This document shows, piece by piece, positions 1 through 64,000 of a DNA stretch of 64,000 bases (the stretch's first letter is position 1; each line of letters starts with the position of its first letter). Under the pieces are notes generated by a model that saw nothing but the letters and a program-made list of their open reading frames with translations, did no database searches and was not told the DNA's origin. The position numbers were made by a program, and so were the translations under genes. The stretch is from the NCBI RefSeq assembly GCF_000708675.1, contig NZ_JELR01000001.1, positions 1,488,001-1,552,000 on the forward strand. Reading direction: 5' to 3'. This DNA comes from Microbulbifer sp. HZ11 (GTDB lineage: Bacteria > Pseudomonadota > Gammaproteobacteria > Pseudomonadales > Cellvibrionaceae).

Positions 1-2
1 GG

Positions 3-917
3 GTAAGCGCCTTCGTTTCAATCATGGAAGGCTGCTCCAAGTACTGCACCTTCTGCGTGGTGCCCTACACCCGTGGTGAGGAAGTGAGCCGTCCGGTAGC
101 GGACGTGCTGGCAGAAGTGGCGCACCTGGCAGACCAGGGGGTCCGTGAGGTAAACCTGCTGGGCCAGAACGTAAACGCTTACCGCGCGCCCGGCGAAGAC
201 GGCCAGATCGTGGATTTTGCCGAGCTGATCACCTACGTTGCCGCCATCGACGGCATCGACCGCATCCGCTACACCACCTCGCACCCGGTGGAGTTTTCCG
301 ATGCGCTGATCGATGTGTACGCGGAAGTACCGGAGCTGGTAAACCACCTGCACCTGCCGGTTCAGAGCGGTTCCGACCGCATCCTGATGGCGATGAAGCG
401 CGGCCACACGGCGCTCGAGTACAAGTCCAAGATTCGCCGCCTGAAGGCGATCCGCCCGGATATCTGCCTGTCGTCCGATTTCATTATCGGCTTCCCCGGT
501 GAGACCGAGCGCGACTTCGAGGCCACCATGAAGCTGATTCAGGATGTGGGTTTCGATATTTCCTTCAGCTTCATTTACTCCGCCCGCCCGGGTACCCCGG
601 CGGCGGATCTGCCGGACGACACCCCGGAAGAGGTGAAGAAACAGCGTCTGCAACTGCTGCAACACCGTATCAACCAGCAGGCCCGGGAAATCGCGCGTCG
701 CATGGTGGGGAACGTGGAGCGCGTTCTGGTCAGCGGCGTCTCCAAGAAAGACCCGGGCCAGTTGCAGGGCCGGACCGAAAACAACCGCGTGGTCAATTTC
801 CGCTGTGACCAGCTGGAGCTGATCGGCAAGTTTGCCGATGTGCTGATTGAAGAAGCACTGCCGAACTCCCTGCGCGGAACTCTGGTGGCTTCTGAGCTGG
901 ATGGGCCGCTGAGCTGA
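3..917 (+). CDS. miaB: tRNA-2-methylthio-N6-dimethylallyladenosine synthase MiaB, 5'-truncated by window edge
   Basis: MiaB is a radical-SAM methylthiotransferase that adds the 2-methylthio group to i6A37 of tRNAs. The reading frame is open to the window edge, so only the last 304 residues are seen. The N-terminal MTTase domain is missing. The radical-SAM cluster motif CSKYCTFC is near the start, followed by the TIM-barrel core ([15 protein letters not shown] and IIGFPGET stretches). A C-terminal TRAM-like segment ends at [12 protein letters not shown]. It lies upstream of phoH-ybeY-corC-lnt, the usual order in gammaproteobacteria, but 516 bp with two palindromic elements separate it from phoH. 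The first in-frame ATG (24) is internal and not the true start. Confidence 0.95.
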
Positions 918-963
918 TTTAACCTTCGGGGCAACCGATTAGTAGGCCCCGAGGCGGCCCTGC

Positions 964-1061
964 TGTCGGGATTCGTTTCCGGGACACGCTACAAGCACAT
1001 CCATGTGCGCTCGGACACGGCCATCCATGGCCGCGTACGGTCCCGGAAACGAATCCCGACA
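964..1061 (-). repeat. Long palindromic element A (three-way hairpin family)
   Basis: Outer arms at 964-985 and 1040-1061 are perfect 22-bp reverse complements. The 54-base interior holds two further perfect small hairpins, GCACAT-CC-ATGTGC and CGGCCAT-CC-ATGGCCG. Read on the minus strand, both apical parts show CATGGATG, which aligns with the CAGGGATGGG core of elements B and C. The predicted fold is a closing stem plus two inner hairpins. Confidence 0.85.
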
Positions 1062-1142
1062 TCAGCGCCTTAGCTTTTGACAACTGTGATTTTCGACCTG
1101 TTCAGGGGCGAAAATACTGGGAACTCGGGGTTAAGGCGCCGA

Positions 1143-1238
1143 TACCGATAGCCCTTTGTGAGACCTTCCGCGAGAGGGACCTCGCGGAAGAGCCCCCAGG
1201 GATGGGTTCACGGCGTGTCTCACAAAGGGCTATCGGTA
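1143..1238 (+). repeat. Long palindromic element B (three-way hairpin family)
   Basis: Perfect 22-bp outer arms lie at 1143-1164 and 1217-1238. Inside are a 10-bp perfect hairpin (CTTCCGCGAG / CTCGCGGAAG) and then the conserved core CCCAGGGATGGGTTCACGGCGT split across two lines of sequence (about 1195-1216). The arm sequence is unrelated to that of elements A and C, so the shared part is the architecture and the core, not the stem. Confidence 0.85.
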
Positions 1239-1433
1239 GCGGGGCCGCCACACCACCACCTACGAAGCACCACAGCCCACTACGAAGTACCGAATTCCCG
1301 AAGCGACCTCAAACCTTCATACTCCCCTGTTATAAGCCACCGGACCGGTTAGAACCCATTCGTCACAAACCGGCCTTTCCCATATTGGCGAAATGGGTAT
1401 AACCTACAGACTGAACCATCAGACAAAAGGTGC

Positions 1434-2516
1434 ATGGAAACCAATTTGGATACACAAGCCCTCGCTCACAGCATCACTCTCGAGCCTAACGACGCTCGCC
1501 GCCTGGCCAACCTCTGTGGCCAATTCGATCAACACCTACGCCAGATAGAACAGCGACTGGATATCGAAATCCGCAATCGCGGTAATCAGTTTGCTTTTTA
1601 TGGAGACGCCAAGTCCGCCCGCGCCGCCGGTGAGATCCTCAACAACCTGTACCAGGAAGCCGGAGCCAATGACGAAGTGACCCCGGAGCAGATCCATCTT
1701 GCTCTGCAGGAGTCCGGCGTCGAAGAGCTGACCAATGGGAAACAGCAGATCCAGGAAGGTGAGGACGACCAGGTTGTACTGATCCGCACCAAAAAGTGTT
1801 CCGTACGCCCGCGCGGAATCAACCAGCGCAAATATGTACGCGCGGTTCAGACCAACGATATCAACTTCGGTATTGGCCCCGCCGGTACCGGTAAAACCTA
1901 TCTGGCGGTGGCCTGCGCCGTAGAAGCTTTGCTCAAGGACTCCGTGGAGCGCATCCTGCTGGTTCGCCCGGCGGTGGAAGCCGGCGAGAAACTGGGCTTT
2001 CTGCCCGGTGACCTGAGCCAGAAGGTCGACCCCTACCTGCGCCCCCTGTACGACGCCCTGTATGAAATGCTCGGCTTCGAGACTGTGGGCAAGCTGATCG
2101 AGCGCAATGTGATCGAGGTGGCCCCGCTGGCCTATATGCGCGGCCGCACCCTGAACAACGCGTTTGTGATTCTCGACGAGAGCCAGAACACCACCCGCGA
2201 GCAGATGAAGATGTTCCTGACCCGGATCGGCTTCGGATCCACCGCGGTGATTACCGGTGACCCCAGCCAGATCGACCTGCCCCGCGGCCAGGCCTCCGGC
2301 CTCAAACACGCGATTGAAGTGCTGAGCAACGTCAACGGCATCAGCTTCACCCACTTCGGCGCCAAAGACGTGGTGCGCCACCCGTTAGTGCAACGGATCG
2401 TGGAGGCCTACGGCGAACACGAGGCGGAAGTGGAAGCGCAGCAGGAAGCCGAGCGCGCGGCGCGCAAGGCCGCCGCACTGCAAGCCGCCGGCCGCGCTGG
2501 AGAAGATGCGGCCTGA
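1434..2516 (+). CDS. phoH: PhoH-like ATPase (YbeZ)
   Basis: This is a PhoH-family P-loop ATPase of 360 residues. The family is associated with the endoribonuclease YbeY and RNA metabolism. Walker A GPAGTGKT is at residues 148-155 and a Walker B-like VILDESQN near residue 240. A basic segment ([11 protein letters not shown]) precedes the ATPase core. The last 35 residues are Ala/Glu/Arg-rich and low complexity. The ATG at 1434 follows AAAAGGTGC, a good Shine-Dalgarno. The gene overlaps ybeY by 11 bases, suggesting translational coupling within the phoH-ybeY-corC-lnt operon. Confidence 0.95.
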
Positions 2517-3063
2517 GGCCGCGCCCATGAACGCCAATCTTTCCGAGAGCCAGTCGCGCTCGCCCGCTGACGTCCACCTGGATGTGCAGCGGGCCACCTC
2601 CTGCTCCCCACTCCCCTCTGATGCTGATCTTGCCCTGTGGGCGACGGCGGCGGTGGGCGAGCATCGCCCCGAAGCCGAGATCTCCCTGCGCATCGTCGAC
2701 GAGGACGAGAGCCAGGCCCTGAACGGCCAGTATCGCGGCAAAGACAAACCCACCAATGTCCTTTCTTTCCCTGCGGACATCCCGCCGGAGCTGGGTCTGC
2801 CCCTGCTCGGCGACCTGGTGATCTGTGCGCAGGTAGTGGCGCGGGAAGCGGAACAGCAGCACAAAGCCCTGTCCGCACACTGGGCACACATGGTGGTCCA
2901 TGGCACACTGCATCTTCTGGGTTACGACCATATCGAGGACGATGAGGCCGAGATCATGGAAAATCTGGAAACCCGGATACTGGGCAGCCTGGGAATCAAA
3001 GACCCTTATTTGCCCGCAGAAGAATCGACTGACGCGCCGGCGCACGATGCGCGGGCCGAATAA
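2506..3063 (+). CDS. ybeY: Endoribonuclease YbeY (16S rRNA maturation)
   Basis: YbeY is a single-metal endoribonuclease involved in 16S rRNA 3'-end maturation and ribosome quality control. The metal-binding signature [11 protein letters not shown] (H-x3-H-x5-H) is intact near residues 129-139. The N-terminal region contains the conserved [17 protein letters not shown] stretch. At 185 residues it is longer than E. coli YbeY (about 155), with an extra N-terminal segment and a Glu/Asp/Ala-rich tail. The ATG at 2506 overlaps the end of phoH and follows GGAG at short spacing. An ATG at 2527 is the alternative start. Confidence 0.94.
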
Positions 3064-3095
3064 ATGAACAACGGAACCGACGAGTAACGCGGAGT

Positions 3096-3992
3096 ATGGC
3101 CACATCCATGACCACCGACGAACCCCCAAGTAGCTCCTCTTCCAACCGCCCCCGATCGGGGGAGAAAAACTGGTTGGAGAAAATACTGGGTGCCTTCTCA
3201 CAAGAACCCAAATCCCGCGATGAACTGCTGGACATCATCAAGGACGCCGCCGAAAACAAGGTGGTCGATGCCGAAGCCCTGTCTATCATCGAGGGCGCGC
3301 TGGATGTATCCAGCCAACAGGTGCGGGAGATCATGATTCCGCGCTCGCAGATGGTGGTGGTCAGCATCGAGGACTGCCCCAAAGACTTCCTCCCCAAAAT
3401 CATCGAATCCGGCCACTCCCGTTTCCCGGTGGTGGGCGAGAGCATCGACGATATCCGCGGAATCCTGCTGGCCAAAGACCTACTGCCGCTGGTGTTAAAA
3501 GGCGTGGACGATTTCCGCCTGGAAGAACATATCCGCCCCGCCAACATCATTCCCGAAAGCAAACGCCTGAATATCCTGCTGCGGGAGTTCCGCGAGAACC
3601 GCTATCACATGGCTGTCGTAATCGACGAGTATGGTGGTGTCTCGGGCGTGGTGACCATTGAAGATATTCTCGAAGAAATCGTCGGCGAGATCGAAGACGA
3701 GACCGACGAGGAAGAAGCGGATAGCTTTATCCGCAAAGTGAGCGACAACGACTTTGTGGTGAAAGCGCTCACCCCCATCGAGGATTTCAACGAATACTTC
3801 GAGGTCGAATTCAGCGATGAAGAGTTCGACACCATCGGCGGTCTGATCATGCAGTCCTTCGGCCACCTGCCGGGGCGCGATGAAATGACCAAACTCGGGG
3901 AATTCAAATTCCGCGTCCTCTACGCCGACAACCGGCAGATTCACCTGCTGCGCGTTAGTCGGTTCGACAGGCCCGCAGAAGAAGATGGTTGA
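3096..3992 (+). CDS. corC: CorC/HlyC family CBS-domain transporter-associated protein
   Basis: This 298-residue protein has the CorC (YbeX) arrangement. A short N-terminal region is followed by two CBS domains (the first starting at IMIPRSQMVV, residues 79-88; the second around YHMAVVIDEYGG) and the C-terminal CorC_HlyC domain (SDNDFVVKALTPIEDFNEYF onwards). CorC proteins are linked to Mg/Co efflux, and the neighbours suggest links with ribosome and envelope homeostasis. The acidic stretch after the second CBS domain is typical. Its TGA overlaps the lnt ATG (TGATG at 3990-3994). GGAG lies close before the chosen ATG. A second in-frame ATG at 3108 is possible. Confidence 0.93.
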   Translation: MATSMTTDEPPSSSSSNRPRSGEKNWLEKILGAFSQEPKSRDELLDIIKDAAENKVVDAEALSIIEGALDVSSQQVREIMIPRSQMVVVSIEDCPKDFLPKIIESGHSRFPVVGESIDDIRGILLAKDLLPLVLKGVDDFRLEEHIRPANIIPESKRLNILLREFRENRYHMAVVIDEYGGVSGVVTIEDILEEIVGEIEDETDEEEADSFIRKVSDNDFVVKALTPIEDFNEYFEVEFSDEEFDTIGGLIMQSFGHLPGRDEMTKLGEFKFRVLYADNRQIHLLRVSRFDRPAEEDG

Positions 3993-5593
3993 TGCGTAAT
4001 TCTCTGCTCTTCTCGAGGGCTTTGCCCTCAATGGCCGCCCTGATCGCGGGCGGCCTGCTTACGCTTTCCTTTGCGCCTTACAACCTCTGGTGGTGCAGCC
4101 TGCTTTCCATCGGCCTGTTTGCCTGGTTGCTGGCTCCCGGAAAACAGGCACCGACACTTGGCGGCAGACAGACCTTTTGGCGGGCACTGTGTTACGGCTT
4201 TGGCCTGTTCGCCACCGGCGGCTCCTGGGTGTATGTCTCCATCACCGACTTCGGTAACTCATCTCCACTGCTCGGGGTGATTCTTACCGGTGCCTTTGTC
4301 GGTATTATGGCGGTGCTGTTTGCCCTGCCGTTTATTTTACTCGCGCGCTTCCGCGCAAACCCGGTTTCCTTTGCCCTCGCCTTTGCCGCACTCTGGTTTA
4401 TCAGCGAGTGGTTCCGCACCTGGATGTTTACCGGCTTTCCCTGGCTGTTTGCCGGTTACGGACATATCCACACCTGGCTCGCCGGTTGGGCGCCGGTTCT
4501 GAGTGTGTACGGTATCGGCCTGTTGCTGGCGTTTACCTGTGCGGTATTCGCGCTGCTCGCACGCCGAGCGTTCGGCGCGAACCCGTGGAAATCTCCTGCA
4601 GTAATAGCTCTCGGAGTGACTGCAACCCTGATCTGGCCCGCTGGCCTGTTGCTCAAGAACTCCGAATGGACAACGCCCGGCGAAGACTCTCGCACCGTTG
4701 GGCTTGTTCAGGCCAATATTCCACAGGACAAAAAGTGGAAGCCGGAATTTCGCGGTGAGACGATTCGACGTTACCAGGCCGCGACAGAAACCCTGCACCA
4801 ACAGGGCGTAGATCTGGTGATCTGGCCGGAAGCGGCACTGCCGCTGCTGTACCATCATGCACCCAATCTGATGGAAGCATTACAGGGCAATGCACGGGAC
4901 GCCGAAACCGATCTGATCACAGGCATCCTCTACGACACCGAGAGGGACTACCGCCGTGTAGTGCACAACTCGGCAGCCGTGTTCGGCAGTGAGCAGCAGC
5001 TTTACCACAAACGCCACCTTGTACCATTTGGTGAATATGTACCGCTGGAAGACTGGATTCGCGGCACCATCGAATTTTTTAATCTGCCAACGTCGTTTAT
5101 CCGCCCCGGCCCCGAAGGCCAGGCACCGCTGAACGCGGGCGGGCTCAGCTGGGCACCGCTGATCTGCTACGAAATCGTTTACCCACAACTGGTATCCCAA
5201 AGCAGTGGTGACGCGCAGGTTCTACTCACTCTGAGCAATGATGCCTGGTTCGGAAAATCTATCGGCCCCCTGCAACATATGCAGATGGCGCAGATGCGCG
5301 CACTGGAGACCCGCCGCTACCTGGTACGCGGTACCAATACCGGTGTCACTGCCATCGTCGCCCCCGACGGCAGCATCACCGAGCAATTACCACAGTTTGA
5401 ACAGGCCACTCTTATCGGCGAGGTACAGGCTCGCAGCGGTCTCACACCCTTTATGGTGCTAGGCGTTTGGGGCCTACTGACGCTGTCCGCGCTGATGCTA
5501 TTGGCCGCGGCACTGCTGCAACGCCGTTCGGTAGCGCCCACTGAGGACGTCGCCACAGACGGTGAAGGCACGCTTAGCGGCGCGCCTGACTGA
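3992..5593 (+). CDS. lnt: Apolipoprotein N-acyltransferase
   Basis: Lnt transfers an acyl chain from phospholipid to the N-terminal cysteine of lipoproteins in the inner membrane. This 533-residue protein begins with about six hydrophobic segments (residues 1-220). A periplasmic nitrilase-fold domain follows, with the catalytic triad visible as Glu280 (VIWPEAALP), Lys340 (YHKRHLVPFGEYV) and Cys392 (PLICYEIVYP). A last transmembrane helix is near residue 490-510. These positions match the E. coli triad closely. The ATG at 3992 overlaps the corC stop. The gene closes the operon, and a GC-rich hairpin follows. Confidence 0.95.
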   Translation: MRNSLLFSRALPSMAALIAGGLLTLSFAPYNLWWCSLLSIGLFAWLLAPGKQAPTLGGRQTFWRALCYGFGLFATGGSWVYVSITDFGNSSPLLGVILTGAFVGIMAVLFALPFILLARFRANPVSFALAFAALWFISEWFRTWMFTGFPWLFAGYGHIHTWLAGWAPVLSVYGIGLLLAFTCAVFALLARRAFGANPWKSPAVIALGVTATLIWPAGLLLKNSEWTTPGEDSRTVGLVQANIPQDKKWKPEFRGETIRRYQAATETLHQQGVDLVIWPEAALPLLYHHAPNLMEALQGNARDAETDLITGILYDTERDYRRVVHNSAAVFGSEQQLYHKRHLVPFGEYVPLEDWIRGTIEFFNLPTSFIRPGPEGQAPLNAGGLSWAPLICYEIVYPQLVSQSSGDAQVLLTLSNDAWFGKSIGPLQHMQMAQMRALETRRYLVRGTNTGVTAIVAPDGSITEQLPQFEQATLIGEVQARSGLTPFMVLGVWGLLTLSALMLLAAALLQRRSVAPTEDVATDGEGTLSGAPD

Positions 5594-5895
5594 CCTATTC
5601 ACACCGCTCTACCGATTCGCCGGCGGCAAATGCGCCCGTTTGCCGCCGGGTTTCTCCTCTGAACCCAATATTCCCCGGGAATCCGCGGCAAGCGACCTTG
5701 CGACTGCTATTATCGTGAGATATTTACCGGGTATCACGCCCGCTGGCCTGGCATATTGCCGGCGCCCTCCCGTCCGCCTCAGGCACACGAAATGCCACCG
5801 GCGTAAACGGATACGAAAAAATTTGCACTTTTTAACTGCACAGATCTTTTCCCGGCGCGGCAACCTCTAGCTGGCGCTGGCAGACATAGTGCGGC
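5594..5895. other. 302-bp gap between lnt and the epimerase gene
   Basis: Apart from the hairpin at 5620-5649, nothing gene-like is seen. The last 80 bases are AT-richer (a run of A then TTTGCACTTTTTAACT around 5815-5840) and may hold the promoter of the downstream gene. I cannot assign a clear -35/-10 pair. Confidence 0.5.
5620..5657 (+). terminator. Probable intrinsic terminator after lnt
   Basis: A perfect 11-bp stem (CCGGCGGCAAA / TTTGCCGCCGG, 5620-5630 and 5639-5649) with an 8-base loop is followed by GTTTCTCC. The U-tract is weak, but the position 27 bases after the lnt stop fits an operon terminator. Confidence 0.65.
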
Positions 5896-6843
5896 ATGGA
5901 TGCCAGATTTATGCATTGCTTGATTACCGGCGGCACCGGCCTGATCGGCCGCCAATTCTGCGCGAAATGGCTGGAGCGAGGCCACCAACTCACCGTTCTC
6001 AGTCGCACCCCGGCCAAGGTACACCGCCAGTGCGGAGAGGCGGCGCATGCGGTGCGCGAACTACAGCAGATACAGAACCCGGTGGATCTCGTGGTGAATC
6101 TGGCGGGTGAGCCCATTTCCAAGCGCTGGAGCGAAGCCCGTAAACAGGAAATCCGCCGCTCCCGCCTCGACACCACCGCCGAGCTGGTGCGCTGGATTCT
6201 TTCTCAACCACGCCGGCCCAGGTATGTGCTCTCCGGCTCCGCGGTGGGCTATTACGGTGACCGGGGTGGCGATCTGCTCAAGGAAAACAGTGGTCCGGGA
6301 GGTGGCTTCGCCGCTGAGCTCTGCCGCGACTGGGAGGCGGCCACAGATCCACTACAGCAGGCCGGTATCTGTGTGGGCACCATGCGCACCGCCATCGTAC
6401 TGTCGACCGAGGGGGGCGCTCTGAAACAGATGTTGCCCGCATTCAAAGCCGGTCTCGGCGGCCCCATGAGTTGCGGCGAGCAGTGGATGAGCTGGATTCA
6501 CGAGGCGGATATCATCGGCCTGATGCTTCACGCCATCGACCGTCAATTGTGTGTACCCTTCAACGCCTGTGCACCGGAGCCGGTCACCAACAACAGCTTC
6601 TCGCGATTACTGGCAAAACAGTTACATCGACCATGTCTGATGCGCACACCCGCCTGGATGTTGAAAATCCTGTTTGGAGAAATGGCCGAGGAGTTGTTAC
6701 TGGCAAGCCAGCGCATGGAGCCGCGCACCGCACTGGATAGCGGCTACAGCTTCCAGTATCCCACTCTGGAAAAAGCCCTGGAAGACCTGCTGGCCCCAGC
6801 GGGGAGTAATGGCAGTGCCCAGGCTTCATCGCGAGGGCATTGA
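5896..6843 (+). CDS. TIGR01777/YfcH-type NAD(P)-dependent epimerase
   Basis: This 315-residue protein is an extended short-chain dehydrogenase/reductase of the TIGR01777 (YfcH) family. The nucleotide-binding motif ITGGTGLIG is at the N-terminus, VNLAGEPISKRWSEARKQEI carries the family-typical segment, and SGSAVGYYGDRG supplies the YxxxG active-site region. The C-terminal DUF1731-like part includes PAWMLKILFGEMAEELLLASQRMEP. The substrate is unknown; the family is sometimes linked to cell-division inhibitor SulA-like annotations without proof. The ATG at 5896 is chosen, and an ATG at 5911 directly before CLITGG is an equally plausible start. Confidence 0.9.
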   Translation: MDARFMHCLITGGTGLIGRQFCAKWLERGHQLTVLSRTPAKVHRQCGEAAHAVRELQQIQNPVDLVVNLAGEPISKRWSEARKQEIRRSRLDTTAELVRWILSQPRRPRYVLSGSAVGYYGDRGGDLLKENSGPGGGFAAELCRDWEAATDPLQQAGICVGTMRTAIVLSTEGGALKQMLPAFKAGLGGPMSCGEQWMSWIHEADIIGLMLHAIDRQLCVPFNACAPEPVTNNSFSRLLAKQLHRPCLMRTPAWMLKILFGEMAEELLLASQRMEPRTALDSGYSFQYPTLEKALEDLLAPAGSNGSAQASSRGH

Positions 6844-6875
6844 TTGGGGTCTAGATTCGGGGTGTAGAAAATTAC

Positions 6876-7280
6876 TTACGCCGCGGCGTTACTTTGCACC
6901 AGAACTTCGTCGAGGTAGCTGCGCGCAGACTCAGACGTCACCGGATCGGCCTTGCACTCCATTGGTGCAGAACCCACCCACTGGGCGTGCCAGCGAAACC
7001 AGCTGTGGGCGTCTGCGCTGCCGGTAGCACCCTCTCCGCCCGCCTTTTCCCGACGCAACTCCACAAAATCGGTGTGTTCGGGGTCCAACTTGAACTCGCG
7101 CACAATTTGGCCAACAAACGTTTCGAAATTTTTACTGAGTTTGGCACCACTGTCCGCGCCTGCGGACAACATCACCAGTTGCCGACTGCCCCGGCGAGCC
7201 ATTTTGAAACCCACCCACACCGGGCGATTCAGTCGATTGTGCAACTGAATAGGGGAAAATGACGCAGGAAATTCTGACAT
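6876..7280 (-). CDS. Conserved-looking hypothetical protein, 134 aa
   Basis: I do not recognise this protein. It is soluble, without a signal peptide or membrane segment, and has a Trp-rich middle (HSWFRWHAQWVG). The N-terminal MSEFPASFSPIQLHNRLNRP looks like a structured domain. The ATG at 7280 follows GAGG at 9 bases, and a TTG five codons upstream is in frame but less likely. It lies convergent to the epimerase gene with only 32 bases between the stops, and upstream is 198 bp to the YdcF-like gene on the same strand. Codon use is like its neighbours, so it is likely a real gene. Confidence 0.7.
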   Translation of the reverse strand: MSEFPASFSPIQLHNRLNRPVWVGFKMARRGSRQLVMLSAGADSGAKLSKNFETFVGQIVREFKLDPEHTDFVELRREKAGGEGATGSADAHSWFRWHAQWVGSAPMECKADPVTSESARSYLDEVLVQSNAAA

Positions 7281-7478
7281 CAATCCGTACCTCAATCTTT
7301 TTTGTTGTTATTCGCTGGGTAGCCTGAACAGCCACTGCCCGATTCCCGCGCGGGGTATCCTCGGGGACAGTGGCGAAGGCAGCCATATTAGTTTTATCTG
7401 AAACTACCGGCAACCTCACCAGCGATCCAAAACTCGCAGTTCCTTTCCAGTCAACCCGTCAGGGTCATACCACTCAAT

Positions 7479-8261
7479 TCAACACTGTCTGCGCGCAGGC
7501 AGCGACCGCCAGCGATACCACTGCAGCCCCAGTAATTCACGCCAGTACACCTGGCTGCGCACCAATGCTGCAGCACTGGGCAACCAGCGCAGCAAACCGC
7601 TCTCGCCCCTGGGCAGCAACTCTGCGGGGCTCCCTACGGCCAGTGGCTGCACCTGCAGCCCGGCGCGTGCAAAGGTTTCTGCAGCGCGGGGCATATGCCA
7701 CCAGTGAGTCACCAGAAGTACGCTTTCGACTCCCGAATCGTGAAGAAGTGCCGCCGAATTAGAAGCATTCTCCGCCGTGTTGCGACTGCAATTCTCGCGC
7801 CAGGTAACACTGCGATCGAACAACGTTTCCAATGCAGCGGCCATCAGATCTGATTCCGGCAGGGTTTCTTCATCAAACACACGCCCACCAGTTACCAGGA
7901 TCGGTAGCTTGGTTGGAGCCTCCGCCACCGCCCGGGTAACCCGCTCAAGGCTCGCCGCGGACAGGCGCTCGTCCCCGCTTTCCCAATCCCGGTATCGCCC
8001 TCCACCAAGAATGACCACGGCCGCAGGCTCCATTTCCGGTACCTCCGGCATTTGCTTGACCAATCGTTCGCCAAGCCAGCCGGAGAAGGCCGGCGTCGCG
8101 CATATCCACAGCGAGATAAAGCACAGGATAGCCAGAGGGAATGACAGCTTGGCAACCGGGGAAGAGGATGGGAAAAACCAGAAAGCCAGGGCCAGCAACA
8201 TCCCGGCCAGGGGCGCGAATGGCGGCATTACCAGAGTCGTGAGTGCAGTCTGCAGTTCCAT
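7479..8261 (-). CDS. YdcF/ElyC-family (DUF218) membrane protein
   Basis: The 260-residue protein has two hydrophobic N-terminal segments (about residues 14-30 and 38-56). A periplasmic DUF218 domain follows, beginning AAVVILGGGRYRDW and including LVTGGRVFDEET, ENCSRNTAENA and VESVLLVTHWWHMPRA. This family includes ElyC and SanA, which affect peptidoglycan and envelope integrity; the exact reaction is not settled. The order of motifs is complete and there is no sign of damage. It is monocistronic-looking, divergent from nothing and 93 bases downstream of the YbeL gene on the same strand. Confidence 0.88.
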   Translation of the reverse strand: MELQTALTTLVMPPFAPLAGMLLALAFWFFPSSSPVAKLSFPLAILCFISLWICATPAFSGWLGERLVKQMPEVPEMEPAAVVILGGGRYRDWESGDERLSAASLERVTRAVAEAPTKLPILVTGGRVFDEETLPESDLMAAALETLFDRSVTWRENCSRNTAENASNSAALLHDSGVESVLLVTHWWHMPRAAETFARAGLQVQPLAVGSPAELLPRGESGLLRWLPSAAALVRSQVYWRELLGLQWYRWRSLPARRQC

Positions 8262-8354
8262 ATTGGGTTCGCCTGCGATCCGTTTCAGGGAAAAGATATA
8301 CGCTATGGGCTCGAGATAGACCCCGCTGCGGGTGCAGATTCGCTTGCCGCAGAG

Positions 8355-8837
8355 CTATGGGTGATTTGCCCCATCGACAATTTGCCGGAAACAGCCATAG
8401 CCACAGCGGTGGCATGGGGTCACCTCGGTACCGGTGTCCGGTAGTGCCCGGTAACCACAGGCCAGGCACTGGAGCTCCTCGCCCTCGCCAACGTTTTCTC
8501 CGGCCAGCGCCCAGGGCTCACCGCGCTTGATACAACCCATTACCGCTGGCCATACGGTCTTGGTGGGGTCAGCGGCATCCAGCAGCCAATCTCCCACTCG
8601 CTCCTCCTGGGTCAGCAGTTCCCCTCCCAGGTCCTGCAGATAGTGCTCCGCGCGGTGGACGTCATCTTTGATCCAGGCATTGAGGAAAGCCGCCTTACGC
8701 GCGGTGAACTTCTCCACGTCCAGCTCTTCACCCACCAGCTTTTCCAGCTCGCGCCTGGTTTCGGTGGAGAGCTTGCCATCCTCCCCCGGCAGATCGGGAT
8801 TCGCGACTTTGCGGGCCTGTTTAGGTTTCTTACTCAC
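8355..8837 (-). CDS. YbeL-like zinc-ribbon protein (DUF1451)
   Basis: The 160-residue protein has a helical N-terminal part and a C-terminal zinc ribbon made of LQCLACGYR and VTPCHRCGYGCF, giving four paired cysteines. This is the layout of YbeL/DUF1451 proteins, whose function is unknown. The start is GTG at 8837, supported by AGGAGGG at 5 bases upstream. The frame extends further 5' but without a ribosome site. The gene lies head-to-head with leuS with a 102-bp shared upstream region. In E. coli ybeL is also close to leuS, which supports the identification. Confidence 0.87.
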   Translation of the reverse strand: MSKKPKQARKVANPDLPGEDGKLSTETRRELEKLVGEELDVEKFTARKAAFLNAWIKDDVHRAEHYLQDLGGELLTQEERVGDWLLDAADPTKTVWPAVMGCIKRGEPWALAGENVGEGEELQCLACGYRALPDTGTEVTPCHRCGYGCFRQIVDGANHP

Positions 8838-8909
8838 CCTATCCCTCCTATAATTCGCCGTTTTCCGGCAGAACCGCGCAGGCGGTTGCCGGTCCGAATA
8901 TCCCAATAG

Positions 8910-11537
<2,628 letters not shown>

Positions 11538-11549
11538 ATAGCCCGGATT

Positions 11550-11628
11550 GGTGGATGCGCTCCGCTTATCCACCCTACAAATTAAGGCCGCACCTCGACG
11601 TAGGGTGGATAAGCGCAGCGCATCCACC
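11550..11628. repeat. R1 palindromic repeat, copy 1 (GTGGATGCGC...TATCCACCCTAC family)
   Basis: Arms at 11550-11578 and 11600-11628 are 29 bp each with one mismatch, around a 21-base centre. The same arm occurs at 43740-43820 and 45407-45482, and as a single arm at 54025-54053. It begins 12 bases after the leuS stop. Confidence 0.85.
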
Positions 11629-11660
11629 ATTGCTCACGAAGTACAATGATCAGACGCGAA

Positions 11661-11771
11661 GGACGGGTGCCGGGTACAGGTTTTCAGGAGCGTCGCAAAC
11701 GGGATGTTTGCGTCGCAGCGCCCAGGGATGGGTCTACCGCGGTCCTGAAAACCTGTACCCGGTGCCCGTCC
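11661..11771 (+). repeat. Long palindromic element C (three-way hairpin family)
   Basis: Outer arms at 11661-11689 and 11743-11771 pair over 29 positions. The only two non-Watson-Crick positions are G-U compatible in RNA. The interior holds a first hairpin (GCGTCGCAAAC / GTTTGCGTCGC with one mismatch) and then the core CCCAGGGATGGGTCTACCGC, whose first 13 bases are identical to element B. It is located between leuS and lptE, 29 bases before the lptE start. Confidence 0.85.
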
Positions 11772-11800
11772 GCCACAAGACAATAAACCACCGGACCGAG

Positions 11801-12331
11801 ATGAAAAATACAGTGCTCCGCATAACCGCAATAATCCTGGCCATCGCAATCTCAGCCTGTGGCTGGCACCTCCGCGGCGCACCGAAAAACTTCCCCCCCG
11901 GAAGCAAGCTCTACATCACCACCGAAGACCCCAGAAGCGAACTCGCCGAAAGCATCACCCGCTTACTGCAAACCAGCGGCCTGCCTTTAGCAGAAGCCCC
12001 TAACGAAGCCGACTTCACCCTCACCATCCACAAAGAGATCGAACAGAAACGCACTGTCTCCGTGGATGCCCAGGGCCGCGCCTCCGAATACGAACTCATC
12101 ACCAGCGCCGAGTACAGCGTGCGTGACAACACCGGCCGCGATCTCCTTACCATGGCCCGCGCCGACGTCTACCGCACCCTCGAATGGGACGACGCCGAAG
12201 TCGTCAGTAAAGGGGAAGAAGAGCGCCTGCAGCGGGAAGAAATGCGCCGCGAACTCATCGGGCGGATCATCGACCGCCTACGCCGTATCGAAATCAACAC
12301 CCCCGTCCGCGACAGCCCGGCACTCCCCTGA
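11801..12331 (+). CDS. lptE: LPS-assembly lipoprotein LptE
   Basis: LptE plugs the LptD barrel that inserts lipopolysaccharide into the outer leaflet of the outer membrane. The 176-residue precursor has a short hydrophobic signal ending in the lipobox ISAC (residues 17-20), followed by GWHLRG, the hallmark start of mature LptE. The middle region (YELITSAEYSVRD) matches the family pattern. The ATG at 11801 is the only one giving a signal peptide; the open frame upstream only crosses repeat elements. The stop TGA is 2 bases from the holA ATG. Position between leuS and holA is canonical. Confidence 0.93.
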   Translation: MKNTVLRITAIILAIAISACGWHLRGAPKNFPPGSKLYITTEDPRSELAESITRLLQTSGLPLAEAPNEADFTLTIHKEIEQKRTVSVDAQGRASEYELITSAEYSVRDNTGRDLLTMARADVYRTLEWDDAEVVSKGEEERLQREEMRRELIGRIIDRLRRIEINTPVRDSPALP

Positions 12332-12332
12332 C

Positions 12333-13337
12333 ATGCCACGTATCAACCCGCGTCAGCTCCCGCAGAACCTCCGCCAGGGGTTAGCCCCCATCTACGTCGT
12401 CACCGGCGACGAACCCCTGCTGGTACAGGAGTGCTGCGACAGCATCCGCGATACCGCGCGCAAACACGGCTTTAACGAGCGCGATCTGCTGCATGGCGAG
12501 CACAATTTCGACTGGGGCCAGCTGCTCTCCGCCGCCGGCAGCATGTCCCTGTTCGCCGATAAAAAAATCATCGAACTGCGCCTTCCCGGCGGCAAACCCG
12601 GCGACAAAGGCAGTAAAGCCCTGCAGGAATTCGCCAGCATGGCGAATGAGGAAACCCTGCTGTTATTAGTTCTGCCACGCCTAGACCGATCGCAGCTGAA
12701 CAGCAAATGGGTAAAGGCGCTGGAGGCCAAGGGCGTACTGGTCCAGATCTGGCCGGTAGATGCCTCTGAAATGCCCCGCTGGATCCACCAGCGCCTGCGC
12801 GCAGCCAACCTCGACGCCGAACCGGAAGCCATCCAGATCCTGGCCGAGCGTGTGGAAGGCAACCTGCTCGCCGCCAGCCAGGAAATCGAAAAGCTGAAAC
12901 TGCTGGCGCAGGACTCGGTGATCACCGCCGACACCATGAACAACGTCGTTGCCAGCTCCGCCCGCTACGACGTTTTCGGCCTCATCGACAAAGCACTGGC
13001 CGGTGATGCCGCCGGCGCGGTGCGCACACTTCAAGGCCTGCGCGCAGAAGGCGTAGAAGCCCCGGTAGTTCTCTGGGCCATCGCCCGGGAAATCCGCACG
13101 CTACTGGAAACCCAGCAGAAACTCGATCAGGGCCAGCCGATCAATCGACTGGTGCGAATCCAGAAACGCCAACCACTGGTCCAGGCCGCCTGCCAGCGCC
13201 TGCGCCCCCGCCATCTGGAAAACTTCCTGATGCGTGCTCGCGCTGTGGACAACGCGATCAAAGGCGGCAAAGAAATGGACCCCTGGGCAGGTCTGCTGGA
13301 GCTCACCCTAAATCTCTCTGGCAAACGCAGCATCTAA
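12333..13337 (+). CDS. holA: DNA polymerase III subunit delta
   Basis: HolA opens the beta sliding clamp as part of the clamp loader. The 334-residue length is normal. The N-terminal part contains IYVVTGDEPLLVQE, in which the residues after GDE are typical for delta. FADKKIIELRLPGGKPG and LPRLDRSQLNSKWVKALEAKG follow the expected order, and the C-terminal helical collar ends at AIKGGKEMDPWAGLLELTL. The start ATG lies one base after the lptE stop, so the two are surely co-transcribed. A longer overlapping frame that starts inside lptE is not used. Confidence 0.95.
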   Translation: MPRINPRQLPQNLRQGLAPIYVVTGDEPLLVQECCDSIRDTARKHGFNERDLLHGEHNFDWGQLLSAAGSMSLFADKKIIELRLPGGKPGDKGSKALQEFASMANEETLLLLVLPRLDRSQLNSKWVKALEAKGVLVQIWPVDASEMPRWIHQRLRAANLDAEPEAIQILAERVEGNLLAASQEIEKLKLLAQDSVITADTMNNVVASSARYDVFGLIDKALAGDAAGAVRTLQGLRAEGVEAPVVLWAIAREIRTLLETQQKLDQGQPINRLVRIQKRQPLVQAACQRLRPRHLENFLMRARAVDNAIKGGKEMDPWAGLLELTLNLSGKRSI

Positions 13338-13350
13338 TAATTCCTCCCTC

Positions 13351-13370
13351 GTAGAAGCCTGCGTGCAGGC
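13351..13370. repeat. REP-like short palindrome (GTAGAAGCCTGC type)
   Basis: GTAGAAGCCTGC-GTGCAGGC carries the inverted core GCCTGC/GCAGGC, similar to the short REP sequences of pseudomonads. Related sequences are at 15209-15235 and 43711-43730. It sits 14 bases after the holA stop. Confidence 0.5.
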
Positions 13371-13540
13371 AAACCGAACAATACTCCGGTCCGTTCGCCT
13401 GCAACCCGCCGCCTGCGCCTCTCACTTTGGCGCCGCAAGCCAAGTATTCCGGCATGTCCTGACATGCCTACCCCCTGTCAAGCCGCTAGGATATTCGTTA
13501 GCCACTCTCCAACGTCCACCGCTCCAGTCAGAGACCAGAC

Positions 13541-15199
13541 ATGACGAATAAAATAATGACGACCGACCTCGCCTCCACCCATCGGGTACGCAACCAGCCG
13601 GCGCCGCTACAGGGACACAATCTCTACGCCGGTGACATTGCGCTGATAGAGGCGGTGGCGCGCAACGGAGGACATTGGGGTGAAGCGGATCTGCAGCGGT
13701 ACGGGGAGGTGTGTGGAAGACCGGAGTGGATCGAACGGGGTTTTCAGGCAAACCACCACAAACCGGAGTTTGAGCCCCACGATCGGGTGGGGAACCGTAT
13801 CGACCAGGTGAACTACCACCCGGCCTACCATCAGCTGATGCAGCTGGCCAAAAGTGAGGCCCTGCACTCGTCGCCGTGGACGGAACCGAAGCCCGGCGCG
13901 CATGTAGTGCGTGCCGCCAAGTACTACCTGCACAGTCAGCTGGAGTCCGGCCACGGCTGCCCGATCACCATGACCTTTGCGGCGGTGCCCTCCATCAGCC
14001 TCGCTCCCGCACTGGCAAAAGAGTGGCTGCCAAAGATTACCGATCGCGATTACGATCCCAGCAATCGCCCCCACACCGAAAAGTCCGCACTCACCATAGG
14101 CATGGGGATGACAGAGAAACAGGGCGGGTCCGATGTGCGCGCCAACACCACCACCGCAACCCCGATTGGCGACGGCACCTACGAACTCCTCGGCCACAAA
14201 TGGTTTACCTCCGCCCCCATGTGCGATGCCTTTCTGATGCTGGCGCAGACCGGCGCTGGGCTAAGCTGTTTTCTGGTTCCCCGCTGGCGCCCGGACGGAA
14301 CCAAAAACCCGATTGAGGTACAGCGCCTGAAAAACAAGGCCGGCAACGTTTCCAATGCGTCGTCAGAAATCGAGCTTCGCGGCGCGCTCGGCTGGCTGGT
14401 GGGTGAGGAGGGCCGAGGTGTACCGGCCATTATCGAAATGGTCTCCACCACCCGTTTCGACTGCATGATCGGCTCCTCCGCTGGGCAGCGTCAGGCCACG
14501 CTACAGGCGATCTACCACGCGAGCCAACGCAGCGCCTTCGGCAAAACCCTGATCGAACAGCCACTGATGCAGAACGTCCTCGCAGATCTGCAACTGGAAT
14601 TGGAGGGCTCCGTCGCCATGACCATGCGCATGGCGCAGGCCATGGATCATCCTGACGATGAGCAGCAGAAACTGCTGATGCGCCTCGGCACAGCGGTGGG
14701 AAAGTACTGGATCTGCAAGCGCACACCGCACCACGCTTACGAAGCCGCAGAGTGCCTCGGCGGTAATGGGGTGATCGAAAATTTCATTACCGCACGCTTG
14801 TACCGCGATGCCCCGATCAATGCGATCTGGGAAGGCTCGGGCAACATTCAGGCGCTGGACGTACTGCGTGCAGTAACCAAAACCCCCGCCGCATTGACCA
14901 CCTGGATTGACGAGCTTGAAAAAAGCAAAGGCTGTGACCTGCGCTTTGACCGCGCGCTGACACGTTTACAAAGCCAGTTCGCGGACCTCGATCAGATGGA
15001 ATACCGCGCGCGACATCTGGTAGATCAACTGGCTCTGACCATACAGAGCCACTTGCTGATACAAGCCGGGAACACCGCTGTGGCCGAGGGATTTATCGCT
15101 TCCAGGCTCGGCGCGCAGGGGGCACACAACACAGGTACCCTGCCGGTGGGCATCGATGTGAAAGCAGTAATCGAGCGCGGCAATCCACTGGTCGTGTGA
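13541..15199 (+). CDS. AidB-like acyl-CoA dehydrogenase
   Basis: The 552-residue flavoprotein belongs to the acyl-CoA dehydrogenase superfamily and resembles AidB, the alkylation-response isovaleryl-CoA dehydrogenase homologue. AidB-type features are a long N-terminal region (APLQGHNLYAGD, YHPAYHQLM), GMGMTEKQGGSDVRANTT for FAD/substrate contacts, HKWFTSAPMCDAF, and the late AAECLGGNGVIENF-ARLYRDAPINAIWEGSGNIQALDVLRA stretch with the glutamate at the usual ACAD base region. Whether it acts on DNA damage or on branched acyl-CoA cannot be told. No ada or alkB gene lies nearby. It stands alone between holA and a convergent ATPase gene. Confidence 0.88.
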   Translation: MTNKIMTTDLASTHRVRNQPAPLQGHNLYAGDIALIEAVARNGGHWGEADLQRYGEVCGRPEWIERGFQANHHKPEFEPHDRVGNRIDQVNYHPAYHQLMQLAKSEALHSSPWTEPKPGAHVVRAAKYYLHSQLESGHGCPITMTFAAVPSISLAPALAKEWLPKITDRDYDPSNRPHTEKSALTIGMGMTEKQGGSDVRANTTTATPIGDGTYELLGHKWFTSAPMCDAFLMLAQTGAGLSCFLVPRWRPDGTKNPIEVQRLKNKAGNVSNASSEIELRGALGWLVGEEGRGVPAIIEMVSTTRFDCMIGSSAGQRQATLQAIYHASQRSAFGKTLIEQPLMQNVLADLQLELEGSVAMTMRMAQAMDHPDDEQQKLLMRLGTAVGKYWICKRTPHHAYEAAECLGGNGVIENFITARLYRDAPINAIWEGSGNIQALDVLRAVTKTPAALTTWIDELEKSKGCDLRFDRALTRLQSQFADLDQMEYRARHLVDQLALTIQSHLLIQAGNTAVAEGFIASRLGAQGAHNTGTLPVGIDVKAVIERGNPLVV

Positions 15200-15208
15200 C
15201 ACTCGCCT

Positions 15209-15235
15209 GTAGCAGCCTGCAAAGCAGACTCCTAC
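15209..15235. repeat. REP-like short imperfect palindrome
   Basis: GTAGCAGCCTGC-AAA-GCAGACTCCTAC forms an imperfect inverted repeat between the stops of two convergent genes. It resembles the element at 43711-43730 and may act as a bidirectional terminator or REP. Confidence 0.5.
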
Positions 15236-15245
15236 ACGTAACCGG

Positions 15246-16016
15246 TTAATTGGAATAACTTTTGAAGAACTGCTCCGCCGTGCGCCCACTGTGGCTGGCG
15301 CGGAGCATGGCAAACTGTTTGGCGGCGGTGTGGAGTTGGTCGCGGTCACCGTCAAACTCGGAAAAATACTGATCCACTATTTTCAAGTAGCTATCCCAGT
15401 CCGCAGGATAGAAACTCAGCCAGAGTCCGAAGCGGTCCGCCAGGGACAGGGTTTCTTCCACCACATCTCCGTGGTGAAGCTCGCCGTTCACGATTTTCGT
15501 CTGCTGGTTGTCCTGTGTACTTTCCGGGATCAGATGGCGTCGGTTGGATGTTGCGTACAACAGAACATTTTCGGGAGGCAGCTCCAGGGAACCGGCGAGA
15601 ATGGTTTTGAGCGCTTTATAACGTTCATCACCTTTCTCAAATGAAAAGTCGTCGCAGAACAGGATAAAACGATACTTGCACACCTCGTCACTATCGAGGT
15701 AGTCGACAATTTCTGGCAGATCATCCAGATCCTGGAGATTGATCTCGATACAGCGCAACCCTTCGCTACCGAACCGGTTCAATAACGCCTTGATCAGACT
15801 GGATTTTCCCGTACCACGAGCACCCCACAAGAGTGTATGGTTAGCGGGCTCCCCTCGCAGGAACTTCTCGGTATTTTCCACCAGTTGCCGCTTTTGTTCG
15901 TCAATTCCCAATAACTGATCCAGGCGAACCGGATCCAGACGACGAACAGGCTTTAACACGCCTTGCTGAGCGCGCCAGATTGCCGCGATCTGTTGATCCC
16001 AATCAATTTTTTGCAT
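15246..16016 (-). CDS. DUF815 family P-loop ATPase
   Basis: The 256-residue protein is a single AAA-like ATPase of the DUF815 family, function unknown. It has the P-loop WGARGTGKSSLIKALL, a Walker B-like FILFCDDFSFEKGD, a sensor-1 region LLYATSNRRHLIPE and a C-terminal helical lid (FYPADWDSYLKIVDQYF). The ATG at 16016 follows GGGAG by 9 bases. The frame extends 18 codons upstream without a better site. It is followed in the opposite direction by the AidB-like gene, and the decarboxylase gene ends 74 bp upstream on the same strand. Confidence 0.9.
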   Translation of the reverse strand: MQKIDWDQQIAAIWRAQQGVLKPVRRLDPVRLDQLLGIDEQKRQLVENTEKFLRGEPANHTLLWGARGTGKSSLIKALLNRFGSEGLRCIEINLQDLDDLPEIVDYLDSDEVCKYRFILFCDDFSFEKGDERYKALKTILAGSLELPPENVLLYATSNRRHLIPESTQDNQQTKIVNGELHHGDVVEETLSLADRFGLWLSFYPADWDSYLKIVDQYFSEFDGDRDQLHTAAKQFAMLRASHSGRTAEQFFKSYSN

Positions 16017-16090
16017 ACCGAACGGCTCCCGATTCGAAGCCGCAAAAAGTACACCGTCACACGCATGCAATCAATCGCCATACATCTGTG

Positions 16091-18082
16091 TCAGCTTTTC
16101 CGCTTGAATACGGCCTTCTTCATCACCCGCAACATCGGTTCATCAGAGCGGAAGATCAGCCCGTGAATTTCCGTGGCGTTCTGCCCCTGCAGCAGCTGTT
16201 GTAAGAATTGCACGATCTGCGCGGAAATTTCCTGTCCCGGCACCAGAACCGGTATCCCCGGGGGGTAGGGAACAATTTCGTCGGCGCAGGTGCGGCCAAC
16301 CAGCTTTTTCTCCGCTGCCACACCATTGTCCATCAGCGGAAGTTCTTCGGTTTCAGCAAAATAGGCATCCGCTGGCAAACAGTTGAGATGGGTGAATTCC
16401 GGCAACTGCCGGGCTGTACCCACATGACTGCGCTTGCGCGGCTGGCGCGCCAGTTGCTTGAGAGCGTGAACCAGGCGCAGTAATTTGCTTTCAGTACTGC
16501 CGAGGGTCACCAGCACCGTTACGGTGTTGTAGGTCGTTTTTTCTACCTGAATCCCAAACTGATCAAACAGTTTGACCTGAATCTCCTTGCCGGAATAACC
16601 GCTACCCGATACGTCGATGGTGACCTTGGTGGGATCCAGGCGGATATTGTCTTTCGCCAACGGTGCCGGAACCAGATCCTCAAGGGTCAGTGCGCGGAAT
16701 ACACCGGTGGCATCCACCTCGCGACGCAGCGTAGCCACCATTTGCGCGCAGTGGCGCAAACGGCCATAGCCTTCCATCACCATCTGCTTACGGGCCACAT
16801 CGAGACTCGCGATCATGGAGTACTGGGGGCTGGTGGACGCGTACATGTTCAGGTTTTCACGGAAACGGAACTCATCGAAATCCGGATCCTGCACGTGGAT
16901 CATGCTGGCCTGGGAGAAGGCCGACAACATCTTGTGAGTGCTCTGGGTGACATAGTCGGCCCCGCACTCCAAGGCGGTTGGCCGCAATTCAGTATGAAAA
17001 TATCCGTGTGCGTACCAGGCTTCGTCGATCAGCACCTTCACCCCTCGCTCGTGAGCGTAGTCAATGATCGGTTTGAGGTCGTAACGCAGGCCGTCGTAGG
17101 TACAGGAGGTAATCACCAGCAGCCCCGCATCCGGGTGTTCGTCCAGCGCCTTCTCGATATCTGCCCGACACACCGGGCCATAAATCCCGAATTGCGGGTG
17201 CAGGGTGGACTTGAGGTACACCGGCTCCACCCGGTTCATGACGATCGCATGGTGCACCGACTTGTGACAGGCCTGATCGACAATGATCTTGCCGCCACCA
17301 CCGAGAATCTGCTGGATCACCACCTTATTCGCGGTTGAGGTGCCGTTGGTGAGAAAAAACGTCTGTTCGGCGCCGAACGCCTGGGCCGCAAGATCCTGTG
17401 CTTCCTGAATCACCGAATGGGGTTCAAGCAGACTGTCCAGCACCTGTACCGATACCGACAGATCGGTATTGAAAACGTGCTCACCCATAAAGCGGTAGAA
17501 GTCGCCCACCCAGGGGCTGTTTCGCAGACTGTCGCCGCCGGAGTGACCCGGGGTATGCCAGGCATCGCGGGCAGAGAAAACGTATTCTTTAAGCGTATCG
17601 GCAAAGGGGGTGGAAGCGCGGCGAGCAATAAATGCCTGCACCAGGCGGAACATATGGTTGAAGTTGCATTCGCGGCGGTCAAACAGCTCATCAAAACGCT
17701 TGCGCACGGACGCCGGGGCCCCCCCCTGATCATTAAGGAATGAATCCTGCGCCACCAGGAATACATTCAGCTGTGCACGCACCGCGTGCATACGATCCGC
17801 CAGCTGCTCGGCGGCCTTGAGCTCATCCGAAGCGCAGCCACCATCAATAATGAGTGCCTGTAACTGGTCTTCCTCCCGCAGGCATTTCTCCAGAGCACTG
17901 GTGGCCACCGATTCAAACCGCAGCCCATAAGGATTCTCGTGCTGTGCGGCGGTCGCGTTGAGCGCGCTGACCCAACTACTGCTCAGATCGCGGTCATTAC
18001 TGACCAGCGCGACACGGCACTCCAGCGGCTGGCGCTGTTCACAGAGATTGCCCAGATCAGGCATTGTCAGTTCTACACCCAT
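16091..18082 (-). CDS. Orn/Lys/Arg decarboxylase, PLP-dependent
   Basis: The 663-residue enzyme is a fold-type I basic amino acid decarboxylase. The N-terminal ~125 residues form a receiver-like wing domain (VALVSNDRDLSSSWVSAL). The PLP core follows, with HTPGHSGGDSLRNSPW, FLTNGTSTANKVV, DEAWYAHGYFH and the Schiff-base lysine in STHKMLSAFSQ. The C-terminal domain ends with YPPGIPVLVPGQEI, typical of this family. It would make a diamine or agmatine with CO2; ornithine, lysine and arginine cannot be separated by eye. There is no adjacent antiporter gene, so an acid-resistance operon is not indicated. A 14-bp perfect palindrome lies 128 bp upstream of its start. Confidence 0.9.
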   Translation of the reverse strand: MGVELTMPDLGNLCEQRQPLECRVALVSNDRDLSSSWVSALNATAAQHENPYGLRFESVATSALEKCLREEDQLQALIIDGGCASDELKAAEQLADRMHAVRAQLNVFLVAQDSFLNDQGGAPASVRKRFDELFDRRECNFNHMFRLVQAFIARRASTPFADTLKEYVFSARDAWHTPGHSGGDSLRNSPWVGDFYRFMGEHVFNTDLSVSVQVLDSLLEPHSVIQEAQDLAAQAFGAEQTFFLTNGTSTANKVVIQQILGGGGKIIVDQACHKSVHHAIVMNRVEPVYLKSTLHPQFGIYGPVCRADIEKALDEHPDAGLLVITSCTYDGLRYDLKPIIDYAHERGVKVLIDEAWYAHGYFHTELRPTALECGADYVTQSTHKMLSAFSQASMIHVQDPDFDEFRFRENLNMYASTSPQYSMIASLDVARKQMVMEGYGRLRHCAQMVATLRREVDATGVFRALTLEDLVPAPLAKDNIRLDPTKVTIDVSGSGYSGKEIQVKLFDQFGIQVEKTTYNTVTVLVTLGSTESKLLRLVHALKQLARQPRKRSHVGTARQLPEFTHLNCLPADAYFAETEELPLMDNGVAAEKKLVGRTCADEIVPYPPGIPVLVPGQEISAQIVQFLQQLLQGQNATEIHGLIFRSDEPMLRVMKKAVFKRKS

Positions 18083-18209
18083 AACATTTCTTCTTATCTT
18101 TCAGCATAGGAGACAGATACTAAATGAGGCTGGCGCCGTTTAGGGGGGGACTGCGGAAATTGGCAATAAGCACCAGAAAGCGGGGGGGATACGAAATCAA
18201 TGGTCGAAA

Positions 18210-18223
18210 AATGTGATCACATT
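18210..18223. promoter_or_regulatory. 14-bp perfect palindrome AATGTGATCACATT
   Basis: The palindrome AATGTGATCACATT overlaps the last codon of the Nudix gene and lies 128 bp upstream of the decarboxylase start. It contains TGTGA and TCACA half-sites, but without the 6-base spacer of a CRP site. It could be an operator for a regulator not in this window. Confidence 0.35.
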
Positions 18224-18644
18224 AGAATTTTGCGCTCTGAACTTCCCCGTTAAACTGCAAACAATGCTGCACCCGCACGCGCTGTACCGGCGACAGGTCA
18301 TTTAACGCAAAGTAGTCAAACGCGGAATGCTCAGACGACAGGGTGATATCGCCGTTACTGTTCCCCACGCCGTGGGTTTTCAGGTGCGCGCGAAAGATAA
18401 ATACGTGGGAGTTGTATACCCGGTGGTAATAGACGCCACTCAGATAGTCGATGACGATCTCCCGGCCCAGCTCTTCCCGGCACTCCCGGTGCAGGGCCTC
18501 ATGAATCGTCTCGCCCAGGTCCAGGGCGCCGCCAGGCAGGCCCCAACTTTTATCAGCGTAGGTGGCACGTAATTGCAGCACTTCCCCTGCTTCGTTGGTG
18601 ATGACCGCGTGTGCACTCAGTTTGTAGGTATCGTCGAATCCCAT
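18222..18644 (-). CDS. Nudix hydrolase
   Basis: The 140-residue protein is a compact Nudix hydrolase acting on nucleoside diphosphate-linked substrates. The Nudix box is intact: GGALDLGETIHEALHRE followed by CREELG, which fits G-x5-E-x7-REUxEExGU. The substrate is unknown. The ATG at 18644 follows GAAGGT; the longer frame upstream lacks a ribosome site. It runs between pldA upstream (92 bp) and the decarboxylase downstream, all on the minus strand. Confidence 0.9.
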   Translation of the reverse strand: MGFDDTYKLSAHAVITNEAGEVLQLRATYADKSWGLPGGALDLGETIHEALHRECREELGREIVIDYLSGVYYHRVYNSHVFIFRAHLKTHGVGNSNGDITLSSEHSAFDYFALNDLSPVQRVRVQHCLQFNGEVQSAKF

Positions 18645-18736
18645 CCGTGGACCTTCATCAGCATTCCAGGCACCATTGAAATCGGCGGAAGGTGGCGCCA
18701 CCCGGCGCGCACACAGCAGACGCACCTCGGTGCCAC

Positions 18737-19897
18737 TTAACTTCCCGTGCCCCGGGCCAGTTCAAAACCAATCCCCAGGGTCTGCACCGATTCATCGTAG
18801 TCGATCAGGCTCTCTCCGTAGCCGTTGAAGTATTTCACATAGCCACGTACCCGGCTGCCCATGGGAAAGCTCCAACGCAGTTCACCCGCCCCCTTGTTGT
18901 CGGAGCGCAGGTTGTTTCGCACCATGATGGAAATATTGTGGTCGCCCCGCTCTACCCCTCCAACAAATTCGAAGTGCCCCAGATAGAACTCCAGGTCTGG
19001 GTTGTCGTCGTCTTCCATGTCTTCCGGAATGCGGTACCAGGGCTTGACAGTGAAATAGACATCGTCCTTTTCAAACGCGAAGTTGGCGTAAATCCGATTC
19101 CAGCTGCGCGACAGCGGCTCACTTCGGCCATTGGACTGATGGTTGAATGCGATCTGATTGGCCACATTCTGGAACCCGAAAATGGTCCAATCGTTCAACC
19201 AGGTCATGATCAGCTCCGGCTCGTGATTGGTCTCGCGAAATGGCGCAGAATCGTCCGAGTTGTACGCCTGCCAGAACGAGCGGTTGGTATAGGCAAAGCT
19301 CATAAAAGATGCCTTGCCCAGAAAACCGCGCCAAACGGGCACCTGTACCGAGAGCTGGAACTGTACCTCGATGGAATCCAGGTCGACCTCGTGTTCTGTG
19401 TCGTAATCTTCCAGCCCGCCCTTGTTGGGTTTGGGATTGTAGGTAATCGGCAGAAGATAGTTGGTCTTATGGGACGCCAGAGTGAACGGGTTCTGCGCAG
19501 CATCGCGGATGGCCTGAGCGCGCTCGCTGACCAGTACATCCGCGGACTCCTGAGGGGACACCTCCGGGGTGGTGGCAAAAACCGGAGTTTCCTCCACCCG
19601 GCGCCCCTCGCGGATCACCGACAGTTCGCAGCGGATACGCATTTCTTCGAGCGTGATATTGGCGGGCGCAGTAAGTAACTGCTCACGTAAGCAGTTCTGC
19701 TGGCGCCGCTCTTCACTTTGTAGGGAATCATCGGTCTGCAGAATCTCGATTTCTTCGTAACCGGATTGCGCCTCGACCTCTTCCTCCGCGATGGTTTCTT
19801 GTGCACACACCGGCTCTGCGGTCAAAACCACAGCGGCGGCGAAACCATAGAGAAGGGGCCAGCGGGGGAAGGGAAGCAAAGATCGAACAGAAAACAA
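18737..19897 (-). CDS. pldA: Outer membrane phospholipase A (OMPLA)
   Basis: OMPLA hydrolyses misplaced phospholipids in the outer membrane. The catalytic motif FNHQSNG (His and Ser) and the following RSWNRIY (Asn) are intact. The C-terminal part has YVKYFNGYGESLIDYDE, another OMPLA hallmark, and ends with a beta-barrel-like GIGFELARG. About 386 residues is longer than E. coli PldA (289); the surplus is a Glu-rich region of about 100 residues after the signal peptide (cleavage near VCA-QE). TTG at 19897 is chosen because AGGAG lies 9 bases upstream. A GTG at 19921 is the alternative. Confidence 0.9.
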   Translation of the reverse strand: MFSVRSLLPFPRWPLLYGFAAAVVLTAEPVCAQETIAEEEVEAQSGYEEIEILQTDDSLQSEERRQQNCLREQLLTAPANITLEEMRIRCELSVIREGRRVEETPVFATTPEVSPQESADVLVSERAQAIRDAAQNPFTLASHKTNYLLPITYNPKPNKGGLEDYDTEHEVDLDSIEVQFQLSVQVPVWRGFLGKASFMSFAYTNRSFWQAYNSDDSAPFRETNHEPELIMTWLNDWTIFGFQNVANQIAFNHQSNGRSEPLSRSWNRIYANFAFEKDDVYFTVKPWYRIPEDMEDDDNPDLEFYLGHFEFVGGVERGDHNISIMVRNNLRSDNKGAGELRWSFPMGSRVRGYVKYFNGYGESLIDYDESVQTLGIGFELARGTGS

Positions 19898-19988
19898 CGA
19901 ATGGTGCTCCTGAATAAACACGGAACGCCAGTTTACATGGTTTGGGAATCTAAAGTGTGCAGCCAGTCAGCTTGCGTCTGCGCGTAGT

Positions 19989-20726
19989 TCAGCTCAGGGA
20001 CGCGAGCTCCGGCGACCACTCCAGATCGTGCAGGCGCACCTGCCAGAGACGGCCGGTACTACTAGGCCAGTCGTACCCCACCAGCAAGCCGCGGGGGTCT
20101 ACAAAGCAGTGGGCATCGCGCTCGGCTTCATCGCCCTGGTAGGAAAATACGGTGATGTCGGAGCCCAGATCATGCACCCCCTGGATATTCGCATCACCCG
20201 CCATAACCTCAGCCCGGCGATGGCTCACCCGCGGCGACAGCAGCTTGCCCCGCTGGGACGGGTCGACAATGTCCGGGGCAACCACTTCACAGCCAAATTC
20301 CATATCGCACAGGCGCTGCAGCAGGGGCCCCATGAATATGCGCATCAGCGGAAACAGCAGCCGATTGCCGCCTTCCAGAACCATCTGTTGGGGGCCGTTG
20401 GGGCCGGTCCAGTCGGCCTCAATGGGGTCGCCCATGGCGGCGCTCCCGTTATTGGTAGGCGCCAGGCGGTAGTGGGCATTCACCTCATCGACTTCGTCTT
20501 TCCAGTTCACCAGGCATTCGGTCACCAGCCCCGCGTCCATCAACGCGCGGACTTCGATACCGTGCCCCTGCTCACCCACCAGCCTGCGGCTGATAAGCAG
20601 CTGCCGGCCCTGCTCATCGCGCCCCAGCTGCCACTCGTCCTGTACCGGCATGGTTCTGCCATCACAGCTGTACTGGTAGCGGCCCTGGGCAAGGTTAGCG
20701 GTCATTCGCATATAGTGTTCATCCAT
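19989..20726 (-). CDS. Hypothetical protein, 245 aa
   Basis: I do not recognise this protein. It has no signal peptide or clear membrane segment. Sequence periodicity suggests a beta-rich fold of the lipocalin or glycolipid-binding type (YQYSCDGRTMPVQDEWQL, TVFSYQGDEAERDAHCFVDPRGLLVGYDW), but this is only an impression. The ATG at 20726 is chosen because the upstream extension is short and lacks a ribosome site. It shares the minus strand with pldA (68 bp downstream of its stop) and is divergent from nfeD-SPFH. Confidence 0.75.
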   Translation of the reverse strand: MDEHYMRMTANLAQGRYQYSCDGRTMPVQDEWQLGRDEQGRQLLISRRLVGEQGHGIEVRALMDAGLVTECLVNWKDEVDEVNAHYRLAPTNNGSAAMGDPIEADWTGPNGPQQMVLEGGNRLLFPLMRIFMGPLLQRLCDMEFGCEVVAPDIVDPSQRGKLLSPRVSHRRAEVMAGDANIQGVHDLGSDITVFSYQGDEAERDAHCFVDPRGLLVGYDWPSSTGRLWQVRLHDLEWSPELASLS

Positions 20727-21147
20727 GATTTCGCGAGATATTTTCGGGGATAACCCGGGTACAAACGCACAAAATTGATGCATATTTTCTGCTCGTTCGC
20801 TGGAGAACTCGGATGTGCAGATACGACTTCAGCATCTTGTGGGAAACTTTCACGGTACCAGCGGAGTAAAACTCACCGGCACCTGCAAAAAGTATTGCAC
20901 AGCCCCCCGAATTTGCTGCGCTTTCATGAAGTTTTTACGAATTTTTATGGAACTATTTTCACGGTAAATTCCGCGGATCATACGTGATAACCAGGCTCTA
21001 TTGTGCGGAGGATGTGCGACGGGATTGTGCTCCGACACCCCCACCTGGTATATCCCGCGCGGGCATTAACGCTTTCAGGCATAATCACGGAATTGCTCAT
21101 TCAATTTGGCAGCAAGCTTCAAGAATTAACACAAGGAGAAAGCCATC
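20727..21147. other. 421-bp divergent intergenic region
   Basis: No gene is credible here. The stretch 20880-20990 is AT-richer than the surroundings. The motif TTCACGGTA occurs twice (near 20848 and 20959). The final ACAAGGAGAAAGCCATC provides a strong ribosome site for the NfeD-like gene. Promoters for both directions must lie here, but none is unambiguous. Confidence 0.5.
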
Positions 21148-21609
21148 ATGCTCGAATGGCTGAATACACACATCGCCTACTGGCACTGGCTGGTACTGGG
21201 ACTATTGCTGGTAACCGCCGAGATCTTCGTTTCCGGCTTTATCCTGTTCTGGTTCGGTCTCGCCGCACTTTTTATGGGGGTATTACTGATGCTGGTGGGC
21301 ATGCCGATTACCGCGCAGCTGCTGATCTGGGCGGGGCTGTCTATTGCACTGGTGTTTCTGTGGCAGAAATTTATCAAACCCAACTGGAAAGACCGCACTA
21401 CTTCGGGCATGGCAATGGAAGCGCTGACCGGCCAAGTTGGTTCAGTGATCGACTCCAACATTGGCAAAGCCCGCGGACGCATGCGCTTCCCGGCACCCAT
21501 TCTCGGCGAAGATGAGTGGATGTTTATGAGTACCAGTGAGATTGCGGTGGGCGAAAGGGTCAAAGTGATGAATATTTCCGGTAACACACTGGTAGTCAGC
21601 CCGCTCTGA
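21148..21609 (+). CDS. NfeD-family membrane protein
   Basis: This is a 153-residue short NfeD (YbbK-type). Two to three N-terminal transmembrane helices (WHWLVLGLLLVTAEIFVSGFILFWFG, LLMLVGMPITAQLLIWAGLSIALVF) are followed by an OB-fold domain (GQVGSVIDSNIGKARGRMRF, VGERVKVMNISGNTLVVSPL). NfeD proteins partner with SPFH/stomatin proteins in membrane microdomain complexes, and the SPFH gene follows 51 bp later. AAGGAG upstream gives a strong start. Confidence 0.9.
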   Translation: MLEWLNTHIAYWHWLVLGLLLVTAEIFVSGFILFWFGLAALFMGVLLMLVGMPITAQLLIWAGLSIALVFLWQKFIKPNWKDRTTSGMAMEALTGQVGSVIDSNIGKARGRMRFPAPILGEDEWMFMSTSEIAVGERVKVMNISGNTLVVSPL

Positions 21610-21660
21610 CCGAACGACTTTCAATCCAAACACACAGAATATTTTATTGGGGAAATGTAA

Positions 21661-22506
21661 ATGGAAGGTTTATCTGTAGTCTTGGCACTGGTAGTGCTGG
21701 TGATTATCACCGTCGGCATGGGGGTACGTATCGTACCGCAGGGCTCCAAACACATCGTGCAACGGCTGGGCAAATACCACAGCACACTAAACCCGGGCAT
21801 GAATGTCATCATCCCTTATGTGGACCAGGTACCCTACAAGGTGACTACCAAAGATATCGTGCTGGATATCCCCTCTCAGGAAGTCATCACTCAGGACAAC
21901 GCCACGATCATTGCCAACGCCGTTGCCTATATCAACATCGTCTCGCCAGAAAAGGCGGTGTACGGTGTTGAAGACTACGAAATTGCGATTCAGAACCTGG
22001 TGCAGACTGCGCTGCGCTCCATCGTCGGTGAGATGTCCCTCGACGCTGCGCTCTCGTCCCGCGACCTGATCAAGGCCAAACTGAAGGAAGCCATTTCCGA
22101 CGATATTGCCGACTGGGGAATCAATCTGAAAACCGTGGAGATTCAGGACATCAACCCCTCGGCTACCATGCAGAAAGCGATGGAAGAACAGGCCGCCGCT
22201 GAGCGCCAGCGCCGTGCCACGGTTACCCGTGCGGAAGGGGAAAAACAGGCCGCAATTCTGGAGGCAGATGGCCGCCTGGAAGCATCAAAGCGGGATGCCA
22301 AGGCTCAGGTAGTACTGGCGGATGCCAGCCGGGAAGCCATTGAGCGCGTCACTCAGGCCATTGGCGACAAGGAAATGCCGGTGATGTATCTGCTGGGGGA
22401 GCGCTATATCAATGCGCTGGAGGAACTCTCTACCTCCGCTAACGCCAAAAATATCCTGCTACCCGCAGATCTGCCCAATGCTGTAAAAGGGCTACTGAAC
22501 CGATAG
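21661..22506 (+). CDS. SPFH/band 7 protein (QmcA/stomatin-like)
   Basis: The 281-residue protein has an N-terminal membrane anchor (LSVVLALVVLVIITVGMGV) and a band 7 domain beginning VPQGSKHIVQRLGKYHSTLNPGMNV. DIVLDIPSQEVITQDNATI and the coiled-coil AMEEQAAAERQRRATVTRAEGEKQA are typical. These proteins form large ring or cage assemblies and pair with NfeD, as the gene order shows. Length fits the short QmcA/stomatin type rather than FloT. GGGGAAATGTAA precedes the start. Confidence 0.93.
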   Translation: MEGLSVVLALVVLVIITVGMGVRIVPQGSKHIVQRLGKYHSTLNPGMNVIIPYVDQVPYKVTTKDIVLDIPSQEVITQDNATIIANAVAYINIVSPEKAVYGVEDYEIAIQNLVQTALRSIVGEMSLDAALSSRDLIKAKLKEAISDDIADWGINLKTVEIQDINPSATMQKAMEEQAAAERQRRATVTRAEGEKQAAILEADGRLEASKRDAKAQVVLADASREAIERVTQAIGDKEMPVMYLLGERYINALEELSTSANAKNILLPADLPNAVKGLLNR

Positions 22507-22512
22507 CGCTTA

Positions 22513-22546
22513 TGGCAGCGCACCTGTGTTACAGGTAGCGCTGCCA
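22513..22546. terminator. Strong hairpin between convergent genes
   Basis: TGGCAGCGC-ACCTGT pairs with ACAGGT-A-GCGCTGCCA around a GTT loop, a 15-bp stem with one bulged A. It starts 7 bases after the SPFH stop and overlaps the last codons of the convergent GNAT gene. There is no U-tract, so it may be a 3'-end stabiliser rather than a classical terminator. Confidence 0.5.
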
Positions 22547-23017
22547 GAACTCCGCCTGGCCAAACTCTTCATCGAGAGCGTAGGGTTTGAAACCCACCTT
22601 GCGATAGGCCGCCTGCGCCGGCAGGTTTTTCTCCAGCACTTCCAAGGTAATCTTGCCGCAACCGCGCGCCCTGGCCTCTGCCACCACTTTCTCGAACATC
22701 AGGGTGCAGATTCCCGCGCCGCGGGCGGACGGGCTCACAGTCACATCGTGAATATTCACTAGCGGCTGGCACATGAAGGTGGAGAAACCCATAAAACAGT
22801 TCACCAGCCCAACCGCCTTCCCCCCCTGATACGCCAGCACCGAAAACGCACCAGGAAAGGCCGCAAGACGCTCCAGCAGCGCGTCATGACAGATTTCCGG
22901 CAGTGGTTCACCGCCGCCACAGGGGTCCAGCGCATACTCATTCAACAACGCCAGAAGATCTGCGCCCTGTCTCGCGTCGCGGTAATCGGCAATTACCGTC
23001 TCAACCGTGTTATTCAT
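22529..23017 (-). CDS. GNAT-family N-acetyltransferase
   Basis: The 162-residue protein is a GNAT acetyltransferase. The acetyl-CoA motif A region is VTVSPSARGAGICTLMFEKVVAEARARG, with the RGxG-type pyrophosphate loop present as RGAGIC. It is followed by KITLEVLEKNLPAQAAYRKVGF, the usual motif B. The acceptor is unknown. The ATG at 23017 follows GGGGAGA. It converges on the SPFH gene with a hairpin between. Confidence 0.9.
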   Translation of the reverse strand: MNNTVETVIADYRDARQGADLLALLNEYALDPCGGGEPLPEICHDALLERLAAFPGAFSVLAYQGGKAVGLVNCFMGFSTFMCQPLVNIHDVTVSPSARGAGICTLMFEKVVAEARARGCGKITLEVLEKNLPAQAAYRKVGFKPYALDEEFGQAEFWQRYL

Positions 23018-23058
23018 ATTCTCCCCAAACTCCGATTTCTGCTACTCAATGAGATTGA

Positions 23059-23247
23059 TCAGCAGTCCGTGCGCGCGGCTTCCGCCCGCGCAACCAGCTC
23101 GCTCTGCGCCTGAAAAAAGCGGCGGTAATTACGCACCCGCGCCCGCTGGGCCAACAGCCAGCGCACTTTTTTCCGCCGTCGTGTCAACGCCGCATTGTGT
23201 TTATTGAAGCGGCGTGGGCGGCGAATACTGGTTCTGCGGAATCCCAT
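23059..23247 (-). CDS. Small Arg-rich hypothetical protein, 62 aa
   Basis: The frame encodes a very basic peptide beginning MGFRRTSIRRPRRFNKHN with about one third Arg/Lys, and a helical-looking middle RKKVRWLLAQRARVRNYRRFF. It lies 41 bp upstream of the GNAT gene on the same strand and could be co-transcribed. The ribosome site is weak (AGAGATTG before ATG). It might be a nucleic-acid-binding peptide or a chance open frame in GC-rich DNA. Confidence 0.35.
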   Translation of the reverse strand: MGFRRTSIRRPRRFNKHNAALTRRRKKVRWLLAQRARVRNYRRFFQAQSELVARAEAARTDC

Positions 23248-23417
23248 AATCAATCTCTGCGAAAGGCATAGCGGGCGTTACACACCGTGAAAGGCGCAGG
23301 GTAACAGAAGGGGATCACCGGTGCAGACATTCCCGCCAGTATCCCCTCGCGAAAACCACAGGCATTCCACGCCTGTCCCAAACAGGATATTCTGCGCAGT
23401 CACTGCACACCAATGGA

Positions 23418-24083
<666 letters not shown>

Positions 24084-24259
24084 CCCTTGCCCCGGGCACT
24101 GCCCACACCCGGTGCCGCCCCTCCCGGACCCCATGAAAACCCGGGAAATCACCGGCTAAATCATAGGTTCCTTAACTTTCCCCGCGTTTTTCCCTAAACT
24201 CCACAGCCTCCAAAATCGACCGCTCGACCTTTACGAATAACGCTGTTTCCGGGGTAATC

Positions 24260-25933
24260 ATGTCCGACTTCCGTGTGTGGGAATGCCAGATCTGTGGCTG
24301 GATTTACGACGAAGCCAAAGGCTCGCCAGACGACGGTATTCCCCCTGGTACACGCTGGGAAGACATTCCCGACGACTGGGCCTGCCCGGAGTGTGGCGCC
24401 ACCAAAGACGAATTCGAAATGCTCGCGGTGGTGGCCACTGCTCCGGGACACAAGCCACAGGCCAGCACCCAAAGTAAACAGGTAGCAGCCACAGCGGCAC
24501 AGTCTACAGCAGTGCACTCTGCCGCAGGCCGTATCTGGGAATGCATGGTGTGCGGCTGGATTTACGACGAAGCCAAAGGGGCACCAGAGGAAGGCATCGC
24601 CCCCGGCACCCGCTGGGAAGATATTCCGGCCGACTGGACCTGCCCGGAATGCGGCGTCGGTAAAGAAGATTTCGATATGGTACTGGTAAGTCAGCCGGAT
24701 GCCGAGGCCCCTGGAGAGCAACCCGCGGAACACATCCGCCCTGCGCTCGACGATACCCTGCCACTGGTGATCATCGGTACCGGTCTCGCGGGATACCATC
24801 TGGCCAGGGAGTTCCGCAAACTGGATCAGCGCACCCCATTGATACTGATCACCGGTGACGACGGTACCTTCTATTCAAAGCCTCTGCTGTCCGCCTCGCT
24901 CGCCCACGGGAAAACGCCGCAACAACTGGCCACCGCCACCGCGGAAGATATGGCGAAAGAACTGAACGCAGAAATTCTGGTGCACACCCATGTCACCAAT
25001 CTGGACCGCAGCGCCAAACTGCTGACCCTGGTATCCGACAGTGGCGGCATAAGCGCCGAACTCGCTTACGGACGACTGGTATTTGCCACCGGTGCCAATT
25101 GCGCGCCGCTACCGCCCATTGAGGGCAATGGACTATCGCGCCTGTTCCGGGTAAACAGCCTGACCGATTACCACCGCTTCCGCACCGCGCTGGCCAACCG
25201 CAAGCGGGTACTGTTGATGGGCGCCGGCCTGATCGGTTGCGAGCTTGCCAACGACCTGATTCAGGCGGGCTACAACGTCGAGGTGGTGGACCCGCAGTCC
25301 TGGCCGCTGGCCAACCTGCTGCCGGAAGCCGCAGGGCGGGATATTCAGACATCTCTTGAAAACGCAGGAGTACACTTCCACTTTGGCCACAGCGTCAACA
25401 GGCTGCAGCAGCATGCCGGCGGAGTCCGCGCGGAACTGGCCGATGGCAACACCCTGGATGCGGACTTGGCCCTCGCCGCCCTTGGCCTCATACCAAATAC
25501 CGGCCTCGCTGAAGCCGCGGGACTCGAGGTTCGTCGCGGCATTGTCACCAGTCGCCAGCTGCAGACCAACGATCCCGATATCTTTGCACTGGGGGATTGC
25601 GCGGAAGTCGACGGTCATAATCTCTTTTACGTCGCACCACTCACCCAGAGCGCGCGCGCACTGGCGCAGACGCTCAACGGTACTCCAACCCCGGTGCACT
25701 TTGGCTGCCTGCCGGTCGCGGTAAAAACTACCTTGCGCCCCACCGTAGTCTGCCCGCCCAGATCCGCGGAAGTGACGGGGGACTGGAAAGTCACCAGGCT
25801 GGACGACGGTATCGTCGCGGAGTACCTGGACGCCAGCGGCCAACTCCATGGTTTCGCCCTCACCGGCAGTGGTATCACCGAGCGCGACGTCCTCAGCCAG
25901 CGCTGCCAGCCCCTGATGGGCACAGAGGGCTGA
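24260..25933 (+). CDS. Double rubredoxin - rubredoxin reductase fusion
   Basis: The 557-residue protein fuses two rubredoxin domains to an FAD/NAD(P)H reductase. Rubredoxin 1 (about residues 5-55) has Cys9/Cys12 and Cys42/Cys45 (CQICGW, CPECG). Rubredoxin 2 (about 91-140) has Cys95/Cys98 and Cys128/Cys131. A Gln/Ala-rich linker separates them. From residue 168 the reductase has [12 protein letters not shown] for [16 protein letters not shown], the NAD(P)H site [14 protein letters not shown] and [11 protein letters not shown]. It resembles AlkG (a two-rubredoxin protein) joined to AlkT. No alkB or hydroxylase gene is adjacent, so the electron acceptor is unknown. GGGG lies 5 bases before the ATG. 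Confidence 0.93.
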
Positions 25934-26029
25934 CCGGACGCCGTTCGCGATAAAGAAAGTCACGCAATGGCGGCGCTTTTCCCGTAGAATGGCCGCCAGC
26001 ACAAATTTTGACCACAAATTGATCGAAGT

Positions 26030-26569
26030 ATGACGGCACCTTCAAATTCCGCCCCCTCTTCCGTTAGCCCGGCATCCAGTCAGGATTCCCAGGCCGAGCG
26101 CGCCCGCGCCCTGCGCGACACCCTTGGCCAGTTCGCCACCGGGGTAACCGTTGTCACAACCCTGGACGCAGCCGGCCAGCCGGTGGGTATGACCGTCAAC
26201 AGCTTCAACTCTGTATCCCTGGACCCGGCACTGATCCTGTGGAGCATCGACCGCGGATCCCTCAGCTACAGCGCTTTCACCGAATGTGAGCGCTTTGTGG
26301 TACACGTGCTGAAGGGTGACCAACAGCATGTTTCCAACCTGTTTGCCGGCCGCGGTGCCGACAAGTTCGGCCAGGTAAAATGGCACCGGGGCGCCGAAGG
26401 TATCCCGCAGCTGGACGATTGCGCCGCCCTGTTCCACTGCCGCCGCGCGCAGAATATCGCCGGTGGCGACCACACCATCCTGCTGGGCGAAGTACTGGAA
26501 TTCTCCGCCGCCGGCGGCGAACCTCTGGTGTTTCACCGAGGCCGCTATCGCGCCCTTGCCGGCGAGTAA
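26030..26569 (+). CDS. Flavin reductase-like protein
   Basis: The 179-residue protein is of the flavin reductase/FMN-binding split-barrel family (HpaC, RutF type). ALRDTLGQFATGVTVVTTLDAAGQPVGMTVNSFNSVSLDPALILWSIDR is the diagnostic region, given here only as landmarks (FATGVTVVTT, MTVNSFNSVSLDPALIL). HTILLGEVLEF is in the expected place. It would reduce FMN or FAD with NAD(P)H for a partner monooxygenase, but none is adjacent. It follows the rubredoxin fusion by 96 bp on the same strand; co-transcription is possible but not shown. Confidence 0.9.
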   Translation: MTAPSNSAPSSVSPASSQDSQAERARALRDTLGQFATGVTVVTTLDAAGQPVGMTVNSFNSVSLDPALILWSIDRGSLSYSAFTECERFVVHVLKGDQQHVSNLFAGRGADKFGQVKWHRGAEGIPQLDDCAALFHCRRAQNIAGGDHTILLGEVLEFSAAGGEPLVFHRGRYRALAGE

Positions 26570-26763
26570 GGCCACTGGGCGCATGCCGGGCCACAAGGGC
26601 CCGGATTCTCGCAACCGGTCCGTTATTCCCCGGCTGCGTTATAACCCCACAGAAAAACCACACCAAATATTCTAAAAACTCCCCCCAAATTCCCGCCTCG
26701 CCGTTGTGACCCTGTCACCTCGTAGTCATACTTTTAAATCATCATTGGGAGACCTCCGCCACT

Positions 26764-27543
26764 GTGGACGTCGAAATGCGATCAGCCGACACCCTCTTCT
26801 GCTTTGCTCACCGGGGCTACCCCAAACGGGCCACGGAGAACACCCTGCAGGCCATCTCCCACGCACTGGAATTCGATATTGACGGTGTGGAAATCGACGT
26901 TTGGAATGTGGGCGGCGAGCTGATCGTCAAACACGACCGCCGCCTGGGCCGCCTGCTGGCGGGGCAGGAACTGCTGACGGATATGGCACCCAGTGCCCTG
27001 CGCAAAATGCTGCTACCCGGCGGCGAGCAGGTGCCTACCCTGCGGGAAGTACTGGAACTGATCGGCAACCACGTGCAGCTGAATATCGAATTGAAAGGCC
27101 CCAACTGCGCAGCACTCGCCGCCCGGGAGCTGGAATCCTACATCCGCGACAACGGCGTCAGCTACGAGCAGTACATCGTCTCGTCCTTTGACCATCGCCA
27201 GATCTACGAATGCCTGAAGCTGATCCCCCAGGTGCGCCGCGGCGTACTGATTGACGGCGTGCCGCTGGATCTTGCCGCCTGCGCGGAGCCCTTACAGGCC
27301 TACTCCATGCATCACAGCCTCAATTTTGTGTGCCCGGAAATCATTGCCGATGGCCACCGGCGGGGCCTGAAAAGCTATGTGTTCACGGTCAACCATCCGC
27401 ATGACCTCGCCCTGGTAGCCGCCATGGGAGCGGACGGCGTGTTTACCGACGAGCCAAAGCTGATCATGGATTACAACGCCGCCAAAACCGCCGAAGTACT
27501 GGCGGAGCAGATCCAGCCGGCCGGGGGACTCAAAGCCGGCTGA
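26764..27543 (+). CDS. Glycerophosphodiester phosphodiesterase
   Basis: The 259-residue cytoplasmic enzyme (UgpQ/GDPD type) hydrolyses glycerophosphodiesters to glycerol-3-phosphate and an alcohol. The catalytic motif FAHRGYPKRATENTL (the HR...E pattern) is at the start, with GVEIDVW and VKHDRRLGRL supplying the metal and general-base residues. The end has VFTVNHPHDLALVAAMGADGVFTDEP, conserved in the family. There is no signal peptide. GTG at 26764 is the first in-frame start; ATG at 26776 is possible. GGGAGACC lies upstream. Confidence 0.92.
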   Translation: MDVEMRSADTLFCFAHRGYPKRATENTLQAISHALEFDIDGVEIDVWNVGGELIVKHDRRLGRLLAGQELLTDMAPSALRKMLLPGGEQVPTLREVLELIGNHVQLNIELKGPNCAALAARELESYIRDNGVSYEQYIVSSFDHRQIYECLKLIPQVRRGVLIDGVPLDLAACAEPLQAYSMHHSLNFVCPEIIADGHRRGLKSYVFTVNHPHDLALVAAMGADGVFTDEPKLIMDYNAAKTAEVLAEQIQPAGGLKAG

Positions 27544-27567
27544 TTCTGGGCCCGATCTGTTCAGTGG

Positions 27568-28230
27568 CTAGTTGCGGCTGTCCAGCATCTCTAACAGCTG
27601 CCCGACACTGGGGCGGGTCTTGTAATCTTTGGAGACATGGGCCCACTCCACGACGCCCTCTTTATTCACAAGAAAGATTCCCGGTGCCGCGATTTTGTGG
27701 TGATCCCGCCCCGACCAGTCCTCAAGCACAATTCCGTAAGTTTTGTACTTTTCCACCGTCGCATCGTCGATCTGCACCACCACATCAAATGCCTCGTGGG
27801 CTTTCAGATCCGGGTCGGACAATACCGGGAAAGGAATCTCGTAGGTCGCCTTGGCCATGGCACCCGCATCCGGCTTATCCGCGCTGATCAGCACCGGCGT
27901 CACTCCGCGCTTTTCAAACTCTGGCCACGCCTCTGCCAGCTGACGGATCTGAACATTACAGTAAGGGCACCAGCCCCCTCTGTAGAAAATCACCAGTATC
28001 GGCGCCTTGTAGGCCACCAGGGAGCGCAGGGAAATCGCATCTCCCTTATGATCGCGCACGGTAAAATCCTCTGGCTTGGCCCCCGCCTTCAGCCCCACAT
28101 CCCCGGTGCCAAGCGCCGCATCCTCGGTCACCGAGAGCTCCGGCAAGCGCTCAGGCAATTTGACGTCCTCCGCCTGCACTCCGGAAAAGATCCCGAGCAA
28201 CAGTGAAAACAGACACAATACTCTTCTCAT
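27568..28230 (-). CDS. Exported peroxiredoxin-like (AhpC/TSA) protein
   Basis: The 220-residue precursor has a signal peptide (MRRVLCLFSLLLGIFSGVQA, cut before EDVK), so the mature protein is periplasmic. The thioredoxin-fold core has YRGGWCPYCNVQIRQL with a CxxC motif at the peroxidatic position. VLSDPDLKAHEAFDV and KIAAPGIFLVNKEGVVEWAHV fit the AhpC/TSA-like family. It is probably a thiol peroxidase or redox protein; the substrate is unknown. It converges on the GDPD gene. Confidence 0.88.
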   Translation of the reverse strand: MRRVLCLFSLLLGIFSGVQAEDVKLPERLPELSVTEDAALGTGDVGLKAGAKPEDFTVRDHKGDAISLRSLVAYKAPILVIFYRGGWCPYCNVQIRQLAEAWPEFEKRGVTPVLISADKPDAGAMAKATYEIPFPVLSDPDLKAHEAFDVVVQIDDATVEKYKTYGIVLEDWSGRDHHKIAAPGIFLVNKEGVVEWAHVSKDYKTRPSVGQLLEMLDSRN

Positions 28231-28384
28231 GACGACTCCTTTTTCTCAATTGCGAACTCGCTTTCAAATTACCATACTCTGAGCGACCGGCGTGGCGCAT
28301 AATGAACATTTCACAAAACGGCAACTTGCCAATCCCGCCACCCAAACAGCGACGAAGCCACCCAAAGCCACAAGAAGTTACCCT

Positions 28385-28771
28385 ATGAGCGAAGATCACC
28401 TGGAAAGCGTACTGGAACAGTCCTGCGAAGAGCGCTTTGAATATTTTCTGGACCTGGTGGGGGAAGAACGGGAAGTCTGGATATTGATCAACAGCGACGA
28501 GCACTTCCTCAAGCTGCACAGCGATGAGGATGGCGGCTTCGACTACCTCCCCGTGTGGCCGAGCGCCGAGTTTGCCGAAGCCTACAGCGCCAGTGACAGC
28601 GACCTGACGCCGAAAAGTATCCCTCTCCCCCAGTTCCTCAACCGCTGGTTGCCCGGCCTGAAAAAAGACCGTATCGAGGTAGGCATATTTCCCGGTGGAG
28701 ATCACAGCGTATGGATCACCGAACCCGCAGACCTGGAGCAGGACCTGCGGGACGAGCTATCACGGTTTTGA
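28385..28771 (+). CDS. DUF2750-like acidic protein
   Basis: The 128-residue cytoplasmic protein is acidic. EERFEYFLDLVGEEREVWIL and DYLPVWPSAEFAEAY are the landmarks of DUF2750, a family of unknown function. LPQFLNRWLPGLKKDRIEVGIFP follows in the usual place. The ATG at 28385 is taken because the extension to 28292 gives low-complexity sequence. It is flanked by a divergent peroxiredoxin gene and a convergent DUF465 gene. Confidence 0.8.
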   Translation: MSEDHLESVLEQSCEERFEYFLDLVGEEREVWILINSDEHFLKLHSDEDGGFDYLPVWPSAEFAEAYSASDSDLTPKSIPLPQFLNRWLPGLKKDRIEVGIFPGGDHSVWITEPADLEQDLRDELSRF

Positions 28772-28789
28772 CATGTAACCCGGGCGCAC

Positions 28790-29029
28790 TCAGTGCCCGT
28801 GGTTTTTCGCCTGAGTGTAAAGTTGATCCTTCAACCGCGCACGCTCGGTCTTCAGTGCCCGGAAATGGTGATCGTCCGTCGCCACCCCTCGCTCCTCCAG
28901 ACCGCGAATGGTTTTATCCAGCTTGTGGTAATTATCGCGATCGGTCTTGAACTGGATACTGTCCTGAACAAGGTGACGGATACTGTCGGCGAGGTCGGGA
29001 AATTCGGTTTCCAGGGTGCGCATGGTCAT
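28790..29029 (-). CDS. YdcH-like DUF465 small coiled-coil protein
   Basis: The 79-residue helical protein belongs to the YdcH/DUF465 family of small coiled-coil proteins of unknown function. The conserved core is FKTDRDNYHKLDKTIRGLEERG, followed by LKTERARLKDQLY near the end. It converges on the DUF2750 gene with 18 bases between stops and starts divergently from the permease gene. Confidence 0.85.
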   Translation of the reverse strand: MTMRTLETEFPDLADSIRHLVQDSIQFKTDRDNYHKLDKTIRGLEERGVATDDHHFRALKTERARLKDQLYTQAKNHGH

Positions 29030-29370
29030 GGGCAGAGGCTCCGATTAGTTAGTAAGCAGGAAGCTGGAGGTTCACTCCTGAATACTAGTGTCGAAGCGGT
29101 CCCCTCCACATTACTCGCCACGGACCAATATCCCCGCCATCAACGCATCCGCGCCGCCCCCTCCTGATTTTACCTTGTCATCAACCGTGTCCTGCACCAG
29201 GCGCGGGACTCGCTTTCCTCGACTGTCCCGCGTCTATAGTTACCTAAACGCCAGATACCTGAACACCCGCAGAGCTGACCAAGGCCCTTTGATAAGAGCC
29301 AATGATAAGGAGCTTTGAGAAAAACCTTTGAGAAGAACCTTCAATAAGTGCCCCTGTGAAGGACCATTAG
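29030..29370. other. 341-bp divergent intergenic region
   Basis: No gene is seen. It contains an 8-bp perfect hairpin (CGCGGGAC at 29202-29209 and GTCCCGCG at 29225-29232) and a run of imperfect repeats of TTTGA(T/G)AAGA between about 29287 and 29344. Promoters of the DUF465 and DUF3360 genes must lie here. GAAGGA precedes the permease start. Confidence 0.5.
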
Positions 29371-30846
29371 ATGACAGAGCCTCAAACCGAGAATAGCTAC
29401 CGGACACAGCGCAAGCCGAGATCAGCGTTTGCCACCCGCGAAGCCTATCTTGAGCACGAACTGCAAGTCATGGCCCCGCGCCGCTGGGCCCCCAACTACC
29501 CATTCCGCGACTACCGTTTTGAGTGGGAAGACTGGATCCCCGCCATGGCCGCCACTATCGGCAAGGTAGTGATGGTGGCCGCTATTGTGGCGGCATTCGC
29601 CACACCGCTGGGGCTTTCCACCGAATTTATAACGGAGAATATCCGTTTCGAGATGCTGATCGCGGCAGTTCTGTTCGCCTTCTTTCTTTCCGGATTCCTG
29701 AACCCCACCGCCAACCTGCCCGGCACCCACGGGCCACTGATCCCCATGATTCCCCTTGTCGTCGCCTCCGGAGGGCACCCCATGGCACTGGGGATCATGA
29801 TCGGAATACTGGGCTTTATCCTGGGTATCACCAAATGCGGGAGCCTGCTCACCCGACTGACCAGCAATGGGGTAGCTGGCGGCCTGCTGCTGTACCTCGG
29901 ATTTATTGGCGTAACCAGCCAGGTGGGGCGCCTGTTTAGCTGGGCGGAAAGCTTCGACAAGGGCCATATCGCCTTCGTCGTACTGCTCGCCACCATAGTC
30001 ATGTACGCCCTGCTCGAGCACTTCCGCAAACGCTGGCTGGCCATTCCGCTGGGGTGCCTGCTGGCGGGGCTGATAGCTTTTGCGCTAGGGGCACCCTTCG
30101 AATTCACCACCGAACCAGGCCTGCCGAACATGAACCCGGCATATTGGTGGGGGGAATCCACCGGCTGGCAGCTGGGTTTACCGGACCTGAAGGCGTTCCT
30201 GGCGGTCACCCCCTTCGCCATTCTCGCCGTCGCCATGTGGTCCCCGGACTTCCTCGGCCATCAGGTGTTCCAGCGACTCAACTACCCGAAAAACACCGAC
30301 CGGGTAATCATGAATATTGACGACACCATGATCGGCGCCGCCTCCCGGCAAATTGTCGGCAGTGTCATGGGGGGCGCAAATATCACCTCCTCCTGGGGGA
30401 CCTACATCGTGCCGGCGGCAATCGCCAAACGGCCAATTCCCGGCGGTGCCGTACTCACCGGTATCCTGTGTATTGCCACGGCAATACTCGGCTACCCCAT
30501 GGATCTCGCGGTATGGCCACCGGTGTTAAGCATCGCGCTGATCGTTGGCGTGTTCCTACCACTGTTGGAAGCCGGCATGCAAATGACCCGCAAAGGCAAA
30601 ACCACCGAATCCGCCGCCGTCGTCATTTTCTCCTCCGCCATCGTCAACCCGGTATTTGGCTGGTCATTGACGGTGCTGCTGGACAATCTGGGGCTGATCG
30701 GGTGTAAGGAACGCGGGCAGGAGCTTGGGCACACTGGCCGATGGATAATTCCCGGGATTGTTTTTGCTTTGCTGAGTGTTGTGATGTTGGCGATTGGGAT
30801 GTTTCCGGGGGTGCCGGCGGTGGTGGGGGCGTTCAGAATGGAATAA
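29371..30846 (+). CDS. DUF3360 family permease
   Basis: The 491-residue membrane protein has about 12 hydrophobic segments. Its start (FATREAYLEHELQVMAPRRW) and the first loop (FRDYRFEWEDWIPAMAATIGK) are typical of the DUF3360 family, related to SulP/NCS2-like permeases. The substrate is unknown. There is no STAS domain. The last codons are unusually G-rich (30770-30840) but the frame is intact. It is the last gene before the accessory island. Confidence 0.85.
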   Translation: MTEPQTENSYRTQRKPRSAFATREAYLEHELQVMAPRRWAPNYPFRDYRFEWEDWIPAMAATIGKVVMVAAIVAAFATPLGLSTEFITENIRFEMLIAAVLFAFFLSGFLNPTANLPGTHGPLIPMIPLVVASGGHPMALGIMIGILGFILGITKCGSLLTRLTSNGVAGGLLLYLGFIGVTSQVGRLFSWAESFDKGHIAFVVLLATIVMYALLEHFRKRWLAIPLGCLLAGLIAFALGAPFEFTTEPGLPNMNPAYWWGESTGWQLGLPDLKAFLAVTPFAILAVAMWSPDFLGHQVFQRLNYPKNTDRVIMNIDDTMIGAASRQIVGSVMGGANITSSWGTYIVPAAIAKRPIPGGAVLTGILCIATAILGYPMDLAVWPPVLSIALIVGVFLPLLEAGMQMTRKGKTTESAAVVIFSSAIVNPVFGWSLTVLLDNLGLIGCKERGQELGHTGRWIIPGIVFALLSVVMLAIGMFPGVPAVVGAFRME

Positions 30847-30867
30847 CCGTAACCGATCAGGTATCAA

Positions 30868-31185
30868 TTGATACTGCGCAACAGCAGCCTGCAAATACTG
30901 GTAGGAGCCGCTATCGGCGCAGCCAAACATGCCAACAAGAAACTGAATTACCCTGCTCGAAGCGAAGCCGCCAGCGCCATCGCCCAGCTACTGGAGCACC
31001 ACCCCCTCGCGAACGTGAGCGCGCAAGAAATGAAAGGCGCTATAGGTATGCGCAACGCCATTGTTCACGACTACTTCAACCTGGACTGGGAGCTAATCCA
31101 GGCCGTGCTGGAAGAACAGAAATACAAAAAGGTTGGTCTGTTTGTGGAGCATTGTTGCAAGCTGCTTGGCGACAGCACCGACTAA
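30868..31185 (+). pseudogene. HepT-like HEPN protein, N-terminally truncated, no MNT partner
   Basis: The frame encodes 105 residues ending in a HEPN domain of the HepT type. The active-site motif R-x4-6-H-x-Y is intact as MRNAIVHDYFN, and LEHHPLANVSAQEMKGAIG before it fits HepT. The usual first helix (about 30 residues) is missing and the only start is TTG with no good ribosome site. No nucleotidyltransferase gene is next to it on this strand. It is probably the 3' remnant of a HepT gene, although expression of a short form cannot be excluded. Confidence 0.6.
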
Positions 31186-31281
31186 CCCATACCAGCAGTG
31201 ACGTCGGCCACAGCCACTGCACTAATATTCACAGTTGGCGCTATACCACAGTGATGGCAGGGTTTGACGCCAGCGAATCAT

Positions 31282-31611
31282 TCAAGCCGCCGGCTTTACG
31301 GGCGCCCGAAAAAGGAGGCTTTTTTTCTCAATTTCTTCGTGAAATGCTTCTGGCAACAGGGCCCAGTCATGCACTTCAACCAGAATTGGGATTGTACTTT
31401 GACTCAGTGCCTCTTTAAGCGCCCCAAGGCCAGATAAGGGCGCAGAAAGATCACCTGGGTTGCGAAGCACTAGGTCCAGGTCACTACCTTCATGGGCCCC
31501 GCCGACCACCCGACTACCGAACGCCCAGACTTCAGCCTCCGGGACCTGCTCATCGAGAATACCCAACACGCCTTCCGCGTATCGCGGCAACAGATCAAGC
31601 TTGGGTGCCAT
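31282..31611 (-). CDS. MNT-type nucleotidyltransferase (antitoxin of HEPN-MNT pair)
   Basis: The 109-residue protein is a minimal nucleotidyltransferase. The active-site motif is GSRVVGGAHEGSDLDLVL, a GS-x9/10-DxD pattern, with a later VEVHDWALLP likely giving the third carboxylate. In HEPN-MNT modules it neutralises the HEPN toxin, in known cases by AMPylation. Its start overlaps the end of the HEPN gene by 17 bases, the arrangement of a two-gene operon. Confidence 0.87.
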   Translation of the reverse strand: MAPKLDLLPRYAEGVLGILDEQVPEAEVWAFGSRVVGGAHEGSDLDLVLRNPGDLSAPLSGLGALKEALSQSTIPILVEVHDWALLPEAFHEEIEKKSLLFRAPVKPAA

Positions 31612-32026
31612 CAGTCATCTCCGACAATACCTTGGCTAGCGCCCTGGCATCCTCAACATAACGCGGTAAGAGCACTAACGTTTCATTTGCGAATTGCTCG
31701 CCATAGTCGTGCGCCGTGGTGTTCCGGTTGGCGCGATACTCAAGCCAACGCTCGACCTCATCTATACTCAGCAAACCATGAGTCCCAGCGTTTCTCAGGA
31801 CATCATTGAAAACCAGTCTATCGACTTGTCGCGGGCTCCCGGAAAATGCCTTCAACGCCTTTCGCAACAACTTTCCCGATGTTTCCAACGAAAGCTCAAA
31901 ACTCTTGATGGCGGCATTACGAAACAGATCGTATTGAACACTGCCCGGCGATACCTTACCCAACTCTTCGAGCGCTACAGCCAGTGTATCCACCGTCCGG
32001 CACAGATGATCCACGTTTAGAGCCAT
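31595..32026 (-). CDS. HEPN-domain protein (HI0074-like NTase partner, putative toxin)
   Basis: The 143-residue helical protein matches the HI0074/nucleotidyltransferase-substrate-binding HEPN family. It starts with MALNVDHLCRTVDTLAVALEELG. The RNase-type motif R-x4-6-H-x-Y is present as RANRNTTAHDYGE. In toxin-antitoxin systems the HEPN partner is the RNase toxin. The ATG at 32026 follows GGAAGGG. It is the first gene of the two-gene operon with the MNT gene. It lies next to the RAYT gene in an island of mobile remnants. Confidence 0.87.
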   Translation of the reverse strand: MALNVDHLCRTVDTLAVALEELGKVSPGSVQYDLFRNAAIKSFELSLETSGKLLRKALKAFSGSPRQVDRLVFNDVLRNAGTHGLLSIDEVERWLEYRANRNTTAHDYGEQFANETLVLLPRYVEDARALAKVLSEMTDGTQA

Positions 32027-32145
32027 TTTCCCTTCCAAAAGTCACTATAATCGCCTTCCGGCCGATTATAGTGCTTGCTCACTTGGTCACAACGAGTTCG
32101 TTCAAGCCGACTCACGGAATCATGACTCACAGGTCAAAGTCAACC

Positions 32146-33132
32146 TCACAACCCACTTCCTAAAACCTCCCCCCTTGCCGCTTCAAACAGGCGACTCAAT
32201 TCGGCGCTCCCCCTCACCTTCTCCTTTATCCGCCGCACCGCCTGACTCACCGCACTGTAATGCACACCACCAAACACTGCGCCAATCTCTGGCAGCGTCA
32301 TCCCCGCCAGATCCTGACAAAGCCACATCGCCACCGCCCGCGCCGGATTTGCGCCAGAGCGCCCAGGCGCCGAGCGCTTATAAAGGTCGTCAGCCTGCCG
32401 CTCAAAGACCGTTGCAACAGCCTCCACAATCGTCACATGCCCAACCGAAGTGCCGCCGTCACCGGCCACGCCGTTCACCTCGGGCGGTATCTCACCAAGC
32501 CGCGAGCGCATTTCTGCCTGAAACGCCTCACCACCAAGAAACGGCGACTGCCGCTGACGCTCGTAAAACGCCGCCACTTCCTCATCCACACCCTGCTCCA
32601 CAAACTGCCGGTAGCCCTGGTACTTGTCCCGACGGCCCAACGCCGCGTAGGTAAAATCCCGATACAGCCAGTCTGGCGATTTGCAAAGATTGAGGAATGC
32701 GGGATAACTGGACCAGCGATACGCCTCCAATGAATCCACCAACGGCTGCCTGGTCTCAATCGGGTTGCGGTGGATATACCGGGTTAGTGGCAAGTGGTAA
32801 CTATCGGCCTCCACCAAAATTGCCTTGTAGCGACCGCGAAACAGCGGGCCATCCCGCCCCTGCAGCCGATTAAAGCGCTGAGTATAAACACCATTGATAT
32901 GGCGCATCGCGCGGCTCAGATTGCCGAGAGGTGTGTGAATAAGAAGATGGTAGTGGTTGCCCATCAAACAATAGGCGTGCACCTGAACCTGAAACCGCTG
33001 ATGGGCTTCAGCAAGCGTATTGAGAAATGCGGAATAGCAATCCGCATTGAGAAAAATTTTCTGCCGGGCCAAGCCACGATTCATCACGTGGTACCAGGCT
33101 CCGGGGTATTCCAGTCGTAAAGGTCTGCTCAT
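32146..33132 (-). mobile_element. RAYT: REP-associated tyrosine transposase (Y1/HUH)
   Basis: The 328-residue protein is a Y1-type HUH transposase. The HUH metal site is MGNHYHLLIHT (residues 58-68), and the catalytic tyrosine lies in LTRYIHRNPIE. The N-terminal MSRPLRLEYPGAWYHVMNRG is the RAYT signature. The C-terminal ~90 residues (AVAMWLCQDLAGMTLPEIGAVFGGVHYSAV) resemble the DNA-binding domain IV of DnaA, as seen in long RAYTs. Such proteins process REP hairpins and are usually single-copy, domesticated genes. The start codon sits in the loop of an 11-bp palindrome (33106-33155). The frame is intact. Confidence 0.92.
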
Positions 33133-33155
33133 GTAAGGAGAGTAGACTGGAATAC
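33106..33155. promoter_or_regulatory. Palindrome enclosing the RAYT start codon
   Basis: GTATTCCAGTC at 33106-33116 and GACTGGAATAC at 33145-33155 are perfect 11-bp arms with a 28-base loop that includes the RAYT ATG (33130-33132). An identical palindrome encloses the start of the truncated copy (33294-33343). It could be a transposase recognition hairpin or a translational control hairpin. Confidence 0.55.
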
Positions 33156-33176
33156 TGTTATGTCAAGATTTGACCC

Positions 33177-33320
33177 CTAAACCACTAAACTCAGCCCAGA
33201 CAGTGTATTGAGAAACGCGGAATAGCAACCCGCATTGATAAAAGTTTTCTGCCGGGCCAGGCCACGGTTCATCACGTGGTACCAGGCTCCGGGGTATTCC
33301 AGTCGTAAAGGTCTGCTCAT
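33177..33320 (-). pseudogene. Truncated second RAYT copy (5' end only)
   Basis: The 166-bp segment 33205-33370 is a near-copy (roughly 94% by eye) of 33017-33182, the 5' end and leader of the intact RAYT gene. It retains MSRPLRLEYPGAWYHVMNRG and reads about 39 RAYT residues before diverging and stopping at 33177. Many of the differences are synonymous, so it comes from a diverged paralogue rather than a recent duplication. Confidence 0.85.
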
Positions 33321-33390
33321 GTAAGGAGACAAGACTGGAATACTGTTGTGTCAAGATTTGACCCCTAAACTTTCCTTTGACCCCTAAACT

Positions 33391-33876
33391 TTCCGCCAGC
33401 AGCGCTGCTGGGTACACAAAACGGCCAACGTTCTGAATAAGCTGCCAAAAGCGAGCCAACCCAAAGCAAAGCGTTTCCTGCACGACATCTGGCAGGCAGA
33501 GACACGGGCAGATGCGGAGAGTGCCTTCGACACCTTCATCAAGACGTACGAGGCAAAATACCCGAAAGTCACTGAATGCTTGCTCAAGGATCACGAAGAG
33601 CTGATGAGCTTCTACGACTTCCCGGCGAAGCACTGGCAGAGCATCCGGACAACGAACCCAATTGAGTCAACGTTCGGAACAATACGGCGTCGCACTAAAC
33701 GCTCGAAGGGCTGCCTATCAAGAGACGGAATGCTGCACATGTTGTTCAAACTGGGCATGTGCGCAGAAGGAAAATGGAGAAAGCTCCGGGGCTTTGACTA
33801 CCTCGCGAAAGTCATTACCGGAGTGAAATTCAAAGATGGAGAAGAGGTGCCAGCCGCTGACCAGAGCGCTGCTTGA
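33391..33876 (+). pseudogene. IS256-family transposase, C-terminal remnant
   Basis: The open frame reads QRCWVHKTANVLNKLPK, then ECLLKDHEELMSFYDFPAKHW, RTTNPIESTFGTIRRRT and MLFKLGMCAEGKWRKLRGF. These are the last third of an IS256 (mutator-type) transposase, including the region around the final catalytic glutamate (NPIEST). The N-terminal two thirds, with the DDE aspartates, is missing; the frame starts abruptly next to the RAYT leader duplication. It cannot encode an active transposase. The 3' end of the IS and its inverted repeat are not clear. Confidence 0.9.
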
Positions 33877-33946
33877 TCAAGACCGCTGAACACCAGAATT
33901 GACAATAACTCTACCCCATGACCCCTACCCCCACAAACTCGCGGGC

Positions 33947-33978
33947 AAACAAAAAAGCCCCGCAAAAACTGCGGGGCT
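33947..33978 (-). terminator. Intrinsic terminator of pilA
   Basis: On the minus strand a perfect 9-bp stem (AGCCCCGCA / TGCGGGGCT, 33956-33978) with loop GTTTT is followed by TTTTTGTTT. It lies 71 bases after the pilA stop. Confidence 0.85.
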
Positions 33979-34049
33979 CTCTTCCACTAATTATTAAGGT
34001 AAGGGTTGACCCTTAGCCCTAACTGGTCACAAATTGACCATAGCCTCTA

Positions 34050-34496
34050 CTAGGGAGCAGTAGTAGTGCACCCTTTAGGCATATGCTTTTGCAACGTGGT
34101 GCCAGCGCACGTCCAGCCGAATGAAGCATTACTAGCTGTAGGCGGTACAGGAGTGAAGGTTACGGTTTTGCTTTTAAGCTCACTTGATACTCCAGCAGAG
34201 TTAAAAGTAACAGTAATCACTCCTGTGCCGTCACCTACAGCCAAAGCAGAGTACTCACCAGTCGCAGCTAGGCTATCGGAGTCGAGAGGAGAACCACCGC
34301 TAGCAGGGTATGCACCCTCACTATTCCAGTACTCGACTATTGCGGTCTTGGCTGCAGCCGCAATAGACGGAGCTTCCGCTGCTTGGGCTCGCGCAGTGTA
34401 ATCCTGGTATGCAGGCAGTGCTACTGCAGCCAGAATGCCAATGATCGCAACTACGATCATCAATTCAATAAGAGTAAAACCCTGTTGCTTTTTCAT
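34050..34496 (-). CDS. pilA: Type IV major pilin PilA
   Basis: The 148-residue prepilin has the class III signal [22 protein letters not shown] with a short positive leader, the conserved glutamate at position 5 of the mature protein and the first hydrophobic helix. The globular domain ends with a disulfide pair ([16 protein letters not shown]). The ATG at 34494-34496 is clear; the frame continues upstream but with non-pilin sequence. It is divergent from pilB, the usual Pseudomonas-like arrangement, and is processed by PilD encoded nearby. pilA is often under sigma-54 and PilR, but I could not find a convincing -24/-12 site. Confidence 0.95.
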
Positions 34497-34917
34497 TGTA
34501 ACCGTCTCCATACAGACTGTTGTTTTTGGACGAAATCCCGTGAGGAAGTCGACAATTACAATACCGGGTTTGTGGCAAAACGCGCAAGCGGCACCTCCCT
34601 CAGTTACTACGAAAGTTAAACCAAATCTCCAACAATCTGGTCGCAACGCAACCACAGCGAGCAAAACTTAACCACCACCTCTGTTATAGTGACACTTATT
34701 GTCAGCTAGTGGCTACTCACAAACCTATTAATTAATATAGTAGGCCCCAAAAGTCGATTGCTCATAAATTTCTTTAACTAGGCAGGTTAAGGCTGTGATC
34801 CAATTGTCTTTTCAGCAATTGGCGACTGCCAGTTAATTCGATATATTGAGGAGCAGGCGTACCCGTGCAATAAACCGCCAAACCTGCCCCAAAAATAGAC
34901 ATTGCGAATATATTTTA
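34497..34917. promoter_or_regulatory. 421-bp divergent pilA/pilB regulatory region
   Basis: AT-rich DNA without a gene. Two small perfect inverted repeats are visible: TGACA-CTTAT-TGTCA (34690-34704) and CCAATTG-TCTTTTCAG-CAATTGG (34800-34822). Promoters for both directions must lie here. A GGTGCCGCTTGCG on the minus strand near 34590 resembles a sigma-54 site but the GG-GC spacing is not the required 10, so it is not claimed. Confidence 0.5.
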
Positions 34918-36630
34918 ATGAGTAGCACCTCTCTCAGCGGACTGGCCAAGCGGCTGGTGATCGATAAGGCACTTGACGAGCCCACCGCTCAATCAGCGCT
35001 CACAGCGGCCAAACGGGAAGGCCAGAGTTTCGCCCAGCACGCGGTAGAAGCAAAACTGATTAAAAGTCGGGAGCTGGCCAGCATTGCCAGTCAGGCATTC
35101 GGCTCACCGCTTTTCGACCTGTCCAGCTATAATTTCGATCTACTGCCTAGGAACGTGGTTGACGAAAAGCTGATAACCAAGCACTTCGCCCTGCCGCTGT
35201 ATAAGCGTGGCAACCGGCTTTTTGTGGCAGTGGCAGACCCCACCAACCTAGCGGGCTTGGATGAAATTAATTTCAACACCGGCCTCAATACCGATGCAGT
35301 GTTGGTCGAGACCGACAAGCTGGCGAAAGCGATTGAAAGCTACCTCGCCAATAGTGACGATGTTGGCGGTGGTCTCGAAGGGCTGGACGATGAAGATCTG
35401 GACTCCCTGGATGTGGAAGGCGGTGAACAAGCTCGCGATGATGAAAGCGATATAGGTGGCGATGAGGCGCCCGTCGTGCGCTTTGTCAACAAAGTCCTGC
35501 TCGATGCAATCCGTACCGGCGCTTCCGATATTCACTTTGAACCGTATGAGAAGACCTATCGCGTACGCATGCGTACCGATGGCGTGCTGCACGAGGTGGC
35601 GCGCCCCCCGATCCAGCTGGCTACCCGGATTTCCGCGCGCCTGAAAGTGATGTCGAAAATGGATATCTCCGAGCGGCGCGTGCCTCAGGACGGGCGCATC
35701 AAAATGAAGCTATCCAAAACCAAGGCCATCGATTTCCGGGTAAACAGCCTGCCCACCTTGTGGGGCGAGAAGATAGTACTGCGAATTCTGGACCCCTCTT
35801 CTGCCAAGCTGGGTATTGACGCCCTCGGTTATGAGGAAGAGCAGAAGAAAATTTATATGAATGCCTTGGCGCAACCTCAGGGCATGATTCTGGTGACCGG
35901 CCCAACGGGGTCCGGTAAAACGGTATCTCTTTACACTGGCCTCAATATCCTCAATACACCAGAGCGCAATATTTCAACTGCTGAAGACCCAGTGGAAATC
36001 AACCTGGAGGGAATCAACCAGGTTAACGTCTCCAATAAGGTAGGGCTGAACTTTGCCGAGGCCCTGCGCTCGTTCTTACGGCAGGATCCGGATATTGTAA
36101 TGGTGGGGGAGATCCGGGACCTGGAAACCGCAGAGATTGCCATCAAGGCGGCTCAGACCGGCCACCTGGTTTTGTCTACCCTGCACACCAATTCCGCGCC
36201 GGAAACTCTCACCCGGTTGATGAACATGGGGGTTCCCACTTTCAATATCGCCACCTCGGTGAGCGTGATTATTGCCCAGCGCCTGGCACGGAGATTGTGT
36301 GGCGAATGTAAAAAGCCTGCACAGCTACCAGAAGATGTATTGAAGGAAGAAGGCTTTGATACAGTGACCATCCCTAAAAGTGAGTGGCAAATTTTTCAGC
36401 CGGTGGGCTGCGAGCACTGCTCCAAGGGCTACAAGGGGCGGGTCGGCGTGTATGAAGTGGTTCGCATCACTGATGGGATTTCGCGCATTATAATGGAGGG
36501 GGGAAACTCCATTCAAATTGCCGACCAGGCTCAGAAAGAAGGCTTCAACAACCTGCGTACATCTGCCTTACGCAAGGTAGTGATGGGGGTCACCAGCCTC
36601 GAAGAAGCCAACCGGGTTACCAACGACTAA
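34918..36630 (+). CDS. pilB: Type IV pilus extension ATPase PilB
   Basis: PilB is the hexameric motor that drives pilin polymerisation. The 570-residue protein has an N-terminal T2SSE-N (MshEN) region (LAKRLVIDKALDEPTAQSAL) and an acidic linker. The ATPase core has Walker A GPTGSGKTVSLY, the Asp box (DIHFEPYEKTYRVR), Walker B PDIVMVGEIRD and the His box GHLVLSTLHTNSA. A zinc tetracysteine (LCGECKKPAQ, CEHCSKGYKG) is complete. ATG at 34918 is chosen over a frame extension to 34846 that lacks homology, though the ribosome site is weak. It starts the pilBCD operon. Confidence 0.95.
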   Translation: MSSTSLSGLAKRLVIDKALDEPTAQSALTAAKREGQSFAQHAVEAKLIKSRELASIASQAFGSPLFDLSSYNFDLLPRNVVDEKLITKHFALPLYKRGNRLFVAVADPTNLAGLDEINFNTGLNTDAVLVETDKLAKAIESYLANSDDVGGGLEGLDDEDLDSLDVEGGEQARDDESDIGGDEAPVVRFVNKVLLDAIRTGASDIHFEPYEKTYRVRMRTDGVLHEVARPPIQLATRISARLKVMSKMDISERRVPQDGRIKMKLSKTKAIDFRVNSLPTLWGEKIVLRILDPSSAKLGIDALGYEEEQKKIYMNALAQPQGMILVTGPTGSGKTVSLYTGLNILNTPERNISTAEDPVEINLEGINQVNVSNKVGLNFAEALRSFLRQDPDIVMVGEIRDLETAEIAIKAAQTGHLVLSTLHTNSAPETLTRLMNMGVPTFNIATSVSVIIAQRLARRLCGECKKPAQLPEDVLKEEGFDTVTIPKSEWQIFQPVGCEHCSKGYKGRVGVYEVVRITDGISRIIMEGGNSIQIADQAQKEGFNNLRTSALRKVVMGVTSLEEANRVTND

Positions 36631-36663
36631 CCAGACACACGATAAAAAACCGGGATTAACACC

Positions 36664-37878
36664 ATGGCCAAAGCCGCCACCGCAGTCGCTTATATCTATA
36701 AAGGCGTGGATGCCAAAGGTAATAAAGTTGAGGGGGAGGTCAACAGCACAACCCCCGCGTTAATCAAGGCCCAGTTGCGCCGACAGGGAATTATAGCCAA
36801 CAGGGTACAGAAAAAGCCCCAACCTTTATTCGGAGGCAAGAAAAAGGTAAAGCCCGGCGACATTGCTATCTTCACTCGTCAGATGGCTACCATGATGAAG
36901 GCCGGCGTGCCTCTAGTGCAGAGTTTTGAGATTGTTGCTGATGGCCTGGATAACGAGGGGCTGAAGGATTTGATATTTAAGATCCGGGATGATGTTGCTT
37001 CCGGCACGGCCTTCGCCGACGCTCTGCGTAAGCATCCCCTCTATTTTGATGACTTATTCTGTAACCTTGTTGCCTCGGGCGAGCAGTCTGGCGCACTGGA
37101 AACCATGCTGGATCGTATTGCCACATATAAGGAGAAAACCGAGTCACTTAAGAAGAAAATCAAGAAAGCAATGACCTACCCCATTGCGGTTGTGGTCGTT
37201 GCGGCAATTGTAACAGCTGTACTATTGGTAAAAGTTGTACCACAGTTCGCTCAAACCTTCTCCAGTTTTGGCGCAGACCTCCCAGCATTCACTTTATTTG
37301 TGCTAGGGATCTCTGAATGGATGCAGGCAAATTGGCTCATCGCATTTATTTGTACAATAATTATCGTAGGCGGGACAATAGAAGCAAAAAAACGAAATAA
37401 AAATATCGCAAATGCTTTTGACAAGCTGATGCTGAGAATCCCCGTCTTAGGCCAGATTACTTACAACTCTATTGCCGCTCGCTTTGCGAGAACCCTATCT
37501 ACTACGTTCGCGGCAGGTGTACCACTAATAGATGCCTTGAAATCTGTCGCGGGTGCCACCGGAAATGTTATTTATGAGGAGGCTACTCTAAAGATCCGCG
37601 ACTCTGTAGCCACAGGTATTCCTTTGAATGGCGCTATGCGAGCTTCAGGGCTTTACCCAATCATGTTGGTACAGATGGCAGCAATTGGCGAAGAATCAGG
37701 TTCACTGGATGAAATGCTGGCAAAAGCTGCCGATTTCTATGAAGAGGCCGTAGATAATATGGTTGATAACCTTACAACCTTGCTAGAACCTATGATTATG
37801 GCTGTCTTGGGTGTTCTGGTCGGTGGTCTGCTCATTGCCATGTACCTACCCATCTTCCAACTAGGTCAAGTAGTCTAA
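36664..37878 (+). CDS. pilC: Type IV pilus inner-membrane platform protein PilC
   Basis: The 404-residue protein has two T2SSF repeats (FTRQMATMMKAGVPLVQSFE and FARTLSTTFAAGVPLIDALKS) and three hydrophobic segments. It anchors the motor in the inner membrane. Base composition changes inside the gene: from about 37170 the codons are notably AT-rich (AAAAATATCGCAAATGC, TTATTTGTACAATAATT) compared with pilB and pilD. The protein is intact, so this is a composition mosaic and not damage. It lies 33 bp after pilB and 15 bp before pilD. Confidence 0.94.
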   Translation: MAKAATAVAYIYKGVDAKGNKVEGEVNSTTPALIKAQLRRQGIIANRVQKKPQPLFGGKKKVKPGDIAIFTRQMATMMKAGVPLVQSFEIVADGLDNEGLKDLIFKIRDDVASGTAFADALRKHPLYFDDLFCNLVASGEQSGALETMLDRIATYKEKTESLKKKIKKAMTYPIAVVVVAAIVTAVLLVKVVPQFAQTFSSFGADLPAFTLFVLGISEWMQANWLIAFICTIIIVGGTIEAKKRNKNIANAFDKLMLRIPVLGQITYNSIAARFARTLSTTFAAGVPLIDALKSVAGATGNVIYEEATLKIRDSVATGIPLNGAMRASGLYPIMLVQMAAIGEESGSLDEMLAKAADFYEEAVDNMVDNLTTLLEPMIMAVLGVLVGGLLIAMYLPIFQLGQVV

Positions 37879-37893
37879 CGATTAGAATCTAAA

Positions 37894-38778
37894 ATGACTG
37901 ATTATTTCGTCTCCCACCCAGCGCTGCTAATAAGCAGCGCTTTTGTTTTTGGGCTGCTAGTCGGTAGTTTCCTAAACGTAGTCATCCACCGCCTCCCCAT
38001 TATGATGGAGCGGGAGTACCAGCAGGATTTTTACGCTTACTTTGAAGAAATACCGACTGCAGAAGACAAAGTACTACTCGATCAGCCCTACAACCTGATC
38101 CTCCCCCACTCCCACTGCCCCGGCTGCAAGCAAGAGATCAAGCCCTGGCAGAACATCCCCATCATCAGTTATCTGCTGTTGCGCGGAAAGTGCAGTAACT
38201 GCGGGGTAGGGATTTCCAAACGCTACCCATTAGTTGAACTGGCCACTGGTATTCTTACTGCAGTGGTGGTCTGGCAACTCGGCTTTACCTGGCAGGCGCT
38301 GGCGGGGGTATTTTTTACCTGGGCGCTGGTGGCACTCACGGGGATTGATTTCGACAAGCAGCTGTTACCAGACAGCATCACCCTGCCCTTATTGTGGGCC
38401 GGGCTGCTGATCAATCTCTGGGATGTATTTGCCCCCCTGCAGGATGCGGTGATCGGGGCCATTGCCGGTTATCTTGCCCTGTGGAGTGTTTTCCAGGCAT
38501 TTAAGCTGGTGACCGGCAAGGAGGGCATGGGCGCCGGAGATTTCAAGATTCTCGCGGCGATCGGCGCCTGGTTTGGCTGGCAGGTATTGCCGCTGGTGAT
38601 TCTGTTGTCTGCGGCGGTTGGTGCACTGGCAGGCATTATCTGGACCCTCGTGTCCGGCCGCGACAAAAACCTACCAATCGCCTTCGGCCCCTACCTGGCC
38701 GGCGCAGCGTGGATTGCCATGCTGTGGGGTGAGCAGATTATGGGGTGGTATTTCCGCGTTTCCGGGCTGAGTGCTTAA
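37894..38778 (+). CDS. pilD: Prepilin leader peptidase / N-methyltransferase PilD
   Basis: PilD cleaves and N-methylates prepilins. The 294-residue membrane protein has the N-terminal methyltransferase region with the tetracysteine CPGCK...CSNCG. Seven or eight hydrophobic segments follow, with the catalytic aspartates in LTGIDFDKQLLPD and MGAGDFKILAAIGAW (GxGD motif). It is longer than E. coli GspO, as in Pseudomonas PilD. It is usually followed by coaE and yacG; here 1.16 kb of toxin-antitoxin DNA separates them. Confidence 0.95.
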   Translation: MTDYFVSHPALLISSAFVFGLLVGSFLNVVIHRLPIMMEREYQQDFYAYFEEIPTAEDKVLLDQPYNLILPHSHCPGCKQEIKPWQNIPIISYLLLRGKCSNCGVGISKRYPLVELATGILTAVVVWQLGFTWQALAGVFFTWALVALTGIDFDKQLLPDSITLPLLWAGLLINLWDVFAPLQDAVIGAIAGYLALWSVFQAFKLVTGKEGMGAGDFKILAAIGAWFGWQVLPLVILLSAAVGALAGIIWTLVSGRDKNLPIAFGPYLAGAAWIAMLWGEQIMGWYFRVSGLSA

Positions 38779-38862
38779 TCGGTTAGCGGCAGATGGAAGG
38801 GCTGCGGGTACAGGCAAATACTGGATGTTCACGGTGCGGTTAAACAGTTAATGTGACCCACA

Positions 38863-39153
38863 TCAGTGATGTAGCGCTTTCAAAGCGTGAACGGGGTCAG
38901 CTTCCAAAATACGCAGCAGAGCCTTTGCTGGCCCTGTCGGATGGCGACGGCCCTGCTCCCAGTTTTCCAGTGTGCGCTTGCTGACACCAATCAGCAGCGC
39001 AAACTGGTTTTGTGACAACCCGATATTTTCACGAATACGTTTGACTTCGGGCTCAGGGTATTCAAATACCCGCGCCGGAGCTTTCTTGCCAGTGGCAATT
39101 TCATCCATTTCCTGAACACTGGCAAGCAGCTCGTCGAACATGGCTTTATTCAT
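38863..39153 (-). CDS. NadS-like helix-turn-helix antitoxin
   Basis: The 96-residue protein starts MNKAMFDELLASVQEMDEI, the hallmark of NadS-type antitoxins, followed by a HTH_XRE domain (IRENIGLSQNQFALLIGVSKRTLENWEQGRRHPTG landmarks). It is the antitoxin and probable autorepressor. The start overlaps the toxin gene by 8 bases, with the toxin first in the operon. Confidence 0.9.
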   Translation of the reverse strand: MNKAMFDELLASVQEMDEIATGKKAPARVFEYPEPEVKRIRENIGLSQNQFALLIGVSKRTLENWEQGRRHPTGPAKALLRILEADPVHALKALHH

Positions 39154-39466
39154 CAGACCACCTCTCTACAATTTTTTGCAGCGCTTTCAGTTGCTCTTTA
39201 CTCAGATCTTCCTGCTGCCCTTTTGGGTAGGCGTACAACATACGTATCTGGTGAGCATCTACCACCCAGTAGTAGATCACGCGTATTCCGCCGCTTTTCC
39301 CTCGACCATCAAGTTTCCAACGTATTTTTCTTAAACCTCCAGAGCCCTGGATCAAACTCCCACTATCGGGGCGCCGAATCAAAGCTTCCTGCAAGGCTTT
39401 ATAATCGGTATCGGTCATTAATGATTGAATGACCCGAGTAAAGATACTGGTTTCTATGAAGATCAT
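39146..39466 (-). CDS. RelE/HigB-family toxin (partner of NadS-like antitoxin)
   Basis: The 106-residue protein is of the RelE/ParE superfamily, HigB2-like. Landmarks are MIFIETSIFTRVIQ at the start, GSGGLRKIRWKLDGRGKSGGIRVIYY in the middle and LSKEQLKALQKIVERW at the end. It is likely a ribosome-dependent mRNA interferase. The first ATG (39466) is favoured because FIETSIFT is conserved in the family; an internal ATG at 39418 is the alternative. The gene order toxin then antitoxin is that of higBA-like modules. Confidence 0.92.
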   Translation of the reverse strand: MIFIETSIFTRVIQSLMTDTDYKALQEALIRRPDSGSLIQGSGGLRKIRWKLDGRGKSGGIRVIYYWVVDAHQIRMLYAYPKGQQEDLSKEQLKALQKIVERWSDE

Positions 39467-39478
39467 CTGCTCTAATTA

Positions 39479-39493
39479 TACGCCAATGGCGTA
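39479..39493. promoter_or_regulatory. 15-bp perfect palindrome, likely TA operator
   Basis: TACGCCA-A-TGGCGTA is 12 bases upstream of the toxin start codon. HTH antitoxins such as NadS bind such inverted repeats in their own promoter. It also lies upstream of the plus-strand HigA-like gene. Confidence 0.65.
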
Positions 39494-39646
39494 CTTCTTG
39501 GTAGAAGCGGCACTAAACTTTGCTGATTACTATTCCCCCCTAAAAACTCCATTACACTATGACCAGTGTCCAGGAGGTGGTCGCCAGCTGTTGCGCAACA
39601 GGCTACACTTTACTGACGATACAGTCACCCTCCACGGCATGCTGAA

Positions 39647-39940
39647 ATGACGATGCAAAATCCTCCGCACCCTGGCGAATTCATTCAGCTCACTTATATG
39701 GAGCCCTTTGGTGTTAGCTGTCGCTTTTTGGCGGCCAAGCTTGATGTTGCAGCCTCTACGTTGAACCGGGTACTAAAACGTCAAAGCGGTATCAGCTCGG
39801 AAATGGCACTTCGACTCTCCAAGGCCCTCGGTCGCTCACCGGAAAGCTGGCTGGCCATGCAGAATACATATGACCTGTGGCAAGCGAGGAAGCATATTCA
39901 GCTGAATAAGGTGCAAAAACTCGATCTGGGCGCGGCATGA
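39647..39940 (+). CDS. HigA-like antitoxin (orphan)
   Basis: The 97-residue HTH protein is a HigA/VapI-type antitoxin: PPHPGEFIQLTYMEPFGVSCRFLAAKL, STLNRVLKRQSGISSEMALRLSKALGRSPESWLAMQ landmarks are diagnostic. No HigB toxin is recognisable next to it. A plus-strand frame 39429-39650 ends with an ATGA overlap onto its start but does not look like HigB. Its own stop TGA overlaps the coaE ATG. It is perhaps the surviving half of a higBA module. Confidence 0.85.
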   Translation: MTMQNPPHPGEFIQLTYMEPFGVSCRFLAAKLDVAASTLNRVLKRQSGISSEMALRLSKALGRSPESWLAMQNTYDLWQARKHIQLNKVQKLDLGAA

Positions 39941-40566
39941 TTCAGGTCGATTTTCTCGTCGTGGGCCTTACCGGCGGTATCGGTAGCGGCAAGTCTGCCG
40001 CAGCGGCGCGCTTTCGCCACCACGGGGTGAACGTGGTGGATGCCGACCAGGCTGCGCGGGTCGTTGTGGAGCCGGGGCGGCCGGCGTTGGATGCCATTGC
40101 GGCGCACTTTGGCCGGGAAGTGATCTTGCCCCAGGGTGGGCTGGATCGAGCGGCCCTGCGCAAGCTGGTGTTTGATAATCCCGCGGAACGGCGCTGGCTG
40201 GAACAGTTGACTCATCCGCTGATTCGCAAGGAAATAATTTCCTCTCTCGAAATAAGCTTCGAAACCCATTCCGCGCCTTATGCGATTCTTGAATCCCCCC
40301 TGCTGCTGGAGACCGATCAGTCTGAGCTAGTCCAGCGTATTTGCGTAGTGGACATTCCGGAAGAAGTGCAGCTGACCCGCGCAAGCGCCCGGGATACCAG
40401 CTCCATAGATCAGATCCGAAAAATCATGGACGCGCAGATGCCCCGGGTAGAGCGGTGTGCAAGGGCGGACGATATTCTGGATAATAGCGGTCCACTTGAA
40501 TCCCTGCATGCCCAGGTGGATGCGCTGCACCAGCAGTACCTCCAGCAGGCGGTTCCCCCTCAATAA
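39937..40566 (+). CDS. coaE: Dephospho-CoA kinase
   Basis: CoaE performs the last step of CoA biosynthesis. The 209-residue protein has the P-loop [31 protein letters not shown], and [10 protein letters not shown] in the expected order. The ESPLLLET and [13 protein letters not shown] segments are typical. The ATG at 39937 overlaps the TGA of the HigA-like gene (ATGA); the five extra residues before FLVVGLTGG may come from that junction. In relatives coaE follows pilD directly. yacG follows 19 bp later. Confidence 0.95.
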
Positions 40567-40585
40567 TTGCCGCAATAGCCGTTTT

Positions 40586-40792
40586 ATGTCTGATAAACCC
40601 ACTGTAGCCTGCCCCACCTGTAAAAAGCCCATGGAGTGGAGCCCAGCCAACCCCTACCGGCCATTTTGCTGCGAGCGCTGCAAACTGATTGACCTGGGCG
40701 AGTGGGCCAGTGAGGGGCACAAGATTCCGGGGCAGCCGGTGTTTGATGATGTGATGAGTGAGGATTTGGATCCTAGCAAGACGCGGCATTGA
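40586..40792 (+). CDS. yacG: DNA gyrase inhibitor YacG
   Basis: The 68-residue zinc-finger protein binds and inhibits GyrB in E. coli. The four zinc ligands are [12 protein letters not shown] and [24 protein letters not shown] follows, as in the family. It is 19 bp after coaE in the pilD-coaE-yacG order and ends just before an R2 palindrome. Confidence 0.92.
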
Positions 40793-40800
40793 TGCCACCT

Positions 40801-40882
40801 CATCGTCCCTGGCTTGATCCGGGATCCAGTGGTATCGGGGGACCTGATGAGCTGGATGCCGGATCTAGTCCGGCACGACGAG
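40801..40882. repeat. R2 palindromic repeat, copy 1 (degenerate)
   Basis: CATCGTCCCTGGCTTGATCC with GGGATCCAG is opposed by CTGGATGCCGGATCTAGTCC with GGCACGACG, 82 bp in all. Several positions differ from the other copies (42119, 48818, 53348, 54072). It lies between the convergent yacG and the thioredoxin-like gene. Confidence 0.8.
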
Positions 40883-40892
40883 GGTTTCGGGC

Positions 40893-41390
40893 TCAGTTGG
40901 CTAACCAGAGTCTTGTTTTTAATCCAAGTCTTGAGGTCATTCCTGAGGTTACCGTACTGACGTTGCCTTCTGTATCCACAATTGCGATGGTGGGGGTCAC
41001 TTGCAGGCCCCAGCTTGCACTTAGGGCACCGGCGGGGTCGTTGATGGTGTGGAATTTGAGGTTGTGTTTTTCCTGGTAATTGGCGACTTCGTCCGGAGTG
41101 CCGGACTGCAGGGCGATGGTGATGACCTGGTGTTCTGTGGACAGGTCGGATACCGCGGGTGAAACAACGCGGCAATACCCACACCAGGTCGCCCAGAAGT
41201 AGATAAGTACCGGGCCCTGCTCCACCATCTTCTGCAGGCTGATAAGTCGGCCATCGATATCCGGGGCCAGTAGCTCTGGCGCCTGGCCCTTGGGCATATT
41301 GCGGCTGTGATACCAGGATACAGCGGTCACGATCGCGGCGGCGAGCAGGATAAATTTGGTTAGCGACCAAAACGCACCACGCCACTTCAC
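40893..41390 (-). CDS. ScsD/TlpA-like membrane-anchored thioredoxin-fold protein
   Basis: The 165-residue protein has an N-terminal membrane anchor (TKFILLAAAIVTAVSWY) and a periplasmic thioredoxin domain. The active site is FWATWCGYCRVV and the cis-Pro loop is VTPTIAIVD. This is the layout of ScsD and TlpA/DsbE-like reductases. The partner is unknown. Its ATG overlaps the trmO stop by 4 bases, so the two are coupled. Confidence 0.88.
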   Translation of the reverse strand: MKWRGAFWSLTKFILLAAAIVTAVSWYHSRNMPKGQAPELLAPDIDGRLISLQKMVEQGPVLIYFWATWCGYCRVVSPAVSDLSTEHQVITIALQSGTPDEVANYQEKHNLKFHTINDPAGALSASWGLQVTPTIAIVDTEGNVSTVTSGMTSRLGLKTRLWLAN

Positions 41391-42106
41391 TTGCTGACCT
41401 CGCCCGCCAGTTCACCGCTCAGCGGCTCCAGAGCTACCACTTCGATCTCGTCTTGCCGATACCGCCATTGCAAATTGAATCCACAGAGCTTCATGCCGTA
41501 CACCCGCTCGGGGTCCGGCTGCTGATAGGCCGGCTTCGGATCCTGACCGAGCACCTGCTGGATAAGTCGCGGCAGATCGGTCCCGAGCTGATCGCGATAC
41601 TCTCTTGCCCGCCGCAGTATCGGCTCCGGAATATGCACGCCTATCATCGGTGGCGAGGCTTCGGCCAGCTCGCTGGTCGCCGCCGAGACACTATCGGCGT
41701 AGGGGATGTAGGGTTTGATATCCAGGATGGGTGTGCCATCCAGTAAATCAGCCCCGGCAACCACAAGCTCCACGGTAGGGTGCAGACGCACCTGAATCAG
41801 CCGCACCACAGACAGGCCGATATTGTTCGGCCGGAATGGCGAGCGGGTGGCGAAAACACCGACTTTTTTATTGCCTCCAAGACGTGGTGGGCGCACTTTC
41901 GGGGACCACTGTCCGGCAACCTTGTGAAATTGCCAGGTAAGCCAAAGGTGACTGTGCTGCTCCAGGCCGGCAACGGCTTCCGGGTCATTGTAGGGTGGCA
42001 ATAATTCGATGGACGCGCGAGTGGCGTCCGCCAGCAGAGGCTGGCGGGGGATGCCGAACTTTTCGGTGAAACAGGAGTGGGTAGTGGCGATGGGAACAAT
42101 GTTCAT
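41387..42106 (-). CDS. trmO: tRNA (t6A37) N6-methyltransferase TrmO
   Basis: TrmO (YaeB/TsaA) methylates t6A37 of tRNA-Thr using SAM in a beta-barrel fold. The 239-residue protein has IATTHSCFTEKFGIPRQ, the conserved GVFATRSPFRPNNIGLSVV, LDGTPILDIKPYIPYAD and a C-terminal YaeB-type domain (DPERVYGMKLCGFNLQW). The ATG at 42106 is clear. The downstream gene overlaps by 4 bases. Confidence 0.93.
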   Translation of the reverse strand: MNIVPIATTHSCFTEKFGIPRQPLLADATRASIELLPPYNDPEAVAGLEQHSHLWLTWQFHKVAGQWSPKVRPPRLGGNKKVGVFATRSPFRPNNIGLSVVRLIQVRLHPTVELVVAGADLLDGTPILDIKPYIPYADSVSAATSELAEASPPMIGVHIPEPILRRAREYRDQLGTDLPRLIQQVLGQDPKPAYQQPDPERVYGMKLCGFNLQWRYRQDEIEVVALEPLSGELAGEVSK

Positions 42107-42118
42107 TCTATTTTGTAC

Positions 42119-42208
42119 GTCATCCCGGACTTGATCCGGGATCCAGTGTGGGTGGTACGAAGCGGCCTCGGTGCCAACGCACTGGATGCCGGCATTCGCC
42201 GGTATGAC
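42119..42208. repeat. R2 palindromic repeat, copy 2
   Basis: The left arm GTCATCCCGGACTTGATCC plus GGGATCCAGT is opposed by ACTGGATGCC-GGCATTCGCC-GGTATGAC. The whole is 90 bp, between the starts of trmO and the stop of gabD. Confidence 0.85.
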
Positions 42209-42226
42209 ACGCTGGAATAGGGAGCG

Positions 42227-43684
42227 CTAAATCCCCCCCATACACAGGTATTTGATTTCCAGGTAGTCGTCGATGCCGTACTTGGAACCTTCACGGCCGC
42301 TGCCGGATTCCTTGATACCGCCGAAGGGGGCCATTTCATTGGAAATGATGCCCTCATTAATTCCGACCATCCCATATTCCAGCCCTTCGGCAACGCGCCA
42401 GATGCGACCAATGTCTCTGGAATAAAAATAGGAGGCAAGACCGAACTCGGTGTCGTTAGCCATTTGAATGGCTTCCTGCTCGGTTTTAAATTTGAACAGC
42501 GGTGCCACCGGGCCAAAAATCTCTTCCTTGAACAGGCGCATGGTGTCATCCGCGTCGCCCAACACGGTGGGCATATAAAAACACTCGCCCATATCGCTGG
42601 GGCCACCGTCGTTCAGAGTTTTGGCGCCCTTGCTCACAGCATCTTCCACCAAGGCTTTAACATCTTCCACGGCACCGGGGTTGATCATGGGGCCGACGTC
42701 GGTGCCTTCCTCAGTGCCATTGCCCACTTTCAGCTGGCTGACAGCGGCGGAGAATTTTTTGGCAAATTCATCGTACACGCCTTCCTGCACCAGGATCCGA
42801 TTGGCACAGACACAGGTTTGCCCCGCGTTGCGGTACTTGCAGATGATCGCGCCTTTGACGGCTTCGTCGATATCCGCATCATCAAACACGATAAACGGCG
42901 CGTTACCGCCTAATTCCATGGAAGTTTTCTTCATGGTCTCGGCACACTGGGCTTCCAGCTGTTTACCCACGGCGGTAGAGCCCGTAAAGGTAAATTTGCG
43001 CACCAGCGGATTAGATGTCATCTCACTACCGATTTCCCGGGAGCTTTTACCCACGACAACGTTGAACACACCTTTCGGGACCCCGGCTTTTTCCGCGAGC
43101 ACCGCCAGCGCCAGTGCAGAGAGCGGCGTTTCCGATGCAGGCTTGGCGACAAAGGTACAACCTGCGGCCAGTGCCGGGGCAACCTTGCGCGCGATCATGG
43201 CGCTGGGGAAATTCCACGGGGTGATCGAAGCGGTCACTCCGACGGGTTGTTTGATAACAACAATGCGTTTGTCGTTCGATGGCGGCGCGATCACATCACC
43301 ATAGGCGCGCTTGGCCTCTTCGGAAAACCACTCGAGATAGTTCGCACCATAGGTTATTTCGGTTTTGGCTTCCGCGAGCGGCTTGCCCTGCTCCGCGGTC
43401 AGAATGGCGGCAAGGTCATCGACGTGGTCAATAATCAGGTTGTACCAGTCGCGCAGTATTCTGGCCCGCTCTTTGACAGTCAGATCGCGCCAGGCGGGCC
43501 AGGCTGCGTTTGCGGCTTCAATGGCGCGACGGGTTTCCTCTGCGCCAAGACTGGCAATCGTGGCGAGGGTTTCACCGTTAGCGGGGTTGGTAACGTCGAG
43601 GGTGTTGCCGGAGTCGGCGTCCGTCCACTGGCCGTTAATGTAGGATTGTTTGCGTAGGAGATCGGGGTTTTTAAGGTTTATCAC
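42227..43684 (-). CDS. gabD: NAD(P)-dependent succinate-semialdehyde dehydrogenase
   Basis: The 485-residue enzyme oxidises succinate semialdehyde to succinate in GABA catabolism. It is a standard aldehyde dehydrogenase: TPWNFPSAMIARKVAPALAAG, GSTAVGKQLEAQCA for cofactor binding, the catalytic glutamate in MELGGNAPF and the catalytic cysteine in NAGQTCVCANRI. The length and C-terminus (KESGSGREGSKYGIDDYLEIKYLCMGG) fit GabD. The start is GTG at 43684 with AAGGA 7 bases upstream. No gabT is adjacent. Confidence 0.92.
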   Translation of the reverse strand: MINLKNPDLLRKQSYINGQWTDADSGNTLDVTNPANGETLATIASLGAEETRRAIEAANAAWPAWRDLTVKERARILRDWYNLIIDHVDDLAAILTAEQGKPLAEAKTEITYGANYLEWFSEEAKRAYGDVIAPPSNDKRIVVIKQPVGVTASITPWNFPSAMIARKVAPALAAGCTFVAKPASETPLSALALAVLAEKAGVPKGVFNVVVGKSSREIGSEMTSNPLVRKFTFTGSTAVGKQLEAQCAETMKKTSMELGGNAPFIVFDDADIDEAVKGAIICKYRNAGQTCVCANRILVQEGVYDEFAKKFSAAVSQLKVGNGTEEGTDVGPMINPGAVEDVKALVEDAVSKGAKTLNDGGPSDMGECFYMPTVLGDADDTMRLFKEEIFGPVAPLFKFKTEQEAIQMANDTEFGLASYFYSRDIGRIWRVAEGLEYGMVGINEGIISNEMAPFGGIKESGSGREGSKYGIDDYLEIKYLCMGGI

Positions 43685-43710
43685 GTGGGGGTCCTTGTGC
43701 CTTTGGGTTT

Positions 43711-43730
43711 GCCTGCAAGCAGGCTCCTAC
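43711..43730. repeat. REP-like short palindrome (GCCTGCAAGCAGGC type)
   Basis: GCCTGC-AA-GCAGGC-TCCTAC lies directly upstream of gabD and next to R1 copy 2. It resembles pseudomonad REPs of the GTAGGAGCCTGC type. Confidence 0.55.
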
Positions 43731-43739
43731 GAGTAGATT

Positions 43740-43820
43740 GGTGGATGCGCTTCGCTTATCCACCCTACGGGTTCGGTAGTACGAGTTTTGTAGGGTGGAT
43801 AAGCCGAAGGCGCATCCACC
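43740..43820. repeat. R1 palindromic repeat, copy 2
   Basis: GGTGGATGCGCTTCGCTTATCCACCCTAC-type arm at 43740-43768 (landmarks GTGGATGCGC and TATCCACCCTAC) is opposed by the arm at 43790-43820. The centre is 21 bases of unrelated sequence. It lies between gabD and der. Confidence 0.85.
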
Positions 43821-43909
43821 ATTGAATTCCCGGCAAGTTTAGTCTTGCGCGGAATTCTTTGCCCTCACCTTACGGGTATTGCGGCGCCCCGGCGCCACTT
43901 CAACCGAAT

Positions 43910-45304
43910 TTATTTTTTCTTCTTCACAAACTTCATCAGGCGACGCTTCTTGGCTTTCTGGCGGTCACTCAGTTTGTTTTTCTTGCCGGCATAGGGGTTA
44001 TCACCGGTCCGGAACTCGATTTTCACTGGGGTACCGTGCAGATCCAGGGCCTTGCGGTAGGTTTTCTCCAGGTAGCGCACATAGTGATTGGGCACCTGCG
44101 AGGTCTGGTTGCCGTGAATCACGATCACCGGCGGGTTCTGGCCACCAGCGTGGGCATAACGCAGCTTGATACGGTGACCATTGACCAGTGGCGGTTGGTG
44201 CTCACTTACCGCCCACTGAAGAATACGCGTCAGATGGTTGGTGGAGAGTTTGTCGGTGGCAGACTGATAGGCAGCTTCAATGGACTGATACAGATTGCCC
44301 ACACCAGTGCCGTGCAACGCGGAAATAAAGTGGATATCGGCAAAGTCCACAAAGCGCAGACGGCGCTCCAGTTCGGTTTTGACAAAGTCGCGGTGATCCG
44401 GGTCCAGGCCGTCCCACTTGTTCAGGGCCACAACCAGTGCGCGGCCGGACTGAATCACCGTGCCCATCAGGTGCAGATCCTGATCCACCAGCCCTTCACT
44501 GGCGTCGATCACCAGTACCACCACATTGGCGTCTTCCACCGCCTGCAGGGTTTTGACGATGGAGAACTTCTCCACGGATTCCTTGACGTTTTTACGCCGG
44601 CGAATCCCTGCGGTGTCAATGATGGTGTAGGGCTTTTCGTCGCGAGTGTAGTTGATATACACGCTATCCCGAGTGGTACCGGGCTGATCGAAGACGACGA
44701 CGCGATCTTCGCCCAGCAGGCGGTTTACCAGGGTGGACTTGCCCACGTTGGGGCGGCCAACGATTCCGATCTTGATACCGGTAGCCTCTTCCGGCTGTTC
44801 TTCCTGCGCATTTTCCGGCAGGTCGTTGACCAGGCGCTCCATCAGGGAACGCACACCGCGCCCGTGGGTGGCGGTGGTTGGGAAAAGTTCACCAATACCC
44901 AGCTCGTAGAAAGGGGCCAGCGCAATATCCGGGTTCACCCCGTCTACCTTATTGGCCACGAGAATGGTGGGTTTGGAGCGGGTACGCAGCCGCTCGGCGA
45001 TCATTTCGTCTGCAGGCGTCAGACCGGCGCGACAGTCCACCAGGAACAGGACAAAGTCCGCCTCTTCGATGGCCTGCATGGATTGCTGGGCCATGGCGGC
45101 ATCAATGCCCTCTTCGCCACCGCTGATACCACCGGTGTCTACCAGGATCATCTTGTGGCCTTCGAACTCGGCCTCGCCATATTTACGGTCGCGGGTAAGA
45201 CCGGCGTAGTTCGCCACAAGGGCGTCGCGGCTCTTGGTCAGGCGATTGAACAGGGTGGATTTACCCACATTGGGGCGCCCTACCAGGGCGATTACAGGCA
45301 ACAT
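43910..45304 (-). CDS. der: GTPase Der (EngA), ribosome assembly
   Basis: Der is an essential double GTPase for 50S assembly. The 464-residue protein has two G domains, each with a full set: [18 protein letters not shown] and NKVD in the first, and [18 protein letters not shown] and NKWD in the second. The C-terminal KH-like domain has [14 protein letters not shown] and ends with a very basic tail ([18 protein letters not shown]). It is the last gene of the isc-der block; bamB is 183 bp upstream, with an R1 element between. Confidence 0.96.
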
Positions 45305-45360
45305 AATTCAAATATACTCAAAAACTGGCGGGTTGTTTTGGGCCCGACCAGAAATACGAA

Positions 45361-45379
45361 CGCCCGCGGAATGCGGGCG
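45361..45379 (-). terminator. Hairpin between bamB and der
   Basis: CGCCCGC-GGAAT-GCGGGCG is a perfect 7-bp GC stem. On the minus strand it is followed by TTCGTATTTC, a weak U-rich stretch, so it could attenuate transcription from bamB into der. Confidence 0.4.
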
Positions 45380-45406
45380 ATTGTTTAAAACCGGTGTGGT
45401 TTTGTT

Positions 45407-45482
45407 GGTGGATGCGCCTTCGGCTTATCCCCCCTACGGTACAGTGCATTGCCGTAGGGTAGATAAGCGCAGCGCATCCACC
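45407..45482. repeat. R1 palindromic repeat, copy 3
   Basis: A variant arm (GTGGATGCGCCTTCGGCTT, then ATCCCCCCTAC) at 45407 onwards is opposed by GTAGGGTAGATAAGCGC with AGCGCATCCACC ending at 45482. It lies just after the bamB stop. Confidence 0.8.
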
Positions 45483-45487
45483 ATTGA

Positions 45488-46672
45488 TTAGCGCTCCAGG
45501 CGGAGGGCGGCCAGCTCACCGTCGTCGGACAGGACAAACAGCAGGTCGCCATCGGCCAGCAGCGGAATCCGGATCGGGTCGCGATCGATGCGGGTGCGGC
45601 CCACGAAGCGACCCGTATTCGGGTCCAGGGCGTGCAGGTAGCCGTCCAGGTCGCCCACAACCACCACATCACCAAAATACGCGGGGCCACTCACTTCCCT
45701 GCGCAGCAGCTCACTGTTTGTCCACTGAATCTGTCCATTACCTACATTGTAGGCGTGGACACTGCCGTCGGCGCCGCTCAGGAATACCTGGCCGGCGCCC
45801 ACCGCCACACCGTGGTTTGTGGAAGCATCACGGGCCCAGAGGCCACGGCCGTCTTCACGGGACAGTGCGACCACCCGGCCCTGATAGCTGGCAGCGAAAA
45901 CCAGCTCACCGCGCACCAGCGGCGCACCGTCGATATCCACAACCCGCTCCAGTTCTGCAGAGCCTTGCGGAATGGCCACACGCTGTTCCCAGCGGGTCAG
46001 ACCATCGGTGGCACTCAACGCAATCAATTTGCCATTATCCAGACCGGCAAATACGACGCCACCGGTAATGACCGGGCTGGAGGTACCACGCAGGGTCAAT
46101 ACCGGCAGTGCGGTATTGTGGCGCCAGCGCTGCTCGCCGGTGCTGGCATCCAGCCCCAGGAGCTTGCCGTCGACGGTCTGCACCACCACCATACCGGCAC
46201 CAACGGCCGGGGTGGATACCACCTCGCCGCTTAGCTGGGTGTTCCAGCGCTGTTCACCCGTATTGAGGTCAAGAGCCACAATACGGCCGCGGAAATCCGC
46301 AACCACGGCAATACCGAGACCGACACCGACACCACCACCGATGGAGCGGTCAATATCAGTTTTCCACAGGCGCTTGCCGGTGGCGCGGTCCAGCGCGTAC
46401 ACATCACCGTCGCTATTGGCGGCGATAATCTTGCCGTCGATGATGCCGGGTTTCAGCATGGCGTAGCGAAGCGCATCGATATCACCAATATTGGTGGACC
46501 ACACTTCGCGCAGCTTTACACTTTCCTGAATCTCGGTGAGCTCCACCGGGTCTGTGTCTTCCTTTTCATCATTGGAAGCACAGGCACTGATCATCGCGGC
46601 CAGGGCCACGGCAAGAAATCGGTTGAGTGTCTTGCCCGCCGCGAAGCGGTTACCGGTGTGCGTGCTTATCAT
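45488..46672 (-). CDS. bamB: Outer membrane protein assembly lipoprotein BamB
   Basis: BamB is the beta-propeller lipoprotein of the BAM complex. The 394-residue precursor has a signal ending in the lipobox MISAC. Eight PQQ-like blades follow (LYALDRATGKRLWKTDI, ALDLNTGEQRWNTQL, GLDASTGEQRWRHN landmarks). The initial signal is longer than usual. Its ATG overlaps the yfgM stop by 4 bases. Confidence 0.95.
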   Translation of the reverse strand: MISTHTGNRFAAGKTLNRFLAVALAAMISACASNDEKEDTDPVELTEIQESVKLREVWSTNIGDIDALRYAMLKPGIIDGKIIAANSDGDVYALDRATGKRLWKTDIDRSIGGGVGVGLGIAVVADFRGRIVALDLNTGEQRWNTQLSGEVVSTPAVGAGMVVVQTVDGKLLGLDASTGEQRWRHNTALPVLTLRGTSSPVITGGVVFAGLDNGKLIALSATDGLTRWEQRVAIPQGSAELERVVDIDGAPLVRGELVFAASYQGRVVALSREDGRGLWARDASTNHGVAVGAGQVFLSGADGSVHAYNVGNGQIQWTNSELLRREVSGPAYFGDVVVVGDLDGYLHALDPNTGRFVGRTRIDRDPIRIPLLADGDLLFVLSDDGELAALRLER

Positions 46673-47439
46673 TGCGCGTTGTTCTCCGTTTCTGCATTGT
46701 CTGAATCGTTGTCGGATTCAGACAGCGGCGCAGCTTCCTTGGTTTCATTGGATTGAGCATCATCTGTCTGGGAGTCACTTTGCGGTGCTTCACCCAGACT
46801 TTCGATCTTCAGGTCCAGTAGGCGGGAGTTGGCCGCCTGCTCCGGCAGAATTTGTGCGCGCGCTTCCTGGTAAGCCGTGCGAGCGGCGTCTTTATCACCC
46901 TGCTGCACCAGAATGTCACCGCGGGTTTCCGCGTACAGAGATGCGAATGCGGGCGGCACCTCACCTTCCAGCAGTTTCAATGCTTCTTTGGTTTCACCAC
47001 GAGCGGCTTTCACGGCGGCAAGACGTCGCTTGGCCAGCAGCTTCAACGCCTCGTCATTGGTATTATCCAGCGCCCACTGCAGCTCCTTGGCTGCCGTTTC
47101 CAGATCATTTTCTCTCGCGGCCAGCGCCGCCAGCTCCAGAGAGGCCTGAGCGGCGTAGATCCGCTTGGCGTAATCATCTTTCAGTTCACGAGCGAGAGAT
47201 TGAGCCGTGGTGAGCTGCTTGTTGTCCGGTTTGCCCTCATTGGCGGAAACAGCGTCTACAAAGCTCTGGTATACGTTGGAGGCCGCTTCAGCTTCGCTGC
47301 GCTCCTTGCCCTGCCACCACTGCCAGCCAAAGTATGACGCCAGCGCCAGTACAACACCGGTAACAATGCCGGTACCGTTTTCTTTCCACCAGCGCTTGAT
47401 GGATTCGATCTGTTCTTCTTCTGTCAGATGGTCTGCCAT
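46669..47439 (-). CDS. yfgM: YfgM-like TPR ancillary protein of the Sec translocon
   Basis: The 256-residue membrane protein starts with MADHLTEEEQIESIKRWWKENG, the conserved YfgM N-terminus, followed by one transmembrane helix (about residues 18-37) and a periplasmic TPR domain (QASLELAALAARENDLETAAKELQ). In E. coli YfgM associates with PpiD and SecYEG. An acidic Asp/Glu/Ser-rich tail of about 45 residues is extra. It precedes bamB with a 4-base overlap. Confidence 0.92.
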   Translation of the reverse strand: MADHLTEEEQIESIKRWWKENGTGIVTGVVLALASYFGWQWWQGKERSEAEAASNVYQSFVDAVSANEGKPDNKQLTTAQSLARELKDDYAKRIYAAQASLELAALAARENDLETAAKELQWALDNTNDEALKLLAKRRLAAVKAARGETKEALKLLEGEVPPAFASLYAETRGDILVQQGDKDAARTAYQEARAQILPEQAANSRLLDLKIESLGEAPQSDSQTDDAQSNETKEAAPLSESDNDSDNAETENNAQ

Positions 47440-47528
47440 TTGTTATTTGCCTTATTCCCGATACCAGGTCTTGAAATGTTGATCGTTGATTTTCTACGCG
47501 ATGCGGAGTCAGCCCCGCTCGCGACGAA

Positions 47529-48791
47529 TCAATTCTGTAAAAGCGCGGCCAGCTCGGAGACCGCCACGGTCTGCTGCTCTACTTCTGCACGCAGGGACTT
47601 CACCGTTACCTGCCCCGCAGCCGCTTCGTCTTCGCCGATGATCAGTGCGTAATCCGCATTGCTCTTGTCGGCCTTCTTCATCTGGCTTTTAAAGCTGCCC
47701 CCGCCACAGTGGGTCTGCAGGCGTAGCCAGGGCAGGTCACTGCGCAGCTGCTCCGCCGCGGCCAGGGCGGCTGATTGTACATCACCCACCGCCACCAGAT
47801 AGGCATCTACCTGTTGATCCAGGGTGTCTGGCAGTACTTCCAGGGTTTCCAGTAACAGCACTAGGCGCTCCACACCGAGGCCGAAGCCGACTGCCGGGGT
47901 GGGTTTGCCGCCCATCTGTTCGACCAGGCCGTCGTAACGGCCGCCGGCACAGACGGTGCCCTGGGCGCCGAGGCTATCGGTCACCCATTCGAAAACGGTC
48001 TTGCCATAGTAGTCGAGACCGCGCACCAGGCGCGGATTTACTTCATAGGCTACGCCGGCGGCGTCCAAGAAGGCGCGCAGCTGGTCGAAATGCGCGCGGG
48101 ATTCGTCGTCGAGGAAGTCCAACAGGCATGGCGCCTCTTCGAGCAGAGCCTGGGTATCCTGATTTTTGCTGTCGAGAATCCGCAGCGGATTCTTTTCCAG
48201 CCGGCGTTGACTGTCTTCGTCCAGCTGATCCTTGCGTGCTGACAGGTATTCCACCAGTGCATCGCGGAAGGCTGCGCGGCTTTCGCTGTTGCCGAGGGAG
48301 TTCAGCTGCAGGGTGACATGCTCGGATACGCCCAGCTGTTTCCACAGGCGCGCGGTCATCATCAGGATCTCGGCGTCGATATCCGGTCCTTCGATGCCGA
48401 ACACCTCCACACCAAACTGGTGGAACTGGCGCAGGCGGCCTTTCTGCGGGCGCTCGTAGCGGAACATGGGGCCGAAGTACCAGAGGCGCTGGGGCTGGAT
48501 CAGCAGGTTGTTCTGGATCGCCGCACGCACGGTACCCGCGGTACCTTCAGGGCGCAGGGTGACGCTGTCGCCGCTCTTGTCGTCGAAGGTATACATTTCC
48601 TTTTCGACAATATCGGTGGCTTCACCGACGGCGCGGGCGAACAGTTGCGTCGCTTCCAGGATCGGCGTGCGGATCTCGCTGTAGCCGTAGCGGGCGAAGA
48701 GTTCGCTGAGGGTGCTTTCCACGTATTGCCACACCGGGGACTGGGTGGGCAGCAGGTCGTTCATGCCGCGGATGGCGCGAAGTTGTTTCAA
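47529..48791 (-). CDS. hisS: Histidyl-tRNA synthetase
   Basis: The 420-residue class II enzyme has the motif 1 region ([22 protein letters not shown]), motif 2 ([21 protein letters not shown]), the histidine-specific [15 protein letters not shown] and motif 3 ([11 protein letters not shown]). The C-terminal anticodon domain ends at [18 protein letters not shown]. It follows ispG with an R2 element in the 101-bp gap. Confidence 0.96.
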
Positions 48792-48817
48792 CGGTGGTCC
48801 TTAATGTCTGTTCTGTC

Positions 48818-48880
48818 GTCATGCCGGCGCAGGCCGGTATCCAGTTTCGGAGCTGGATCCCGGATCGAGTCTGGGATGAC
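48818..48880. repeat. R2 palindromic repeat, copy 3
   Basis: GTCATGCCGGCGCAGGCCGG with TATCCAG is opposed by CTGGATCCCGG-ATCGAGTCTGGGATGAC. It occupies most of the gap between ispG and hisS. Confidence 0.85.
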
Positions 48881-48892
48881 GGGGTATCTAAA

Positions 48893-50014
48893 TTACTCGG
48901 TGGTTTCCTTGGCGATGATGCTCGCTTCCTGGGCCTCTTTAGCGGCGGCCTTTTCGCGGATCAGTTTTTCCAGGTCTTCCACCAGGTTGTCATTTTTGAA
49001 TTTGCGGTCCGGTTGGCCGTCCACATAAATCGCATGGCTCGGGGTGCCGCCGGCGAGGCCGATATCCGCCTCTTTGGCTTCACCCGGACCATTTACGATA
49101 CAGCCGATCACCGCTACATCCAGCGGGGTGGTGATATCTTCCAGGCGGGTTTCCAGCTCGTTCATGGTTTTGACCACGTCAAAGTTCTGGCGCGAGCAGC
49201 TGGGGCAGGCAATAAAGTTGATGCCCTTGGTGCGCAGGCGCAGGCTCTTCAGCAGATCCCATCCCACCTTCACTTCTTCCACCGGATCCGCGGCAAGGGA
49301 TACCCGCAGGGTATCGCCGATACCGTCCAGCAACAGGGCACCGAGGCCGATGGCTGACTTGACCGTACCGGAGCGCAGGCCGCCGGCTTCGGTGATACCC
49401 AGGTGCAGCGGCTGCTCAATCTGGGAGGCCAGTTTGCGGTAGGCCGCGGTGGCCATAAAAATATCCGAGGCCTTAACGCTTACCTTGAAGTCCTGGAAGT
49501 TCAGGCTGTCCAGAATATCGACGTGGCGCAGGGCGGATTCCACCAGCGCATCCGGGGTGGGCTCGCCGTATTTTTTCTGCAGGTCCTTTTCCAGGGAGCC
49601 GGCGTTCACACCGATGCGGATCGGGATATTCAGATCCCGCGCCTTGTCCACCACCGCGCGAATGCGCTTTTCGCGGCCGATATTGCCCGGATTAATGCGC
49701 AGGCAATCCACACCCAGATCAGCGACCCGCAGGGCGATGCGATAGTCAAAGTGGATGTCCGCCACCAGCGGCACGGCTACCTGCTTTTTGATCTCGCCGA
49801 AGGCTTCCGCGGCCTCCATGGACGGAACCGACACTCGTACGATATCCGCGCCCGCCTTCTCCAGTCGCTGGATCTGGGCCACGGTAGCGGCCACATCGCA
49901 GGTCTCGGTGTTGGTCATGCTCTGTACGGAGATGGGCGCACCACCGCCGACCGGCACATTGCCCACCATGATCTGGCGTGACACGCGGCGAACTATGGGT
50001 GACTCGAACTGCAT
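48893..50014 (-). CDS. ispG: 4-hydroxy-3-methylbut-2-en-1-yl diphosphate synthase (IspG)
   Basis: IspG (GcpE) is a [4Fe-4S] enzyme of the MEP isoprenoid pathway. The 373-residue protein has [17 protein letters not shown] at the start and the cluster cysteines in [13 protein letters not shown] and [24 protein letters not shown] and LRINPGNIG are also typical. The ATG at 50014 is chosen because the frame upstream has no homology. Its need for Fe-S and flavodoxin/ferredoxin electrons links it to the isc genes nearby. Confidence 0.95.
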
Positions 50015-50109
50015 AACAGAACCTGCGTTGGCTTTAAGCGGGTATGGGTGACGGTAAAAAAACGGGGAGATTATAGATAGATTGGGCGCAAACCTACAGG
50101 CCACCTCAT

Positions 50110-50245
50110 AGAATCTACTGCGCGAGTGCCTGGCGGCGCTAGGCGGTGCTGGTGCGCCAGCCCGGTCAAATGCTCATGTATTAACCATACACTCCGCTTT
50201 CTGCGCTCCGGCGGGCACCAGCAGGCACCCGCTCGCTACGATTCT
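50110..50245. repeat. Imperfect inverted repeat between rodZ and ispG
   Basis: AGAATCTACTGCGCGAGTGCC at 50110 and following is matched by the reverse complement of 50219-50245 (AGAATCGTAGCGAGCGGGTGCC when read on the minus strand, landmarks AGAATC, GCGAG and GTGCCTG). Inner GCTGGTGC / GCACCAGC also pair. It has no similarity to R1 or R2. Confidence 0.55.
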
Positions 50246-50278
50246 AAGAGGTCGCCGCACGACCAAGCCGACTTAGCT

Positions 50279-51301
50279 TCATCCGCCCACAATAAGCTTG
50301 CGGGTGCGGCGATTGCCCAGCGGAGCACTGTCCACCACTTCACCGGCATAGCTGACAGTGGTGGCGGCGGCATTGCCCAGCATCAGATTGAACGGTGCCT
50401 CACCAGTCAACTCCACGGTAGATCCGGCGGGCTGTAGCTTGGCCAGCAATTTGTTACCTGCGGCATCGGTCACTTCCACCCAGGATTCTTCGCTGAAGGT
50501 CAACGACAAGGGAGCCCCCTCTTCCACGCTCGTCGCAATATCCGAGGGTGCTTCCGCGACCGCAGTCACCGCTGGTGCCGGGGTCACGGCGGATTCGACA
50601 TCGTCAATCGACTCCACTGTCGCTCCAACAGCGACCGCGGGAGCGCCCTGGGCACTATACAACTCGATATCCGCCGGCACTGGATCAACTGCGCTTTCTT
50701 CAGGTGCGATTCCCGCTATCTCGCCCCCCATCCGCTCTGGATCGGCTGCGCCGAAGGTATCGAACTCGGACTCCACTGCATCCTTCGATGCCGGGGCCAC
50801 CTCTGTGGTAAAACGCCCCGCGGGGGTCGCCTCAGCCATCGCGGGGTCTACCGCCGGCGCAACATTTGCACCTTGCACACCGAACCACCAATATCCGCCA
50901 GCCGCTGCCATGGCGAGCACCAAAACCGCAGGAGCGAATAGCGACCCGCCTTCACTTGGCTGTCCACCACGAGGCATGGCGGCACCGCGGGGCATTTCTG
51001 GAACGTGCACCGCAGACTCGACCGGTACCTGTTGCGCAAACGTTTCCAGTACCGGGGCGGCGTCCAGCCCCAACTCTTTGCAAGTATTGCGGATATAGCC
51101 GCGCACATAAGTGGCGCCGGCAAGCCGCTCAAAATCGTCCCGCTCCAGTGCCTCCAGCTTGTCTGCGGTCATACACAGGCGGCGCGCCAGCTCGTCCACA
51201 CCCAGGCCTGCCTGCTCACGGGCGTGGCGCAACTGGCCACCGACGGAAACGGGGTTAGCGGCCGCTGCGGCCGGCTCAGAAACGGGATTATTGCTGCTCA
51301 T
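50279..51301 (-). CDS. rodZ: Cytoskeletal protein RodZ
   Basis: RodZ links MreB to the cell wall machinery. The 340-residue protein has an N-terminal HTH (GGQLRHAREQAGLGVDELARRL), a single transmembrane helix at about 121-140, a long Ala/Pro/Val/Glu-rich periplasmic linker and a C-terminal DUF4115 domain (FSEESWVEVTDAAGNKLL...GEAPFNLMLGNA). It overlaps pilW by 14 bases and is upstream of ispG, the standard order. Confidence 0.94.
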   Translation of the reverse strand: MSSNNPVSEPAAAAANPVSVGGQLRHAREQAGLGVDELARRLCMTADKLEALERDDFERLAGATYVRGYIRNTCKELGLDAAPVLETFAQQVPVESAVHVPEMPRGAAMPRGGQPSEGGSLFAPAVLVLAMAAAGGYWWFGVQGANVAPAVDPAMAEATPAGRFTTEVAPASKDAVESEFDTFGAADPERMGGEIAGIAPEESAVDPVPADIELYSAQGAPAVAVGATVESIDDVESAVTPAPAVTAVAEAPSDIATSVEEGAPLSLTFSEESWVEVTDAAGNKLLAKLQPAGSTVELTGEAPFNLMLGNAAATTVSYAGEVVDSAPLGNRRTRKLIVGG

Positions 51302-52076
51302 TTTCGGCCATCATCTGTTGATACTTCAGCGTTTCCGCTGAATAGGGAAAGAGGTTTTTCAACGCGAGGGCGTAACTTCTTTCCTTGTCACGATTACCAA
51401 AGATTTTTTCAATACGAATACCGAGCCACAGGGATTGGGGCACCTGCCGGTTCTTTTCGGTAAAGCGGTCCAGATACTGCTTGGCCTGGGTGTAGTCCTG
51501 CTTTTCAAACTTGAGCTCTGCCAGCTCCAGCAGCGCCACCGGCAGGCCGGGGCTCAGGGCCAACGCCTTGGTGAATGCCTGCTCGGCACTATCCAGCTCA
51601 TGCAATCGAAGCTCCGCACGGCCGAGGTTGGCCAGTGCATAGGAGCGGCGATTGTAGGTGAGATCTTCAGAGGCCGTCTTGAACTGATCTCTGGCATCCC
51701 GATAACGCTCCTGCTGATACAGAAATACCCCGTAGTTCACCCGGGCCATGGAAAAATTACGGTCGTAGCGCAATGCTTTTTCAAAGTGGGATTCGGCCAC
51801 TTTCAGCTCACCATCGGCCTGGTACAGCAATGCCAGCCCGTGATGGGCCTGAGGGTCGCGCTTGCCCAGCTTGAGAGCTTCCTGGAAATGATGACGGGCC
51901 ATCTCGCGGTTATCGCTGCCACTTTGCAAGTAGCGCAGTCCGAGCTGGATGTGAGTCTCACGGGCCTTGTCGAGGTCGATCTGTTTGCCACCGGGGCCGG
52001 TGGCCACACAGCCGCCCAGCAGCAGGGTGATCAGTAATCCGGCAAGGAGCGCCGGATTGGAAATTCTTGCTAACAC
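51288..52076 (-). CDS. pilW: Type IV pilus biogenesis lipoprotein PilW/PilF
   Basis: PilW (PilF in Pseudomonas) is the TPR lipoprotein needed for PilQ secretin assembly. The lipobox LLGGC follows a short signal. The TPR repeats begin KARETHIQLGLRYLQSGS and include HGLALLYQADGELKVAESHFEKAL and SAEQAFTKALALSPG. GTG at 52076 is chosen because AAGGTGAGG lies just upstream; the frame runs 11 codons further without a better site. Its presence matches the pilus genes at 34-39 kb. Confidence 0.92.
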   Translation of the reverse strand: MLARISNPALLAGLLITLLLGGCVATGPGGKQIDLDKARETHIQLGLRYLQSGSDNREMARHHFQEALKLGKRDPQAHHGLALLYQADGELKVAESHFEKALRYDRNFSMARVNYGVFLYQQERYRDARDQFKTASEDLTYNRRSYALANLGRAELRLHELDSAEQAFTKALALSPGLPVALLELAELKFEKQDYTQAKQYLDRFTEKNRQVPQSLWLGIRIEKIFGNRDKERSYALALKNLFPYSAETLKYQQMMAENEQQ

Positions 52077-52157
52077 TAGCCTCACCTTATGGTTATGGGG
52101 TGCGTACAACCTCGCACGCCAAATCCATTCGGCAATGCCCAGAAGCGATCAAAGCCG

Positions 52158-53303
52158 TTATGCCTGGCCCACAATCCTCACCGGGCGCTCGGCGTTGCGA
52201 TAACGCTCGGAGCGGCGGGTGCGGTCGTTCACCTGGCCGGCCAGCTGACCACAGGCCGCAGCGATATCGTCGCCTCGGGTGGTACGCACGGTTACGGTAT
52301 AGCCTTTGTCCAACAAAATCTGTTGAAAACGTCGCAAAGCGTTGTTGCTGACCCGCTGATAATCGGACAGCTCGAACGGGTTGAAGGGTATCAGATTTAT
52401 CTTTACCGGCACATCACGCAGCAACTCTGCCAGCTGCTCCGCATGTTCCGGGCGGTCGTTCACCTCCCGGATCATGGTGTACTCGATGGTCATCTTGCGG
52501 TGATTATCCGGCATATTCTCGATGTAGCGCTTGGCGCTGTCGAGCAGCATGGCGATGGGGTACTTCTTGTTGATCGGCACCAGCACGTTGCGCAGCTCGT
52601 CGTTGGGTGCGTGCAGGGAAATCGCCAGGCTGACATCGGTCACTTCCGCCAGGCGATCCAGAGCCGGTACCACACCGGAGGTGCTCAAGGTGACCCGACG
52701 CTTGGAGATACCGTAGGCATTGTCTTCCATCATCAGGTTCATGGCATCGACCACATTGTCGAAGTTGAGCAGGGGCTCACCCATGCCCATCATCACCACA
52801 TTGGTCACCTTGCGCGGGCCGTTTGGTTGCAGCTGACCAAAAGATTTACACGCGATCCACACCTGGCCAATGATCTCGGCCGCGGTCAGGTCGCGGTTGA
52901 AGCCCTGCTTGCCGGTGGCACAGAAGCTGCAGTCCAGGGAACAACCCACCTGGGAGGAGACACATAAAGTGCCGCGGTCACCATCGGGGATATAGACGGT
53001 CTCGATCACATTACCGCCGGCGACTTCGATGAGCCATTTGCGGGTGCCGTCGGCGGAATCCATCTGTTTGAGGACTTTGGGGGCGCGGACTTCGGCGATC
53101 TCGGACAGTTTGGCACGCATGACCTTACTGACGTTGGTCATCTGCTCAAAATCGTCCACGCCATTCTGGTGAATCCACTTCAGGACCTGTACCGCGCGAA
53201 AGCGTTTCTCGCCCAAACCGGCAAAGAAGTCCGCGAGCTTGTCTACGGAAAGCCCCAGCAGGTTAACTTTCTCGGTCTGTACAACTGTCTGTACTTCGGT
53301 CAT
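52158..53303 (-). CDS. rlmN: Dual-specificity 23S rRNA/tRNA adenine-C2 methyltransferase RlmN
   Basis: RlmN is a radical-SAM enzyme that methylates A2503 of 23S rRNA and A37 of some tRNAs. The 381-residue protein has the cluster motif [15 protein letters not shown] and [13 protein letters not shown], with the catalytic cysteines in the expected regions (end: [18 protein letters not shown]). The ATG at 53303 follows AAGGTGA; a GTG five codons upstream is less likely. It lies between ndk and pilW as in relatives. Confidence 0.96.
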
Positions 53304-53347
53304 GGATTCACCTTGCACCGGCAGCGGTGCGGAAATTCAAAAACTTC

Positions 53348-53406
53348 GTCATGCCGGACTTGATCCGGCATCCAGTGTCTGGATCCCGGGTCAAGCCCGG
53401 GATGAC
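53348..53406. repeat. R2 palindromic repeat, copy 4
   Basis: GTCATGCCGGACTTGATCC with GGCATCCAG is opposed by CTGGATCCCGGG-TCAAGCCCGGGATGAC; it is the most symmetric and compact copy (59 bp). It fills the gap between ndk and rlmN. Confidence 0.88.
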
Positions 53407-53420
53407 GATTGCGGCGCTGA

Positions 53421-53846
53421 TTAGCGTGCGCAGATTTCTTCGGCAGAGAAGAAGTAGCTTACTTCGCGCTCGGCGGAAGCCGCGGAGTCGGAACCGTGTA
53501 CCGCGTTGGCATCGATGCTGTCAGCAAAGTCTGCACGGATGGTGCCAGCGTCGGCTTCTTTCGGGTTGGTGGCGCCCATCAGGTCGCGGTTGGCCAGAAT
53601 GGCGTTCTCGCCTTCCAGAACCTGTACAACAACCGGGCCAGAGGTCATGAATTCAACCAGGTCTTTGAAGAAAGGACGCTCTTTGTGCTCGGCATAGAAA
53701 CCTTCCGCTTTCTCCTGAGACAGCTGAACCATCTTCATGGCGACAATGCGCAGGCCCGCTTTCTCGAAGCGGCTCTCGATTTCACCGATAACATTCTTGG
53801 CTACGGCGTCCGGCTTGATGATGGACAGGGTACGTTCCACGGCCAT
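53421..53846 (-). CDS. ndk: Nucleoside diphosphate kinase
   Basis: Ndk makes NTPs from NDPs through a phosphohistidine. The 141-residue protein has [19 protein letters not shown] at the start, [18 protein letters not shown], and the catalytic histidine in [13 protein letters not shown]. The ATG at 53846 is clear, preceded by GGAGAA. It lies between rlmN and iscX. Confidence 0.97.
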
Positions 53847-54024
53847 GATTTTCTCCATTTCTAGGTTTTGCAAAAAATTTGTCTTAAGACAGATACGAAA
53901 AGAGCAACTCACGTTGCTCTTCCCTGAATTCTCTCACCGCGCAAACTGTCGATTAATTAACCAATCCGGGTTCGCGGAGCGCGGATTATACGCGTTGATT
54001 GATGAAGTTTGTACTGTTTGATTT

Positions 54025-54053
54025 GGTGGATGCGCTGCGCTTATCCACCCTAC
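54025..54053 (+). repeat. R1 single arm, copy 4
   Basis: The 29-base arm GGTGGATGCGCTGCGCTTA...CACCCTAC (landmarks only) is present without its inverted partner, next to an R2 palindrome. Confidence 0.75.
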
Positions 54054-54071
54054 GGAATACGGTTGTCTTCC

Positions 54072-54146
54072 GTCATCCCGGGCCTGACCCGGGATCCTGA
54101 GAACAGAGCTCCGTAGCGCTGGATGCCGGATCGAGTCCGGCATGAC
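54072..54146. repeat. R2 palindromic repeat, copy 5
   Basis: GTCATCCCGGGCCTGACCC with GGGATCC is opposed by GGATGCCGGATCGAGTCC with GGCATGAC. It ends 5 bases from the iscX stop codon. Confidence 0.85.
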
Positions 54147-54151
54147 GGGCT

Positions 54152-54346
54152 TTATTCGCTTTCTTCGATCCACGCGGCCTGAATGGCCTCCAGAATCTTC
54201 TCGCCGCAGCGGTCCGGATCGTCGTCGAATTCCGGCAGATCCATCACCCACTTGCGCAGGTCGACGAAGTTGACCGTCAACGGATCCTTGTCCGGGTAGG
54301 TATCGCTGAGTTCGATGGCGATATCGTGAATGTCTGTCCATTTCAT
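54152..54346 (-). CDS. iscX: Fe-S assembly protein IscX
   Basis: The 64-residue acidic protein is IscX, an IscS-binding iron-dependent modulator. The sequence is MKWTDIHDIAIELSDTYP, then LRKWVMDLPEFDDDP, then CGEKILEAIQAAWIEE landmarks, all typical. The ATG at 54346 follows GGCAGAGCC-like weak site. It is 13 bp after fdx. Confidence 0.94.
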   Translation of the reverse strand: MKWTDIHDIAIELSDTYPDKDPLTVNFVDLRKWVMDLPEFDDDPDRCGEKILEAIQAAWIEESE

Positions 54347-54359
54347 ACCGGCAGAGCCC

Positions 54360-54698
54360 TCAGTGTTTTTCGGAAACCTGATTGATGGTGTACTTGGGAA
54401 TTTCGACCACCAGGTCTTCTTTATCCACAATCGCCTGACAGGACAGACGGGATTCCGGCTCCAGACCCCAGGCCTTGTCCAGCAGATCCTCTTCCAGCTC
54501 GTCCGGCTCGCCCAGAGAATCAAAGCCCTCGCGCACGATCACATGGCAGGTGGTGCAGGCGCAGGCCTTTTCACAGGCATGCTCGATGTCCACGCCATTT
54601 TTCAATGCAGCGTCGCACACGCTGATGCCCGGCTCCACTTCAATAACCTTGCCATCGGGACACAGCTCTTCGTGGGGTAGGAATACGATTTTCGGCAT
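54360..54698 (-). CDS. fdx: [2Fe-2S] ferredoxin of the isc operon
   Basis: The 112-residue ferredoxin supplies electrons in Fe-S assembly. The cluster cysteines lie in EHACEKACACTTCHVIV with the last in SRLSCQAIV. PHEELCPDGKVIEVEPG is the usual N-terminal region. It lies between hscA and iscX. Confidence 0.95.
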   Translation of the reverse strand: MPKIVFLPHEELCPDGKVIEVEPGISVCDAALKNGVDIEHACEKACACTTCHVIVREGFDSLGEPDELEEDLLDKAWGLEPESRLSCQAIVDKEDLVVEIPKYTINQVSEKH

Positions 54699-54728
54699 AA
54701 CTTATTTCTCTATTAATCGCGACCGCCC

Positions 54729-56609
54729 TCAGGGCTTGTCGAATTCATCCAGACTGTGGCCCTGCATGGCGCGTTTGATGGAAGCATCCATACGGCGCGC
54801 GGCGAAGGGCTCGGAAAGTGCATTCAGCTCGTCAATGCGGGAGCGAATCTCTTCCGCAGTGCCGCCGTTATGGGCCAGGCGCAAGGCTTCCATGGCGCGC
54901 TCCAACTCTGCCAGCTCACTTTCGCTCAACAGCTCCGCACCATTTTCCTGCAGGGCGACAAGCATCGCCTCCAGGGTACGCTCGGCTTCCACCTGGGCCT
55001 CACGCTGGGCGCGCACGGCAATATCTTCCTCGGCGTTGGCGTAGGAGTCCTGCAACATGCGGGTGATATCGGAGTCCTCAAGGCCGTAAGACGGCTTGAC
55101 GGTGATTTCCGCCTGCACGCCGCTGCTCTTTTCCATGGCGGTTACGGACAGCAAACCGTCCGCATCCACCTGGTAGGTTACGCGGATATGCGCCGCGCCG
55201 GCCACCATGGGCGGGATGCCGCGAAGCTCGAAACGGGCCAACGAGCGGCAGTCACTCACCAGCTCGCGCTCGCCCTGCACTACGTGAATGGCCATGGCAG
55301 TCTGGCCGTCTTTGAAGGTGGTGAATTCCTGGGCCTTGGCCACGGGGATGGTGGTGTTACGGTGGATTAATTTTTCCGTGAGGCCACCCATGGTCTCGAT
55401 ACCCAGGGACAGCGGGATAACATCGAGCAACAACAGGTCTTCGCGGGACTTGTTGCCCACAAGTACGTCCGCCTGAATCGCCGCGCCGATGGCGACCACC
55501 TGATCCGGGTCGATATCCGCATGGGGCTCGCGACCGAAAAATTCCTGCACTTTCTCCCGCACGCGCAGGGTGCGGGTAGAGCCGCCCACCAGAACCACTT
55601 CTTCCACGTCGTCCGCGGTGAGATCCGCATCGCGCAAGGCACGCTTGCAGGCGCGCAGGGTTTTAGTGATCAGCGGATCCAGCAGCTCGGCCAGCTTGGC
55701 GCGATGCAGTTGCGCGGACCAGTCACCGTATGCGACCGCCACCGAGGTCTCGGCGGCCAGTGCCTCTTTGGCGGCGCAGGCGGCATTCAGCAGTTTGCGC
55801 TGGGTGCCGGCGTCGAGGTCGGTACCGAGCCCCGCTTCCGCCGCCATCCACTCGGCCACGGCGCGGTCGAAATCATCACCGCCGAGGGCGCTGTCGCCGC
55901 CGGTAGACAGAACCTCAAATACGCCCTTGGACAGGCGCAGAATGGAAATATCGAAGGTGCCGCCGCCGAGGTCGTAAACGGCGATGGTTTTGTCGTCTAC
56001 ATCGCTGCCGTCGTCGGCCTTGTCGAGCCCGTAGGCCACGGCGGCAGCGGTGGGTTCGTTTAACAGGCGCAGTACTTTCAGCCCCGCCAGTTTGGCGGCA
56101 TCTTTGGTGGCCTGGCGCTGGGCGTCATCAAAATACGCAGGCACGGTGATCACTGCACCGTCCAGCGGGCCGCCCAGGGATTGCGCACCGCGCTCGGCGA
56201 GAACCTTGAGGATTTCCGCGGATACCTGAACCGGGTTCACCGCACCGGCTACCGTTTCGATGGACGGCATGCCGGAATTGTCTTCGCTGAATTTGTACGG
56301 CAACTGCTCGCCGAAGTGTTTGATATCGGCGATGCCACGCCCCATCAGACGCTTGATGGAAATAAGGGTGTTGTAAGGATCTTCACCGGCGGCGGCGCGA
56401 GCGCCGTAGCCCACTTCCACCCCCTGCTCGGTGTAACGCACCGCAGAGGGCAGAATGGCTTGGCCATCTTCCGCGGGCAGCGCTTCCGCAGAGCCACTGC
56501 GCACCGTTGCCACCAGGGAATTAGTGGTGCCGAGGTCGATGCCTACGGCGCGCTTGCGCTCGTGGGGTTCGGGGGTCTGGCCGGGTTCGGAGATCTGCAG
56601 TAAAGCCAT
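54729..56609 (-). CDS. hscA: Hsp70-type chaperone HscA
   Basis: HscA releases clusters from IscU with HscB. The 626-residue Hsp70 has [52 protein letters not shown] and [15 protein letters not shown]. The substrate-binding domain recognises the IscU LPPVK motif and ends with EFDKP. It is 9 bp after hscB. Confidence 0.96.
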
Positions 56610-56618
56610 AAGTCAGTC

Positions 56619-57137
56619 TTAATCCAATAAATCTTCTTCGAGCTCTTCAATCTGGCGCTGCAGCTTGGCGAGAAACTGCAGTTTCAGGAGCGCGCTTTTC
56701 GCATCTTCCAGCGCACTATGTTCTAAAGCCTGCGCGAACGCCTGCTCCTGCACCTTGAACAACTGCGCGGTTTCGCTCGCGAGGTCTTCGAGTTCCGCTT
56801 CCGGGTCAGAGGCTTCGCGCACCTCCTCCAAACGCTCGCGCAAAATCATCTGCTGCATCAGGAATTCGCCGTCGGCAGTGGTCTGCTCCGGATTGATTTC
56901 CACACCGGCCAGCTTCAACAGGTAAGCGGCGCGCGCCACCGGGTCTTTCAGCGTATTATTCGCCTCATTGATCTGCGCCGCGTATTGCATCGCAAGCATC
57001 TGCTCGCGCTCGGACTTTGCCGCAAAGCGATCCGGGTGAAACTCCTGCTGCAGTTCGCGATAGCGCTGTGCCAGCGCCTGACGATCGATCGAATAAGAGA
57101 CCGGAAGACCAAAAATTTCAAAGTGATTTTGTTGCAT
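56619..57137 (-). CDS. hscB: J-domain co-chaperone HscB
   Basis: The 172-residue protein has an N-terminal J-domain with the HPD motif in LQQEFHPDRFAAKSE and a C-terminal three-helix IscU-binding domain (RAAYLLKLAGVEINPEQ). The ATG at 57137 is chosen; the frame upstream reads through a terminator. It is the first gene after the iscA-hscB gap. Confidence 0.95.
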   Translation of the reverse strand: MQQNHFEIFGLPVSYSIDRQALAQRYRELQQEFHPDRFAAKSEREQMLAMQYAAQINEANNTLKDPVARAAYLLKLAGVEINPEQTTADGEFLMQQMILRERLEEVREASDPEAELEDLASETAQLFKVQEQAFAQALEHSALEDAKSALLKLQFLAKLQRQIEELEEDLLD

Positions 57138-57179
57138 AGTTATCACTGCGAAAGCTTCGCTACAGAAAGTGCCACCAGA

Positions 57180-57217
57180 TAACAAAAAGGCCGGCATGCA
57201 GTCGCGCACCCGGCCTT
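57180..57217 (-). terminator. Intrinsic terminator/attenuator between iscA and hscB
   Basis: On the minus strand AAGGCCGG (57210-57217) and CCGGCCTT (57187-57194) form a perfect 8-bp stem with a 15-base loop, followed by TTTGTT. It lies 21 bases after the iscA stop. It probably ends part of the iscRSUA transcripts and lowers hscBA-fdx expression. Confidence 0.8.
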
Positions 57218-57237
57218 GTTGCTGCTGCGCTCGAGCC

Positions 57238-57561
57238 TTATACGTGAAAGCTCTCGCCGCAACCGCACTCATTCTTGACGTTGGGGTTTTTGAAGGCGAA
57301 ACCCTCGTTCAACCCCTCTTTGACAAAGTCCAGCTCGGTGCCGTCGAGATAAGCGAGACTCTTCGGGTCGACGATCAGCTTCACATCACCGGCATCGAAC
57401 ACCTGGTCCTCCGCCTCGGCCTGGTCTACGAACTCAAGCACGTACGCCATACCAGAGCAGCCGGCGGTTTTTACACCCACACGAATACCAATACCTTTAC
57501 CGCGACTGGCCAGCTGTTTGGCAACGTGTGCCCGGGCCGCTTCGGTCATGGTAATTGCCAT
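57238..57561 (-). CDS. iscA: A-type Fe-S carrier IscA
   Basis: The 107-residue protein has the three conserved cysteines in [13 protein letters not shown] and [11 protein letters not shown]. It delivers clusters or iron to apoproteins. It lies between iscU and the terminator hairpin; GGAGTAGCTCC precedes the start. Confidence 0.96.
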
Positions 57562-57602
57562 CGGAGCTACTCCTTACTTCTCTGTCTATTCAGTGCTGGC
57601 GC

Positions 57603-58019
57603 TTAGCCCGCAGCCTGTTCTGCTGCTTCACTGCTCTTTTCACCGCGCTTTTCTCGAATATTGTTCACTGCCGCCTTGATAGCGTCTTCCGCCAGCACGG
57701 AGCAGTGAATTTTCACCGGCGGCAACGCCAGCTCTTCGGCGATCTCGGTGTTCTTGATCTGTGCCGCCTCATCCAGAGACTTACCCTTCACCCATTCGGT
57801 GAGCAGGGAGCTGGAAGCGATGGCAGAACCGCAGCCGTAGGTTTTGAACTTGGCGTCTTCGATAATGCCGTTATCGTTCACCTGAATCTGCAGACGCATT
57901 ACGTCACCACAGGCCGGGGCGCCAACCATACCGGTACCCACGTTATCCGCCTTGTCGTCCAGACGGCCAACGTTACGGGGGTGCTCGTAGTGGTCAATTA
58001 CTTTATCGCTATAGGCCAT
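57603..58019 (-). CDS. iscU: Fe-S scaffold IscU
   Basis: The 138-residue scaffold has its ligands in GAPACGDVMR, KTYGCGSAIASSS and KIHCSVLAEDAI. The chaperone-binding LPPVK motif is intact. The C-terminal ~10 residues (SSEAAEQAAG) are extra to E. coli IscU. It lies between iscS and iscA. Confidence 0.97.
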   Translation of the reverse strand: MAYSDKVIDHYEHPRNVGRLDDKADNVGTGMVGAPACGDVMRLQIQVNDNGIIEDAKFKTYGCGSAIASSSLLTEWVKGKSLDEAAQIKNTEIAEELALPPVKIHCSVLAEDAIKAAVNNIREKRGEKSSEAAEQAAG

Positions 58020-58058
58020 GACTATACCCTCTCAAAAATTCCTGATTTCGGCAGTGCG

Positions 58059-59273
58059 TTAGTGGGCTGCCCATTCGATGGTGCTGAGATCAACACCATC
58101 CTTGTACATATCCCAGAGTGGGGACAGCTCGCGCAGTTTTTCTACTGCCTTCCTTACTTCTTTGGCCGCAGTATCCACGTCCTGTTCCGTGGTGAAACGA
58201 CCAAAACTGAAGCGCAGCGAACTGTGAGCCAACTCGTCGTTGACACCCAGGGCGCGCAGTACGTAACTGGGCTCCAGACTGGCAGATGTACAGGCGGAGC
58301 CGGAAGAGATCGCCAGGTCCTTCAGCGACATGATCAGGCTCTCGCCTTCCACAAACGCGAAGCTCACATTCAGGTTGCCCGGTACACGCTGCTCCGCGGA
58401 ACCGTTAATGTGCACCTCTTCCATATCGCTGATCTGGCTCCAGAAACGCTCGCGCAGCGCAACCATGCGCTTGGCCTCTTCCGCCATTTCTTCTTTGGCG
58501 ATACGGAAAGCCTCCCCCATACCCACAATCTGGTGGGTTGCCAGCGTGCCGGAGCGCATACCGCGCTCGTGACCACCACCATGCATCTGGGCTTCGATAC
58601 GTACCCGCGGCTTGCGGCGAACGTACAGAGCGCCAATACCTTTGGGGCCGTAAACTTTGTGGGCGGAGAAGGACATCAGATCCACTTTCAGCTCCGCCAG
58701 GTCGATTTCGATCTTGCCGGCGCTCTGGGCCGCATCTACGTGAAAAATAACCTTGCGCGCGCGGCACAGCTCGCCAATTGCAGCGATATCATTGATCACG
58801 CCAATCTCGTTATTGACGTGCATCAGGCTCACCAGAATGGTGTCTTCGCGCATCGCCTCTTCCACCTGCTCCGGATAGACGATACCGTCTTCCTTAGGAT
58901 TCAGGTATGTAACCTCAAACCCTTCACGCTCCAGCTGGCGGCAGGTATCCAGAACGGCCTTATGCTCGATCTTAGAGGTAATGATGTGCTTACCGCGCCC
59001 CTGATAGAAATGCGCAGCGCCCTTGATCGCAAGGTTGTCAGACTCGGTGGCACCGCTGGTCCAGACGATTTCCCGCGGGTCCGCGTTGACCAGTTCCGCT
59101 ACCTGGCGACGGGCATCTTCCACCGCCTCTTCCGCCTTCCAACCGAACAGGTGGGAGCGAGAAGCGGGGTTACCGAAGTTGCCTTCCATGGTCAACTGCT
59201 CCGCCATTTTACTGGCGACGCGCGGGTCTACCGGACATGTAGCCGAATAATCCAGATAAATGGGAAGCTTCAT
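58059..59273 (-). CDS. iscS: Cysteine desulfurase IscS
   Basis: IscS takes sulfur from cysteine for Fe-S clusters and tRNA thiolation. The 404-residue length equals E. coli IscS. The PLP lysine is Lys206 ([12 protein letters not shown]) and the active cysteine loop is [17 protein letters not shown]. The ATG at 59273 is chosen; an extension of 13 codons has no homology. It starts 111 bp downstream of iscR. Confidence 0.97.
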
Positions 59274-59383
59274 AATCTCTTGTCTCCACTCGCCGATATT
59301 GTTCGGCGCCATACTGCTGTCGCTAATTTGCGTCCAAATTTTTTGCTGGCCAGAACGCAGTGCCTGACCGGGCGGCCGGCACC

Positions 59384-59878
59384 TTACTGCAAGCCGCCGA
59401 TAATCGCTACTTTCTGCTCAATGTTGTCGCCCAGAGCGGCACTGCGGCCATCCTGACGACGGGCCACTTCCTGCACTTCGGCGCGAGCGACCATGTCCGC
59501 CAGACTGATACCATTGAGAAAGCCGTGAATCTGATGACTGAGGTCTGTCCACAGGTAATGAGTGAGACATTGCTCACCGGCCGAGCAGTCGCTATTACCG
59601 CCACAGCTGGTGGCATCGACGGACTCATTGACGGCATCAATGATTTCCGCCACACAGATCTCAGCGCCCGGACGCGCCAGACGGTAGCCGCCACCGGGTC
59701 CGCGCACACTGGACACCAGCCCGGACTGACGCAGCCGGGAAAAAAGCTGCTCCAGGTAGGAAAGGGAGATTTCCTGACGCTTGGAAATATCCGCCAGACT
59801 GATGGGGCCGCGTTCGGCGTGTAACGCCAGGTCCAGCATCGCTGTGACCGCATACCGCCCTTTGGTTGTTAACCGCAT
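59384..59878 (-). CDS. iscR: Rrf2-family Fe-S regulator IscR
   Basis: The 164-residue regulator has the Rrf2 winged helix ([39 protein letters not shown]) and the cluster ligands Cys92, Cys98, Cys104 and His107, the same numbers as E. coli IscR. It represses its own operon when it holds a [2Fe-2S] cluster. A type 1 site overlaps its promoter. trmJ and suhB lie upstream as in E. coli. Confidence 0.97.
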
Positions 59879-59977
59879 ACCCTCTCCTGGAAAGTCGCAC
59901 CTGGTCGCGCCAATCAGCGTCGCCGGGCGTTCGATGACGCCCTGCAGCCCTTACCGGCACTACTGATTCGGGGCGCG

Positions 59978-60006
59978 AGTATGGAATAACCCACTACTTC
60001 AGTCAA
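59978..60006 (-). promoter_or_regulatory. iscR operon promoter, sigma-70 type
   Basis: TTGACT (60001-60006) and CATACT (59978-59983) on the minus strand are 17 bp apart, about 100 bp upstream of the iscR start. The -35 lies inside the IscR site. Confidence 0.7.
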
Positions 60007-60010
60007 GTAT
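59986..60010 (-). promoter_or_regulatory. IscR type 1 binding site
   Basis: On the minus strand ATACTTGACTGAAGTAGTGG-GTTAT matches the IscR type 1 consensus at 22 of 25 positions (by eye). It overlaps the -35 hexamer of the iscR promoter. Confidence 0.8.
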
Positions 60011-60102
60011 ATAGCCGAGCGTTCTGGTCGGGTATTTGGCGTTTGCTTAGACCTATTGGTTATCAGCTTTGACCACCCAGACATAACCGAGACGGGCCCA
60101 GG

Positions 60103-60915
60103 TCAGTCCGGGCGACCCTTGCCACCACTGCGATGGATATGGTTCTGGATAGCGGTCAGCATGCCGCGCAGAATGCCCAGCTCCATATCGTCCGGACGCA
60201 CTCGACTGAACAGTCTGCGGAGGCGGGTCATGGTTTGACGGGGATTGTCCGGATCGATAAACCCGAGTTCGGCCAGTGCCAGCTCGAGATGCTCGTAGTA
60301 GAGCTCCATATCGGCCGCTTTGGCAGGCGGCCTGTCCCAGTCGGTGAACTTCAGCGCTTCACCCTTATCGGCTTCCAGTGCCGCCATTCGAGCCTCGTAG
60401 ACCAGCACCTGTACCGCCGTTGCCAGATTGAGAGAGCTGTACTCCGGATTAGCCGGGATATGCACGTGGAAATTGCAGGCCTGCAACTCCTCGTTCGTCA
60501 GCCCGCGGTCCTCACGACCGAACACTAGGGCAACCGGGTGAGATTTGGCCTCAGCCACAGCGCGGACACCACACTCTCGCGGCGTCAGCAGCGGCCAGGG
60601 AATACGCCGCTCACGAGCACTGGTGGCCACTACCAGCCCGCAATCGGCGACCGCCTCCTCCAGCGTCTCCACAACCACCGCACTGTCCAGCAGCTCGGCG
60701 GCACCCGCCGCCCGCCATACCGCATTGGCCGCGGGAAACTCGCGAGGCTGCACCAGATAGAGCTGGCGCAACCCCATATTCTTGAGCGCTCGCGCCGCGC
60801 CGCCAATATTGCCGGGGTGCGCGCTGTTCACCAGCACCACGCGGATATTGCCCAGCGCCGCGAGCGCGGACTGAGAAGCCATCTGAGTTGAGGTTTCCGA
60901 AGGGGAAGTCGCCAT
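60103..60915 (-). CDS. trmJ: tRNA (cytidine/uridine-32 2'-O) methyltransferase TrmJ
   Basis: The 270-residue SPOUT methyltransferase modifies Nm32 in tRNAs. The N-terminal domain has VLVNSAHPGNIGGAARALKNMG and VFGREDRGLTNEEL, and the knot region is IPANPEYSSLNLATAVQVLVYE. The C-terminal part includes FSRVRPDDMELGILRGML. The ATG at 60915 is chosen; the frame upstream lacks homology. It is divergent from suhB. Confidence 0.95.
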   Translation of the reverse strand: MATSPSETSTQMASQSALAALGNIRVVLVNSAHPGNIGGAARALKNMGLRQLYLVQPREFPAANAVWRAAGAAELLDSAVVVETLEEAVADCGLVVATSARERRIPWPLLTPRECGVRAVAEAKSHPVALVFGREDRGLTNEELQACNFHVHIPANPEYSSLNLATAVQVLVYEARMAALEADKGEALKFTDWDRPPAKAADMELYYEHLELALAELGFIDPDNPRQTMTRLRRLFSRVRPDDMELGILRGMLTAIQNHIHRSGGKGRPD

Positions 60916-61121
60916 GGTGATTCCGGATATGAACTGGATGAACGGGGAAATTCGGGCCAAGACCCGACCTACGGGACACACCCGCACTAGCCTAGACTTG
61001 GCCATGACAAAACGGGCGCGGAGTGTAGCAAAATTGAACGGAAATCCCTACAATCGCGACCGTCGGCAGGCCCGACATTGCTTTTTACCATTCACAATCC
61101 ACTACTGATCGCGGAATCCCT

Positions 61122-61928
61122 ATGGAACCCATGCTGAATATTGCCCTGCGCGCGGCGCGCAAGGCCGGTGAACTGATCGAGCGCGCCTGGGAGCGCGGCG
61201 ACCTGATGAAGTTTGAAGAAAAGGGGCGCAACGATTACGTGACGGAAGTGGACAAGGCCAGCGAGCAGGAGATCATCTACCACCTGCGCAAAGCCTACCC
61301 CAAGCACAGCATTCGCGCCGAAGAAAGCGGCATTCAGGAAGGCGCCGAGCCGGAATACGAGTGGATTATCGATCCGCTGGACGGCACCACCAACTTTATC
61401 CATGGCCTCCCCCACTTCGCCATTTCCATCGCCTGCAAGCACAAAGGCCAGATCGAGCACGCCGTGGTGCTGGACCCCATCAAACGGGAAGAGTTCACCG
61501 CGAGCCGCGGACGAGGCGCCGCCCTGAATGGCCGCCGCATCCGTGTGTCCAACCGCCAGGGTCTGAACGGCGCATTGATTGGCACCGGCATCCCGTTTAA
61601 CGGCGACTCCTTCGATAATATCGATGGCTACCTTGGAGCAATGAAAGACATCGCCGGACAGACCGCGGGCATCCGCCGCCCAGGTGCCGCCGCGCTAGAC
61701 TTGGCCTATGTGGCCGCTGGCCGCTTCGATGGCTTCTGGGAAATGTATCTGAACACTTGGGATATCGCCGCAGGCTCGCTGCTGGTGAAAGAGGCCGGCG
61801 GCCTGATCAGTGATTTCCGCGGCGGCAACGAATACCTGGACTCTGGCAATCTGGTTTGTGCCACCCCCAAAACCTTCAAGCCTCTACTGCAAATCGTCGG
61901 CAAGCACCTGGGTAAAATTCGCCAATAA
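61122..61928 (+). CDS. suhB: Inositol-1-monophosphatase SuhB
   Basis: The 268-residue protein is SuhB, an IMPase that also acts in ribosomal RNA antitermination. The metal-binding motifs are IRAEESG, WIIDPLDGTTNFIHGLPHFA and the C-terminal WDIAAGSLLVKEAGG. The ATG at 61122 is chosen over ATG 61131 by comparison with the family (MEPMLNIALRAARKAGE). It is divergent from trmJ. Confidence 0.96.
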   Translation: MEPMLNIALRAARKAGELIERAWERGDLMKFEEKGRNDYVTEVDKASEQEIIYHLRKAYPKHSIRAEESGIQEGAEPEYEWIIDPLDGTTNFIHGLPHFAISIACKHKGQIEHAVVLDPIKREEFTASRGRGAALNGRRIRVSNRQGLNGALIGTGIPFNGDSFDNIDGYLGAMKDIAGQTAGIRRPGAAALDLAYVAAGRFDGFWEMYLNTWDIAAGSLLVKEAGGLISDFRGGNEYLDSGNLVCATPKTFKPLLQIVGKHLGKIRQ

Positions 61929-62023
61929 TCCAGCAGCGGCGGGCAGCGCCCGGTGACGGCACCACGCCGTTATCGCGCTGCCCCCCAGCTGCCGAAACGA
62001 TCTGCCCAATCTGGCGCCCCGCA

Positions 62024-64000
62024 TCAGCTCTGGACCAATACCACAACCTCGTCTTCCGCCTTCGACACAAGAGTCTCCTGGAGCAATTGTTCCAATGGCC
62101 GAGGCCTGCCAATATGGTATCCCTGCACCAGATCGACACCGATGGCCTGCAGCTTTTCGACCGTCGCCTGATCCTCCACAAATTCAGCGATTGTCTGCGC
62201 CTTCAGCCGGTGCGCCACCTGGTTGATAGATTCGACAATCATCAGATCGACAAAATTGGAATCCACCTGCCGCACAAAACTACCGTCGATTTTGATGTAG
62301 TCGATGGCAAAGCTTTTCAGGTAATTGAATGAACTCAGTCCATTGCCGAAATCATCCAGGGCGACGGTACAACCCATTTCCCGCAAGTCCGCTACAAACT
62401 GACTGGCACTCTCCATCTGATTGATCATTGCGGTTTCGGTAATTTCCATTCCGAGGTGCTGCGGCGGAATCGCCGACTCTTCCAGCAAGTGAAAAAACTG
62501 TTGCTGAAACAAGCTGTCACCGAGCGCGTCGGCGGAGAGGTTCAGCGCAAGTTTCAGTCCACTGGCCGCAACGGCTGCACCCTGGGTCTGAAACAGTTCC
62601 CGCACAATCCAGCTGTCAATCTGCTGCATCAGACCATAGCGCTCGGCAGCCGGAATAAACGCTCCGGGAAGAATCAGAGTGCCGTCTGTATCCAGCATTC
62701 GCACGAGTACTTCGTAGTGATGGATCCGGGAGGTATCCCCGGCGCCGGCAATCGGCTGCGCGTAAAGTTGAAAGCTGCCCTCATCCAATGCGGCACGAAT
62801 ACGCGAGGCCATGTGGATTTCCCGGTGCTGTTCCGCCGCCGCACTCCGGTCCGCCTCGTACAGCATCACCACACCGCGGCCGGCGTGCTTGGCAGAGTAA
62901 CAGGCAACATCTGCCTGGCTCATCAAGTCGGCTACCTGGCTGTTACTGTGGGAAATTTCCGTGACACCCACACTCGCGCCCACATCGAAAATCCGGCCGC
63001 TCCATGGGAATCGCAGGGCAATAATTTTCCGTACCAGCTGCTCGCAGCGTGCCAACCCCTGCGTTTTATCGCAGTCACGCAGTAAAACCCCAAATTCGTC
63101 GCCACCCAGGCGGGCCACACAATCGGACTCCCGCAAGTGCCCGCGCAAAAAGCGCGCGACATTCTTAAGCAGCGCATCGCCCGCCTGATGCCCCGCGCTG
63201 TCATTGATTACCTTGAAGCGGTCCAGGTCCATATACGCCAGTACATGCACACGCTCGGTATTGCGTACGGTACTCACCGCCTCCAATAATTCACGCCGGA
63301 AAGCTTCGCGGTTGGGCAGATGTGTAAGATGATCGTGACTCGCTTTGTAGCGAAGCTGCTGGATCAGCTGGCGGGTTTCGGTAATGTCCTGACACACAAG
63401 TACCGCACCGAGTACCAAACCATCACTGGTCCGCAGTGGCGATGCTGAACACTTTACGTCATAACAGTCGCCCCCACGGTGATGCAGTACCGTGCCCTCA
63501 GGGGACATCACCGGAAGGTTCATATTGAGACAGTCTTGTGCCGGGCTGGCCACCAGGGCTCCGTCGCGCCCTGTGGACAAGCGCACCACTTCACGGACGT
63601 CGTGGCCGCTCACTTCCGCCAGCTTCCAGCCGGTCAGCTGTTCGGCCACCGGGTTCATAAAGGTAATTCGCTGGCGCTCGTCTGTGGCGATAACCGCATC
63701 GGCAATGGCGGTAAGGGTCACCTGTAGGTGCTCTTTTTCTTTTTCCAGAGACTCGGCCATCTGCTTGTTTTCGGTGATATCGCGCAACACGCCAATCAGC
63801 CGCAATGGATACCCACCATCCGCCGATTCCATCACATGTGCCAGCTCATGTACCCAGCGCCACTGCCCAGAGTCGGTTTCTACACGATACTGGCAATCTA
63901 TATCGGGGGCGCCACCTTCAATGTGCGCTTTCTGCGCCTCGAGTAGGCGCGAACGGTCAACGTCCGCCACCCGCGCGACCCAGTCGTTGCGACTGGCGAG
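62024..64000 (-). CDS. PAS-GGDEF-EAL protein, 5'-truncated by window edge
   Basis: The frame is open to the right edge, so the N-terminus is missing. Visible in order are a PAS_3-like domain (QWRWVHELAHVME, IGVLRDITENKQ), a second PAS domain (VTLTAIADAVIATDERQRITFMNPVAEQ landmarks), a GGDEF domain with an intact RLGGDEFGVLL, and an EAL domain. In the EAL domain the signature reads YEVLVRM in place of EALVR, but DDFGNGLSSF and IDYIKIDGSFV are present, so phosphodiesterase activity is possible. It probably makes or breaks c-di-GMP, or switches between the two, in response to PAS signals. It converges on suhB with 95 bp between stops. Confidence 0.9.
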   Translation of the reverse strand, partial: LASRNDWVARVADVDRSRLLEAQKAHIEGGAPDIDCQYRVETDSGQWRWVHELAHVMESADGGYPLRLIGVLRDITENKQMAESLEKEKEHLQVTLTAIADAVIATDERQRITFMNPVAEQLTGWKLAEVSGHDVREVVRLSTGRDGALVASPAQDCLNMNLPVMSPEGTVLHHRGGDCYDVKCSASPLRTSDGLVLGAVLVCQDITETRQLIQQLRYKASHDHLTHLPNREAFRRELLEAVSTVRNTERVHVLAYMDLDRFKVINDSAGHQAGDALLKNVARFLRGHLRESDCVARLGGDEFGVLLRDCDKTQGLARCEQLVRKIIALRFPWSGRIFDVGASVGVTEISHSNSQVADLMSQADVACYSAKHAGRGVVMLYEADRSAAAEQHREIHMASRIRAALDEGSFQLYAQPIAGAGDTSRIHHYEVLVRMLDTDGTLILPGAFIPAAERYGLMQQIDSWIVRELFQTQGAAVAASGLKLALNLSADALGDSLFQQQFFHLLEESAIPPQHLGMEITETAMINQMESASQFVADLREMGCTVALDDFGNGLSSFNYLKSFAIDYIKIDGSFVRQVDSNFVDLMIVESINQVAHRLKAQTIAEFVEDQATVEKLQAIGVDLVQGYHIGRPRPLEQLLQETLVSKAEDEVVVLVQS

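Follow-up and report, generated by a model that had tools for sequence, protein, structure and literature searches.

Palindromic intergenic repeats with twin GGA hairpin loops in Microbulbifer and other Gammaproteobacteria as putative two-site docks for CsrA

Three large stem-loops in the window (the whole stretch of 64,000 nucleotides of Microbulbifer sp. HZ11 DNA analysed here) are members of a dispersed, high-copy repeat family. Judging from sequence comparison, we hold with about even confidence that these are mobile palindromic intergenic repeats, which we call twin-GGA palindromes, and that their RNA is a putative two-site dock for CsrA. The GGA-bearing strand is predicted to form a long stem with near-perfect pairing, topped by two hairpins whose GGA loops lie 23-24 nt apart, a layout that would give a CsrA (RsmA) dimer what it needs to grip one RNA by both of its sites. 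The selected molecule would be this RNA strand and its ligand would be CsrA, which copies could dock on the transcripts around them or jointly titrate; the long stem may block 3′ exonucleases or be cut by RNase III. A DNA process (template switching or arm recombination) probably keeps the arms complementary and would also flip the core, and copies would be spread by a mobiliser. We prefer this twin-GGA dock as the simplest reading because it covers the GGA spacing, the strand-biased wobble, the location, the copy number, the inversion and the conserved orthologues.

Table 1. Twin-GGA elements of the window and their parts (window positions unless prefixed C1)
Feature	Position	Strand	Description
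Element A, subtype III	956-1069	(-)	30-bp arms 956-985 and 1040-1069 around two GGA hairpins
Element A, covariance-model match	C1:1488954-1489071	minus	98.3 bits
A hairpin 1 loop region CATGGATG	1022-1029	(-)	5′ hairpin when the minus strand is read
A hairpin 2 loop region CATGGATG	998-1005	(-)	GGA-to-GGA distance from hairpin 1 is 24 nt
A/B spacer, between the (-)(+) pair	1070-1134		26/74 columns equal to relative G041
Element B, subtype I	1135-1246	(+)	30-bp arms 1135-1164 and 1217-1246
Element B, covariance-model match	C1:1489133-1489248	plus	120.5 bits
B hairpin 1 CTTCCGCGAGAGGGACCTCGCGGAAG	1165-1190	(+)	Loop carries GGA
B hairpin 2 CCCAGGGATGGG	1195-1206	(+)	GGA 23 nt past hairpin-1 GGA
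Element C, subtype II	11661-11771	(+)	29-bp arms 11661-11689 and 11743-11771
Element C, covariance-model match	C1:1499658-1499774	plus	96 bits
C hairpin 2 loop region CAGGGATG	11723-11730	(+)	Hairpin 1 GCAAACGGGATGTTTGC directly 5′, its GGA 24 nt upstream

Read in its own orientation, each of elements A, B and C follows a common plan: a 29-30 bp outer stem leads into hairpin 1, which has a GGA loop; then come a short linker, hairpin 2, also with a GGA loop, and the returning arm (Table 1). The arms of 30, 30 and 29 bp contain 28, 28 and 27 Watson-Crick pairs, respectively, and the predicted fold energies of −73.6, −81.9 and −82.5 kcal/mol (z −8.9, −11.1 and −8.6) were matched by 0 of 200 shuffles in each case. 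The fold comparisons and arm pairing bear out the proposal of the first-pass annotation that these are real stem-loops of shared architecture. Its stem length for C (29 bp) is correct, and the 22 bp given for both A and B fall short of the actual 30 bp. The different hairpin core that it assigned to A versus B and C proved mistaken, as A lies on the minus strand, where its hairpins are GGCCATGGATGGCC and GCACATGGATGTGC, and all three elements have two GGA-loop hairpins. Besides the strand of A, it had missed the match of both hairpins to the CsrA/RsmA consensus and the core inversion described below. No other inverted repeat with at least 20 uninterrupted pairs occurs in the window (exact-arm scan, loop ≤160 nt), and CANGGATG alone is not enriched there (11 matches versus 10.9 expected). 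By our reading of the ORFs, the gap that holds the A/B pair is presumably miaB-phoH; element C lies between an ORF at 8940-11537, presumably leuS, and a gene starting at an ATG at ~11801, presumably lptE. Another palindromic repeat, TGGTGGATGCGC..CTTATCC(A/C)CCCTAC..GTAGGGTGGATAAGC..GCGCATCCACCA, has three copies in the window (11549-11629, 43739-43821 and 45406-45483) and an internal GTAG resembling GTAG-tagged REPs. Its copy at 11549-11629 directly precedes element C, and a full copy is absent from the nine relatives read at that site.

Genome-wide, CCANGGATGG is enriched, with 161 matches in 4.2 Mb versus 23 for the reversed control. A covariance model yielded at least 142 matches in the same genome, a few of them weak or partial, and this number is a lower bound because only 150 of 1774 candidates were scored. 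From 60 regions around CCANGGATGG places, 53 elements were extracted using a stem script that weights G.T and A.C mismatches equally; 48 of these entered alignment A1, and five with odd core lengths were left out. RNAalifold predicted 36 pairs for the 48 copies, with both sides changed in 33, and 95.5% of cells pair under the predicted structure. Two-sided changes amounted to 446 cells versus 122.9 in shuffled alignments, a number reached in 0 of 500 shuffles and compared with 55-98 for slid structures; because the shuffles ignore relatedness, they serve as a guide and not as a probability. Covariation of the family's stems is very strong. Sequence halfway along the outer stem is random: one pair, for instance, is CG in 14 copies, UA in 13, AU in 11 and GC in 10, and five adjacent pairs in this region are broken in 0 of 48. 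Three subtypes were recognised, exemplified by B (I), C (II) and A (III). Arms measure 29-31 bp in 93 of 124 own elements, and the outer stems are near-perfect and differ in sequence between copies.

Our search was partly circular because loci were picked by the GGATGG motif. A position-chosen 333 kb of relative G021 contained 16 inverted repeats (at least 20 Watson-Crick pairs, loop ≤130 nt), of which 10 pass the strict two-motif rule, three are element variants by eye and three are something else. The result that the first-pass annotation had named as supporting its proposal, further copies in the genome and in relatives with covarying stems and the GGATG core, was obtained. Its suggestion of a terminator was not upheld: a T-run is absent as a rule, since none of 124 own copies and just 2 of 122 from other genera have TTTTT within 12 nt past the 3′ arm, and one element is itself located in the loop of a distinct intrinsic terminator. 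A known Rfam RNA was also ruled out for the window and three loci, since Rfam 15 gave 0 matches at the gathering threshold in the window, and the three loci, with six elements, gave 18 matches at E ≤5, all below threshold and 13 of them miRNA hairpins. Some copies depart from the common plan. The element at L013:450-570 has a third GGA hairpin, the three following one another at 23-nt steps, and interchangeable modules are seen in which CACGGCGT gives way to ~20 nt like CCGGGGGGCGCCTAGCTCGT, with GAGC pairing kept, or hairpin 1 carries an insert like GGCCGAAGGCGCCGTGAAT..GGCC (loci L012, L019, L022, L039, L044, L046, L070; L037, L048, L051, L133, L241).

The paired GGA loops provide the main clue regarding possible function. 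Of 124 own elements, 111 have two or more A(n)GGA motifs in the core, and in 104 of these the motifs are spaced 23-24 nt apart. Among 124 copies from other genera, selected for having two motifs, the GGA-GGA distance is 23 or 24 nt in 117. In a less biased test, named genomes were searched for hairpin 2 plus tail only, and seven Microbulbifer loci were excluded from the other-genera counts. This afforded, among the matches listed, at least 83 hairpin-2 pattern matches, 66 with an outer stem and 17 without. Of the 66 stemmed copies, 64 have GGA in the hairpin-1 apical loop, against a chance expectation of ~0.16, and the count is 71 of 73 when the Microbulbifer loci are included (both among the matches listed). 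Loop 2 is as a rule CANGGAYG, where N is any base, and some loops of the family are UACAGGGAUGUA; a frequent hairpin-1 version in subtype I, GAGAGGGACCTC, lacks CA before GGA. The base preceding GGA may be G, T, A or C, and this variable first loop base rules out a GNRA tetraloop retained for stability. Caps from other genera approximate CGTCGGCnGCAnGGATGCnGCCGTCGAGCGTACAGGGATGTATTCACAGCGT; the arms there measure 26-33 bp in 50 of the 66 stemmed copies, with outer stems that pair almost perfectly and are often unrelated among the copies of a single genome. The first-pass description of outer stems that "differ completely" is too strong inside the genus, where most aligned copies fit a loose stem consensus with a fully variable middle. 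The conserved part of the element is the cap, not the stem.

According to the accessible parts of PMC7652899, the CsrA SELEX consensus is RUACARGGAUGU with GGA in a hairpin loop, and one CsrA dimer bridges two sites 10-63 nt apart, best above 18. RsmN and RsmA bind ANGGA motifs in loops (PMC3791407, likewise in part). Both the element loops and their 23-24-nt spacing agree with the SELEX consensus and the 10-63 nt bridging range, and the genome encodes one CsrA of canonical sequence with Arg44 present. The elements have what a Csr/Rsm-like mode of action calls for, namely at least two ANGGA loops at a spacing that a CsrA dimer can bridge. No element matched the Csr/Rsm models of Rfam in the window and three loci.

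Mismatches in the arms bear on which strand folds. Mutation alone should produce G.T and A.C mismatches about equally, and an excess of G.U therefore indicates a preference for folding of the GGA strand, whether as RNA or single-stranded DNA. In other genera, 57 distinct arms together contain 33 G.U versus 5 A.C in the inner 20 bp (binomial p 4e-6) and 37 versus 4 in the remainder. The corresponding values for the inner 20 bp in the own genome are 16 versus 9 (p 0.23, not significant), with 1:3 in antisense copies; its whole arms have 111 versus 12, mainly at inherited consensus wobble positions. Taken at face value, a strand bias of G.T 54 versus A.C 2 was overstated, and the bias is clear only in other genera. 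There, whole arms have G.U:A.C of 23:1 in sense copies and 19:4 in antisense copies. Because antisense copies also carry the bias, the selected RNA need not be a host transcript, and the G.U excess in both orientations points to the element's own strand rather than host mRNA.

Simple gene calls placed 74 own elements in co-directional gaps (29 sense and 21 antisense), convergent gaps (18), divergent gaps (2) or inside a called ORF (4). The 124 other-genera copies comprise 21 sense, 24 antisense, 26 convergent and 7 divergent cases, 22 inside an ORF, where some gene calls are doubtful, and 24 at an edge or far from genes. Background gaps at nearly the same loci number 56 ++, 82 --, 55 convergent and 49 divergent. 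Elements follow genes, avoid promoter-only (divergent) gaps and have no orientation preference. A role of the sense strand in 3′ UTRs had been expected and was dropped, as sense copies are about as frequent as antisense; this near-equality (29/21 own, 21/24 other genera) is also not expected if docking of CsrA on host mRNA is what keeps copies. Close pairs, A/B among them, are mostly (-)(+): 15 of 18 in the own genome and 13 of 21 in other genera. Of 116 own left flanks, 17 have the motif TACGAAG at −28/−27 relative to the start of the element, and 9 of 114 own right flanks have it at +10 to +14 (loci with the motif include L022, L039, L045, L098 and L108). It is mirrored within pair spacers and occurs in 0 of 124 other-genera copies within the 60 nt upstream.

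The prevalence of (-)(+) pairs, the absence of orientation bias and a G.U excess that is independent of gene orientation are also what purely selfish miniature mobile DNA (REPIN/MITE-like) would be expected to display. The folded strand would then be recognised by a transposase or nuclease, the likeness to CsrA sites would be coincidental and the location would reflect host tolerance. We regard this main rival as possible, if on the unlikely side. The distribution of the family speaks for it, in that copy number is high and patchy, from at least 142 here to between 0 and at least 96 elsewhere in the genus. Eight of 24 same-genus relatives have 0, 1, 1, 2, 2, 2, 6 and 11 copies, and the others range up to that maximum. 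Close relatives gave matches at E 0.001 in 27 of 38 genomes and the class sample at E ≤1e-4 in 37 of 219, the own genome included in both; 8 of the 36 other class-sample genomes with matches have at least 16 each. All 16 matching genomes in a phylum sample of 200 belong to the same class or nearer. Among the matches listed, pattern matches occur in Microbulbifer, Stenotrophomonas, Xanthomonas, Marinobacter, Cellvibrio, Haliea, Alcanivorax, Pseudomonas, Alteromonas and a Methylococcaceae bin. Six same-orientation matches with a period of ~227 bp form a tandem array in a different family of the order (G447:C1:94411-95665). At two Xanthomonas loci (L332, L344), GCACAGGGATGTGC and GTCAGACAGGATGTCTGAC hairpins occur in an inverted repeat that looks related but is laid out differently; it may be a second twin-GGA family. 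Cargo of plasmids or phages was dropped as an origin, since blastn with element B as sole query at E 1e-5 gave no match in 72,556 plasmid and 50,697 phage records.

Presence and absence between relatives likewise favour mobility. The G021 sites of 17 own elements are occupied in 12 cases, some by a different copy, not occupied in three and ambiguous in two; blocks shared with G041 cover nine own elements, with two sites occupied, six not and one ambiguous. At L229 (L229:4400-4860, own C1:1720400-1720860), the loop of an intrinsic terminator harbours a copy together with ~40 bp to its left and right; in G021 this terminator is intact and has no insert. Near-identical burst copies (L229, L010, L013 and L019) have flanks like AATGCTGTTCACTTAA..TTAAGTGAACAGCATT that form a second shell. 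End motifs within the genus are GCGAAGG..CCGCCAC, and arms vary per copy. No arm remnants were seen by eye at the empty sites inspected, few of which are clean, and copying of the arms from flanking DNA was rejected on this ground. One own-only site looks like a loss because G021 keeps the end CACCGCCAC.

Other observations sit less well with selfish DNA. No target-site duplication was found at the compared sites, where junctions are too diverged for clean duplications, and neither a mobiliser nor an autonomous relative was found. Within 1.5 kb of the 24 Y1 transposase loci in nine genomes, the usual criteria identify no element; L398 and L410 have weak candidates (arms of 11-13 bp, a single motif), and a few loci have core-like motifs without a stem. 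Mobilisation by a RAYT or TIRYT enzyme thus gains no support from the Y1 loci. The window itself encodes a Y1 (RAYT-like) transposase at 32146-33132 on the minus strand (PF01797, E 3.9e-12), adjoined at 33106-33343 by inverted GTATTCCAGTC..GACTGGAATAC repeats, with no twin-GGA element beside it.

Some orthologous copies are strongly conserved while their flanks diverge, which is odd for an inert insertion. Compared with G041, A is identical at 110/114 positions and B at 111/112, giving 221/226 for both, versus 26/74 for the spacer and 143/200 for miaB third codon positions; the closer relative G021 matches the pair at 224/226. Both A and B are kept in only two of eight relatives with elements in the miaB-phoH gap, the other six having other copies or just one, with identities of 0.25-0.82. 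In the leuS-lptE gap, a subtype II element or its remains, in C's orientation, is present in nine readable relatives (L164 and L166 among them look decayed, and L161 is cut by a contig end) and absent from 19 more distant genomes of the genus. Identity of this element to the own copy is 65-95% versus 19-47% for the rest of the gap, a figure lowered because the own gap holds an extra repeat. Six comparisons between relatives gave 68-93% for the element versus 41-64% for the gap and 65-76% for third codon positions. The copy at L227 is identical to that of G041 at 110/111 positions, with flanks at 102/126. The copies at these three sites follow the pattern that host-level constraint would give, and the pattern is not general: 12 copies shared with G021 average 0.80, versus 0.74 for non-coding flanks, because several copies were replaced and one inverted.

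At L225, one copy was swapped for another between near-identical flanks (left 48 nt identical). Inversion was observed relative to G021 at own C1:1588692-1588805 (L221:4693-4806), where the 52-nt core agrees at 51/52 positions when reverse-complemented and at 6/52 directly. The arms are nearly the same and the flanks are identical at 79/80 (left) and 72/80 (right) positions. L221 thus has both core orientations at one locus in near-identical DNA; it is one event between two species, not proof of switching. Long perfect arms would be a natural substrate for core flips, and frequent flipping would explain the absent orientation bias. Double arm changes relative to G021 (24 two-sided and still paired versus 9 single changes to wobble or mismatch) were not relied on as a sign of arm-to-arm copying, because many stem from replaced copies. 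Overall, both interpretations offered by the first-pass annotation for stems that vary while structure is kept gain some support. Selection on the fold draws it from the G.U-biased mismatches and some conserved orthologous copies, and an element copying its own structure from the near-perfect arms, the one inverted core, the replaced copies and the presence/absence differences.

A second rival, which we consider improbable, is a 3′-end RNA barrier or RNase III processing site, in which the stem stabilises or separates mRNAs and the hairpins merely close the structure. Copies near gene ends and between co-directional genes, such as that in leuS-lptE, would suit this role, as would the orientation-independent placement, and element-less relatives often have a plain hairpin in the same gap (by eye). 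However, a barrier leaves unexplained the GGA in both loops with its variable preceding base, the 23-24 nt spacing and the G.U bias of the GGA strand. Independently transcribed Rsm-type small RNAs, with (-)(+) pairs fired by a shared central promoter and CsrA sequestered in trans, are highly improbable: the mirrored TACGAAG of own-genome (-)(+) pairs, its fixed position in 17 of 116 left flanks and the lack of an RsmZ match above cut-off (RF00166, the sole Rsm model run genome-wide, best 25.3 versus 44 bits, neither place holding an element) would fit, but most copies are unpaired, promoter and terminator are putative, TACGAAG is absent from most own copies and from 124 of 124 other-genera upstream regions, and the RsmZ result says little because 8 of 14 control genomes also fall below the cut-off.

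If the GGA loops of twin-GGA palindromes bind CsrA, there would be more than 100 unannotated two-site docks in this genome and more in other Gammaproteobacteria, a scale that would alter the modelling of CsrA availability. A bolder and improbable extension of the dock reading is that each element is a DNA-invertible RNA module, in which a flip of the 52-nt core would switch between a sense and an antisense putative CsrA dock. If this were true, more than 100 independently flipping CsrA docks per genome would provide dispersed, heritable rewiring or buffering of the Csr network across much of the Gammaproteobacteria. Regardless of CsrA, the family is a natural system for studying how long palindromes stay complementary while their sequence changes, with arm changes, core inversion and copy replacement all readable at orthologous sites.

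Comparison with known systems places the elements between regulatory RNAs and mobile repeats. Csr/Rsm RNAs are encoded by one to a few genes per genome. Like CsrB, RsmX/Y/Z and CsrA-bound leaders, the elements have ANGGA-loop hairpins, several per RNA, at a spacing that suits one CsrA dimer; unlike CsrB and RsmX/Y/Z, they occur as more than 100 dispersed copies in both orientations, are palindromic and invertible, and have a variable outer stem of 26-33 bp with nearly always two sites. REP/REPIN sequences tagged with GTAG or CGTC are, in the accessible parts of PMC3733652 and PMC3116915, intergenic, downstream of genes, high in copy number and palindromic, often in inverted pairs and with G.T pairs in their stems. 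The elements share the intergenic location, the position behind genes, copy number, palindromy, frequent inverted pairs and G.T in stems. In contrast, REP/REPIN stems measure 5-13 bp versus mostly 26-33 bp here, and the elements have a branched two-hairpin cap and were not found beside the Y1 transposases examined. By eye, there is no unpaired terminal tag; many genus copies contain GTAG within the 3′ arm, and in many other genera the cap begins with CGTC.

Other small repeats offer partial parallels. Correia elements (CREE/NEMIS) and MITEs such as ERIC are also small intergenic inverted repeats, which can bind RNase III and affect genes. Most Correia copies are conserved in position with a few differences, in the portion of PMC2649163 available; the inverted repeat of CREE is conserved, whereas here the arms vary per copy, the cap is conserved and no target duplication was found. 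The TIR repeats of TIRYT transposases in S. maltophilia are self-complementary families, often close together (PMC3733652, in part), and the elements resemble them in both respects. The distinction drawn here is by Y1 loci: by the usual criteria, 0 of 9 in two S. maltophilia genomes have an element, and one, L410, has a weak candidate. Chloroplast DNA undergoes hairpin-loop inversions of 5-50 bp between 11-24 bp arms (PMC12928735, in part). These are similar in that a short segment flips between inverted arms and differ in not being a dispersed repeat family, the flipped segment here being a 52-nt core inside a bacterial repeat. Within open-licence PMC literature, no description of the twin-GGA family was found, and the accessible parts of the Teredinibacter genome paper (PMC2699552), a stem-loop family survey (PMC2267715) and the GTAG/CGTC repeat (PMC3733652) and RAYT (PMC2817692) papers mention no such element. 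By analogy, the elements appear akin to REP/REPIN and Rsm RNAs in how they work, and in kind to small palindromic intergenic repeats. We set them apart as their own family because key REP/REPIN tests, including that of stem length, failed and the Rsm models tried gave no match, and twin-GGA palindromes look like an uncatalogued repeat family.
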